Assembly: GCA_958430865.1 (NCBI GenBank)
Contig: CAUDNR010004067.1
Coordinates: 108,314 to 167,821 of the forward strand
Source of the DNA: Entrophospora sp. SA101
Lineage: Eukaryota; Glomeromycota; Glomeromycetes; Entrophosporales; Entrophosporaceae
Direction of reading: 5' to 3'
DNA: 59,508 nucleotides
The number at the start of each line of letters is the position of its first letter. Position 1 is the stretch's first letter. The notes below the pieces were generated by a model. It made no database searches and was not told the DNA's origin. It saw only the letters and a list, made by a program, of their open reading frames with translations. This document shows positions 1 through 59,508 of the stretch, piece by piece. Both the position numbers and the translations under genes were made by a program.

Positions 1-600
1 ATGAGTTGCCAAAGATAAAAATTGGATAGCACGTTTTAGTAGAGAACATAAAAAAAAATATAGTTAAATACCATTGAGATTTTGAGAAGACATTTTACTT
101 TGGCTTGGCTTGTTTTTTAATCTTTATACTATTTCCAAAATAAAGCCGTTATAAGGTTTACCTTTTTCATCAAATTTTCTTTCGTTAGTGGTTGATGATT
201 CAGAATTGCTTATTGAGTATTCTGTCTAAGTTGGTTCATCTTCTTCTGATCTGTAAATATACATGGGATGGTAATTGCCTAATTACCATAAATACGTAAT
301 ACGTAATTATTGTAATTAATTACCACTATCCTCTTTAAAACGTAATTACGAAATTAATTACGGGCGACGAAACTAATTACAAATAACAACAAATTAATTA
401 TCGGGAATATCATAATACAAGTCATTCCCGTTATAGCGACACTCTCCGTGCAAGCAAAAAATGTCAATAGAGTTCACACTCTCCATAACGGCCCCCTCCA
501 TAACGGCCCCCATTCTATAACGCACTGTAAATCAGAAACCAAATTTTTACTATATAATATAAAAGTTTGCCTGAACTAAAATGTGATGATGCCGAAACTC
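1..600. other. intergenic, transposon debris
   Basis: No gene seen. Positions 268-381 carry a cluster of TAATTAC/GTAATTA motifs in both orientations, of the kind found near the ends of DNA transposons. Positions 408-465 hold a DNA-transposon end (key words CATTCCCGTTATAGCGACACTC and GTGCAAGCAAAAAATGTCA) that recurs in inverted orientation at 22372-22432. Confidence 0.45.
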
Positions 601-715
601 GGAGAAAAAAAGGTTATAGAAACTAATAATCCGAAACTTGGTCACTTTGTTGAAACTCAATCACTGTGCCGAAACTGCGGTTTGTTGTCGAAACTACAAA
701 TGAACACTGAAACTC
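585..715. repeat. GAAACT-motif cluster, upstream of BED finger
   Basis: Five or more copies of CGAAACT-like words, for example CCGAAACTTGG, TTGAAACTCAATCACTGTGC and CTGAAACTCAATAC. A second cluster with the opposite predominant strand lies at 1228-1345, and others at 10571-10748 and 23255-23400. I read them as subterminal repeats of one hAT-like family. Confidence 0.5.
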
Positions 716-979
716 AATACATTGATTTGCTAGATGAATTTCCAATCTACTAGGATAAGCTCTATCCCATCTCTGATGACAATATTTACAAGTTGCTTCG
801 TAATGGCCTTTGGTTTTTTCATCTTCATGGGTCCAAACTTCTGACAATGGTCTATCGCCAGCATGCTTTCTTTTGTTATTTGACAATTCTGGTGTAATTG
901 ATGAAATTTCATATATATCATCATTTTCTTGTTGAAAATAATTATCTAAAGTATTTGATGTTTCTTTATCAGGTACCAT
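623..979 (-). pseudogene. BED-type zinc finger exon of a hAT-like transposase
   Basis: From Met at 979 the frame reads an acidic leader, then a BED finger at about residues 55-90: VW...HYEATCKYCHQRW, then LEIHLANQC, so the C-x2-C...H-x(4)-C ligands and the aromatic residues are present. BED fingers sit at the N terminus of hAT transposases and bind element ends. The frame continues past the finger into sequence without family character, so an intron or a truncation probably follows CIE at about 715. No catalytic hAT domain is visible nearby. GAAACT-rich clusters on both sides (585-715 and 1228-1345) look like the ends of the element. Expression as a domesticated finger cannot be ruled out. 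Confidence 0.6.
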
Positions 980-1227
980 TATTTTAAAAAAATTTTCAAA
1001 GTAATAAATTTTTACTATAAAAATATCCCACGCACAAGTGATATATATATCACATGGTAATAAATCCAAATTATTTTCGTGGAAAGGTTATTTAATAGAC
1101 GGGTTTAATTATTCATTATTAAATTGTTAATGTTAATATATAATTATTAATGTAAATACTGGCATTAATTATTGGTAAAGTGATATTATCATTATATGCT
1201 TTATGAATCATTTGTTACACAAAAAAA

Positions 1228-1345
1228 GGCTTGCACATAGATTTTAGTTTTAGTTTCGGCATTTTGTTTGCTTGCTTGAAAAACCGAAACTAAATTTTTT
1301 AATTTGCCGAAACTATTGCCGAAATTTAGTAATTTAGGCAAACTT
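1228..1345. repeat. GAAACT-motif cluster, other side of BED finger
   Basis: Repeated TAGTTTCGGC / CCGAAACTA / GCCGAAATT words. Together with 585-715 it brackets the BED-finger exon, consistent with two subterminal regions of one hAT-like element about 0.8 kb long. Confidence 0.45.
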
Positions 1346-2100
1346 TTATAATTCCAACCTCTTACTTTTTTACATATTATGAACAAATTGATAATTATCA
1401 TCTCTTGTCTTTCCCTTTTTTCTAATATTATATTATTGTTACATACTTACATACTTGTGTCATCTTTAATTATCTATATGTATATATTAATCTGGATAAA
1501 ATACTGCATCTACAAAACACGTGACAATAAAAATTTTATTTCTCAAAAACTGCCGTTGTGGCGCAGAAAGTTGTAGGGACAAGTGTCTTGCACCTATAGA
1601 ACAAACGAATTTATTCATTTCAAGTGAGCCTTTTATCAAAAATAAAGAGGAAAAATAAATCATTTGATTAAATTTACCCAATTCATCCGTGGCATTCATT
1701 CATTACATATGAAAATGAAGATCAATTACATCATACCTCATAATAATGATATATTGTAAAATTTGCTAAATATGGAAATGAAATGAATTAAATTTCGATT
1801 GTTTTTATTTACATAAACTATAATTTATATTAAACTTCATTACATCACTAATAAAGTTAACGCTATTCCAAAAATTTATTTAATTGTATTACGACTACCC
1901 ATACAATTTTTTAGGGGTTTTTTCCTAATATTTGATTAACTGTCAAATAATATAAAAATTTTTTTTTACATTTTCTTTTCCTTTATTTTTTATTTCAAGT
2001 TTTTTTTTATTACATAATAATTTAATTCGTTCTATTCTATATTTAATACTAGATTTACCTTTTTTTTCGTCATTTAATTTTAAAGAATTTTTTTTTTAAA
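1346..2100. other. intergenic, upstream region of the kinase gene
   Basis: No convincing gene. Positions 1551-1605 contain a motif (GTGGCGCAGAAAGTTGTAGG ... CTTGCACC) that recurs at 22442-22490 and, more degraded, at 8060-8205. It is probably a small transposon end. Homopolymer T tracts occupy 1960-2097 directly before the start codon. Confidence 0.4.
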
Positions 2101-2369
2101 ATGATCGAGCAACTTAAAAATTTTATTCGTCATGGTAAACAGGCAAAACAAACACCTTTTCAAGAAAATCCAAAACCACTGAATCCCGAAGAAAATTTTA
2201 GAGAGAATCCAGAAGTAAAATCAAGAGTAGATGATGCAACCGTTGCTATGATCGTAGCGGAAGAAAAAGAAGAAAAAAATAAAATTCCAACGTATCCTGG
2301 TTTAGAAAGATATATATTCTTGGAAAAAATGGGAGAGTAAGTTGAAAATAACAATAATAATAATTGATC

Positions 2370-2405
<36 letters not shown>

Positions 2406-4039
2406 GAGACATTGAAATAAATGTGTTAGGAAAACAATAAAAAGCTTTAATTTTTAACTTCTAACTTAACAATAACCAAAAAAATTTTTTGATAGTGGCG
2501 CATTCAGTAATGTGTATAAAGTATTAGATACAAGTGAAAAAAAGAAAGTTGCAATTAAAGTGGTGCGTAAACGTGAGCTTAATCATTCACAGGTACAAAA
2601 AAAGATCAATATAAGTATAATGATGATGACTATTTTACATTTTAATGATAAGAAGAGCAATTTTTATGGATTGTGATTTTTTGAATTAATTGGAAATTGA
2701 AAACTTTTCACATTTTTTCAATTGTTTTAATTTTTACGATGACACAGTCCATTCATTCATTTTTTTATTATTCTTATTGTTATTAACTTTATTGGTACAG
2801 GAGAAACATCTTCATCGTGATATGAAAAAGAAGCCTCGTGCTATTGAGGTTAGCTAAATATTCAATAATGATGATATTAAACACAAGCGAAAGTTATGAA
2901 AAAATTAGCAAATTTTAAAAATAACATTAATAAATTGATCAAATATCATTTATTTAATAGATTAAATTTTAAAATTTAATAATAACGATGAGCATTTACT
3001 TGACTCTTTTTACAAAAAATAAAAATCTAATTTTAGTCTCGCCCATTTTTATATATTTGTATTTATTTAGAGAGCCAATATTCTTAAAGAAGTACAAATA
3101 ATGCGTCAATTGAAACATCCATCAATCGTTTCCTTATTATCATTTTCTGAATCAACAGATTATTATTATCTTGTTATGGAATTGATGGAAGGTGGAGAGC
3201 TATTCCATCAAATTGTTAAACTTACTTATTTCTCTGAAACTTTAGCAAGGCATGTTATTGTTCAAGTAGCAGAGGGAATAAGATATTTGCATGAAGAAAA
3301 AGGTGTTATTCACAGGTGATTTATTGATTTTTTTTTAAACTATTTTTTGTTCATTAAATAAATATATTCATTCATTCATCTATTCAAATACTTAAAAATT
3401 TAGGGACATAAAACCAGAAAATCTTCTTTTTGATTCTATTCCAATCATCCCTTCCAAGAATCCACCACCACCAAATCCCTATGATGAGTATAAAGAGGAT
3501 GAAGGTGAATTTATCTCTGGTGTTGGTGGAGGAGGTATAGGAAGAGTCAAAATAGCAGACTTTGGGTTATCAAAGATAGTATGGGATGAACAGACAAAGA
3601 CACCTTGTGGCACAGTAGGATATACAGCACCTGAGATTGTCAAAGATGAAAGATATAGTAAAAGTGTTGATATATGGGCACTTGGATGTGTTCTATATAC
3701 ATTATTATGTGGATTTCCTCCATTTTACGACGAAAGTATTGACGATTTAACCGAGAAAGTTGCTAAAGGCGAATATACATTTTTAAGTCCTTGGTGGGAT
3801 AATATTTCAGATTCATGTAAGTTATGTTATAAATTAAAATTAAAGTGCGCGTGTATAAAAATAGACCATTTATTCATTTAAAAAAACTTTTCTTAGCAAA
3901 AGACTTGGTTTCAAATCTTCTTGCAGTTGATCCTGAAAAAAGATATACAATCAATCAATTCTTTGCACATCCATGGGTTAAAGATGAGGTAATTAGATAA
4001 TATATTTAATTTATATAATTTAAAATAATAATAATAATA

Positions 4040-4086
<47 letters not shown>

Positions 4087-4688
4087 TATCATTTTAGCCA
4101 TTCCAACCAAGAAAAAATTCAGCAAAAGATAAACGTATTGTTAGATTCATGGAAAAAGATAACCGACAACAAAAACTAAAACTTGACTCACCGCTTATTT
4201 ATGAAGAAGTATTAGGCACACCGGGGGAAATCATTAGACGTAAAGATGTATTGTCACCAGGTATTTCTTTGAAGGAAGCATTTGATGTCGGTTTTACTAT
4301 ACATCGAATGGAAGAAGAGAGTGCTAGAAAAAGAAAGTTGAAGGCTATGAAACCAAATAATGCATTTTCAACATTCACTGCCAAATTAAACCCTTATACA
4401 ACCGATAGTGATGATGAAAGTGAAACAGCATCATCACCAGAAAAATTATCTGTCATCGGTTCTAAAAATACCACCGCTTCTACCACCTCCAGTACTACCA
4501 GTGGTAATAAGGCTACTACAAAGCAACCGGTTAAAATGAAAACAGGAACAGGTGTTGGATTTTCTCAATCACTGGGAACAAACAAACATGCTAAAGAAAC
4601 ATCAAGACGTAAAGCGTTTGAGTTAAATATGGAAGGTGCGACTTTATTAGGGAGAAGACGAAAAGCTTTAGAGGCAGGTGGTATTTAA
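2101..4688 (+). CDS. srk1: Srk1/Rck2-like MAPKAP serine/threonine protein kinase
   Basis: Seven exons: 2101-2336, 2496-2592, 2801-2848, 3071-3315, 3404-3816, 3897-3988 and 4098-4688. All phases close and give 573 aa. Kinase landmarks: glycine loop GDGAFSNV (about 78-85), VAIK lysine at K100, HRDIKPEN at 208-215, DFG at 261-263, and an activation loop TPCGTVGYTAPE. Between HRD and DFG there is a proline/glycine-rich insert of about 40 residues, typical of the fungal Rck1/Rck2/Srk1 group of CAMK kinases. The C-terminal tail begins RFMEKDNRQQKLKLDSPL, also typical of that group, and ends basic. In yeasts these kinases act downstream of the Hog1/Sty1 stress MAP kinase. That role is known for the family and inferred here. 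No broken residue seen. Confidence in the subfamily is good; the symbol is by similarity. Confidence 0.85.
4025..4092. repeat. ATT/ATA trinucleotide microsatellite in an intron
   Basis: A run of (ATA)n then (TTA)n fills most of the last intron of the Srk1-like kinase gene. A (TA)n tract of about 28 bp lies in its first intron at 2375-2404. Confidence 0.9.
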
Positions 4689-5384
4689 AAGATTGTGCAT
4701 AATATATATATTTCCTTTAAAAAGTTGAGGACAGGTTTTTTTTTAATAAAGAAATAATTAATATATTTATTATTTATTATTAAATTTATTAACAAACAAA
4801 AAAAGGAATTTTTAATTAAACATAGTTTATTTTGTACATATTTGCTTGAAAATATAATATATTTTACCTTTTTACAATCAATGTCAATAATATAATAATT
4901 AAAAAGCAATTAATTAACAACAGCACATTAGCAGTAGGAGCGGGAACATAACAATTTTAACAATTTTTTATTTTTTACTTTTTTTAATTTTTTTTTTATT
5001 TTTAATATTAAAATACAATTAATAACACGCAAATCACGTGATTAATAAAAAAAGGTTCTACTTTTATTCTTACCAGTTGCATTAGAATTAGAATTGTTTG
5101 TCAAATAAATAAAAAACATCAGTTTATTAACAAGTGGAAAACATATATAATAACGAAATACCAACTATTTTGTTAAATCTCTCTGGCACCTGTTGGATCT
5201 TTTAGATATTGAGTGTATGTTGAAGAAGTGTTGCCCAGTTAGAGTTGTGGCACTTTGACTGTCGAAATATATTTGCCAAGGTCACTTGATTTGCAATTAA
5301 AATAATGCTGAAACATGCCTAAATATCTGTCAAATGTCCAAATATCGATCAATTTAAAAATTGACAAAATGTATTAATATGATT
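4689..5384. other. intergenic, nothing recognised
   Basis: AT-rich, no coding signal. It ends at an 8-bp sequence (ATATGATT, 5377-5384) that is the target duplication of the adjacent MITE. Confidence 0.5.
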
Positions 5385-5500
5385 GGGGTACGTATTACTT
5401 TACCGACAACATACGGTGCATCATTTATCATTTTATTAGTTGTTTGATTATGTGGAGGTTAAAATGTACCCCCGGGTTGTCGGTAAACTGAATGCCTCCC
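5385..5500. mobile_element. 116-bp MITE, CCGACAA family, with perfect 8-bp target duplication
   Basis: Inverted ends: left GGGGTACGTATTACTTTACC then GACAAC, right (reverse complement) GGGAGGCATTCAGTTTACCG then ACAAC. ATATGATT lies immediately on both sides (5377-5384 and 5501-5508), a perfect 8-bp duplication as made by hAT and related transposases. No coding capacity. An expanded relative lies at 31275-31465, mirrored at 37526-37716. Confidence 0.85.
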
Positions 5501-5508
5501 ATATGATT

Positions 5509-6430
5509 TACTATTTGCAAGAGTTGTATAAATCTTAATGATTGGGAAATTGATTAGAATGGGCAATTCTCAACCAATTTTTAATAATTGATTAATTGTA
5601 TATATTGATTGCATTCTTTTCTTGGATAATTTTTTATCATGCTAAATTGTTATAAATATAAAATTTGCGCTTAATCTCTTTTTTTAATATTGGTTACATT
5701 GTTTAAATAGTTGAGCCGCGCCGACTGGCGGTTTACTAGCATTCAATCAATGTCTTCTTGAATCTGTAAAAGGCATATTTTAATATCATTTATGCATTTT
5801 GACAACATCTAGGCATTTCGATATTGTTTAGTAGGAATTTTGACAGCTTAAATGTCGATTGACGAAATATTTTGACACCAATTATCTTGCCATTTATAAT
5901 TCTACAGGATTGTTCAAGCCTAGTCTGTTGAAACACCACACACAAGTCTGCAAGGAACGATATTACAACTGTAGAATAACTTCTATGCTGTTCTCTCATA
6001 TTGCCTCTTTGAGCGTAACCTTTTATACAAGAATTAACTCAGTCAGCTGTTCCAATTAGCATAATTGGCAGGATAAATGAATGTGATTTTGGACATTCAA
6101 GGGGATGAGAGATGTGATGGTTATTACATTTAGTGCAAAATCCATTATGTTTTGAGACAATGATGATTGTGATGGTGGTTGTGATGACTGTGGTGATGAT
6201 GTTTATTTTATAGCATGTTCTCTTATAATAATTTCTTTCTACAGCACCAAGTTTTGTCCATGTTTTCTTTGTATGAAGCTGCTGATTATGTCAATTCTTT
6301 AACTGAAACTAGGAATATTCAAAGCTCTTCAAATCTTTGGAGAAGCCTTTAATGGACGCTATGAGCTGCATCAATATCTGTCATGGTATTATCTTTTTGT
6401 GCAAGATTCTGAATGGCTTCTAAGAGAATT
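5509..6430. other. intergenic, transposon debris
   Basis: No intact gene. The stretch from about 6050 resembles eroded transposon coding sequence leading into the repeat locus at 6432-7420, but I cannot read a continuous frame. Confidence 0.35.
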
Positions 6431-6431
6431 C

Positions 6432-7420
6432 TCATTTTTGAGTATACGAGATCTCATTGATATAAAAAGCTGTAATCTTAAAAGATGGTTGACTCTCTTT
6501 ATCAATAATCATGTGTTCAATACCACTGTCATCTTTAAACCAAAAACAGGTGATATCAATTAACATGTGATTCAATCCATAATCTGTTTCACCCAAGTAA
6601 TAGATAATACCAAGACCATGCAGGAATGAAAGTTTTAATAACGTGTATCTACCCAGGTCTCTGGAGTTCCTTAATAAATCTGTTAATAAGTTTCCTCTTT
6701 CAAACAATACTAGTTGGTGGTCTCGCATACCTTGTCCCCATGGAAATTTTTTCATAAGCAAGCTACCGCTATATCAGAAGGCTTCAGGCAAGCGAGAGGC
6801 TTTAACCACAGGTAGAATTTTTTCGGATTTTAACAATATCTACTTGGTAAATAAGGTGCAAACTGGACCGTTTAACTGATGTTTCTCTAATAAACTGATG
6901 ATGATGTTGGTGGCAATTTACTTTCACGTTTTACCAACATGTCATTTTGGCAAAATTCTGAATTTCTAACTATGAACAACCTCCTTGACAATGATGCAGT
7001 TTTGATAAACTCCAGGGCCCTGGAATTTAGTTGTATCATCATACCATCGGGAGAAACGTGGTTGGTTATATTAGCCTTATATGCGCGAGGAATATGAGAA
7101 TGGCTATATTTTTAAATAAAGCAGTGTACTTTGGCATCTGTCAATTTCCGATAATCAATGTTGCATACCAAGCTGTTTGATGATCCAAATTGTTCAAGCG
7201 TGTTGTTTTTCTTTGCCCTCTACTTAATATTAACAACGGTTACGCAGACAAATCGTTTATTTGTTATGATAGAGAATCTTATAATAACTAACTTTATAGA
7301 AGACATAATAAAACTTGCTCCACGTTTTGATTTCAGTAGGATATTTGTAATAAGATATTTATAAAAAAAAGATATCAATACAAAAAAAAAGTACCTGTGG
7401 TTGTTAATAAATAACTTATT
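6432..7420 (-). repeat. diverged copy of repeat family R1 with coding remnant
   Basis: Positions 6605-6665 match 30003-30065 and 42255-42310 (words AAGACCATGCAGGAATGAAA and TCTACCCAGGTCTCTGG). Positions 6985-7035 match 35130-35195 (TAAACTCCAGGGC, TTGTATCATCATA). The tail at 7385-7405 (AAAAAAAAAGTACCTGTGG) matches 31095, 35525 and 43665. On the minus strand, 6432-6770 keeps a 109-codon frame with NSRDLGRYTLLKLSFLHGLG, the same peptide (NPRDLGRHTLLKVSFLHGL) readable at 30001-30060. R1 is therefore an old transposon with a coding portion. I cannot name its superfamily. Confidence 0.6.
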
Positions 7421-8315
7421 ATCTTCAGAACCAATCATACCAAATACGAATTTATTAAAAATGACTGTTTTTACGAGCTATTCTAAAATTTATTACCAAA
7501 CATTAATGGCTTATTACAGATTTATAAACTCAAACTTCAACTAAGTCATCTTATTTTGCTGAACAAAGCAATTCAAATACCCGAGACAAAACACAACTAA
7601 CCAAAAAAAAGGAATATAAATTCCTTGGAATTCGATAAAGGTAAATAATATTGTTAAAGGACGGCTGTTTTTTTACGGGCTATTCTAGTAATAATAATAA
7701 TTTTTTTTACGTGCTTATAAAACATAAAAAAAAAGAAAAAAGTTTAACAAGCAAATATTATCAAAGAATGATTATTTTGAGAGCTATTCTAGTTATTTAT
7801 AAACATTGTCTTTAGTGAAGGATAATTAGATTGCCTTTTCTTAGATTAGACCATTGTCATTATTATATTCTCTTCAATCAAATCCTTTTTTTTGTATACA
7901 TATAACAACATAGATTTGATTTGTTTGAGTGAACGGGATCTATTAAGAAATATTATCTTGGGTCAATATTAACATTTATTGGAGTATTCTTATAATGTGA
8001 TCGGTGGTGCAAAAGTGTAATAAAAACTAATTGTCAACCTTTACACCAAAAGTTTCATCGTACTTTTTGCGCCACAGGGTGATGTGGCCTTTATATATGA
8101 ATAAAATTGTTCTGTTGAAAAAAAACTTTCTATGTAGGAAACCCAGAGTTGGATAAAATTACTAATTATAATTAACTTTTGCACGGAAAGTTGAGAACTT
8201 GCACCATAAATCCGGGATTTTTTCACCGGATCGTCAATTAAAACTTTTTTCTATTTATTTATTTTTCAGACTGACAAAAAAATATCATGCATAAACTGAA
8301 AATATTTGGAGGCAA
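7421..8315. other. intergenic, nothing coding
   Basis: AT-rich. Positions 7660-7790 contain two copies of ACGGGCTATTCTAGT/GAGAGCTATTCTAGT, and ACGAGCTATTCTA also occurs at 7473. This is a short dispersed word of unknown nature. Positions 8000-8225 hold the GCGCCACA...GCACGGAAAGTTGAG...TTGCACCATAA motif seen also at 1551 and 22442. Confidence 0.35.
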
Positions 8316-8528
8316 GCTAATTCATTCAATGCAGCAATCCAAAACGATGAAACTAATGCTCGGAGGACAAAAGATTTGATTACTAATCTTTTCTTGGGCG
8401 AAAAAGGATTAAGTGAATACACTGGGTCGGATATATTGAAATCATTAATTGCTATTGATGAATTTAGCCTCGAACCATTTTATTATACAATGAACTATTT
8501 TATAATCAAATTAAGATTTTACGAATGA
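8316..8528 (+). pseudogene. unidentified coding remnant, 70 aa
   Basis: An open frame without an initiator runs from Ala at 8316 to TGA at 8528, with balanced amino-acid composition: DETNARRTKDLITNLFLGEK then SDILKSLIAIDEFSLEPFYY. No upstream exon, promoter or family was recognised. The downstream sequence (8530-9500) is stop-rich, so this is probably the surviving exon of a lost gene. It could also be part of a larger gene whose other exons I cannot see. Confidence 0.3.
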
Positions 8529-9790
8529 TTTATGTAAATGAAATTTTTGATGAATTAAAAATATTTGTTTGCAAAAAATTCGTGTTGACAGTGAAACTTA
8601 TTTAAATCAAGTGAGTTTGAAACAATTCTATCAGAGACACTCAATAAAGTTGATGAAATAATTATTTGGGAAAATGTTCTTAAATGCACACTTATTTATT
8701 ATTGAGAATTAATAAAATCAACCTACTTTGAAGTGAAACAGGCAGACTTTAAATAAGTTGAATGAATATTATAATAACTAAATATTTCCACGAAAACTTG
8801 AGTATTCAATTATTGATTCTAAATGAGTTGATAGTGCTTTCCCAATAAAATTGTATTTTCTAATATATCAACATGTAATTTTTTAATTTGATTTTGTGTT
8901 TAATTAGTTGTGCCAAATTATCACCTCCACGAAGATTGTATATTTTTACAAGTAGGTGCTTAATTTACTACATTCTATTATCTAAAACAAATCTAAATCT
9001 AATCATCATCAAGATTCCCAAGTTAGAGTAAGCGCCCATTCATATAATAATGTTAATGTATCATTTGGATTTACAAGCTCATATATAATATAATATTTCT
9101 TTGTGATTATTGTGAGTAAATATACTGAGGATCAAATCATTGAATTGTTGTAAAGCATTATGGTTGTCAATATCCTTTTTGAATTTTGATGTGCTAATGA
9201 AATGCTTCTCGAAAAATGGATTACATTTGAAGAAAAAAGATTAAGAATTCCTTGACTTTACTAATATAGAACCATGTAATAAAAGGATTCTTTCTAATCA
9301 AAATGGAGCAATTGAAACTTTAAATTTTAGTTTGATTTGCTACATTATATAAAATAAATGTTATCAGAAATGCCTTATTATTGCTGTCGCCATTTAGTTC
9401 TTTTTCCTTGAATTTAACTGGGAATTATATTTATCTATCCAAACTATAAATTTAAACCAGGAATTCCAACTGGTAAAGGAGGAGGTAGTGAAATTGAGAA
9501 ATAAATGAAGTCTGTCTTCTTTTCTTGCTGAGATGGGTCTGACTTATTTCATCGACAATTTATCACCATCACCACTATCACCTCATTTATCATTGGTATG
9601 ATGCATGTAAACTAACCGTCAGTAAAGTGATTGTCGATGAAGTAAACACCACCCGTCTTGAGGCAGCATTAACAGCCGTATGAAAAAACTCATTATGCTT
9701 TTTACAATCGATGTATTTTAACCTGTCTCATTATGGTGGCATATTAAATATTCTATCTGAAATCATCAACTTATTAATTTATATTTCTTA
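8529..9790. other. intergenic, nothing recognised
   Basis: AT-rich and stop-dense on both strands. No repeat ends identified. Confidence 0.35.
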
Positions 9791-9794
9791 CGTT

Positions 9795-10015
9795 TCATCC
9801 AGATATTGATATTTTGTGAACTTTTTGTATGATATCTGTTACATCTTCAATTCTTTCTTGTCCTTCTTCTCCTTGGGGTAATTTAAATAAGCTTATAAAG
9901 TTTCTCAAGTCTTCGATATACTTCTCCTTCACCGTACCAATCTTCCATTTTTGCATTATGTGCCTTTTCATCTGGGACAAGTTTCTTTGCAACATATCCA
10001 ACTAACATAATCATA
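9795..10015 (-). pseudogene. unidentified coding remnant with one frameshift
   Basis: Two minus-strand frames each look coding over half the stretch: GYVAKKLVPDEKAHNAKMED followed by WYGEGEVYRRLEKLYKLI (about 10003-9890), then LPQGEEGQERIEDVTDIIQK (about 9887-9830). A +1 or -1 shift near 9888 would join them. This is the pattern of a decayed gene or of a very short intron. Family not recognised. Confidence 0.35.
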
Positions 10016-10324
10016 TATATCCCTTTTTCTCGGTGTTTTCAGATATCACATAATTTAATGCAATGCTTATATTTAGATTTGCGCTTTTTCAATCTATAAA
10101 AAAATCGACACTCCATTACGTGTCATTGCGCTTATGGACTAATTAGTAGTATTTGTTAAGGTATGTTCCAACTAAAGCTAGCTTCATTTCAAAATCTAGA
10201 ATTTGGGTCTTCTATTTGCCTTTATTCACTGGAATGTTTTGTTGAATTATCACGAGGGTTTTTTGAATGATTTATTACACAATTAATCAAAGGTGTGTTA
10301 GGAATAATCTTCCTGTGTTATTTT

Positions 10325-10880
10325 CCCTAAGCTGTTCTAAAATTGGTACCTCCACCTGAATATCTTCGATTTTACCATTCTCAGTTAACGAGTGTTGTGA
10401 CTCTGGCTGGGCCTCGAAATCTGTGATTTCCATACCACTTATTTTTTCACGAATTCCACTAACGGGTGATTCTATTCGCCTGACATTTTTATGGAAGAAA
10501 TTATCTGTTTAATTCGAAAAATCTCTACAATATAAAATTTATGGGTATGAAATTAGTGATATGAGCCGGTTAATGTTGGTTTCCAAAACTAGAGAGTTTC
10601 GCAACTGTGCGAAAGTCAAAAGGTTTCGCCATAAGTCGAAACTAGTTTTGACATTTGACCTTTGACTTTTGATTTAGTTTTGATATATAAATTTTAATTT
10701 TAGTTTTGACTTTCGCTTCTTCAAAATAGTTTCGGCAACCAACACTAGAGCCGGCTATAAAAAAATTCCTCTCGACATTCATTTTTACGTCGGAATCTTT
10801 GGTGCAGAATTCGATGACATAGACACTTGTTGAGACGGGCCCATCTGCATTAATTAGAATGACAAAAGGCATACATCTGC
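10325..10880 (-). pseudogene. unidentified coding remnant split by a MITE
   Basis: Minus-strand frame at 10872-10757: MPFVILINADGPVSTSVYVI then EFCTKDSDVKMNVERNFFIA. It runs straight into a 178-bp MITE (10571-10748). Beyond the MITE, 10500-10325 is open on the same strand: RIESPVSGIREKISGMEITD, FEAQPESQHSLTENGKIEDI, QVEVPILEQLREN. Amino-acid usage looks coding in both parts. They may be two exons of one inactivated gene. No family recognised. Confidence 0.35.
10571..10748. mobile_element. 178-bp hAT-like MITE with 8-bp target duplication
   Basis: Starts TAATGTTGGTTTCC and ends GGCAACCAACACTA (reverse complement TAGTGTTGGTTGCC). It is flanked by GAGCCGGT (10563-10570) and GAGCCGGC (10749-10756), a 7/8 duplication. 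The inside is full of GAAACT/AGTTTCG words, the same as the clusters at 585-715, 1228-1345 and 23255-23400. That suggests mobilisation by the hAT-like family whose BED-finger exon is at 623-979. Confidence 0.75.
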
Positions 10881-10929
10881 TAAAAAAAATTACAATACTC
10901 GTAGCAGTATAAAAGCAAATAGTTAGAGT

Positions 10930-11055
10930 TTCTATTCGTAATAGTAATCCAAATTCTTATTCGTACTAATTCGAATTATTATTATTATTCGTTTAATTCG
11001 AATAAACTTTCAATGTAATTCGAATCAAATTCATAACAAATAATTCGTATGAAAT
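10930..11055. repeat. cluster of AATTCG motifs
   Basis: About ten copies of ATTCG/CGAAT words in both orientations (TAATTCGAATTA, TTATTCGTA, GTAATTCGAATC). The same words flank the MITE at 31230-31275 and 31470-31500. Probably subterminal repeats of another transposon. Confidence 0.45.
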
Positions 11056-11676
11056 TGTTTGAAATAGAAATAAAAATAAAGGAAGTTTACACAATTTTTG
11101 ATTTTTGAGCAGTAGCACAAATATTAATATGATTAAAGCTCCAATGGATTGATTTGATTCGGGTTAGTTAAAATTCACTTCGAATTTGATTTTTTAAATC
11201 AATTATTTTTTGCATTGACGTTATGGACAACTTGGACACTTTATCCGGAATTGGCAATTAGTATGTGCTTTTTGTGAAATCTATGTAAAACAAAGTCGCG
11301 TTCGAGCTTTATTTATTAAAAGTTTCTTCGTTATAAACACCAATAACTGAATTATCTGGATTAGGCCACGTTAAAACCATCGTATAACCCTTGCATGAAC
11401 CAAATCCATCACTTAAATTGATTGTGGATATTCAAACCATGACTGTTATTGCTTAATAGACATTAGTTTTTTTGTTGGAATTAGGGAATTATTGCACTTT
11501 TGATTGATTGTTTTATCACAATTAATTGAAAAAAGATTTGACCATTTCTTAAAATATAATAATAATCTTTATTACTGAAACAAATTCTAATTTTAAACAA
11601 ATCTCTTGACCTACTTTTTTTAAATAATAATGATAATTAAAAGTTCACATTGCATTCACATATTCATAAACTTGTT
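11056..11676. other. intergenic, 3' side of the 1089-aa gene
   Basis: No gene or repeat recognised. The downstream gene ends at 11677 on the minus strand. Confidence 0.4.
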
Positions 11677-14600
11677 TTAATATTCAAATAATACCCAACT
11701 TTCATTATCTGAAATAAGCCCGATTTTAGGTGATCTCAATCTATTTAAAATTTCCCAAAATATATGGCTTGCCTCGTTTGCCTTATCTTTCCTCAAATTT
11801 TCAAATAACTGTAGAAATCTTTTAGTTACCTGAAATTTTTTGAGAGAAAATTCGGATTAATATAAAGAATTTAATTTTAAGTTTTCTAGAAAAAAAAAAA
11901 AAATGCAAAAATAATTTTCTACCTTTTCATTTAATGTGTTAAACCCATTATCATCCATATCAACTGATTGTTGAATTTCTTTGATAATTAAATTTGGAAG
12001 TTGTTTCACAATAACAGGATTATTGAAAATTCTCATAAAATTCTCATCAAATATCTGACAATCAATAAAACATGAATTGATCATAGCATTAGCAAGGGTA
12101 GTAGCACCACCATTATTACCATCAATAATATTATCAATGTTAACATCATCTTCACACCAACTTAAATTAATTAAACCATTCATCACCAAATTAATGCCAT
12201 AATACCATATTTTGTTAATTGATGATGATTCTTGATTAGGAGAATTGGTTACTATAATCAAAACATCCATCAAGTTGACAAGCCATTCTAATTTTGATCT
12301 CAAGATTTTTTTTTTGTTTGATTTTTTAGTATTATTGAATATGTCAAAATGGATGGTAAAAAGAATCCATGAAAATATTAAAATATTTTTGTTATTAGAT
12401 GAGTGTGACTCCATCATTTCCATCATATCATTTCCATCATAATCATCATCTTTTTCTTGATTTTGTTTTGCTATCATTACTAAACTTTCTTGTAATAAAT
12501 TTATAAGATATTTTGAATCTACACGATTCAATTGGACCATTGTACAAATTGTTACAACATATTTCTTGAATTCTTCCTCATTTTCATACAACTGATCACC
12601 TTTTATAATATCATCATTAGAAAACATACAAGTTTTTGTAAACAGTTGTATTATGTAAACATCTTGTTCTTTCAAATCTGATATTTTAAAATTGTAGAAA
12701 TGTTTTTTTAATCGTTTAATTAATTCTTGTTGGGTTATGGTCAAATAATCTTCAGTGTTGGATGTTTTGTCATTTGATGGAATATAATAATTTATCGTTC
12801 TTAGAAATTTTATCTGTAATCCCTACAATACATAATAAATAGAAAGATTAGATATACAATAATTCATAAAAAATAAATAATTTGCAAAATATTATTTGAT
12901 TCAAAAACCTTAATAATTTTTAAATATTTATTTTCCACTTTTTCAAATAACTTTTCAAATAAAACATCAAAGATTTCTAAAAGACGAGAATCATGAATTG
13001 TTGATTTTTTTAAAATGTCATTGATTCCTCGCCTTTGCTTAATAGCAACTGAAGATGATGAAGATGTTGTTGGCCTTTTGATTTCTGTAATTATGTCATT
13101 TTCATTTTTTTCAAATCCATAAAGTTGTAAAATTTTAGCAATTCCATCATTAACAAGTATCTCTTCAAATCCTAAGTCACCACTATTAAAATCATCACCA
13201 TCATCAGATATAACTTGAATATCAGGGAATTTCATTAATACATACATAAGGTATTCTGTTAAAGATGCTGACCAATCACAATATTTTATTGCAAACTTAA
13301 TACTTTCAATATGCAATTTAAATTGTTTAAAGTTTGGTTTATTAAATTCTACAAGTAAGGGGAACCAATTTACTGGTGGAAAAACTTGATTGACATTCAT
13401 AAGTGTTGAAAAAAACAATTGTGCTGATTCTATTGATATAGTAGATTCTGGAGAATTCATATATACATAGCGACTTTTACTTGAAAAAATATCTGTTACA
13501 TCTGTTAATGCTACAAATAAAAATTTCAAATAGCTTGAATTAGGTAATCTAGAATAGTTTTTAGGTTCTGTGTCAGCAATATTTTTTGATACTGATTTTA
13601 TTAGAACATCATTACTTTCAACTAAAAGTTTATCAACACTTTGTGTCATCTTGCCCAAAATAATAGCTGCCAGCCTTGCACCTTTCACATCTTTAATCAT
13701 TATTTCTGCTGCTCCAGCAAAAACAGTACTAGATGGTGATGATGATGGTACACCTGCTATATTTTTTAATGTATCCAATACTTGATTGATCACTGTAAAT
13801 GGTCTAGATTTAAACAAATATGAATTGGCCTTTTCATAAAAAAAATTGTGTGGATATATCACCCCTGATAAAGAACCTAAAGCCAAAATTGCATTCTGAC
13901 GTTTTTTAGAATTAGATCCTGGTGATGAAAGAACTTCTATTTGAGAGCTCAATTGGGCATTAAATTTCTGTAAATTAGGTAATATTGCTCTTATTGGTAT
14001 GATTAATAGAACAGTTTGTAATACATAACAATAAGTTTGAGTAAAATGAACATCATATCCAGTCCATTCTCCCTATAATAAATAATAATAATATAAATAT
14101 TCATATGTGTGTGTGTGTGTGTGTGTGTGTAATTAAAATTATACCTTTGATGTGGTAACACTTGTTAATTTTTCAAAAAGTTCAATAATATTTTCATCAT
14201 ATCTTTCAAATTTTGAAAATGCAACAAACCAAGCTGAACCTAAAATCCGCCGCTTATGATCATTTTCAACTTTTCCATTTAACTCGACAAACTTTTTTAA
14301 ATCAGATAATGCTTTTTGATAAATTGTCTTGACTTCTTTAACTTCTTCATGATTAACCCCTGATAATCCAAGCATAAAACCTAAATATGAATCAATCAAT
14401 AATACTGGTGATTCTGTTTCTGGGTTATTATTTGATTGAAAAAAATATTCTTCAAGGAATTGAATTGTTTGTGAACAATTATTTTCCATTTCAGGAGTTC
14501 TAGTGGGAAATGATGCCTGTTGAAATAAAATAACCCCTATAGCATAACCTGCTCCAAATAATGTCCAAACAAATATTGAGCTTAATATAAACATATAAAG

Positions 14601-15368
14601 ATATATTTATATTAATATTTATAATAATATATTATCTTTTTACAAAAGAAAAATTTTCTTTACCTCTTATCATCATCAATTAATTTTGAAACCAACAAAT
14701 TAATAATTTCTTGTGTAAATCTTTCATCCATCAGTACCAAGGTTGTTAAATATCCTAAAGAAATCATAACACTAAATTGTACTTCATCACTTGTAATCAA
14801 GCTTATATCTTGATTTTCATGTTTTTCAACAGTGTCTTGAAATGATCCATCAACAAAATAATTATCTCTTAAACATCTTAAAATATTTGCAGCATATTGC
14901 TCTTTTGATACATTATTAAGTGATCTCAAAGCTAAGCATAGACCTAAAAAATAGTAATTGTAATAGCAACAAATATTATTATTATTATTATTAAATAAAT
15001 AAATATTTTATCTATATTTATATTTAAATACCGGTAATTGCAAATATAACATTTTGAAATATGGTGGGAACACTAGTTTCAGATAATAACTTAATCAAAT
15101 CATCTTTTAAAATATTTATTATTTCTTCTTCATTATTAAAATCAAAATTATTTTGACTGTTAATTGTTATTGAAAAAATTTCTTGTAAGCCATTTTCAAA
15201 AAATTTAGTCCATTCAGCAATCACACCAATTCTAATCATCCAATGATCTGTTAAATTAACATCTTGAATTACATTCATCAACAATTTATAAAATTTAGTT
15301 GATTTTATAAATTCTATTTTATTTACAAGGTCATCTTTTTTTTGTTGCTCTTCTTTATCAAGTATCAT
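11677..15368 (-). CDS. large helical protein of 1089 aa, possibly focadhesin-like
   Basis: Six exons on the minus strand: 15368-15032, 14943-14664, 14580-14145, 14072-12909, 12822-11923 and 11829-11677. All phases close and give 1089 codons plus TAA. The protein is leucine-rich and almost wholly helical in character, like HEAT or armadillo repeat proteins. There are no transmembrane helices or signal peptide. Recognisable stretches are TLFGAGYAIGVILFQQASFP (about 355-375) and AILALGSLSGVIYPHNFFYE. The order of elements reminds me of the C-terminal half of focadhesin (DUF3730), but I cannot confirm this. Focadhesin is longer, so an N-terminal part may be absent or in exons upstream that I do not see. 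The donor at 12909 (AAG/gttttt) is non-consensus and the least certain splice. The start at 15368 is the first Met in the frame. Confidence 0.7.
14106..14130. repeat. (GT)n microsatellite in an intron
   Basis: About 12 TG units in the intron between exons 3 and 4 of the 1089-aa gene. Confidence 0.9.
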
Positions 15369-15509
15369 TGTTGAGGATGATAATGGTAATGATGATTCGA
15401 AAAAAAAAGAATTAAAGTATTATTATTTATCATAAATAAAAAATAGTAAAACCCACTTTTCCTTTTCTCACTTTTTACAAATTTTTCTAAATCAAACATG
15501 TATATATAC

Positions 15510-18335
15510 TTAAAAAACTTCAACTCCTTCATTAGCGTAACTCTCTTCGTCATCATCTACAGAATCTCCTTCATTCTCGTCGTCGTCATCATCATCATCA
15601 TTATTGTTGTTGTTGTGTGCTTTTAGATTTTTTTTACTGAATAAATCCTTTTCCATTTTTTTTAAATCCTTCATAGCTGTACGATACTCTTTACATAATG
15701 ATCTTAATTTTTCCTCTGCTTCCTCATAAAGCTTCTCTTTGGCTTTTTTATCAAGATCAGGATCTTTAAAATTGAATCTGGAAAGATTCGTTCGCGCTTC
15801 TTCACTCAAATTTTCGATTGATATTTGTGGAATGAGTGGAATTTCTATTTTAAATGCATCCGTTGAATAATTATTATGTTCTTCTTCAAACAATTCTAAA
15901 TTATCATGAAAAAATAATAATAATAAAATTATAATAATTATTGTTTGTCTTCTATAATCCATCAATGATGCATATATATATATACCTTCAATTGTAACAT
16001 CTGAATACGTTTCAGTTTTGGAATCTTCATCCATCAAATCAATTTCTGAAGTGTGTCGCAGCTTACGAGATTTTGGCGCGATGTAATAGGCGGAATTATG
16101 ATGAGTAGTAATCTTGGTAACATTTTCAAATTCAGATTTAAGTGAAATGCTACTATGATTTCGTTTCATAGATTTACGATTATAAGATTCTTTTTTATGA
16201 TTATGTATGTCCATCGTCGAAACTGAAGTATTGTCGTCATCACCGTCAACACCAACATCGTCATCATCATCAGAATTACAATTAAACTTTTTAATATTAT
16301 TCAATTCATTGGTAGTATTTACAGAATATGAGAAAGTTGTTGATGATGACGACGATGACGATGATGACGATGACGATGATGATGATTTTAAGTAAGCATT
16401 TTTGCCTTTATTATTTGAAGTGCGTGATGATTCTTTGTTGTTACTGTTAAGTTGGTGCGTATTAGCTGATTTGGATGAGTGACGATTGTGATCATTGTTG
16501 TTACAATTTGATTTGTTTTTAATTTGTCGAATTGATGATGGAGGCGTGATATCAGAAAACCTTTTGGTTTGTATGCTGTCTTTATTTTTATATTTTTTAT
16601 TATTTGGTTTAGATGCTGCAAATGACCTACTTATCGCCCTATTATTTGTAGTAGTAGCAATAATTCTGCGGTTAGTTACCGACCGTTTGTTATCTTTCGT
16701 TTTTCCAAGTGGATTTTTCCAATAATCCCATTGAAAACTTTTAGATGGTTCGCCATTATTTTTTATGCATTTGAGAGCTCTCTTAACTCCAATATGATCA
16801 AGAAATCCTTTTTTTTTTACAAAAGTCAAGTAAGGCTCATCACCCAACATGAAATGCTTTAATCCTTTATGCTCTACTACAGAACTTTTTAAAATTATAA
16901 ATTAAGAAAAAAAATACATCAAATTAATATATGAATATATGAATTGTGCACATACTATGTCATATCCTCGAAATATTTTACAAGAAAATTTCCTTCTAGT
17001 AACAAATGATCAATATCACAATCAAAATCCATGCTCTCGTCAAGTTCGTCATTTGGAACAATCTAGGTTTTTTAAAAAAAAAAATAGTGAATCACAAGTT
17101 TTAAAATTCAAATAATCTGATAATTCAAATAATATAGAAAATTACCATTGCAGGCCACCAAAAGCCAGCATTTTTATCCAAAGGATCAACTGTGTATATA
17201 TATATAAATGCGTGAGTGAGTATATTCTATTAATTCAAACAATAACATTATATACTTGAATAAAAAAGAATATTACCAAAAACGACATCTCTTCCTTTAA
17301 AATCTTGTACCAATGATTCATTACTATTCAATGTTTCTTTTGAATGACGCAATGATTTTCTAGAAGGTTTGCTAGGTTGAATAATGACTCTTTTTGTTCT
17401 TAAGGTTCTTGTAATTTTAGGTGATTCTGTTTATTGTTATTAATATTTTAGAGAATGGCTTATGTTAGTAAATTCGACACAATAAAATCTGAATAAATAT
17501 GTACATTACCTTCTTCTTCCAACTCCTCCTGTATTTCCTCTGCTTCCTCATCTTGTTCTTCTTCATTAGAGTTAAAATCGTAATGAGATTTGGATTGAGA
17601 TCTATTGCGAAAATTAGTTTTTCGCACATGATTTTTATTCCTTTCTTCTTCCTCTACCACTTCTTCACTTTCTTCTTCATGTATATATTTGCCAGTTTTA
17701 GACTTTACGCTTGTTTTGGTTTGAGATAATTTATTACGAAATTTAGGTTGTGGTTTATTTACATATTCTTTTTCTTCCGCGCCTTCTTGCTCCTCCTCAT
17801 TATCTAATTCCTCCTTTTCATCCTCGCCTTCGTTGTCAGCTTTGAGTTTTTCAAAATTTTTTAAATGAGATCTATTACGAGATTCAAATTTTTGCTTATT
17901 TATAATCTTAATTTCTTTATTTTTTTCTTCTTCGTCTTGCTTTTCTTCAGTATCATTTTCCTCATCCATATCATTTTGCACATGGCTATTTACAACACCA
18001 TTCATTTGATCATCAATTTGACTATCTTGGAAATCAATTTGTAGCTTTTTTTGTGTTGATATAACACTAACGCTAGAATTAATAATAGTGTTAGAACTGG
18101 CAGTAATAATATTAATTTCATCCACAACTTCTTCTTTATCCAGTTCTATCAACGATTGTTCAACGAGAGTAGAATCGTCGTCATCGTCGCCGTCGTCGTC
18201 GCCGTCATCGCCTTCGTCAAGATTTTTATCGGCATTATCTTTTAGAAGATCATCCTCAGTTTCAATTATTTCGGAATTGTTGTTATCGAAAATAGTTTTA
18301 TTATTACTCTTTTGTTTTTTATTTTTCTGCTTCAT
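15510..18335 (-). CDS. PWWP-domain chromatin protein, 803 aa
   Basis: Six exons: 18335-17510, 17426-17277, 17189-17146, 17062-16956, 16884-15986 and 15895-15510. Phases close and give 803 aa. Residues 1-275 are highly acidic, lysine/glutamate-rich and disordered. The PWWP domain begins near FKGRDVVFGVDP: here the reading VVF-VDPLDKNAGFWWPAMI crosses two introns and contains the WWPA signature at about 336-339. It continues NFLVKYFEDMTYSVVEHKGL and then KKKGFLDHIGVKRALKCI, matching the family's beta barrel and final helices. PWWP domains bind methylated histone tails and DNA, so a nuclear chromatin role is expected. A serine run from a GAT/GAC repeat (16337-16386) and an acidic tail follow, with a coiled coil at about residues 695-755 (EEAEEKLRSLCKEYRTAMKD). 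The start is uncertain: Met at 18335 is chosen, but an upstream exon is possible. Confidence 0.75.
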
Positions 18336-18564
18336 TTCATTAGATTTAAGGGTTTTTTTATTTCGTAAACTAATAATAATTAACAAGAGACAAAAAAATA
18401 ATTTTAAATTAGGTTCAAGAGTATATATTTAGACATTAAGATAAAATTATAATGATATTTTTGGAATGAATAAGCAATAGATGTGTATTTATGTGTGTGG
18501 TTGGGCGTGTATGTATACAATATTTAAAAAATAGCTTTATTATTTTTTGAAGAACAATAATTAA

Positions 18565-18947
18565 TTACTTTTTAATTGATCCTTGTGAATTTTCAGTTTC
18601 TTCGGGATGTGGTTGAATGGGTGGTATGGAGGCACCTGTGTGGAAGAACTCACGACGAAGACGCTCGTTTGTGCAATACCACAATTTACCGGTACCGTTC
18701 TTTTTTAATAATAAAAAATTAATTTGAGCAAAGTAATAATAAATAAGTAAAAAGAGAGAAAAAATATAAAAATTTTTTTTTGGTAAAAAGTTATTTATGA
18801 AAATAAATAATTTTAGATAATGATAATAACAAAATTTGTATGTGAATAATATGAATAATTTTTATAATTTTTTAGTTTTTATAATAATAATAATAGGATT
18901 AGAAAAAATAATTTAAAACGTACTGGCGAAGACGTCACAGTGGTCAT
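18565..18947 (-). CDS. small two-exon protein of 52 aa, unidentified
   Basis: Exon 1 18947-18924 (MTTVTSSP, then donor gtacgt), exon 2 18699-18565. The join gives 52 aa ending SIKK. The core NGTGKLWYCTNERLRREFFH followed by TGASIPPIQPHPEETEN has strongly coding, non-repetitive composition. No transmembrane helix. I do not recognise the family. The acceptor (ttaaaaaag) lacks a pyrimidine tract, so exon 1 is less certain than exon 2, which might instead join another upstream exon. Its position just upstream of the PWWP gene, on the same strand, gives no functional hint. Confidence 0.45.
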
Positions 18948-18971
18948 GACTGTGCTCAAAGAGAGATTCTT

Positions 18972-19007
<36 letters not shown>

Positions 19008-19844
19008 TTGTATTTGAAATAATAAATCATTAATACTATTATTATTATTATTATTGTAATGAAATTCGATAATAAAGAACAAAAATATCTAATAGTATAT
19101 ATATGAGAAAATACCTTTTTTTTTTTGAAAAAGAAAAGTTGAAAAAAAATGATCCCAATATTTATATTACTGGTTGATGAAAAACATGATTGGCCAGTTG
19201 GATTTTTCGTACAACGATCCCGGGGCACACTAAAAACTCCGTTCTTTATTTTGATTGGATAAAAATATGACTATCCTATACTAAAAAGGAGAGGTGTAAG
19301 AGCCACCCAACTTATTGGGAATCAAAAAAGAAATATTAATGTTAATACATATATATATTAAATTTATTTAAGGGAGGATTAAAAAGGATAGATTTTTGAA
19401 GATTATCGATAATCTTGAAAATAATCCAAATTTGATTGTGAATCATGTTTCTAATTTTTGAATTAAAAAATTGAGATTTAAAATTGGTTTGTTTTTTTTA
19501 CATGCGCGACAATTTCAAAAAAATTATATTGAATATTGTTACACGGAATCAAAGATTAAAAAAAAAAAAGACCCAAATTTTTGATGTCATTTTATTACAA
19601 AAGAAAAAACCAAGTTCATTGGTTTGTGAGGATTAGTGTTGACAATTTCCCGGTTTACTATGTATCAGTATTTTCAATAATAGACTTCCTTGGCCAGCAA
19701 GTAATGACAATAATAAGAATCAAGCTGATTTATTTTATTAGGGTAGGGAAAAAAGAAAAAAAATGATATAAGATGTATGCATATAAACCTACCCTATAAT
19801 ATGATATTTATAAAAAAATATATACTATGAATATTGAAAATTTT
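18948..19844. other. intergenic
   Basis: A (TA)n tract lies at 18972-19009. Positions 19130-19230 contain a short minus-strand open piece (SVPRDRCTKNPTGQSCFSST) with no further support. Nothing else recognised. Confidence 0.4.
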
Positions 19845-21405
19845 TTAATTATTTATATTTTGATTATTTTTATCACAAATTCTTGGATCTTTTGACTCAT
19901 GATAATAAGTTTCAAGACCAAAAGTATCTACCCGATTCATCAAAGGAATTAATTGAGCCCATGTCATCGGAAGAGTGATATTACTGAATCTATTGATGCT
20001 ATTGGATTTATTGATATCAATGGAACTATTGATCCTTTGCAATAAATCATTTGACATAGATGGCGACGAATTGTTTGAAGTATCTAGATAATCTACTATT
20101 ACCGAAGCCAACATTTGTTGTTTTAAAGGAACTGGATCGTTGACAGATAATGCACCATTTGTTGGCAATTGAAGAGAGACACTATTATCATTTACTATCC
20201 TACAATTATTGGGTTCATGATAATTGTTACTAGTATATAATACGCTATCCATAGATGATGTGTTGTTTTTGTCTTTGTTGTGGCTGTTACTGTTATTGTT
20301 GATATTATTGCCAGTAACATCAGATATCGCCCTATTTGTCTTGTAATTAGATTTACCATAGAGTTGAAACTGGCCATTTGACGCATCAATATCAAAGTTT
20401 TTATTGCTAGCATTAGATGGAGTACTACTATATACCGTTTTATCCATTAGTTGAGTGACATTAGAAATAATTGTTGTATTCAAATTAACTTGCTGTGGCA
20501 AAGCGTTTGAGTTTTCTTGCATGTTATTAATGTGTTTAGATTTTGGATCTATTTTGTTTGATCTTTTTAAAATGATATTTTTTTCATTTGTGTGGGAATA
20601 ACTTAATGTATCAAACAAAAAAAATTGTGCTTTTCTCATATTAGAATATTCATTTTGAATCGCTCTCTAATAAATCCAAAAAAAAAAACTGTGTGAGGTT
20701 TGTTAGGATTAAATGATTAGCTAAAAAAAAAAATAATATCAACTTACATATGCTTCATCTATAAAAAAAATATTATCGTCATTGCTATCAAGTATTTTAT
20801 TATGCATGGTGGTATCACTTCTAGTAGAATTATTGATGTTAGTAATATTAGGATAATATTCTTCTTCTTTTACATCATTATCATCAATAACTATAATTGA
20901 TCTCGACCTTGAGCTTACGCTATTATTAATTAATTTTACACGTTCAGAAAATTCAGCATAACCTTTCTCGAGGATTGAATTATCAGGACAAAGCCTTTTA
21001 CTACTATACTCTGCATAGAATTCGTCAATTTCTCTTGCGTGTAATTTACCCATCTTTCTCAGTTGCATCTGATGTCTTTTTTCCATATTATGAAGTTGGA
21101 TATCAGGCTTACTGGCATAAGTTTCTCGATATAATTTATCATAACTAAATTTTTTGAAAGCATCATTTGTTTATATATAAATACATATATATAGATATAT
21201 ACACGTGCATATTTTAGAAAAATTAAATCCCAAATATATAATAAAGGTAATAAAGAACAAAATAAATCAAGATAAAACAACTTACTCTTTGTCTTCGGGG
21301 AAACACTCAATCATAATGTCAAATAACTTTTCCTGTTTTAAATAATCAATATATTTAATTTCATATAGAAATATAATTTTTTTTTAATAGGTTAAAGCTT
21401 ACCAT
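19845..21405 (-). CDS. unidentified 422-aa protein with a one-codon first exon
   Basis: Proposed exons: 21405-21403 (ATG only), 21332-21286, 21144-20748 and 20666-19845. The introns have gtaagc/gtaagt-type donors and cag/tag acceptors, phases close, and the result is 422 aa. The N-terminal 100 residues are well ordered: KLFDIMIECFPEDKDYDKLY, RETYASKPDIQLHNMEKRHQ, then a helical basic stretch KMGKLHAREIDEFYAEYSS. The rest is Asn/Ser-rich and disordered, ending in a small conserved-looking block TLPMTWAQLIPLMNRVDTFG. No known domain recognised. If the one-codon exon is wrong, translation could start at Met7 (ATT-ATG-ATT in exon 2), or a further 5' exon could exist. Confidence 0.6.
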
Positions 21406-21936
21406 GTTTTTTTTTTTTTTAATTACAAATGAGTAAAAACTGTCAATTTTTATTTTGAGACCAGATAAATATTACATACAATATTACATTAATGTCAATC
21501 ATTTAAGGGTGGAAGTGATCGATCCACAAAATAAAACTTTGTTACACACGATTTTATTTTGCAAAAACAGTTTGATGATCCCGGTTGTACAATTTTCTAA
21601 CACTGAATTTAGTAAAGGAAAGAAAACATTGGAACATTGTATATATAATGCAAGTCACTTAGTCCCGTCCGCAACTTTCTATTGGTCGTGTAGATACTTC
21701 AAATCCTCCAAAAATGAAAATGCAACACCCCAAAATAAATCGTGTTTTTGAAGCCAAGAACTTCCTCCACAAAGTTACTATTTCATTTACCGAATTTATT
21801 ATGTTTAGCCCTAAAATTGACGTGTTACACAAAAAATAATCAAAAATATCAAAAATAGTTTCAATCTTTTGTCACATGAATTTTCCAGATTAAGATGAAT
21901 GAAAGAGAATTTATATTTGTTATCATCAATTAATAC
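21406..21936. other. intergenic with a 98-codon plus-strand ORF of doubtful status
   Basis: An ORF at 21455-21751 (MRPDKYYIQYYINVNHLRVE...) has a plausible amino-acid mix, including HTILFCKNSLMIPVVQFSNT, but no homology I recognise and no introns. It lies antisense-divergent to the 422-aa gene. I do not call it a gene. Confidence 0.3.
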
Positions 21937-22150
21937 GCTCTCCTAAATAATAATTAGTGACAACTTGGTCTCCTCCGAAATGATCTGGATATTTTACATT
22001 GCTAAATTCTGGTGCAGCTGGTTGTGATTGTACTATTGCAGCCACCACTGTTGAAGTGCATTATTAAGGTTTTGTAAATCTGCTAGATCCATCAGGACCG
22101 GGCTTGTTGATTCACTACTGGTTGATTTGAATTGAAAAAGTTTTCTAGAC
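21937..22150 (-). pseudogene. gag-like remnant of an LTR retrotransposon, possible
   Basis: Minus-strand frames read SPVLMDLADLQNLNNALQ (about 22110-22055), then after a frameshift TVVAAIVQSQPAAPEFSNVK and YPDHFGGDQVVTNYYLGER (22060-21937). The pattern of a helical leader followed by YPDHFGGDQ resembles the start of gag capsid proteins of Ty3-type elements. It is short and frameshifted, with no LTR seen. The assignment is tentative. Confidence 0.3.
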
Positions 22151-23254
22151 CTAGAGTAGAATCTCGTCTGAATTACTATCTGAATTTTCACTTATTTCCA
22201 AATTACTACTTTAATTATTATTTTCTTCACTTGTTTGTTTTGTAGAACTTGATAGAAATTAATTTAGATTTTTATGTTCAAAAATAATTAATAAAATAAA
22301 AACTTATAAAATCATATGATAATGATTCTCACATGACTTTTATATGAACTTCTATTATAATGACAATCTCGTTATACTGACATTTTTTGCTTGCACATGG
22401 AGTGTCATTATAACGGGAGTGACTCGTATTGCACAAAATTGGCGGTGTGGCACAGAAAGTTGTGGGACTAGGTGACTTGCACCATAACCACATGATATCA
22501 TGTATCGGATTAGGATTTTTTAAAATTTTCGGACACATTAGAGCTTCAATTTCCGTAGTATGTAAACATAACTATACACAAAGTCCATTTCGACTTTTTT
22601 TGGATGGTCGAAATGGTTGAAAATAGTCTCAAATTTTTGATAAAATCTTAATAATTTTGGATAATAGTAACAGTCGAAATCTTGGATAGTCAAGATGATT
22701 TGTTATTATTATGAATAATAAAATGATAATTAACATATCAGTTAAGTCAAAACGATACAGTCAAACCTCGTTTCAATGAATCTATGATGGTGTTATGTTG
22801 ATGTGTTAACGTTACGGGCCCTTTAAAAACATTCAATCTGTTAATATTAATATTAATGGTTTTTCCACCCAGATTTGTAACGGGTTAATCCGTTAAAAAT
22901 AACAAGTATTATTATTAACAAGCAATATATATATATATTTAAAATATTTGAAACATTTGTTGTAAGAATTTAAAATAAAAGGTTTATTTATTTAGTTTTT
23001 ATTTGAAGGATGAATTGCTATTTATTTGAGCCATCGCGAGTAAAAACAGCACCACATTCTTTACCAACTTCATTTAAGACTGAATAACTAGCTCTTAAGG
23101 TTCTACCGTGGAATTTTTTCCCATGCTAATTTAAGCCAATTGCTTATTTTAACTAACTATAAAATACAAAATCATGCCTTATGTATTATTATTATCGACA
23201 CTTGATGTTGTACAGATTTTTTTTGTTGACGTGTTTTTTTTTTTTGGAAAACAA
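22151..23254. other. intergenic, transposon ends
   Basis: Positions 22372-22432 hold the inverted copy of the transposon end at 408-465. Positions 22442-22490 hold the GTGGCACAGAAAGTTG...CTTGCACCATAA motif. Positions 22757-22790 (CAGTCAAACCTCGTTTCAATGAATC) and 22877-22897 look like diverged ends of the TTTCAACGGA element family seen at 24143. No gene. Confidence 0.4.
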
Positions 23255-23400
23255 AGTGACAAAACGTGAGAATTATAGAAACTCAGGAAAAAAACTAATA
23301 GTTTGAAACTCAGTTACTTTGCCGAAACTTAATCACTGTGCCGAAACTCAATCACTGTGCCGAAACTATAATTTGTTGCAGAAACTTCAATTTTTGTTGA
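23255..23400. repeat. GAAACT-motif cluster with two perfect tandem units
   Basis: AATCACTGTGCCGAAACT occurs twice in tandem at 23331-23366, with further GAAACT words on both sides. It is closely similar to 585-715, including the shared AATCACTGTGCCGAAACT string. Subterminal repeat of the hAT-like family. Confidence 0.65.
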
Positions 23401-24140
23401 AATTATTTTATAATGATTAGACATTTTCTTTTGAAAAAAATTAATTATACAAGAAATTTTATTATTATTGCAAAACATTTAATATTATTATTATGTAGAA
23501 GGTGTTATAATTCTTTGGTTACATTGGTATCAACAAAGGGTAAGTTTGGTGTGGTGTTTGCTTTGGCAGATTTTGGTGTCGTTGGAAAATGCACTAGTTG
23601 AATACCATATTCTGGATCATTATCTTCTTAATCTAAGTCTGAAAATCCTCATTAGCTAAACACTCTTATTATTTCCACAAAAGCAAACAATGAATAGATT
23701 ACCCAAAGAACGCATTTTCTGATAATATATTTAGGAAGATACCCCGCACCATATTAAACATAGAATGAGAGCTTTATATGTAAGTGATTTATAACAATGA
23801 ATTAACATAACATTTTTTTTGATAATGAAATTTTTTTTATTCTAGCCTTTAAATGATAAATACTGTATGTAAGTAAATGTATATCAAATGCTTTTAAACA
23901 AAATATGATTAGAAATTTATATTATATGGTGATATTTAATATGATTCTTTAAAATTGTAGAAATTGTAAAAGTACAATGTTAATATTGAACATAATTTTA
24001 CATAATTGAAAATGATCATTGAAATGATATTTGGGACATGTTGCAAGTGAAATTTGTATTACCAAGAATTTCAGGATCAAAATTTAGTTATCGTTTTATT
24101 ATTGCATTTTCTTTAATTTGGTAGATATTTATTTTCAAAG
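23401..24140. other. intergenic, nothing recognised
   Basis: A 62-codon ORF at 23413-23601 is not supported by composition. No other signal. Confidence 0.35.
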
Positions 24141-24241
24141 TACACTATAACCTTCGTTTCAACGGAATGGTTGGACACATAAGAAAATTTCATTTAAAAT
24201 CCGTTGAAACGAAATTACTATTACTATTACTAATACTAATC

Positions 24242-25110
24242 TAGAGTTGGCACCCGTAATGCAAAATTACGGTATTACGGTGTTGCAAACTCGTATTGCA
24301 ACAATACAACATTGGAGGGTCGGTGTTGCAACTAACCGTAATGTTGTAATATTTATTATACAAATAAAAAGTATGAACTTTACTTTTCTAATTATATCAT
24401 TTATTTTCTCCCACGAATATAATAATTAAAGATGACTGATAACAAAAATAAACTTGGAACAAAATATAGTGATACTTGGGAATATTTTACACGTGGTAAT
24501 CATTTTGGTAATGGACATTACCAAGTTACGTGTAAGCCATGTTTGTCATTTTTTTAAAGATGCCCGACCATATCTCATGTTTCTCAATGTTCAAAAGCAT
24601 CTGAACTACCAAAAATGAAGTAAATAAATTGATTTTACAAAGTCGACATTTTCTAAACAAGGATAAACTCCTGGACATTCTGGACAGCGTCATATTGATG
24701 GTTATTTTTGTTCAGTTTTTTTAGAAGAATCATGCATAAAACAATCGATAAAGCTTTAGTTATGATGTTTATTATGTGTGCGTTACCTTTATGCCTTGTA
24801 GAAACCCCATTTTTTATTGAATATCAACCACCTTCAAGAAAAGCGATATAGGCGAAAATGGAGATCCACATGCTTATTTACCCCAATTAGATGATGAATA
24901 GATAAACGAATTCAAAATTTTTTTTTGTGTTTATGTTTATAATAATAATAATGTTTTTAAAAGCGGTCTAACTGCATCGTATAATATGTAAAGTTACAGG
25001 TATGTTGCAACATTACAGGTATGTTGTAACATTACGGTTTTGTTGCAACAAAAGAAACATATTGTTGCAAAATCGCAACATTTGATATTTGATTACGGGG
25101 GACAAGCTTA
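24242..25110. mobile_element. hAT-like element with 8-bp target duplication, nested
   Basis: Ends TAGAGTTGGCACCCGTAAT and (reverse complement of right end) TAAGCTTGTCCCCCGTAAT, 14/19 identical. TACTAATC occurs perfectly on both sides (24234-24241 and 25111-25118). Subterminal ATTACGG and GTTGCAAC words repeat many times at both ends, as binding sites of hAT transposases do. It encodes a broken BED finger (24432-24620). No catalytic domain remains. Confidence 0.8.
24432..24620 (+). pseudogene. BED zinc finger of a hAT transposase, broken
   Basis: From ATG at 24432: KYSDTWEYFTRGNHFGNGHY then QVTCKPCLSFF and a TAA at 24555. Shifting frame, ISHVSQCSKASELPKMK follows, supplying the H...C half of the BED motif. 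So the finger is C-x2-C...H-x(3)-C, split by a stop and a frameshift. It lies inside the hAT-like element at 24242-25110. No longer functional. Confidence 0.6.
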
Positions 25111-25195
25111 TACTAATCGCGTTTCAACAGAATTTTATATGTTTTCATGAGATGCAAATTTAATTATAATCCGTTGAAACAAGGGTTATAATGTA

Positions 25196-26780
25196 TTGCT
25201 AAAATTCAGGAATCAAAAAATATTCATCATAGGGAGTTTCTTTTTCCGGTTGAAGCTGATTTTAGGTTGTGAAATAAATATGTGGTGATGATTATGTATT
25301 TGATATAATCATTAATCATTTTTATATCATGATATCCTTCAATTAGCAGAATCAAATATCGAGAGATAATTAAATCAGAAAAGCTATTTTTAATTGATGA
25401 AAAGATCATCAAGTCATTTTATACAAGTCAAGCATTCGGCTAATTCATTAAAAGCTTCCATTAAATGAATCAAACGAACAGGCTGATATTTTGATTAATA
25501 ATAATTTATTGTTTTGGTTAAATATTATTTCAACATTTATTTTTTAGTTTTACTTTGATAAGCGGTTTTGGTGGCAATGGTAGCAGTAATAATGAAGAGA
25601 GGATCAATTAGAAATTTTTTAAATTACAAATTTTAAGTAACATTAATTATTTGAAAACAATATTATTAATACTAAAAAAAATTTAAATTTCAAAGTAATA
25701 TTCTAAAATTTTCATTAGTATTTCTTCTGGGAAATCTATAATTAATCTGTCAGCACTTAATGTAATCTCGTAATTGTCACCATAGTCATCGTATAACAGA
25801 GTATGATTTACTGCTTTCCCTTTGAAACTTATTATGTGCAATTCTTCATTATCAGATTTGTATGTTCTTGCTGACATACATTCTGATCTTAAAACGTATA
25901 TATTATGTTAACCAATTTAAAGGTTAACCATAGTAAAGCTTCATGCCGAGGGGTCGGGCATCCCCGAACCTGCCTAATTAACATTTAATTTAAGCATTGT
26001 AATATCTTTAAAAATATAAAATCTTTCGAAATTTAAAATTTTATAAATGAGGAGTATGCTGGTGCTTGCCTTTTCAGATTGTCATTAATTTTAAATTTTT
26101 TTTCTTTAGGACTGGTAAAACACAAAAAAAAATATCAGTTTTAATTCAACTAGAGTGACGACAACCACCATTCTTATGATAAAACTTACCTTCTTCTGAC
26201 TTCATATTGTTCTGTTTTTCTTTTTTTGTTATCCTTTTTGTTCGGCACTTTTAAAAATTAAAACAAGATTTTATTTGAGTGAGTGTGAGTGAGTGAGGTT
26301 AAATTTATATGTTCGCAGAGTTTTTTTTCAGGGAAAAATATTAAAGGACTATTTACACGGATTGATTTTATTCCTGCACGGTGACTTTCTTTAGATGGTA
26401 TGAAGGAGTATGTTAACAGACTATTGCGAGGTTTTGTTGGACTATTAAACATGTCCTGTATAAACGAAGTTTAAATTATTGGGAAAATCAAAAGAGAAAT
26501 ATGCGAGAGTATAAAACTATAAAATAAAGGATATATGTTATATCTTGTCTGTAAATTTTTTACCTTATATTGATATATCATAGCCAGGAACTTGAGAAAA
26601 TTTCTAACTTCTTATACCGAAAACTTATTATTTATATAATGTATTTTGGAATCCTTATAAAAATAAAAATAGCAATTGACCCGCCAGTATGCCACAACCT
26701 TGTAGCTTGAAGCCTTAATCCGAGACGTAGGATTCCAAATACTTGAAGTTTTTTTATTCTTTCTCCTTCATAGTTCACAC
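25196..26780. other. intergenic with a possible terminal exon
   Basis: A minus-strand frame at 25877-25683 (SARTYKSDNEELHIISFKGK...PEEILMKILEYYFEI) has coding-like composition and could be the last exon of a lost gene. No partner exon seen. Positions 26145-26190 carry the end of repeat family R1 (CTAGAGTGACGACAACCACC), also at 33145, 35810, 43870 and 55525. Confidence 0.3.
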
Positions 26781-26934
26781 CAGGGTCGGCAAATTGACTG
26801 GTCCATTGAGAACTGATGGATTTTGGACTGGTTCATTGCGATTAATAAAATACTAAATATGGTTAAGGTATTACACTAATGGACCCAATGGACCACCAAT
26901 AGACAATCAATGGACCGCACATTTGCCAACCCTG
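26781..26934. mobile_element. 154-bp hAT-like MITE
   Basis: Ends CAGGGTCGGCAAAT and (reverse complement) CAGGGTTGGCAAAT, 13/14. Inverted GGTCCATTGA words lie just inside both ends. Flanks GTTCACAC and GTTCAATT share the first five bases, an eroded 8-bp target duplication. No coding capacity. Confidence 0.7.
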
Positions 26935-28103
26935 GTTCAATTGAAACACTAATGATATTTACCTCTAAAGGATTTTTTTATTAATTCTTGTACATTTCTC
27001 CTTATAGAAGTACCTAGCAGTTTGAGACTGCCAGTAAGGTGCAATTCCTTAACTGCAATCTTTTTTAACATGATAAATGAAGTTAGTAAAAAATTAAGGT
27101 AATGATGAACAATATTTAATTCACCTTCTCCTTTTCACGTATAATTTCGCTCCAATATGGTTTTAATCCACCGTTTTGACGTTCAGCTTTAATCTTTTGC
27201 AGATGTAGAAATTTAAACATGCGAGTAATGTAAAAGGTGTGATAACAAAACATTATAAACGAAGTAACAGGTAAAAAAAAAATTTGTCGGCTGTTAGATC
27301 TAAAACAATATTAAAAATCGAACTACTTAGAAAATAAAAATACCTTTGTAACCTGTAAAATACTCGATATTCATTTCTACTATTTCTACTATATAAATTT
27401 ATATGTGAAATTGACGTGTTGTTTGTTATTGTAAACATTTTTTACAGCATAGTGGAAATTTGAAATGTTACACTAATTTTTTATATTGTGCAACGTAGCT
27501 TTACAATAAACGGCAAACATTCTGGCAATAAAAAGTAAGTGATAAAATGGATTTGAATTGGATCTGAACTTGATCTCCAATTTAGAGAAGTTTCAGGAGC
27601 AACGAGTTCTGTATGACATTTCGCGTAGCAACAAACTTCCGCTATGCTATTTTTTACCAGGTCCGTGTTACGCAATCGATTTTAATGCACAGGTCACGAG
27701 GATCACAGTCCAGAAAAGTCTTGGTCAATTTTCTCTTTTGTAAATAAAAATTCTTCCCAAAAGTTGTTTTTTTTTTTTACTCAATGACTTTGAAAAAAAT
27801 CTATCTAATGATCCGATATTAGAATAAAAAAAAAAATTTAATGGTCACAATGCCAGTTTCCAATTGCAGAATGCCTTTACATTGACACTTTGAAAATTGA
27901 CAGAGATGTTGAGATGTTATAAATGAGTACAAGAGGTTAAAATCAAAAAGCAAAAAGGGATTAAAAAAATTGAGTCAATGATAATTTTTTCCTTTGAAAA
28001 AGCAAAAACATAACTGTAATGAGCAGTGGCATCAATACTGCAATATTGTGTTTTATCCTTTGAATAATTTTGATTAACTAATTTTCTTTGTTCTTTAGCC
28101 AAT
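26935..28103. other. intergenic, nothing recognised
   Basis: Short ORFs only, without family features. Confidence 0.35.
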
Positions 28104-28274
28104 GAGAATTGTTATTCGCACCTCCATTTTTGTCATTCGCACCCCTCCCGTGACTAAGACAAAGATGAACCAATAAAATCATCACATTTTAAAGCCATTC
28201 ATTGGTCACATTACTACACTTAGTCACGGGAGGGGTGCGAATAACAAAAATGGGGGTACGAATAACAATTCCCT
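28104..28274. mobile_element. 171-bp MITE, TTATTCGCACC family, copy 1
   Basis: Long inverted repeats: the left arm GAATTGTTATTCGCACCTCC and inner ATTCGCACCCCTCCCGTGAC are mirrored on the right by GTCACGGGAGGGGTGCGAAT and TACGAATAACAATTCCCT. The core TGAACCAATAAAATCATCACATTTTAAAGCCATTCATTGG is shared with the copy at 48614-48763, where it is inverted. Confidence 0.8.
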
Positions 28275-28299
28275 ATTTTTATTATAATAATTTTTTTCT

Positions 28300-30020
28300 A
28301 ATTTGGCCTTGGACAGATGTTATTTAAATCCTTTGAGTAATTCTTCAGCTTCTTCTTCTTGGCGAGCATTGTAATGTAAACCATTTTGAAAATGTTGGCA
28401 AGCATCACACAAGTCAGTTCTTGGACTCATAATTTGAATCTCTGGTGCAGTTGATGTCTTAATTTTCTGAAGGCATTATATTTCAAAGATTTCAATTTGC
28501 TATCTTCTTCTATATCAGCCAGAAAATACCTGTGCGCAGATTTATGGCTCATTTCAGATGGTAAGAATGTAACTTATTGAGTTATTCTATTGTTACTTCT
28601 CCCTGGGCTTGGCAAACCATGAACTTTAACATAATTTTTCAGAAATTCTTTACTATTTCTGCAACATTTTTGTCAATCACCATTTTAGTTTTACATTGAG
28701 GCATCTTTTTAATATTACCATGAACTCTTGTTAAAAGACCATGGTTTATCAGATGATTTCTGATAATTTAAAATAAGTTCTACCAATCCCTAACATATTA
28801 AAATAAGTTCCTTGGCAAAGGAGTGTAGTGAAAAAGGACAGGGGACGGATTTCTGCGCCTTCACCACGCCACACCTGTTACCATCCTTTTCTAGTATTAA
28901 TGGGCCTTGAAAAGGACGGTGTGTTGAACCCATCCCCAGTATCCCAAGAGAAATTGGGAAAATTTGGTCAACCTCCCCATGAAAAATAATTATGACCTAG
29001 CTTATCATCATTAATAATCAAAATGAGAAAAGACAATTTAAAAAGCAAACAATAAATGAAATAATAACAAGTTAATAAAAAATTGACTACCTTTACCAAT
29101 GAATTTTTCCATACATTGTTGATCATAAACAGAAAATGTTATTATTGCTTTAACAAATCATGTGTATTGATTTATATTTTTTATAAATGTAAAAATTTAC
29201 TTAATTTCTTCTGAATAGATTATAACAAGAAGATTAATTATATTTTTATTATTTATATATTATTATATTATTATGTATTTTTAACATAAAAAGGATTATC
29301 CTCTAAGAAGTTTTACAGGCTTTCTATTTTAGTCCTTGTTAAGTCATACACCCAAGGTTGCCAATTTATGTGTTCATAATTTACCCGAGACAAGTACTGA
29401 TAATAGAAACATTAGCCTTATGTACCAACTTTTAAAATATGAGATACAGCTCACCACATTTTGTTGGATAAATTCTATTTCATAATTTTTTTGTGTAATC
29501 CAATAAATAGTAAAAGTAGAATTGATGATTAAAGAAATAATTAAAGTACCTGCTCAAAAATACTTATATAATTTATCTTGTTGAAAAGTAACTCTATTTT
29601 TCAAAATAATCAATTTTTGAAACTTAAAAAAATTAATTTGATATAATGATTACATTAAGGTAAAATAACAATTTGTAAAATGTTACCTACAAGAACAAAA
29701 AAAGTTGTGACTTTAAATTAATACAAAAGAATTTTAAATTGCGTACAAACCTATCCCCGTCAATAAGATTACAAAAGTGCACCAATGTATTTAAACATTG
29801 CTTGATTAACCTTGAAGCATGTAATGGCGTGATTGGTCCAGCCTTGGATTCCATGCAATTTTTTTATTGTATATTTTAATCATTTCCTTGTATGTAAATG
29901 ACTCTATATACTAATATTCATGATGGTCATGATTGTTATTCAATACATTTGATATCATAATTGGCATAACAAACAATTGCATCACCCAGGTGGTAATAAC
30001 ATCAAGGCCATGCAGAAATG
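28300..30020. repeat. repeat unit A, copy 1 (lacks the insertion sequence)
   Basis: About 860 bp (28300-29160) are near-identical, in direct orientation, to 38971-39835. The rest aligns with indels to 39836-42260. Shared landmarks are AAAGTACCTGCTCAAAAATA (29547) and AGCCTTGGATTCCATGCAAT (29840). At 29856-29950 this copy runs straight through, without insertion, where copy 2 carries the bacterial-type IS. Confidence 0.85.
28318..28790 (-). pseudogene. transposon-encoded protein remnant, unit A copy 1
   Basis: Minus-strand frames with several shifts read NHLINHGLLTRVHGNIKKMP, QCKTKMVIDKNVAEIVK, FLKNYVKVHGLPSPGR, LPSEMSHKSAHRYFLADIEE, SKLKSLKYNAFRKL, then PEIQIMSPRTDLCDACQHFQ and NARQEEEAEELLKGFK-stop. 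The PRTDLCDxC motif is familiar to me from large transposon-like proteins common in fungi and invertebrates, but I cannot name the superfamily with certainty. Frameshifts make it inactive. Confidence 0.5.
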
Positions 30021-31130
30021 AAACTTTTAACAATGTGTGTCTACCCAGATCTCTGGGATTCACAAAATAAATTATTTTTCCTGATTATCAAATTATGGTT
30101 TCTTATGGATAATAAATCTGATGTTAATTGCAGGAGTCAGATTTAATTAAAGTTTCCTATAACAAACTTTGCACAACGGGCGTTTACACACCGCCCCATT
30201 CCTATGAAATTTTTTCCACAGGTGAGACACTTGCAATTTTGAAGCCTTTGGACAAAACTTTCCCTATCTTCTCCTCAGACCAGGCTGGATGTTGTCATAT
30301 GAGCATTGATGATTGGCATTTGTGTGACGATTGCTTTGAGTCCCTGGTTGCTATTTTTATTGGTGGCACGCCTACTCACCAACAACCCTGCCCCCATTTA
30401 AAAAATCAAATTCAGTTGATCAAATAAAAATTAAAGACAAACAGAAAATTTGGGAATGATTAATTTATATAATATACCAAACGAAATTTGATCCATTTTG
30501 TTTTACGGCTTTCCTCCTAACATCAGGGCTACCAACCTGTTCTGAATTTGCGACTTCTTGTGCTTGAAACGAGTTGCAGATCCTCGTTGCTTTGATGCTT
30601 ATGCTTGGTTGCAGAGCCATCCTTAGGATTGTTGCGGGAAAACTTTTGGGCTTTCTCACTGGTCTGGTGCTGTGAGGGAAGATTAGTGAAAAAGTCATTG
30701 ACGATGATGAACCCTTTGATAAACCCCAGAGCCATGCCCCCCACCCCTGGAACTCAGCGCATCATTGTATTCATCGCAGGGTGCAGGTCAGATTAGCCTT
30801 TTGAACATAAGGAAAATCTGAGAGAATGACTGTAAAGTGTTTCAAGGTAGCATACACTTGCTAATTTTCCGATAATTAAACATTGCATATCGCAATGTTT
30901 CATATTCAATGGTGTGCTGTAATTAAATATTTATAATAATATTAATATTATTACTGATTACGACTACAAAAGGCAAAATACCATTCATTTACCATCTTCG
31001 TAAGGATCTTATTTCCCAGCAAGAGTTGTTCCGCATTTTGGTTTCAATTAAAATATTTATAAACTAAAGAACATACATATCATCAATACAAGTAAAAAAA
31101 AAGTACCTCTGGTTAATTATTATCGTGCCA
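30021..31130. repeat. repeat family R1 copy in left arm
   Basis: Aligns with 42260-43700 and partly with 6605-7420 and 55060-55260: CTACCCAGATCTCTGGGATTC, CCTGACCTGCACCC-type words, and the tail AAAAAAAAAGTACCTCTGG at 31095. It precedes the CCGACAA MITE. The mirrored copy is 37861-38970. Confidence 0.7.
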
Positions 31131-31274
31131 ACAAAATCTCGCTCGTCTTAAGGTTTTCTCAGCTGGGCACAACCGATAGCGAAATAACATCGTTTTGTCA
31201 TTGAAAATATATATTGTTTTAAAATAAAACAAAGATTCCATATCGGGGCTTTATTCGTAATACAAATTCTTATT

Positions 31275-31465
31275 CGACGTATTACTTTGCCGACAATCAC
31301 TTTGCCGACAATCATTTTGCCGACAGTCATTTACCGACAACACGTGGCGCGCCATTTTAGCATTTTATTAGTTGCTTGATTATGTGGAGATTAAATGTAA
31401 ACCCCGAGTTGTCGGTAAAATGAACTGTCGGTAAAATGATTGTCGGTAAAAATGAATGCCTCCCC
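31275..31465. mobile_element. CCGACAA-family MITE with multiplied end motif
   Basis: Same family as 5385-5500, sharing CGTATTACTTT(A/G)CCGACAA on the left, TTATTAGTTGCTTGATTATG in the core and AATGAATGCCTCCC on the right. Here the end motif is repeated: four CCGACA words on the left, spaced 15-16 bp, and three TGTCGGTAAAA words on the right. Mirrored at 37526-37716. Confidence 0.75.
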
Positions 31466-31912
31466 TTTAAAAATTCGAATTAAAAAATCTATTCGATCTA
31501 TATATTAAAATTATTCATTATAACAAGATAATATAAACAATAATTATATTTATAATCTATATTACTACTATAATTGCTAGTATTATGACTTAAGGAAAAT
31601 GTTAGCTACTACTAATTATTATTATCACTATATTCAAGGACTAAGGAAAAATAGATTGATAAAAAAATTTTAATTGGATTGAATTATTCGAACTATTATT
31701 ATTAATTTTATTACCAAGATAATGATTTAATGCTAATTGGTTTGTTGAAGAATCATTCCTTACACGTTTAATTGATCTAACAGAAGTAGAAGTTCCTGAA
31801 AAAATATTATCAGTATTGCCTAAAACAATTGATAAAAATATAGATAGAAACATGTAAATAAATATATATGTACATATATAAAAAAGAAAACTCTCATGTA
31901 TTAAATTGGTAA

Positions 31913-32991
31913 ATATTTACTAGATCTTTTTGTGATTCTTTTTGTTTGATTATTTCAAGATGATTTTCTACAAATTCAATTTTATCAGAATAGCAAGCTT
32001 TAAAATTTTCACAATCTAACAAGTGTTTCCCGATGCTGTTCACAGTGTTTGAAATTTATATAAAACTTCACAATAATTTTATCAAATTCTTGGAATTCAT
32101 CTTTCTTTATGCTTTTTGGTGATAAAGCGATCACTGTTTTTGCCTCAACATCCTCAGATTTATGACACCATCTGCTAGGTACCATGTTTCACTAGATCTG
32201 AAGCAATCTGAGAAGTCATGTGAACTTCCAACATCAATTCCACCTTTATCAAAGCAATAGAATTTCTGACTTTTCTTGTAATATTTTCACATTCATACAA
32301 TAGTCGGATCAAGAAATAAACCAAAAAGCACGATTTACCTACACCTGATGTTCCAGTGACAATGAACTTATGACAGGAACCAGTTGATGAATTATTGATC
32401 AATAGATGATAAATGTCCTTGTATTCTTCTCTCACATATAATGCTGGCCTATTAATAACTGGGAACGATCTGTCATTAGGGCTCTTTATAATATTTTGTA
32501 AATTCATTTCTGAGATTTCCCCCAATTCTTCAGGTTTTTAAAAAAGGATACACAAAATGTAAAAGTTAAGAGCCAAATATGATAAACTTGATAAAATATT
32601 TGCAAATAATTGTTACCTTTATCTTGTGATAACTTCAATTGCTTCACTAAATCAATGATATTCTCGAATGATGGATCTGATAAGTGAAGAAAGATAATAA
32701 AAAAATTGTTAGCTCACAACACATTCTACACATCCTTGTTATTAAAGCTTACCTATCAATTTTTCTTTGTTGGGTTTAGTAGAAAGAGTTCGTTTTTCTG
32801 GTAGATTCCCTTTACCTTCAATCTAAATATGTATTAGAAAATTTGATTTAATTGATGAAGAGTGAACCTTTTAACTATATATATATGAATATAGTGTAAA
32901 AGATATTTGTAAAAAAGCAATCAATAATATGAATGTATTTAAAAACAAACCTGCCCTCTAAGTCGAATTATTTCTTTACTTAAATCATTAG
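31913..32991 (-). pseudogene. P-loop NTPase, crinkler-like, broken (left arm copy)
   Basis: Minus strand. Candidate exons encode IEGKGNLPEKRTLSTKPNKE, then DPSFENIIDLVKQLKLSQDK, then 32525-32175 encoding RSFPVINRPALYVREEYKDI and KFIVTGTSGVGKSCFLVYFL. GTSGVGKS is a clear Walker A motif. The RPALYVREEYKDIY block before it is the arrangement seen in crinkler-type proteins of arbuscular mycorrhizal fungi. After the helix that follows Walker A the frame breaks: ETWYLADGVINLR continues in another frame and stops follow. No Walker B or effector domain is seen. The identical copy is at 36000-37078. Confidence 0.55.
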
Positions 32992-33139
32992 ATCATTTCT
33001 TCAATTAGTACGATTCAATTCGTAATTTATCTGATATGATTTTGAATTTTTAATATATCTCGTTCTCCATTTACTTCATTCAATACGGTTTTAATTTTAT
33101 CATTGTCTACACTATTTTAAAAAAAATCAAAATTTATTA

Positions 33140-33960
33140 CTAGAACTAGAGTGACGACGAGTGGTGATAACCACCACCATCCTTAAAACACTTATGCCTT
33201 TGCTTCTCCTTTATTGTCCTCTCTGTTTCTTTTATTTTTGTTTTGTTTATACATTTTGATTAAAAGAAAAAATAAAAATTAGTTAAAAAAACACACGTAA
33301 ATAAAATAAATTATTATTATTGGCACTTGGTGTCGCACAAGGACTGTTTTTGGGACAGACGCGATATTTTTCTTTTTGGAAAAACAATCTTATTTTGACA
33401 AGATGACAAAACGTGGTTCTCCTAAAGAAGACGTGTTAATGACAGAGGTACACTTTTTTTTTAATTTGCATTGTCTTTTTTGGTTATTATAAATATTATA
33501 ATTGAAATCAAAACGTGGAGCATATCATTGCTGGGTAATTATAAGATCCTTGTCAAGATGACAACGAATGAACGATTGGCATTTTGCTTTGCATAATCAA
33601 TAATATTAATATTATTGATAATAAATAATTACAAGATGTCAAGGCAGCACAACTGAAACAATTCAATATGCAATGTTTGATTATCGAAAATTGGCAGATG
33701 TTGAAGCACACACACTGCCTTGAACACTTTACAGTCATTCTCACGTATTCCTTGTGTACACAAGGCTAATATGACTTGCGACCCCTCGATGTTACAATGA
33801 TGCAACTGAATTCCAGAGGAAGGACGCAAAGCCCTGGAGTTTAGCAAGACTGCGCCAATTGTTAATGACACTTTCACTAATCTTCCCTCACAGCACAGCA
33901 TAGTGTACATTTGATTTCATTGGCTAAATTATGTGACGATCTCCCTTCCAGATATCATGC
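33140..33960. repeat. repeat family R1 unit, left arm
   Basis: One unit of about 820 bp, from CTAGAGTGACGACGAGTGG to CACTATGCTGTG-type sequence. Shared with 43215-43915 (inverted) and 55513-56190. Common words: TTTACAGTCATTCTCACGTA, CAAGATGTCAAGGCAGCACA, TTGATTATCGAAAATTGGCA. It is the mirror of 35031-35851. Confidence 0.75.
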
Positions 33961-34245
33961 AAAAAATAAAGTCACATGTTTCACAACATAAAAAAGATCA
34001 ATGATCGATTTTGTCACATGTGATAAAACGAATGTCCACTATGCTCCACATAATAACATATTGGAAATGTTAGTACTAAGTAAAGTATGTCAAAATTGCG
34101 GATGCCGACGGATGCAGCTGGAATTAAGTTAAAAAAACATTAAAGAATATCTCTGTAAAGTTACAGTACGTGTTACATATCAACATATACCCATTTTAAT
34201 TGAGCGCACAGTTTTCTTACTTTAAAAATTACGTTACACAGCATA

Positions 34246-34490
34246 AAACTTGGTGCAACATTCGAATGTCCACCATGCTATAGTTACTTACGTTCAAAAA
34301 ATGAAGATCTTTTGACAAACCCTAATTTAACCTACGAAAATGTTGCTAGGTTTGCATGTGCTACAATGACAGATTGTACAAAAGTTCGTTTAAAATTATC
34401 ATATTCACATTCAAAACATTTGCACAAAGTTTCAAATATAATGAGATTAGATAATGCACATGAAAATATTAATACTAATACTGCAAATCA
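34246..34490 (+). pseudogene. open frame running into the sequence gap
   Basis: From 34246 the frame reads KLGATFECPPCYSYLRSKNE, DLLTNPNLTYENVARFACAT, MTDCTKVRLKLSYSHSKHLH and so on with no stop up to the Ns at 34491. It has balanced composition and a C-x2-C pair. It is cut by the gap, so its true length is unknown. No family recognised. The mirror copy (34501-34745, minus) enters the gap from the other side. Confidence 0.4.
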
Positions 34491-34500
34491 NNNNNNNNNN
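34491..34500. other. assembly gap of ten Ns at the palindrome centre
   Basis: Ten Ns separate the two arms, which begin with perfectly complementary sequence on either side. Ten is a generic scaffold filler, so the true centre and spacing are unknown. Confidence 0.99.
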
Positions 34501-34745
34501 TGATTTGCAGTATTAGTATTAATATTTTCATGTGCATTATCTAATCTCATTATATTTGAAACTTTGTGCAAATGTTTTGAATGTGAATATGATAATTTTA
34601 AACGAACTTTTGTACAATCTGTCATTGTAGCACATGCAAACCTAGCAACATTTTCGTAGGTTAAATTAGGGTTTGTCAAAAGATCTTCATTTTTTGAACG
34701 TAAGTAACTATAGCATGGTGGACATTCGAATGTTGCACCAAGTTT
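34501..34745 (-). pseudogene. mirror copy of the central open frame
   Basis: Identical in translation to 34246-34490, entering the gap from the right. If the Ns are artificial the two are one gene represented twice. Confidence 0.4.
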
Positions 34746-35030
34746 TATGCTGTGTAACGTAATTTTTAAAGTAAGAAAACTGTGCGCTCAATTAAAATGG
34801 GTATATGTTGATATGTAACACGTACTGTAACTTTACAGAGATATTCTTTAATGTTTTTTTAACTTAATTCCAGCTGCATCCGTCGGCATCCGCAATTTTG
34901 ACATACTTTACTTAGTACTAACATTTCCAATATGTTATTATGTGGAGCATAGTGGACATTCGTTTTATCACATGTGACAAAATCGATCATTGATCTTTTT
35001 TATGTTGTGAAACATGTGACTTTATTTTTT

Positions 35031-35851
35031 GCATGATATCTGGAAGGGAGATCGTCACATAATTTAGCCAATGAAATCAAATGTACACTATGCTGTGCTG
35101 TGAGGGAAGATTAGTGAAAGTGTCATTAACAATTGGCGCAGTCTTGCTAAACTCCAGGGCTTTGCGTCCTTCCTCTGGAATTCAGTTGCATCATTGTAAC
35201 ATCGAGGGGTCGCAAGTCATATTAGCCTTGTGTACACAAGGAATACGTGAGAATGACTGTAAAGTGTTCAAGGCAGTGTGTGTGCTTCAACATCTGCCAA
35301 TTTTCGATAATCAAACATTGCATATTGAATTGTTTCAGTTGTGCTGCCTTGACATCTTGTAATTATTTATTATCAATAATATTAATATTATTGATTATGC
35401 AAAGCAAAATGCCAATCGTTCATTCGTTGTCATCTTGACAAGGATCTTATAATTACCCAGCAATGATATGCTCCACGTTTTGATTTCAATTATAATATTT
35501 ATAATAACCAAAAAAGACAATGCAAATTAAAAAAAAAGTGTACCTCTGTCATTAACACGTCTTCTTTAGGAGAACCACGTTTTGTCATCTTGTCAAAATA
35601 AGATTGTTTTTCCAAAAAGAAAAATATCGCGTCTGTCCCAAAAACAGTCCTTGTGCGACACCAAGTGCCAATAATAATAATTTATTTTATTTACGTGTGT
35701 TTTTTTAACTAATTTTTATTTTTTCTTTTAATCAAAATGTATAAACAAAACAAAAATAAAAGAAACAGAGAGGACAATAAAGGAGAAGCAAAGGCATAAG
35801 TGTTTTAAGGATGGTGGTGGTTATCACCACTCGTCGTCACTCTAGTTCTAG
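35031..35851. repeat. repeat family R1 unit, right arm
   Basis: Mirror of 33140-33960. Confidence 0.75.
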
Positions 35852-35999
35852 TAATAAATTTTGATTTTTTTTAAAATAGTGTAGACAATGATAAAATTAA
35901 AACCGTATTGAATGAAGTAAATGGAGAACGAGATATATTAAAAATTCAAAATCATATCAGATAAATTACGAATTGAATCGTACTAATTGAAGAAATGAT

Positions 36000-37078
36000 C
36001 TAATGATTTAAGTAAAGAAATAATTCGACTTAGAGGGCAGGTTTGTTTTTAAATACATTCATATTATTGATTGCTTTTTTACAAATATCTTTTACACTAT
36101 ATTCATATATATATAGTTAAAAGGTTCACTCTTCATCAATTAAATCAAATTTTCTAATACATATTTAGATTGAAGGTAAAGGGAATCTACCAGAAAAACG
36201 AACTCTTTCTACTAAACCCAACAAAGAAAAATTGATAGGTAAGCTTTAATAACAAGGATGTGTAGAATGTGTTGTGAGCTAACAATTTTTTTATTATCTT
36301 TCTTCACTTATCAGATCCATCATTCGAGAATATCATTGATTTAGTGAAGCAATTGAAGTTATCACAAGATAAAGGTAACAATTATTTGCAAATATTTTAT
36401 CAAGTTTATCATATTTGGCTCTTAACTTTTACATTTTGTGTATCCTTTTTTAAAAACCTGAAGAATTGGGGGAAATCTCAGAAATGAATTTACAAAATAT
36501 TATAAAGAGCCCTAATGACAGATCGTTCCCAGTTATTAATAGGCCAGCATTATATGTGAGAGAAGAATACAAGGACATTTATCATCTATTGATCAATAAT
36601 TCATCAACTGGTTCCTGTCATAAGTTCATTGTCACTGGAACATCAGGTGTAGGTAAATCGTGCTTTTTGGTTTATTTCTTGATCCGACTATTGTATGAAT
36701 GTGAAAATATTACAAGAAAAGTCAGAAATTCTATTGCTTTGATAAAGGTGGAATTGATGTTGGAAGTTCACATGACTTCTCAGATTGCTTCAGATCTAGT
36801 GAAACATGGTACCTAGCAGATGGTGTCATAAATCTGAGGATGTTGAGGCAAAAACAGTGATCGCTTTATCACCAAAAAGCATAAAGAAAGATGAATTCCA
36901 AGAATTTGATAAAATTATTGTGAAGTTTTATATAAATTTCAAACACTGTGAACAGCATCGGGAAACACTTGTTAGATTGTGAAAATTTTAAAGCTTGCTA
37001 TTCTGATAAAATTGAATTTGTAGAAAATCATCTTGAAATAATCAAACAAAAAGAATCACAAAAAGATCTAGTAAATAT
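36000..37078 (+). pseudogene. P-loop NTPase, crinkler-like, broken (right arm copy)
   Basis: Identical to the left-arm copy at 31913-32991 in reverse complement. Exons at 36167-36240 and about 36315-36371, and a longer one from about 36462 containing the Walker A GTSGVGKS at about 36639-36662. The frame is lost after 36813 (GAAACATGGTACCTAG). Later remnants include KHLLDCENFKACYSDKIEF and ENHLEIIKQKESQKDL. Confidence 0.55.
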
Positions 37079-37525
37079 TTACCAATTTAATACATGAGAG
37101 TTTTCTTTTTTATATATGTACATATATATTTATTTACATGTTTCTATCTATATTTTTATCAATTGTTTTAGGCAATACTGATAATATTTTTTCAGGAACT
37201 TCTACTTCTGTTAGATCAATTAAACGTGTAAGGAATGATTCTTCAACAAACCAATTAGCATTAAATCATTATCTTGGTAATAAAATTAATAATAATAGTT
37301 CGAATAATTCAATCCAATTAAAATTTTTTTATCAATCTATTTTTCCTTAGTCCTTGAATATAGTGATAATAATAATTAGTAGTAGCTAACATTTTCCTTA
37401 AGTCATAATACTAGCAATTATAGTAGTAATATAGATTATAAATATAATTATTGTTTATATTATCTTGTTATAATGAATAATTTTAATATATAGATCGAAT
37501 AGATTTTTTAATTCGAATTTTTAAA

Positions 37526-37716
37526 GGGGAGGCATTCATTTTTACCGACAATCATTTTACCGACAGTTCATTTTACCGACAACTCGGGGTTTACATTTAA
37601 TCTCCACATAATCAAGCAACTAATAAAATGCTAAAATGGCGCGCCACGTGTTGTCGGTAAATGACTGTCGGCAAAATGATTGTCGGCAAAGTGATTGTCG
37701 GCAAAGTAATACGTCG
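37526..37716. mobile_element. CCGACAA-family MITE, right arm copy
   Basis: Mirror of 31275-31465. Confidence 0.75.
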
Positions 37717-37860
37717 AATAAGAATTTGTATTACGAATAAAGCCCCGATATGGAATCTTTGTTTTATTTTAAAACAATATATATTTTCAATGACAAAACG
37801 ATGTTATTTCGCTATCGGTTGTGCCCAGCTGAGAAAACCTTAAGACGAGCGAGATTTTGT

Positions 37861-38970
37861 TGGCACGATAATAATTAACCAGAGGTACTTTTTTTTTACT
37901 TGTATTGATGATATGTATGTTCTTTAGTTTATAAATATTTTAATTGAAACCAAAATGCGGAACAACTCTTGCTGGGAAATAAGATCCTTACGAAGATGGT
38001 AAATGAATGGTATTTTGCCTTTTGTAGTCGTAATCAGTAATAATATTAATATTATTATAAATATTTAATTACAGCACACCATTGAATATGAAACATTGCG
38101 ATATGCAATGTTTAATTATCGGAAAATTAGCAAGTGTATGCTACCTTGAAACACTTTACAGTCATTCTCTCAGATTTTCCTTATGTTCAAAAGGCTAATC
38201 TGACCTGCACCCTGCGATGAATACAATGATGCGCTGAGTTCCAGGGGTGGGGGGCATGGCTCTGGGGTTTATCAAAGGGTTCATCATCGTCAATGACTTT
38301 TTCACTAATCTTCCCTCACAGCACCAGACCAGTGAGAAAGCCCAAAAGTTTTCCCGCAACAATCCTAAGGATGGCTCTGCAACCAAGCATAAGCATCAAA
38401 GCAACGAGGATCTGCAACTCGTTTCAAGCACAAGAAGTCGCAAATTCAGAACAGGTTGGTAGCCCTGATGTTAGGAGGAAAGCCGTAAAACAAAATGGAT
38501 CAAATTTCGTTTGGTATATTATATAAATTAATCATTCCCAAATTTTCTGTTTGTCTTTAATTTTTATTTGATCAACTGAATTTGATTTTTTAAATGGGGG
38601 CAGGGTTGTTGGTGAGTAGGCGTGCCACCAATAAAAATAGCAACCAGGGACTCAAAGCAATCGTCACACAAATGCCAATCATCAATGCTCATATGACAAC
38701 ATCCAGCCTGGTCTGAGGAGAAGATAGGGAAAGTTTTGTCCAAAGGCTTCAAAATTGCAAGTGTCTCACCTGTGGAAAAAATTTCATAGGAATGGGGCGG
38801 TGTGTAAACGCCCGTTGTGCAAAGTTTGTTATAGGAAACTTTAATTAAATCTGACTCCTGCAATTAACATCAGATTTATTATCCATAAGAAACCATAATT
38901 TGATAATCAGGAAAAATAATTTATTTTGTGAATCCCAGAGATCTGGGTAGACACACATTGTTAAAAGTTT
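37861..38970. repeat. repeat family R1 copy in right arm
   Basis: Mirror of 30021-31130. Confidence 0.7.
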
Positions 38971-38988
38971 AATTTGGCCTTGGACAGA

Positions 38989-39461
38989 TGTTATTTAAAT
39001 CCTTTGAGTAATTCTTCAGCTTCTTCTTCTTGGCGAGCATTGTAATGTAAACCATTTTGAAAATGTTGGCAAGCATCACACAAGTCAGTTCTTGGACTCA
39101 TAATTTGAATCTCTGGTGCAGTTGATGTCTTAATTTTCTGAAGGCATTATATTTCAAAGATTTCAATTTGCTATCTTCTTCTATATCAGCCAGAAAATAC
39201 CTGTGCGCAGATTTATGGCTCATTTCAGATGGTAAGAATGTAACTTATTGAGTTATTCTATTGTTACTTCTCCCTGGGCTTGGCAAACCATGAACTTTAA
39301 CATAATTTTTCAGAAATTCTTTACTATTTCTGCAACATTTTTGTCAATCACCATTTTAGTTTTACATTGAGGCATCTTTTTAATATTACCATGAACTCTT
39401 GTTAAAAGACCATGGTTTATCAGATGATTTCTGATAATTTAAAATAAGTTCTACCAATCCC
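38989..39461 (-). pseudogene. transposon-encoded protein remnant, unit A copy 2
   Basis: Same broken frames as 28318-28790 (PRTDLCDACQHFQ and the others), with the same frameshifts, so the decay preceded the duplication. Confidence 0.5.
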
Positions 39462-40423
39462 TAACATATTAAAATAAGTTCCTTGGCAAAGGAGTGTAGT
39501 GAAAAAGGACAGGGGACGGATTTCTGCGCCTTCACCACGCCACACCTGTTACCATCCTTTTCTAGTATTAATGGGCCTTGAAAAGGACGGTGTGTTGAAC
39601 CCATCCCCAGTATCCCAAGAGAAATTGGGAAAATTTGGTCAACCTCCCCATGAAAAATAATTATGACCTAGCTTATCATCATTAATAATCAAAATGAGAA
39701 AAGACAATTTAAAAAGCAAACAATAAATGAAATAATAACAAGTTAATAAAAAATTGACTACCTTTACCAATGAATTTTTCCACACATTGTTGATCATAAA
39801 CAGAAAATGTTATTATTGCTTTAACAAATCATGTGTAGTGATTTATATTTTGTTTACTTTTTATAGATGTAAAATTTACTTAATTTATTTGAGATAATCA
39901 ATTAAATATCTTCTGAATAGATTATAACAATAAGGTTAATTATAATTTATTTATATTTTTATTATTTATATTATTATGTATTTTTAACATAAAAAGGATT
40001 ATCCTCTAAGAAATAAAGGTAATTTGTATTTTTACAATAATTAAAGTACCTGTTCAAAAATACTTATAATTTATCTTGTTGAAAAGTAATTCTTACAAAT
40101 GTATAAAAATTATATTTTTCAAAATAATCAATTTTTGAAACTTAAAAATTAATTTGATAATGATAATTACATTAAGGTAAATAACTTGAATTGTAAAATG
40201 CAAACTACAAGAGCAAAGAAAAATGGAACTCTAAATTAACATAAAAAATTTTTAAATTGCATACAAACCTAATCCCTTTCAATAAGTGCACCAATGGATT
40301 CAAATAATTGCTTGATTGACCTTGGAACATGTAATGGTGTGATTGTTCCAGCCTTGGATTCCATGCAATCACTCTGCAATTTTTTTATCTTGTATTTTTT
40401 CTTTATATATCTTGGTTAAAATA

Positions 40424-40431
40424 AAAAATAA
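40424..40431. repeat. 8-bp target site duplication, left
   Basis: AAAAATAA, directly before the left inverted repeat. Identical to 42106-42113. Confidence 0.85.
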
Positions 40432-40453
40432 GGGAACTATATACAATTTTAAA

Positions 40454-40582
40454 CTACTTCCCTCCTTTCCTCTTTTTCCTAGGTGGAGAATTTAACAAGG
40501 CTTTTATTACTTTGTCAAATTCCTCTTGGCTTACTGGCTGAATATCATTGTCCTTTTGCTTTCTATTTAGTTTTCTTGTCAT
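40454..40582 (-). CDS. 42-aa passenger protein of the IS, basic tail
   Basis: ATG at 40582, TAG at 40454. Reads MTRKLNRKQKDNDIQPVSQE then EFDKVIKALLNSPPRKKRKG-GK. A short soluble helical protein with a VSQEEFDKVIKALLNSPP core and a basic C terminus. That pattern resembles small bacterial ORFs of the VSxEEFDxxL type often found near mobile genes or toxin-antitoxin loci, but I cannot assign a role. It needs no UGA codon. It is divergent from the 87-aa gene, with 70 bp between the starts holding AT-rich promoter-like sequence (TATACTATATATAAT). Confidence 0.6.
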   Translation of the reverse strand: MTRKLNRKQKDNDIQPVSQEEFDKVIKALLNSPPRKKRKGGK

Positions 40583-40652
40583 ATAAATAGTTTTTATACT
40601 CTATACTATATATAATTCGTGTATAGGAAAAAAATGCTAAAATTATAATATT

Positions 40653-40916
40653 ATGTTAATAGATATTTTTGCCTCATTATTTATAGTAGCAATATTCCCT
40701 GAAAATGTTAGGTTTTTAGTATGGGTTCTTTTTTGACCCCTTATTATTGGTTATTGGATATATAGTTTAGTTAGATTAGGTAAAAATAAAAGTAAAGGTG
40801 GAATGTGAGCCATATTGGCGGTTGGTCTTTTCTTGTCTTTCTTTTTCGCTTGTATAGCCAGTATGTTTATTAGTAGTGATAAGGATGATACAGAGAGAGA
40901 GAGAGAGCAGAATTAG
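40653..40916 (+). CDS. 87-aa passenger membrane protein, two UGA-Trp codons
   Basis: ATG at 40653, TAG at 40914. Open only with UGA=Trp, at residues 28 (VLFWPLIIG) and 52 (GGMWAILAV). Both are in hydrophobic stretches where Trp is natural. Two or three membrane helices (about 5-24, 25-40 and 50-72) and an acidic tail SSDKDDTEREREQN. It is followed after 6 bp by the 78-aa gene, so the two look like one transcription unit. No family recognised. A small multi-pass membrane protein is all that can be said. In the standard nuclear code it would stop after 27 residues. Confidence 0.7.
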
Positions 40917-40922
40917 AAAATT

Positions 40923-41159
40923 ATGGAAAAGAAACAAATTAAACAAAAGAGAGGTATTGATTGCTGTCATATCGCAATTGCCTTATGCTTTGTAATTATT
41001 GTCTGTTTTGGCATGTTTTTTAATTATAGTGCTAAATTAAGTAAAGATAGGGTGGAAATTACTAAACTAACTCACCGAGCCGATGAGGAGCAAAAAGAGA
41101 TAGATGATTTAAGAAAAGAAATTCAAGAGTTAAAGAAAAAGTTAGAAAGTAGAAGTTAA
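40923..41159 (+). CDS. 78-aa passenger protein: one membrane helix plus coiled coil
   Basis: ATG at 40923, TAA at 41157. A basic N terminus (MEKKQIKQKRG), a membrane helix at about 15-35 (IAIALCFVIIVCFGMFF), then a heptad-rich coiled coil at about 45-78 (EEQKEIDDLRKEIQELKKKL). It needs no UGA. A GAGAGAGAGAG stretch 10-20 bp upstream could serve as a purine-rich ribosome site. Its last 18 bp overlap the 3' end of the convergent transposase gene. Similar anchor-plus-coil proteins are common in Mollicutes. Function unknown. Confidence 0.7.
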   Translation: MEKKQIKQKRGIDCCHIAIALCFVIIVCFGMFFNYSAKLSKDRVEITKLTHRADEEQKEIDDLRKEIQELKKKLESRS

Positions 41160-42065
41160 CTGACTATAACTTGAAACTTTACCTACAATTGAGGAAAGCA
41201 CTAAATCAAATCTTTCCTGCTCGCTACATTTGCGGGTATTAAATCTTAACACAAATTCATCTATATATTTCTGTGTATATTTTTTACTTATTCAATGATA
41301 AGTCCCATAAATACCCCTTTTTAAATGAGACCAAAAGCCTTCAATAGAATTAGTTGTAGCCTTGCCATTGACATATTGCTTAATACTGTGATTAGTTATT
41401 TCATGGTTAAAGTTTTTGTGTAAATCTTTATAAGCATGTCATTCATCAGTAAAGACATTGGAACCCTGCTTAATATTAGCCTTAATTATTGGCTCAATTA
41501 TTTCCTGTCTAGTATTCTGAACCACTTGGGCTATAAGGTTGCCATTTCTTTCTAACATGCCTAATACTGGCACTTTGTCCTTTCAACTTCTGCCCTGTGA
41601 ATTAGGAACTTTTTTATTTCAATGTCTATTTTTGTTTTTGCCTCCGATAAAGGTTTCGTCTATTTCCACAAAACCTTTTAACATGTCTTTAATAAGGTTA
41701 GTTTGTTTAAGGTTGCTTCGTAAATCATCTAGTAAATTTCAGGCTGATTTTTGACTAATATCAAGGTCTCTGGCTAATTGACAAGAGGAAACGCCCTTTT
41801 TGCGAGTAAAAAGATAAGCGGCTAAAAATCACTTTCTTAATGGTAGTTTGGTATTAGCAAAAGCGGTTCCAGTTTTCACATTAAAGAACTTTTTGGTATT
41901 TTTACACTTATACCAGTTATTAGCACACTTATAAACCTTTCCATTAGGACAATAAGGAGAGGTTGGCAGTTTTCCATCTCATCTATGTTTTTCTAAATAG
42001 TTAATAATAGTTTGTTCGTTGGGAAAGACCGCTAATAATTGGGATATACTTTTAAAATTAAACAT
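41142..42065 (-). CDS. IS1595-family (ISXO2-like) DDE transposase, 307 aa, seven UGA-Trp codons
   Basis: ATG at 42065, TAA at 41142; 307 aa, a normal length for the family. Read with UGA=Trp it is uninterrupted. The UGAs fall at residues 29, 79, 109, 149, 161, 209 and 258. Two Trp codons are UGG. N-terminal remnant zinc-ribbon (CPNGKVYKCANNWYKCKN), then FFNVKTGTAFANTKLPLRKW and FLAAYLFTRKKGVSSCQLAR. Catalytic core: FVEIDETFIGGKNKN with D136, VFTDEWHAYKDL with D207, and GKATTNSIEGFWSHLKRGIY with N239/E242 as third ligand. It ends KKYTQKYIDEFVLRFNTRK. RKW, SAW and DEW are positions where relatives have Trp. It catalyses cut-and-paste movement of the element. In nuclear translation it would end after 28 residues. 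No frameshift and no UAA/UAG inside, so little decay since it left a UGA=Trp genome. Confidence 0.9.
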
Positions 42066-42086
42066 ATATGACTAGTTTTTTGGTTA

Positions 42087-42105
42087 AAGCTTGTATATAA
42101 TTGCC
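42087..42105 (-). repeat. right inverted repeat of the IS
   Basis: AAGCTTGTATATAATTGCC. Its reverse complement matches 40432-40450 at 14 of 19 positions, including the TATATACAA core. Confidence 0.8.
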
Positions 42106-42113
42106 AAAAATAA
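42106..42113. repeat. 8-bp target site duplication, right
   Basis: AAAAATAA, directly after the right inverted repeat. Identical to 40424-40431. Confidence 0.85.
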
Positions 42114-42179
42114 AATAAGATACAATATTGCTATTTAATACTTTCCTCATGTGTGAATTCCTTTGTCTCTATATTCATC

Positions 42180-43915
42180 ACAATTATTATTCAATACATT
42201 TGATATCATCATTGACATAACAAACAATTGCATCACCCAGGTAATAAATAACATCAAGGCCATGCATAAATGAAACTTTTAATAATGTGTGTCTACCCAG
42301 ATCTCTGGGGTTCACAATAATAAATTACTCTTCCTGATTATCAATCATGGTTGCTCATGAATAATAAATCTGATGTTGATCACAGGTGTCAGATTTAATT
42401 AAAATTTTCCTGTCACAAACATGCAAATACCCTTTATAACCATGGGAATTTTTTCCTAAGGGTAAAGTCCATCACATGTTGGAAGACTTTGGACAAAACC
42501 TTTACTTGTCTCCTCCTCTGACCAGGCTTGCTGTTAGCAAATTGGCATTGATTGCTGATAGCTGGTGCCTGTGTGGATGATTGTGTTATACCTCTTCAGT
42601 ATAAAGTTGGCACTTGCAACTGGTTTGAAAGTTCAGCAACTCAGGAGGCTATAACACAGGTTATTGTTTTGGATTCTCCCTGAATTTGGAGTTTTGAGTC
42701 CTGGGTAGTTGTCTTTTTGGTGGCATGCATACTCACCAACAATCCTACCCCCATTTAAATAACAAGTTCAGTTGGTCAAATAAAAATTAAAGAAAAACAG
42801 AGTATTTATGAAAATGGTTAATTTATAACATACCAAAATATGAACCATTTTATGACTTTTTCCTTGTTGACCATGTTGCTGACAAAGATGTATATAATCA
42901 TGTGATAATTTTAACCTGCAGGACAGGGGACTGATTGGGCAAAAACCCCGTTGAGTCCCCTACCCAAAATTATAAATTGGTTAGTATCAGAGAAACAGAG
43001 AATTTACGAAAATTATTATACAAACAAACACTATTTTACAACTTTCCTCTTAACATCAGAGCCCAAATGCAATTTCAGGGTCACAAACCCTGCTCTGAAT
43101 TGTGACCTCCTGTGCTTGAACGAGCTGCAAATTCTCTTAATATTCTTCCAGAGTTGTGACAGCTTGGTCACAGAGCCACCCTTACCCTAGAGTAGGATCG
43201 TTGCAGGCAACTTTTCGGTCAGCATTCCAGCAGCCATCTCTGGTCTGGGAAGATTAGTGGAAGCATCATTGACAATTGATGCAGTCTCAGTAAATTCCAA
43301 AGCCACGCAATACCCTTGGAATTCTGTTGCATCGTTGTATTATCGATCAATCAGGTCAGATTGGCCTTTTGAACACGAGGAAGATGTGAGAGAATAGCTG
43401 TAATGTGTTCAAGATAGCATGCGTGCTTCAACACTTGCCAATTTCCGATAATCAACTTCGCATACTTGAATTGTTTCTTTTTAAATGGTGTGCTGCCTTG
43501 ACATCTTGTAAATAAAATTAGTATTATTAACGATTACGAAAAGAAAAATACACAATCTTGATAAGAATCTTGTAAAATTACCCAGAAATGATCTGCTCCG
43601 TGTCTTGATTTCCAATTAAAATATTTATATAAAATAAAGACACCACATTATATCAATACAAATAAAAAAAAAGTACCTCTGGTTAGTTATTAACACGTAT
43701 TCCCAAACCAAACCAAACAACAACACTCACGTTTTGTCACCTTGGACTTTGTCAAAAAATAAAAAAAACCAATAGGATAAATAATTAATGCGTACGCGTC
43801 GATCAAATCACAAACTTCTTTTTTTTATAAACATGCCTCGCCAGCAATATATGGATAAGTGTTTTAAGAATGGTGGAGGTGGTTATCGCCCGCCACTTGT
43901 CGTTACTCTAGTTTT
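42180..43915. repeat. repeat family R1, fullest diverged copy
   Basis: Continues repeat unit A copy 2 and aligns to 29935-31130 (CACCCAGGTAATAAATAACA, CTACCCAGATCTCTGGGG). From 43215 to 43915 it aligns to the 820-bp unit at 35080-35851, ending CTTGTCGTTACTCTAGTTTT. Small extra segments occur, for example at 42590-42700. Coding remnants are unreadable. Confidence 0.65.
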
Positions 43916-44046
43916 ATTATAAATTAATTTGGTATTCTTTCGCCATTTTTTTTTCAATAATCAATTCACAACGATCGTTCATCGAGTTGATTAAATTAAT
44001 TAAACATGATTTGGAATATTATCCCATTCCTCCTTCATAAAACGTT

Positions 44047-44760
44047 TTAATTAATCACAATTTTTTGGCATTCTTCTTTCAACATTTCGTTTAACAATAC
44101 TACAGAGGTTTCAATGGGGTTAAAGTCAGGACTGTTCGATGGCCAATCCATCAATTCAGGAAGATTTTCGTTGAGAAACGCTTGGACAATTCTACTAGTA
44201 TGTTTAGGATCATTGTCCTGTTGAAATCGCCAAACATCCCTTAACATCTCACTAACCCCTGGAATGTGATTTCTAAGTAATATTTACATAAAAATTCATA
44301 TCCATTATTTGACTAAAGCAAAAAAGATTCGTTCATCCATTTACACAAAATCCGCCCCATGCTAAAGTTTTTTATTCTGTCTTTTGGCATGCGACGAACT
44401 GGCTTCACACCTTTATGTCAACGTTCCACTGTATTCCTAAACAGTTGGAAAGCTGTTTCATCGGTGAATAATGTCTATGACCAGTCATCATTCAGTTTTC
44501 CTTTCCCATTCAATTCTTTTATCCTTGTAAACTGTTGTTAGCATAGGGATGGCTTTTGGAAGGCTTTTTTTATAACCATAGATTGATAAATGTCTCGAGA
44601 TAGTCATGTGAGATACCTCTATTCCTTTTGTTGCTACTTTGTTTACCAATGATCTTACAGAAACTGGAGTATCCCTTCTAATTAGTTTGTCCAATTAAAC
44701 GTACAGCATACGCAGTAATCTTCTTTGGTCGTCCGTTACCACCTTTGTGCAAAATATCGC
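44047..44760 (-). pseudogene. Tc1/mariner transposase, broken
   Basis: Minus strand. N-terminal helix-turn-helix part: KGGNGRPKKITAYAVRLIG (about 44752-44697), then after a frameshift DKLIRRDTPVSVRSLVNKVA and MTISRHLSIYGYKKSLPKAI. Middle: FTDETAFQLFRNTVERWHKG, the first catalytic Asp region, after an in-frame stop. C-terminal: WRFQQDNDPKHTSRIVQAFL, the second Asp in DNDPKHT, and WPSNSPDFNPIE, the third acidic residue in NPIE. The DDE order and motifs are those of Tc1 elements. Several frameshifts and stops make it inactive. Clear TA-flanked ends were not found. Confidence 0.8.
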
Positions 44761-45520
44761 CCGTCTTTTAATTTTTTCAATGTTAAAATAGATATTAGAA
44801 GGGGAATATTTGTCGGAGTGTGAAGTTCTCACGCACTGGTTCTAGAAATGTAATAGAATCTGACGTTGTCAGATGTGAACATTTTAAAGTCAATTTTTAC
44901 AACAATTGAAAAAATAATAAACAAAACAGATGATCTAAAAAGATAAATTAATTTGAGGAATAGTTTTCCAATTATTTTTGTTGCACGTTATATATACATT
45001 GCAACTGATTGTTTTTTTTTTTTTTGCTCGATCTTTTTTGCCATTTAAAATTGGCCACAATTCAGTGGTATGGATCCTGTTTAAAAGATGACTTGTTTGA
45101 ATTATATATATACAGTACTTTCCTTAATGGTATTATTTGTATCATAGGGAATCATAGATATGGAAATCTGAATGCTTTTTCTGAGCAACGGGATAAGTTT
45201 AGACATTGATGTCTCTAAAATAATAATAATAATAAAAGGTTAGTTTTTGACGCTCAAAAGAAAATTCCATTAATTGTAATTTTGAATTTGACATTGTCAT
45301 ATATCAATGCACTCGGTGAATTAATGTGTATTTTAATCCAAAAGTTCTGGAATTATTCAAGACATGATGTATTTATTTATTTTACTATATATATATGAGA
45401 ATACCGATCTCATTTCTTCTTGAAGCTCAATCTCAGTATGGAAAATTCTAAAGTGAGGGATTATACTTCTGGTTATTGTATCGATAATCTGAAAGCACCG
45501 CAAACTTTCCCTTTTTTAAT
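44761..45520. other. intergenic, nothing recognised
   Basis: AT-rich, no gene. Probably includes one end of the mariner element around 44790-44880. Confidence 0.35.
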
Positions 45521-45539
45521 CGAAAAGAAGAGTTTTAGT

Positions 45540-45908
45540 GATACATACTAGTAAAGTCATATTGCCTTCCATAACCTTTTCAACACAAATTAAACCACCT
45601 CTCATTGTGCCTGAAATTCATTTAGCCTCTTGAGGATCTAAGGATTCATTAGCTGTAACGCCAAAACTGCATTGCTCAAATAGCCATAAAGCCATAACTT
45701 TTTCATTACCACCACCACACGCCCGCATGTACATTGGGATGCCAAATATGCTTTTTGTAAGAGTTTCAAAAGCCTTGTTCTTTTTTTCTCACCGAGGTAA
45801 ATTTCCTGCTATATATTAAATATGTTGTGCCAAGTGTTTTCCCAGTCTATTGTCCCTGATTTATTTATGTTCCAGGTTCTGTCAAATATGATTTTTTGAC
45901 GATTCATT
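45540..45908 (-). pseudogene. unidentified transposon-like coding remnant
   Basis: Minus strand from 45908: MNRQKIIFDRTWNINKSGTI DWENTWHNIFN followed by a TAG, then with a frameshift AFETLTKSIFGIPMYMRACG, NEKVMALWLFEQCSFGVTAN and MRGGLICVEKVMEGNMTLLV. Composition is clearly coding. There is a TGA between AK and ISGTM where Trp would fit, but a TAG and a frameshift are also present, so ordinary decay explains it. Family not recognised. Confidence 0.4.
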
Positions 45909-46027
45909 GTAAAGCCTCCTCACTTTATATTTAAATATGGAGATAAATAATAATATATAATACATAAATAAATAGGATTATTTGGACGCGATCGTGTAAC
46001 CTTGACTTGCCAAATTTCGAAATAATC

Positions 46028-46640
46028 ATCATATTTTTTTTTGATGTAGTTAATTAGTTGTATTGTTTAAATTTATGTTATCCATTATAAAAATTATAAG
46101 GGACAAAAATACATAAACAAAATAATTACTCTGATTATATCAGATTGGTTAGGACACCTTTTCTTTTCATGCAACTACTTTTCTTGTTGGAATCTGACGT
46201 TTACACATGATTTTTTTTTTTCAATGTAGTTAGTTGTATTAATTGATTAATTGATTAAATTTATATTATCAATTATAAAATTTATAAGAGGTGAAAATAA
46301 ATGCCTGATTGATTGATTGTACGAACCATCTTTTCTTTTCATGTGGCTGTTAGTCCTTATCGGACCTGACATTTAATATTCACACATCAACAGACCGAGA
46401 AGACAGAAAAGGTTAATTAAACAAACAAAGGCTGAAAAAAATTTTTTTTTATGTAGTTTGTTGTATTATGTTGTTAATTTATATTATCAATTACATTTAT
46501 AAAAGAGATAAAAATACAAACAATTAAATGTCTGGCGATTATAATTATAAGAATCGTCTTTTCTTTTCATGTAGTATTAGTCCTTATCCGAATCTAACAT
46601 TTAATATTCACACTTCAAACAGACAGAAAGGGTTAATTTA
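46028..46640. repeat. three degenerate tandem units of about 180-230 bp
   Basis: Units start near 46040, 46221 and 46450 with T-run + (G/A)ATGTAGTT. Each continues TTAATTTATATTATCAATTA-type sequence, then a TATAAAAG-G-GA-AAAAATA block, then TCTTTTCTTTTCATG and TTAGTCCTTAT, closing with an ATTCACAC...CAGA block in the last two. Non-coding. Confidence 0.55.
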
Positions 46641-46806
46641 AACAAGATTTTATAAATACTTTGAAAATAGAATCACATGGACTGTATGTATTGGTAATAT
46701 AATTTTTATGTTTATTAACTAATATTTAATATACGCGATATTTTAAATCCGCCAATAATAATGTTAATAATGTTGAAATACGGTAATATGGCTTTCATAA
46801 ACGATC

Positions 46807-48016
46807 TAGCAAAAATCATGTATGTAACATGTGCAGCAACCGTTACAATAATGATGGCGTAAAAATTATTTTTGAAAAATGACCGAGTTATTATAATAAC
46901 TCTTATTTTAAGTTTAAAAACACAAAACCAGTTAATAATTAATTTAGTTTAAAAGATGACAGTACATAAGATTCAGCATGCTAACCAAATTTGATAATTA
47001 TTGTTCCAAATCTGCCGAACTTGGTTAACACAGCACATTCAGCACGAATTCTATACACTGGCAAAATGGATTTTTTGGGCTAATAACTCTCACTCAGAGT
47101 GCAACAGTTAATAAGTGGTTATTAACCATCAATAATAACTTGGAGTTATTATTAGGTGTAGGGTTAAAAATTCCCGTAACTAGTCACAAGTTTGTAATCG
47201 GTTTTTGGTTAGTTGCTGATCTTTATATTTAAAATCAGATATTTGTCACTTTGAAAAATAAATCCTGGAAAAAATTTTGATAAATTTATTTATCAATACA
47301 CAAAAAGGAAAAAATGTGGGCAGGAGATTATCAGGAATAATGACCAAAAATAGATAAATTTCCAAATGCGGTAATTTTGTCGATAAACCTTAATATCAAG
47401 ATTTCTTTCTATTTTTTATTAATAATCTCTCCTAAAATCTGTATCTCCGATTTGGTGGAGATTGTTAAGCAAAAAAGGGTTAAAATTAAGGTTTGTGGCT
47501 AATTTTATTAATATTAATAGAATTTCGACGTTGATCACCAAAATTTCGGAAAATACACTTCCCAATCGTTTAATATTAATGTGACACATCGTTCGACTAA
47601 TAGACTATCTGTTCTCTATCAAAAGTTCGGTATAATAAACCCACCTTTCTTCAAAATTCAAAAAAAAAATTTTTAATATGTTTTTTGGAGTTTTTTGCCA
47701 TTTTCACTAAACTTTAATAAAAAACCATCCACATAATGCTATACCTATATGAAAACTTACAATATTTTACATCTTTTCAATCACTCACCAAGTTTATAAA
47801 GGTAATATTGGTAAAAAATCTTAGCTTTGGAATAAAAAGTAATGCTGTTTTTGAATAAACATAGCTTGATATAGAGAGCCTTTAACAATATGTGAGAGAG
47901 CTCGTTAAAAAGCTATAATGTCATAGTTTTATTTTTGATTAATAATGATGTTTGAATTTGTTATAAAAATAATGAGATATTTTTAAACACTGGTTTGTTA
48001 CACGAGTCGAATTTTC
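46807..48016. repeat. 1.2-kb direct repeat D, copy 1
   Basis: Offset of 2,222 bp from copy 2 (49029-50236). From TAGCAAAAATCATGTATGTA to about 47825 the two are near-identical, with one or two differences noticed. The last 190 bp (47826-48016) are clearly diverged, though still alignable. No coding frame. It contains CTCACTCAGAGTG...AGTTATTATTAGG sequence with no similarity known to me. Confidence 0.9.
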
Positions 48017-48613
48017 TATTTATATATATGTAATTACTATTACTATTACACTTCCTGTGACATATCGTTTGACTGCTATACTAAAAATGGTCAAGTTTGT
48101 ATTTTTCTACCGCATTATCATTCAATATTTTCGTTTATTTTTTTTTTTTTGCACCAATATGTGGTTATAACGAGGTTCGACTGCACAAGCTTTTCTTTTG
48201 TTACGCAACGCGACATATAAAATCAGTGTAATATTAGAACGATATTATTGTTCATTACAGTCTAACCTCGTCACAGCGGATTTCGTCACAGCGGATTTCT
48301 TGTCACAACGGATTTAAATATTTTCATTAATTAAAATATTTGAACGGATTTTATTAATAAACTTGCGTCACAGTGTTAGCGAATTTTTGATGGTAATCTC
48401 TCTATATGTCTACTAATCTCACCAAAGCGGATTCACGCGACATTTAAGATTATAAAATTATCCAAATTACTAAAAAAAATTTTCCACGAATTTAATAATT
48501 GGATTAATAAAATATAAACAAATAGATCAAGCAACAAGATTTCATGTTTCTAAAATAAAATTTTAAAAATAAAATAATAAACAATTAAATAGATTATTTG
48601 TTGTAGACATTAA
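48017..48613. other. intergenic with a short tandem GTCACAGCGGATTT motif
   Basis: CGTCACAGCGGATTT occurs at 48268-48284 and 48285-48300, followed by TGTCACAACGGATTT at 48301-48317. CTAACCTCG at 48262 resembles ends of TTTCAACGGA-type elements elsewhere in the window. No gene. Confidence 0.4.
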
Positions 48614-48763
48614 GAGAATTGTTATTCGCACCTCCCATTTTTGTTATTCGCACCCCTCCCGTGACTAAGTGTAGTAAGCGGCCAATGAATGGCTTTAAAA
48701 TGTGATGATTTTATTGGTTCATCTTTGTCTTAGTCACGGGAGGAGTGCGAATAACAATTCCCT
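48614..48763. mobile_element. 150-bp MITE, TTATTCGCACC family, copy 2
   Basis: Same inverted ends as 28104-28274. The core (GCCAATGAATGGCTTTAAAA, TGTGATGATTTTATTGGTTC) is inverted relative to copy 1. The right arm is shorter by about one motif (it lacks the second CAAAAATGGGGGTACGAATA). Confidence 0.8.
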
Positions 48764-49028
48764 AAAATAAATGGAATTATTTATCCTTTATCAAAGATTC
48801 ATAATTTTCAAATGTATAAGTTAAGATTTATTAAAAAATAAAAAATAAAAAAAAATATACAATTAAAAAATGTCCAACAATCATCTTCCTCTAAAAAATG
48901 TGTATACATTACTGCAGAACAAAAAATACGATTTATGAAAAAAAAACTTGAACCAAAAAATATCAAACTAGCAAACCAGTTTGGAATCAGTACAAGTATT
49001 ACCATTGATGATTTTCAAATAAATAACA
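48764..49028. other. short intergenic spacer
   Basis: No feature seen between the MITE and repeat D copy 2. Confidence 0.4.
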
Positions 49029-50236
49029 TAGCAAAAATCATGTATGTAACATGTGCAGCAACCGTTACAATAATGATGGCGTAAAAATTATTTTTGAAAA
49101 ATGACCGAGTTATTATAATAACTCTTATTTTAAGTTTAAAAACACAAAACCAGTTAATAATTAATTTAGTTTAAAAGATGACAGTACATAAGATTCAGCA
49201 TGCTAACCAAATTTGATAATTATTGTTCCAAATCTGCCGAACTTGGTTAACACAGCACATTCAGCACGAATTCTATACACTGGCAAAATGGATTTTTTGG
49301 GCTAATAACTCTCACTCAGAGTGCAACAGTTAATAAGTGGTTATTAACCATCAATAATAACTTGGAGTTATTATTAGGTGTAGGGTTAAAAATTCCCGTA
49401 ACTAGTCACAAGTTTGTAATCGGTTTTTGGTTAGTTGCTGATCTTTATATTTAAAATCAGATATTTGTCACTTTGAAAAATAAATCCTGGAAAAAATTTT
49501 GATAAATTTATTTATCAATACACAAAAAGGAAAAAATGTGGGCAGGAGATTATCAGGAATAATGACCAAAAATAGATAAATTTCCAAATGCGGTAATTTT
49601 GTCGATAAACCTTAATATCAAGATTTCTTTCTATTTTTTATTAATAATCTCTCCTAAAATCTGTATCTCCGATTTGGTGGAGATTGTTAAGCAAAAAAGG
49701 GTTAAAATTAAGGTTTGTGGCTAATTTTATTAATATTAATAGAATTTCGACGTTGATCACCAAAATTTCGGAAAATACACTTCCCAATCGTTTAATATTA
49801 ATGTGACACATCGTTCGACTAATAGACTATCTGTTCTCTATCAAAAGTTCGGTATAATAAACCCACCTTTCTTCAAAATTCAAAAAAAAAATTTTTAATA
49901 TGTTTTTTGGAGTTTTTTGCCATTTTCACTAAACTTTAATAAAAAACCATCCACATAATGCTATACCTATATGAAAACTTACAATATTTTACATCTTTTC
50001 AACCACTCACCAAGTTTATAAAGGTAATATTGGTAAAAAATCTTAGCTTTGAAGTAAAAAGTAATGCTGTTTTTTGAATAAATATAGCTTGACACGGAGA
50101 GCCACTGTCAATATGAAAGATGATTTGTTAGAAAGCTATAATGACATAGTTTTATTTTTGATTAATAATAATGTTTGACATTTTTTTTATGAAATATTTT
50201 AAAAAATTATTGGTTACACAAGTCGAATTTTCTACA
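49029..50236. repeat. 1.2-kb direct repeat D, copy 2, upstream of a kinase gene
   Basis: Copy of 46807-48016. It ends about 150 bp before the start codon of the TKL kinase gene at 50384, so it forms most of the upstream region of that gene. Confidence 0.9.
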
Positions 50237-50383
50237 AGAATTATATACAACATTTAGTAAGAAAGCGTAACACGGCAACCTTTGTATTAATTAATTAAAA
50301 AAAGGAAAAAAGAAATAATTTAACCTCATTTTTTATTCATTAAAAAACATCAAGTCAAAGTTTAAATTTTTGATTTTTATGCT

Positions 50384-51847
50384 ATGTCGTATCATAAATC
50401 ATTATCATCAGGAAGAGTGGAATTTGCATATAAAATTTATAATGAAATGTATGGCAATGCAATGGTTAATTCTGATGAAAGAAGTAGAAAAGATTATTTT
50501 TTTTCATTGGTCGAAAAAAACAAGGAGCTTTTTGAAAATGAAAAAGAATTTTGTAAAGGAAGGTTTATTTATAATTTTGAATTAAGAAATGCAAGGGATA
50601 AAAAGGGAAAACCAAAAGAATGCAACAAGTGTAAATTGACAAGATACTCTGATAGATTCTGTGAAGGTTGCATTAGATTACAATTACAGAGCACTACCTG
50701 GACATCTGGAAACAACATAATTGACAATTTTATTCAACAATGTCAAACGAAATCATCTCTGCCTGACTATATTTTAGAATGGATACCTTTTGAGCAATTT
50801 GAAAAAGTAAAAAAGTTGACTGAAGGTGGATTTAGTTCAATTTATAAAGCTACATGGACAAGAGGAATGATTGATGATCATGATGAAACTAAAATGGAAT
50901 TTCATTATTTTGGAAGGCAAGATGTAATATTAAAAAGTTTAAATAATTCAAGTAATCCAGGAAAAGCCTTTTTTAATGAGGTTGGTAGTTTTTATTTAAA
51001 TCAAAAATAAATAATACTGTATTATATATAATGCTGATTGATTTATATTTATTTTCAGGCAGTGAATTATTGTAAAATTAAAGCATCGCTGATTGTTCAG
51101 TGTTATGGTATAACTAAATTCCCAGATAATGGAAATTATGCAATAGTTTTAAATTATTTTCCAGAAGGAAATTTAAGGGGTTATTTGCAAAAACATCATT
51201 TAAATTTAACTTTAAAAGACAGAATTGTAATCTTTTATTACTTATGTAATGCATTATATCAAATACATTACAAAAATTTAATTCATTGTGATTTACATAG
51301 CGGTAATATATTATTGCAAGGAGGTAATTGTTATATTACAGATTTGGGATTATGTGGACCAGCTGATGAAAATTCACCAAATAAAATCTATGGAATTGTA
51401 TCATATATTGCACCCGAACTATTTGGAGGCAAAAAGAACACAAAAGAATCAGATATCTATAGTGTTGGGATGTTAATGTGGGAAATATTTGCAGGTCATC
51501 CACCGTTTGACAATAGAGCTCATAATCATGACTTAATTTTTGACATATGTGAAGGTTTACGACCACCAATATTACCAGGAATACCTGATGATTATGCACA
51601 AATGATGCAAAGGTGTTGGGATGTGGATCCAACCAAGAGACCAACTATTAGAGAGCTTTGGGAATTTTCTCTTAAAACTGAGAGTGGTAATAATAATAGT
51701 AATAATAGTAATTTACAACAAATTCACAAATCACATCCATTAGCATATCATATAAGTAGAATATTAAATGATGAATTTGCTAAATTGAATTTGAAAAGCA
51801 ATGATAGTTTATTAAGTGACCTTGATATTAATGAAATACAATTTTAA
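50384..51847 (+). CDS. tyrosine-kinase-like (TKL) protein kinase with N-terminal CxxC motif pair, 461 aa
   Basis: Two exons: 50384-50980 and 51059-51847. Phase 0 join, 461 aa. Helical N terminus, then C80-x2-C83...C93-x2-C96 (ECNKCKLTRYSDRFCEGC), a likely zinc site. Kinase domain about 135-415: the glycine loop is atypical (LTEGGFSSIYKATW, about 145-158), ILK lysine K184, catalytic loop IHCDLHSGNILL (D278, N282), DLG instead of DFG (D294), VSYIAPELFGG as APE motif, SDIYSVGMLMWEIFAGHPPF, and RCWDVDPTKRPT. All essential catalytic residues are present, so it should be active. The Asn-rich tail ends SDLDINEIQF. This architecture is massively expanded in Rhizophagus-like fungi. Its substrates are unknown. 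A paralogue begins at 58614. Confidence 0.88.
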
Positions 51848-52985
51848 TAAGGCAAATTAAATAGCAAGTTAATTTAAATTTAATTTAATATGATTATTTA
51901 TCAATTTATTATAGTAATAATAATTAGTAGATAATCAATTATTTTTCTCCATTTATTAATTATTTTTATAAATTCGATTGACTTCTCTCCAATTCAAGAT
52001 CACACGTTTTTATGATTGAATAAGAATCTTTAGGCGGTGCCAACCTCTTGAGAGGGGGGGGGGGGGGATAAATCCGCACATATTTCAATCATAATAATCT
52101 TCATTCATTATTACCCTTTCCCATTTTCATATATTATTTGTCAAAATGACTTAGTGTTAAGTAAAAAACTTGACGTGAGTAAAACCCCTTGATGCAAGCC
52201 AAACCTTTTGACTTGAGTAAAAAATTATGACAGGTAAAAATTTGATGCAACGCAATTGAAATTTTAGATTACTTAAATTGATATTATTATTATTATTTAA
52301 AATTTTGTCATTATCAATTCTATTTTCATTACCAATATCATAATTATCTACATCTACATCTACTATTTCATCGTCTGCTAAATAACCAATATTATTATTG
52401 TCTGCATCTATTATTTCATTGACTGCTAAAAAACTAGCATTATCAATATTGTTTTCAAAACAAATTATCTGCATATTCTGATTTATAAGTTCAATGTGAA
52501 ATATCATTCATATATAACATGACTTATGTCAAAAGGATAATTTTTAATTTTTAATAATAATACCATATAAAAATGCAGGAAGCTCTTACCTAGAATAGGC
52601 ATATACATATAAACTTGTTATTTATCCATATTGATATTAATATTGATATTAATATGAAATCACGTACAAAACATATTAATATATTAATACTAATACGTAT
52701 TTTCGTGATTCCGTTTAGTATTCCTTTTTTTTTTTTTGAAAATAAGATCCGCATTTTTATCTCAATTTACTGGGTATGATTTCTAATCCAGAGAGTTGTA
52801 TATAGTAGTGACATTAACTCAAAATTGCCTTTTCACATTATCATTTTAATTTTATCCGAATATGGTGCACTTTTTGGTTATTCATAATACTTAAAGTATT
52901 TATGATCCCGTAAACATGCTTGACTACGGTAATTATTAATAATAATATATGTAGAAAAAATTGAATTATTAAATCATTAAATAAT
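51848..52985. other. intergenic, 3' of the TKL kinase
   Basis: A run of 14 G lies at 52054-52067, unusual in such AT-rich DNA. A minus-strand frame at 52507-52157 is Asn/Asp/Ile-rich (NEIIDADNNNIGYLADDEIV) and may be low-complexity sequence or a lost exon. Not called as a gene. Confidence 0.4.
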
Positions 52986-55060
52986 ACCAATCATATTAAC
53001 AAAATATAGTCATTGTTTATATTAAATTTCATATCATTTGACAAAATATCTCCAATTTCATTCATTTGCGTTGGTCGACACACAAATATTTTATTACTAA
53101 TACTAAGTTTATTTAATAAATCTTTAATATATTTATTTAACCCTTCCTCCACAATTTGATCTTCTTCTATTTGATCTTGTAATTCATTATTATTGTAATT
53201 GGAGTTGAGTATATTTAATTCTGTGGGTAGTTTATTAGTTACTCTATTTGATAAGGAACTTGATTGTTTAGAGAAATTTGATGGAAACGTTGCTAGTAAA
53301 GGCGATTGTAATTGATTGTTGAGAATCTCAAGAATAATATTATCGAATGAATTTCCCTCGCTTCCCTCTCCTTCTTCTCCTTCTCCTCTTTCGATTCATT
53401 ATTTATAATTATATCTTTAAACCAATTTTTTAAATTTTTTTTTCAATTTTGCCACTGATCTTATCTGCTGTGATTTCTCTTCTTTTCCACTACAATCAGA
53501 AAGCTTATTAAATATATGAACAACAGATAATATGTTATCAATTATGGAATCATCATAAACGCATTTTTCATAAAGCGGTCCCATATAGTATTCTTTTAAA
53601 TTTAGTATTTGGCCATCAAAAGATTTATTAGCATATAATAAATGCATTGATAATTTATTTTCATTATCTGCATCATTAAAATTAAAATGGTTTAAATGAT
53701 ATTTTATTAACAAAAAAAAATATAAATTAATTAGTAATAAAATTTACCAAATCATCAACCCAATATATTTTTATAACTTCTTACCTAAATCATTGGTATA
53801 ATTCTAGTTACTCCACATATATATAAATTATCCCAACATCCATTATTAACGTCAATATAATCATTATCATTATCCTTATTATCAATAATATTTAATAGAA
53901 AAGGATTATTAGATATTTCTATTGGTGTAGTTGGAATGTTATTATTATTGTGTTGTTGTTGAAGAAATCTTGGTGTTATTGGTGATTTTATTGATGTTGT
54001 ATCAGTTGATAATGATAATATTCTATTACCAAATTCAAATGGATCTCTTGCTTGAATTTCAAATCCAATTAATAGGCTGTTTAAATGTTTTGACATCAGA
54101 CAATTTGGATAAATCTTTACTAGAATACAAAAACTTTTCATATTTTTTCCATCAATTGGCGTATAACTCCTAATCTGACCTTTAACTTTTGCCTGAATTT
54201 CAATATAATGTCCGGGCAAATAATCCAAATCCATATCGTAACTTTTCCCATTATTATTACTGGCAAACGTGAATTTGATGATTGAGAATTTGATATTATT
54301 ATTTATTGTTGATTTGTCAATTAGTTTAAATCTTCTAAATTTAAATTTATGAAATGTTGGATCTTTAATATTATTAATATTGTCGTCGGGATAATGATCA
54401 ATGTACTTTGCTATTATCATTTTTGACATTTTCTTGGTTGCAATGTAACTATAAGAGTGAATCGCTAACAGAGGTTTAATAATATATTTTTTATTAAAAT
54501 CGTCAACTATTGCTGCAATAACATCAGAATCAAATGCTGATTTTTTGTTTGATTTTATTACTGAAGATGAAGAGAAAGAATGGTGCTTGATTGTTTCATC
54601 AATAGTATTCTTTCGATAAAAATCTAATATATAAAATATATTCAATTTTTGTTTATCTGTAAAGTGAAAATGTAAAAAAAATATATATAAAAAGAACACT
54701 GAGTTTTTACCATCTGTAATATCAGTTCCAATTACATTCCCCAATATTTTTACTCCTCCCGGATGACCACTAATCCAGCTTCTTATATATATCGATCATA
54801 AATTACTAAATGTGTCTGAAATAACAAGTAATAATACAAGCAATATTAAAAATAATAATATCGACCAACGCTTTAAATTCTATTAATTAATTGGTTACAC
54901 CCAACCCACTTAATTAAAAAACTTACACCTTTTTGAACTTTATCATTAAATTCATCCAATGTAAATTTTCATACTTTTCATCGTCAAGATTATCAATTAT
55001 AACCTTTTTTTACTTTGATTACCATCATTTCCATATTCACTTTTATTTTCATAGCGAATT
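52986..55060 (-). pseudogene. cytochrome b5 domain plus FAD/NAD reductase fusion, decayed
   Basis: Minus strand. The order is that of a cytochrome b5/b5-reductase fusion. Start of the b5 domain TLDEFNDKVQKG (about 54960-54925); WISGHPGGVKILGNVIGTDI (54776-54717) with the haem-binding HPGG; the rest of b5 in 54651-54400. FAD domain: FKFRRFKLIDKSTI, YLPGHYIEIQAKVKGQ, then RSYTPIDG, the flavin motif, and LVKIYPNCLMSKHLNSL. NAD domain: CGVTRIIPMI (53815-53787), KYHLNHF...KLSMHLLYANKS (53713-53620), and at the end NKIFVCRPTQMNEIGDIL (about 53105-53040). Such enzymes pass electrons from NAD(P)H via FAD to haem. Decay: Gly to Arg in both nucleotide motifs, a TAG at the expected Gln splice codon (53784), no usable acceptor before 53713, and frameshifts near 54990-55040. 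Confidence 0.65.
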
Positions 55061-56200
55061 TTCAGGATCACCAACCCCACTCTGAATTGTAACCTCTTAC
55101 ACTTGAAATGAGTTCCAGATTCTCACAATATTCCTCCAGAGTTGTAACATCTTGGTCACAGAGCCATCCTCATCCTAGGGGTAGGATCGTTGCAGGCAAC
55201 TTTTTGATCAGCATGCCGGCAGCCTTCTCTGGTGTGGGTGCTGTGAGGGAAGATTAGTGGAAGTGACGGCAACCTTTTCAACCCCATAAATGTTTTTAAA
55301 TGCTATGATGATTTTTAATAGTAGAAAACTTTTACCGGTTCCTGCAGAACCGGTGAAAAATATATTCACGCGTTGATTTACCGCTAGATCATAAACTATC
55401 TGTTTGCTCATCTGATGGTTTCACATTTATTGGTTTTATTTTAAAAAAATCAACGATTTTTTCCTGACTGTTCACATTGTAAGAAAAAGAAAGTGAATAA
55501 TGATAGGTATTATTGTTGGTAACTGGAATGACGACGAATGGCGATAACTACCACCGCCATCCTTATGATAAACACTTACTCTTTTGCCTCTCCTTTATTT
55601 TTTTCTGCTCTTCTTTTTTTGCTGTTTCGTTGAAACATCAAAGAATAATTATTGATTTGATCGACATGTACACATTAATTATTTATCCTTATTGGTTTTT
55701 TTTTGTTGACACAATTTTTTTTCTTGGGAGGACAGACGCGAATCGAATTGTTTTTTTTCCTTGGGAAACAATCTATGTTTCAGTGATGAAACGCAAGTGA
55801 TGTTGTTTGGTATGGTATGGATTGGCTCTGAAGCAGATGTATTTTTTTTATTTGTATTGATATGTATGTGGTGTCTTTTATTTTATATACTGTAAATATT
55901 TTGCTGGGTAATTATAAGATCCTTATCAACAACGAACGATTGGTACTTTTGCTTTTCGTAATCAGTAATATTAATATTAATATAAATATATAATTACATT
56001 AAGACGTCAAGGCAGCACACCGTTGAATATAAAACATTTCGATATGCGATGTTTGATTATCAGAAATTTACAGATGTTGAAGCATGCACGCTACCTTGAA
56101 CACTTTACAGTCATTCTCACACGTTCCTCGTGTACACAAGGCTAATCTGACTGGCGACCCCTCGATGATATAACGATGCTGTTAAATTCTAGGGGAGGGG
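55060..56200. repeat. repeat family R1 copy, split by a helicase fragment
   Basis: Positions 55060-55262 match 43070-43260 (CACTCTGAATTG, GTAGGATCGTTGCAGGCAAC, GAGGGAAGATTAGTGGAAGT). 55513-56190 match 33140-33960 (GACGACGAATGGCGATAACT, GATCCTTATCAACAACGAAC, CCTTGAACACTTTACAGTCA). Between them, 55265-55411 is a PIF1 helicase Walker A piece. Confidence 0.7.
55265..55411 (-). pseudogene. PIF1-like helicase fragment with Walker A
   Basis: Minus strand, 49 codons: [57 protein letters not shown] is the Walker A of PIF1 helicases, with the usual leader. It stops abruptly where R1 repeat sequence resumes. In this fungal group such helicases are numerous and often part of Helitrons. No Rep domain or Helitron ends seen. 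Confidence 0.75.
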
Positions 56201-56223
56201 CGCAATGCACAGGAATGCATCAA

Positions 56224-56585
56224 GACTGCATCAATCATCAAGATCATTGCTACAACAGGCATAGCAGAAGTCAACATCACCAGCACAACTTTACACTCTT
56301 TTGCAGGCATAGGACTAGATACCGAATCAACAAAAGAGCTTATTGAAAAAATCAAAAAAATCAAAAACCCATTATTTACAATGGCAATCTATTAAAGCAT
56401 TGGTTATTGATGAAGGTATAATTGATTTTTTTTAGAAAGTAGTAATCATCATTATTTGATTATTTATTAATTTTTAATTACTTTATAATTTATATATAGT
56501 CACAATGCTTGATGGGGACTTGTTTGATAAACTGGAAGCAATTACAAAAGCTATTTGTGATAATGATAAACCATTTGTATAAATT
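56224..56585 (+). pseudogene. PIF1-like helicase fragment, plus strand
   Basis: Reads KIIATTGIAEVNITSTTLHS then FAGIGLDTESTKELIEKI (56250-56340), matching the PIF1 TGIAA-NI-G-TLHSFAGIG block. After a frameshift it reads IKALVIDE (Walker B), then across a possible intron (56417-56500) VTMLDGDLFDKLEAITKAIC and DNDKPFV-stop. It is the region that should follow the Walker A piece at 55265-55411 but lies on the opposite strand. Confidence 0.7.
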
Positions 56586-56842
56586 TAAGTAAAATAATAA
56601 TTAAAATAAAATACCAAGATTCACCATTAGAAGCAGATTTCAACCTCACAATATTAATAATATAGGGTATGCAGATTATGTATGTAAAATCATAATCTTT
56701 TGTTCTTGTGCAAAGAATAAATACAATTATATTAATTATCCAATGTATACATTAAAAAAATAGTTAATTACTCAAAAAAAAATTCAATATCAATAAAAAT
56801 AATAATATGAAGTTTTAAATAAATAAGCATTTAAAATCCAAT

Positions 56843-57780
56843 TCATTGATCTGTTAATGACTCATAAAATCTCTTTATTCTTTCATCAGCCATTATCTTT
56901 TCTCTTGTGAAGTTTAAAACCTGTAAAGATTTAGCTTGAGACAAAGCAACATATGCTTGCCATATTTACAAAAAAAAACATAATAATTTATTAATTTATT
57001 ATAATAGTTATATTATCATTGTTATGAATATGTATATAAATACCTTTTTCAAAAACCTCTTTCAAATCAATTTTGACTCTTTCCAGTATTTGGCCCTGGC
57101 TTTTAATGAATGCTAATTGCCCAAGCAAGTATAAGAGGAATCTAATATTACATTAAATATATAATAAATACATACATATATATATTATAAAAAAAACTAT
57201 ACACATACATATAAGTACAAAAATACCTACTTGTTGTCTATTTGCTGATACAACATTACCAACAGTTTCTAGTTTCCACTCAGCTTCACAAACAAACACT
57301 TTTTTATTCTCAACAAATCTAACTATTGCCAACCTTTCATCTTTCTGGCCAAACTCCACAATCTCATCTTCACCATCATAATAACTTTTTTAGTAGAATT
57401 TGAATAAAAATCAACAATAATACTTCTACTCCCATTAACTAAATCTTTATTGATGTTTTTAATAAGCATTACTTGTGCATCACATTTTAATTCCAATTTA
57501 TCTTATGCCAAGCAATCTTTAATAAGTGTCTTAATTTACCATTTTCTTTTGGTTCATAGTCTTTAGCATGATATATATATGATTTATTTTGAATTTTACT
57601 TAAAAATGCAAGTAACTTTATCAATCCTTGAGTATCTTGTAATTTAAAAAACAAACAAACAAACAAATATTATTATAGAAGTATATTATATATATCATGA
57701 ATATTGATCAACTTACAATTCTGTAACCTGAATTCCATCATTAGGATATTGTGGTGGAAGCTTTAATTTATTCATGATTT
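56843..57780 (-). pseudogene. PIF1-like helicase C-terminal half
   Basis: Minus-strand exons with minor frame breaks: LNEIRLVIVTKKIG and LPPQYPNDGIQVTEL (57830-57720), IQNKSYIYHAKDYEPKENGK (57600-57530), LELKCDAQVMLIKNINKDLV then NGSRSIIVDFYS (57500-57400), AIVRFVENKKVFVCEAEWKL (57330-57270), ANRQQVG, then IPLILAWAISIHKSQGQ (57145-57090) and ERVKIDLKEVFEKG. A short intron follows, and GQAYVALSQAKSLQVLNFTR to TGA at 56843. These are the C-terminal PIF1 motifs in order (LKxxAQVMLxKN, NGSRG, SIHKSQG, AYVALSR). A frameshift at about 57395-57400 and a break at 57780 suggest a pseudogene, though sequencing error could mimic the former. Confidence 0.75.
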
Positions 57781-58613
57781 CCAATTTTTTTGGTCACAAT
57801 GACCAATCTAATCTCATTTAACATACCAATAAAATCTATAGAATTAGAATTAACAATTAGATCAATTTATCAAAAAGATGAATTATTAATAATAATAATT
57901 ATATATTCTTTTACCAGACTCCTTTTGTCTAAAAACTGTTGATAATTGTATCATGTGTTTTATACATTTAGTCCATGAGTTTGATTCAAAACAAAATTTA
58001 AGATTATGATCTTTAGAAACTGGTGGTAGTTGAAAAAATCACCCATGACTTTTAAACCTTCCAGTTTTACATGGTATTTTTTGAACATGCATTCATGGAA
58101 GTTGAATATTCCTCTAGAACTTGTTTTCAAGGAAATATTCCCTTTGAGAACTTTGAATCGCCTGTTCATACATACCTCTTCCATTTTTCTCTAATTAAAA
58201 AAAAAATTAAATTAAAACAAACACTAAAAACAAAGTTAAAAATAATTAACAAGTAAAAAAATCTAATAAATCAATCACCAAATTAAAATAATCACTAAAC
58301 CAAGCCATAAATCAAATTGTTATCAAATTTTATTTGCATCATATAAAGTTTGTTATGTTGGAGAGTTTTCTCTGAGTGTGTATTGCCTGCATGTTCATTC
58401 AACCATAAATACTAATCATATTTTCTTCATTGCTATGTGATTCATTTCTAGTATACTTTGTTAGAACAATTTTGAACCCTGAAATTTTTGGTAATACCAA
58501 CGTTCACTTTGTTGCAGCATGCCCCATTTACACAAAATGCGTTATTTACCTCGGGGGTTGTTTTGCTGGAGACTTATTTTTTTAAAAAAAAAAAAAAATA
58601 TTTAAACGTCAAA
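57781..58613. other. possible upstream remains of the PIF1 gene; intergenic
   Basis: Minus strand 58184-57960 is open (RRFKVLKGNISLKTSSRGIF, FHECMFKKYHVKLEGLKVMG) and may be an earlier exon of the helicase locus, but it matches no PIF1 motif I know. The remainder is AT-rich, with an A-run (58581-58600) before the kinase start. Confidence 0.35.
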
Positions 58614-59508
58614 ATGTCATACGTTAAGTTATTAACACAAGACAGAAAAGAATTAGTAGCTAAAATTTGTAATGAAATGAATAGTATTGCTTATTATGCT
58701 TTTCCAAATATTTCTGACATTGAAAATGGAAAAAATTATTTTTTACAATTGGTCAATGAAAACCAAGAACTATTAGAAAATGAAAAGGAATATTGCAGAG
58801 AAAGGTTTATTTATTCTTTTGAATTAGATAATGCAGCCTTTAAATGGGGTGAACCAAGAGAATGCAATAATTGTAAAACGACAAGATACTCTGATAAATA
58901 TTGTGAAAAGTGTATTAGTCTACACTTGCAGAGCCTTTTCAGCACTTGGACATCTGAAAATGAGATAATTGATAGTTTTATTCAAGAATGTCAACAGATT
59001 TCATCTCTTCCAGGTAGAATTATAGAATGGATACCTTATGAGCAATTTGTTTATATAGAAAAGTTAACAGAGGGTGGGTTCAGTTCTATTTATACTGCTG
59101 AGTGGAAAAGAGGAGCTATTGATGACTATGATGAAAATAAAAAGGTGTTTAATTATTTTGGAGCTCAGCAAGTAATATTAAAATCATTAAATAATTCAAG
59201 TAATCCAGGAAAACCTTTTTTTGATGAGGTAATTGTTCTCATTTAAAATAAACTCAATTTAGCCATTTATTTCAATTAATTAATTTTATTTATATGATTA
59301 ATTTCAGGCATTGAATTATTGTAAAATTAAATCAAGCTCAATTGTTACTTGTTATGGTATAACTAAATTCCCAGGAAATGGAAATTATGCAATAGTTCTT
59401 AATTATCTAAAAGAGGGAAATTTAAGAAATTATATAAAAAAAAATCATTCAAATTTAACATCAAAAGATAGAATTACAATTTTTAAAGATTTATGTGAGG
59501 CATTATAT
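58614..59508 (+). CDS. TKL protein kinase with CxxC motif pair, second paralogue, truncated by the window end
   Basis: Exon 1 58614-59228 (205 codons, donor GAG/gtaatt), exon 2 from 59308 to beyond the window. The start at 58614 (MSYVKLLTQDRKEL) is preferred over an upstream in-frame Met because it aligns with the paralogue at 50384. The CxxC...CxxC motif pair is conserved (ECNNCKTTRYSDKYCEKC), as are the glycine-poor loop LTEGGFSSIYTAEW, the ILK lysine and the intron position. Exon 2 reads ALNYCKIKSSSIVTCYGITK. The catalytic and DLG loops lie outside the window, so activity cannot be judged. It is in the same orientation as the first copy, 8.2 kb apart, and clearly divergent, so not a very recent duplicate. 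Confidence 0.85.

Follow-up and report, generated by a model that had tools for sequence, protein, structure and literature searches.

A UGA-coded IS1595-family transposon in a fungal dispersed repeat of Entrophospora sp. SA101: a probable endobacterial insertion in nuclear DNA

How could a long bacterial-type gene that a fungal nucleus would be unable to read come to lie in a fungal contig? The window analysed here is the whole stretch of 59,508 nucleotides from Entrophospora sp. SA101 (contig CAUDNR010004067.1, positions 108,314 to 167,821); its contig has 167,821 bases in an assembly of 101 Mb. An earlier note, made from the letters alone, had proposed that the window holds an IS1595-type transposase gene that is open only if UGA means tryptophan. 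That this gene is part of a complete element transposed into fungal DNA was absent from the earlier note. We consider it highly probable that the element, a complete transposon of the IS1595 family, comes from a mycoplasma-type endobacterium and was inserted by DDE transposition into a dispersed repeat of a fungal nuclear contig.

The transposase frame and its genetic code

The transposase frame runs on the minus strand from 42065 to 41142. The coordinates of the earlier note hold, and the strand, which it did not give, is minus. The frame spans 307 codons with seven in-frame UGA (residues 29, 79, 109, 149, 161, 209 and 258), exactly where they had been placed, and it carries no UAA or UAG ahead of the terminal stop, as had also been claimed. 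Only two codons are UGG (residues 51 and 245). The plus strand of 41142-42065 is broken by many stops under code 4, and none of 2000 base shuffles of this interval was open across the whole frame under the same code. The assignment to IS1595-type transposases is confirmed by two models, both above cut-off: NCBIfam NF033547 (IS1595-family; 198.9 bits, cut-off 75) and Pfam PF12762 (160.8 bits, cut-off 27). The N-terminal zinc finger matches PF12760 at 14.2 bits, below the cut-off of 25.4. The EIDET, TDEW and SIEGFW blocks align with five Bacteroidota relatives and the DDE residues are kept; we take these residues to be the catalytic ones in the blocks. A sequence search of the PDB yielded no more than three matches, all at E 0.2, which we attribute to chance.

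The earlier note had also stated that several UGA codons, among them those in RKW, SAW and DEW, sit where family members have Trp. These three motifs do carry UGA, at residues 79, 109 and 209, respectively. In five standard-code Bacteroidota relatives (L026-L030; L031, whose frame as read breaks off after 13 residues, is left out of the count), columns 29, 79, 109 and 149 are Trp in 5/5, column 209 is Trp in 3/5, and columns 161 and 258 are Trp in 0/5, so that the statement stands for most of the seven positions. The pattern supports a reading of UGA as Trp. The fungal nucleus uses the standard code, with UGA as a stop, under which the first in-frame UGA (residue 29) would end the protein after residue 28, just as the note had predicted. 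One of the seven fungal frames of the window inspected ends in UGA; these frames were listed under code 11, and the absence of inner UGA from them is by construction.

The possibility of a normal fungal gene, or of a pseudogene whose stops arose by chance, was rejected, since Trp is conserved at most UGA columns and the frame has been under selection (by the rough ratios given below). A tRNA within the element able to read UGA was also considered and rejected: ARAGORN found no tRNA or tmRNA in six loci (L001-L005 and L008).

The element and its insertion site

The features of the element and of its target, in window coordinates, are the following:

40432..42105, minus strand: complete IS1595-family transposon, 1,674 bp (inverted repeats, 8-bp duplication, empty sites)
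42106..42113, no strand: target-site duplication, copy on the side of the transposase, minus-strand sequence TTATTTTT (8/8 identical to 40424-40431)
40424..40431, no strand: target-site duplication, second copy (8/8 identical to 42106-42113)
42083..42105, minus strand: terminal inverted repeat on the upstream side of the transposase, GGCAATTATATACAAGCTTTAAC (ungapped, 18 of its first 24 bases agree with those of the other end)
40432..40454, plus strand: terminal inverted repeat of the other end, GGGAACTATATACAATTTTAAAC (exactly at the element edge)
41142..42065, minus strand: IS1595-family transposase, 307 aa with UGA as Trp, 7 UGA and 2 UGG (NF033547, PF12762, Trp columns)
40923..41159, plus strand: passenger frame, 78 aa, 0 UGA, judged by eye to be a coiled coil with a membrane anchor (no Pfam family above cut-off)
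40653..40916, plus strand: passenger frame, 87 aa, 2 UGA, hydrophobic (no Pfam family above cut-off)
40454..40582, minus strand: small frame, 42 aa, adjoining the inverted repeat (no Pfam match)
42106..42422, no strand: fungal dispersed repeat, transposase side (extent from the alignment to contig C999)
39943..40431, no strand: fungal dispersed repeat, other side (extent from the alignment to contig C999)

The element thus contains one transposase frame and three small frames (87, 78 and 42 aa), none of the latter with a Pfam family above cut-off; for the 78-aa frame, 21 Pfam matches had E values of at most 1, and each lay below its cut-off. Most of the stretch of the 87-aa frame, together with the right end of the element, is 79% identical at the DNA level to contig C72, and the 42-aa frame resembles, by eye, protein ends found beside the inverted repeats of the copies on contigs C1735 and C792. 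A short (GA)n-type remnant is seen at 40653-40913.

Code-4 frames of at least 120 aa cover 0 to 0.64 of the 3.5-kb tiles of the window versus 0.59 to 1.00 of the tiles of bacterial contigs in the same assembly, with slight overlap between the two ranges. Pfam families above cut-off were found in two of the nine fungal frames of the window that were scanned (a protein kinase and a FAD-binding oxidoreductase), and code-4 coding is low (0.11-0.54) in 16 loci of the repeat that harbors the element. Low code-4 coverage, fungal genes and the dispersed repeat together argue that the setting is nuclear fungal DNA. An arbuscular mycorrhizal host is suggested by the earlier note and by the endobacterial contigs of the assembly. 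Elsewhere in the window (30128-38863), frames are mirrored on both strands round a 10-N gap at 34491-34500, which resembles a scaffolding artefact; the window has no other N run, and this one falls outside the element.

Searching the assembly with window positions 40300-42300 gave at least 57 matches (best 40 of 492 candidates scored). Among the matches listed, the window accounts for one and relatives of the element, on C2028, C72 and C1735, for three, and the other 53 are short flank matches; the two flanks adjoin each other in many contigs, and the target repeat matches at least 34 other contigs, again among the matches listed. For an empty-site comparison, the flanks were joined with one copy of the 8 bp removed and aligned to the 16 repeat loci (L010-L025). 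The joined flanks cross the insertion joint in 15/16 loci. In 13 of them, among which is C999 (96.3% over 801 bp), the alignment extends over 100 bases to either side. The alignment reaches only 21 bases beyond the joint in L019 and L024, does not span it in L025, and runs with gaps through the AT-rich target stretch in L011. TTATTTTT flanks the element on both sides and is present in single copy in the empty sites, with the inverted repeats exactly at the edges. From the flank alignments across the joint, the element is therefore delimited to 40432-42105. Such exact ends and the 8-bp duplication point to DDE transposition as the mode of insertion. Contamination of the window was rejected on the grounds of the element's position within a fungal repeat, its target duplication and the empty sites.

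Related copies and the source genome

Where could the element have come from? A search for its inverted repeat with up to three mismatches found 78 matches and a reversed control pattern found 75 (a total not split by mismatch), so weak matches of this kind carry little meaning; matches with 0-1 mismatch occur on the window's contig and on nine others. Code-4 frames are dense in twelve of the 14 stretches taken around element ends or relatives (0.58-0.91 of bases; C1669, C1799, C2028, C2074, C295, C780, C893, C1593, C1735, C544, C792 and C72), and the stretch of the window has 0.29. Six proteins from these dense contigs were compared with bacterial models: methionyl-tRNA synthetase and ribosomal L2 and L13 pass the cut-offs, DnaG (DNA primase) and gyrase B/A fall below, and one is without a match. 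The best PDB match of L2 is the 7ood series, which we take to be Mycoplasma pneumoniae, and that of L13 is the 5o60 series, presumably Mycobacterium, with 7ood in 14th place; the nearest entries differ, and the signal on the taxon is mixed.

Three of the bacterial-type contigs (C2028, C1735 and C792) hold full-length related transposases, whose conserved Trp columns are coded partly by UGA and partly by UGG, much as in the window. UGA is found at conserved Trp columns in 3/3 transposases on code-4-dense contigs, and the source genome would accordingly be one that reads UGA as Trp. A PF12762 search of the assembly, which covered exons and best candidates and which a split or missing gene could escape, found five places, all with in-frame UGA, and no IS1595 or Merlin transposase without it.

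The window transposase shares 68% protein identity with that of C2028, 60% with C1735 and 57% with C792; with no copy in the assembly closer than this 68%, a direct donor did not emerge. The tree joins the window to C2028 (98/96) and separates the four assembly transposases from seven standard-code relatives (100/100), with a window branch of 0.18, shorter than the 0.29 of C2028. Outside the assembly, the best matches are Dysgonomonas (54%) and plasmids of Bacteroides and Phocaeicola (51-52%), all of them standard-code Bacteroidota, in collections from which endobacterial genomes may be absent and very near records may be omitted. The Mollicutes-type source suggested by the earlier note is supported: the nearest relatives found lie on contigs of the same assembly with in-frame UGA genes. 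The best outside matches are not Mollicutes. We regard a Mollicutes-related endobacterium of a mycorrhizal fungus as a very likely source. No relatives were found in viral contigs by the method used.

The dN/dS ratio is 0.23 between the window and C2028 and 0.16-0.28 between pairs of bacterial copies, rough figures given synonymous distances of 0.95 to 2.27, near saturation. These ratios, together with a window branch no longer than that of its sister, indicate that nearly all of the divergence was gathered where the protein was used; the window and C2028 would, roughly, have diverged while selection acted on the protein, as expected where the gene can be read. Random substitutions create UAA or UAG in about 4.2% of cases, i.e., one is expected per 2.6% of divergence, and since the frame has none, neutral divergence since insertion was probably below about 8%.

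Four copies have both ends. Matching 8-bp flanks are found in the window and in C792, where they are a T run; those of C2028, beside an assembly gap, have three mismatches, and those of C780 have four. The C780 stretch (L067 3911-5200) has 1,290 bp between similar inverted repeats; in it lies a UGA-coded frame of 348 aa, and a transposase is absent. It is possibly a non-autonomous relative, with the mismatched 8-bp flanks noted above.

A second copy, on C679, is truncated. Its stretch has 0.61 of code-4 frames, inside the dense range, and the judgement that it is fungal rests on its flanks. On its left side, the element borders on a dispersed repeat, whose match to C1664 ends exactly one base short of the inverted repeat and that to C1067 six bases short. 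The inverted repeat has three mismatches to the search pattern, yet it equals that of C544 over 23 bases. A frame change splits the transposase into two parts, residues 2-117 and 126-191, and the gene breaks off at the start of fungal kinase DNA, with a UAG located at that joint; this kinase DNA (L072 5416 onward) is 100% identical over 585 bp to three other places, one of them on C679 itself. C679 is an older or rearranged insertion, and its right joint could also be an assembly fault. C458 holds a further transposase fragment (residues 2-69, in a stretch of 401 bases).

Other observations were made on the bacterial-type contigs. On C780 (L067 1930-3894), a UGA-coded methionyl-tRNA synthetase contains, at residues 253-367, a stretch resembling nudix proteins (38 bits, under the model cut-off). 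A UGA-coded frame of 1,621 aa on C2028 (L064 4637-9499) matches gyrase B and then gyrase A, below model cut-offs, and is a possible gyrase B/A fusion with a long tail. Two contigs end in the same 77 bases at the inverted repeat and a third contains them (C1669/L062, C1799/L063 and C2028/L064), probably because near-identical copies of the element broke the assembly. Frames near bacterial copies (L002 on C1735, L003 on C2028, L004 on C792 and L066 on C295) have (GA)n tracts that encode Arg-Glu repeats (RERERERE); a tract that gained or lost bases would alter the reading frame, much as phase-variable genes do.

Possible route into the nucleus and comparison with known systems

We hypothesize that the endobacterium, living in the fungal cytoplasm, made the transposase, and that the enzyme could have reached fungal DNA together with the transposon, for example in the form of a transposase-DNA complex, or still bound to donor DNA that lysing endobacteria set free. 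The element would then have inserted into the nuclear dispersed repeat, giving the 8-bp target duplication, and the nuclear copy would afterwards have been a dead passenger, recent enough for its transposase to have no stop or frameshift yet. The complete element and its target duplication in a fungal repeat suggest that it jumped into fungal DNA although the nucleus cannot read its enzyme. Since the standard code would stop the protein after 28 residues and no UGA-free IS1595 or Merlin transposase was found, the inserting enzyme most likely came from the bacterium; its entry into the nucleus and a single event of insertion we infer likewise.

Other routes should be weighed against insertion by a bacterium-made enzyme. 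Bacterial DNA already present in the nucleus might have been mobilised by a fungal transposase of the Merlin superfamily, which has a related transposase, terminal-GG inverted repeats and 8-9-bp duplications, as described for that group (PMC8101967). We consider this unlikely, given that all five PF12762 places, among exons and best candidates, carry in-frame UGA, even if a split or missing gene could have escaped. Marginally less likely still is an assembly or amplification chimera, in which bacterial reads were misjoined into a fungal contig. The assembly does contain both fungal and bacterial contigs, and the mirrored frames round the 10-N gap are on this very contig; however, a chimera is not expected to place its joints exactly at inverted-repeat ends with an 8-bp duplication, nor to leave an uninterrupted target elsewhere, and the sole N run lies away from the element.

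The truncated copy on C679, where fungal kinase DNA begins inside the transposase, could suggest that random end joining, as with organelle fragments, brought the bacterial DNA into the nucleus with no transposition at that step. The exact ends and the duplication of the window copy are not expected from such a process, to which we assign a low probability, below that of a chimera. Finally, table 4 is also the mould mitochondrial code, and the frame might come from another genome with UGA as Trp, such as the fungal mitochondrion; yet its relatives share contigs with bacterial ribosomal proteins and a tRNA synthetase, and the insertion lies in the repeat found on many contigs. This last origin seems to us extremely improbable, the least credible of all.

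Insertion of an endobacterial transposon by its own enzyme is thus our preferred reading. A broader proposition, that IS1595 transposons pass repeatedly from endobacteria, living or lysing, straight into host nuclei via bacterium-made transposase, is one that we put forward tentatively and rate as somewhat doubtful; a clear insertion with both ends in fungal DNA is a single case here. If true, it would represent endosymbiont-to-nucleus gene transfer by transposition, caught ahead of re-coding, and a present-day model for the origin of Merlin.

Passenger genes are known in some IS1595 members, and the inverted repeats of this family start with GG. The window element is like the family in its transposase domain above the curated cut-off, its single transposase gene, its terminal inverted repeats and its 8-bp duplication; it differs in being coded with UGA as Trp, in its small passenger frames, in a zinc ribbon below cut-off and in its location in eukaryotic nuclear DNA. 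An 8-bp target duplication and a single transposase gene are described as usual for IS1595, with a zinc finger in all groups but IS1016, in the source's account of the family (PMC8101967).

According to the same source's treatment of Merlin, these nuclear elements are akin to IS1595, with a common catalytic domain, a terminal GG and 8-9-bp duplications, and separate invasions of eukaryotes by IS1595 elements have been proposed as the origin of Merlin, a possibility not ruled out by its authors (PMC8101967). The window element resembles Merlin in these same traits, namely the catalytic domain family, the terminal GG, the duplication length and the nuclear location (for Merlin, PMC8101967). Unlike that of Merlin, its transposase would be unreadable to a nucleus with the standard code; it groups with the bacterial-type copies from this assembly (100/100, in a tree without Merlin sequences). 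It looks like a fresh arrival and not like an established nuclear transposon. What we describe is an intact IS1595 element in nuclear DNA, in which the code marks the donor and indicates that the gene is not yet adapted to the nucleus.

An IS5-like transposon of a bdelloid rotifer is reportedly another bacterial-type insertion sequence in a eukaryotic nuclear genome. The present case differs in that the likely source lineage is co-assembled with the host and the donor is marked by the code itself.

With gene transfer between Mollicutes-related endobacteria and fungi, our case very probably shares the partners. Endobacterial contigs have been described as mixed into 19/389 Mucoromycota assemblies (PMC11423566). 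A UGA-rich frame in a fungal contig is, in light of the window, not necessarily contamination. The words transposase and insertion sequence are absent from the main text of a comparative study of endobacterial genomes (PMC10507103), and we found no report of an endobacterial insertion sequence in fungal nuclear DNA in the titles and abstract beginnings of the open-licence papers listed. As described in work on these exchanges, genes possibly moved from fungus to bacterium and very few from bacterium to fungus, and the donors of the bacterial genes in Rhizophagus irregularis are no known endobacteria (PMC5982333). Set beside such accounts, which mostly concern the reverse direction or leave the donor unnamed (PMC5982333), the window would offer a concrete case of transfer from an endobacterium to the nucleus of its host, with exact joints.
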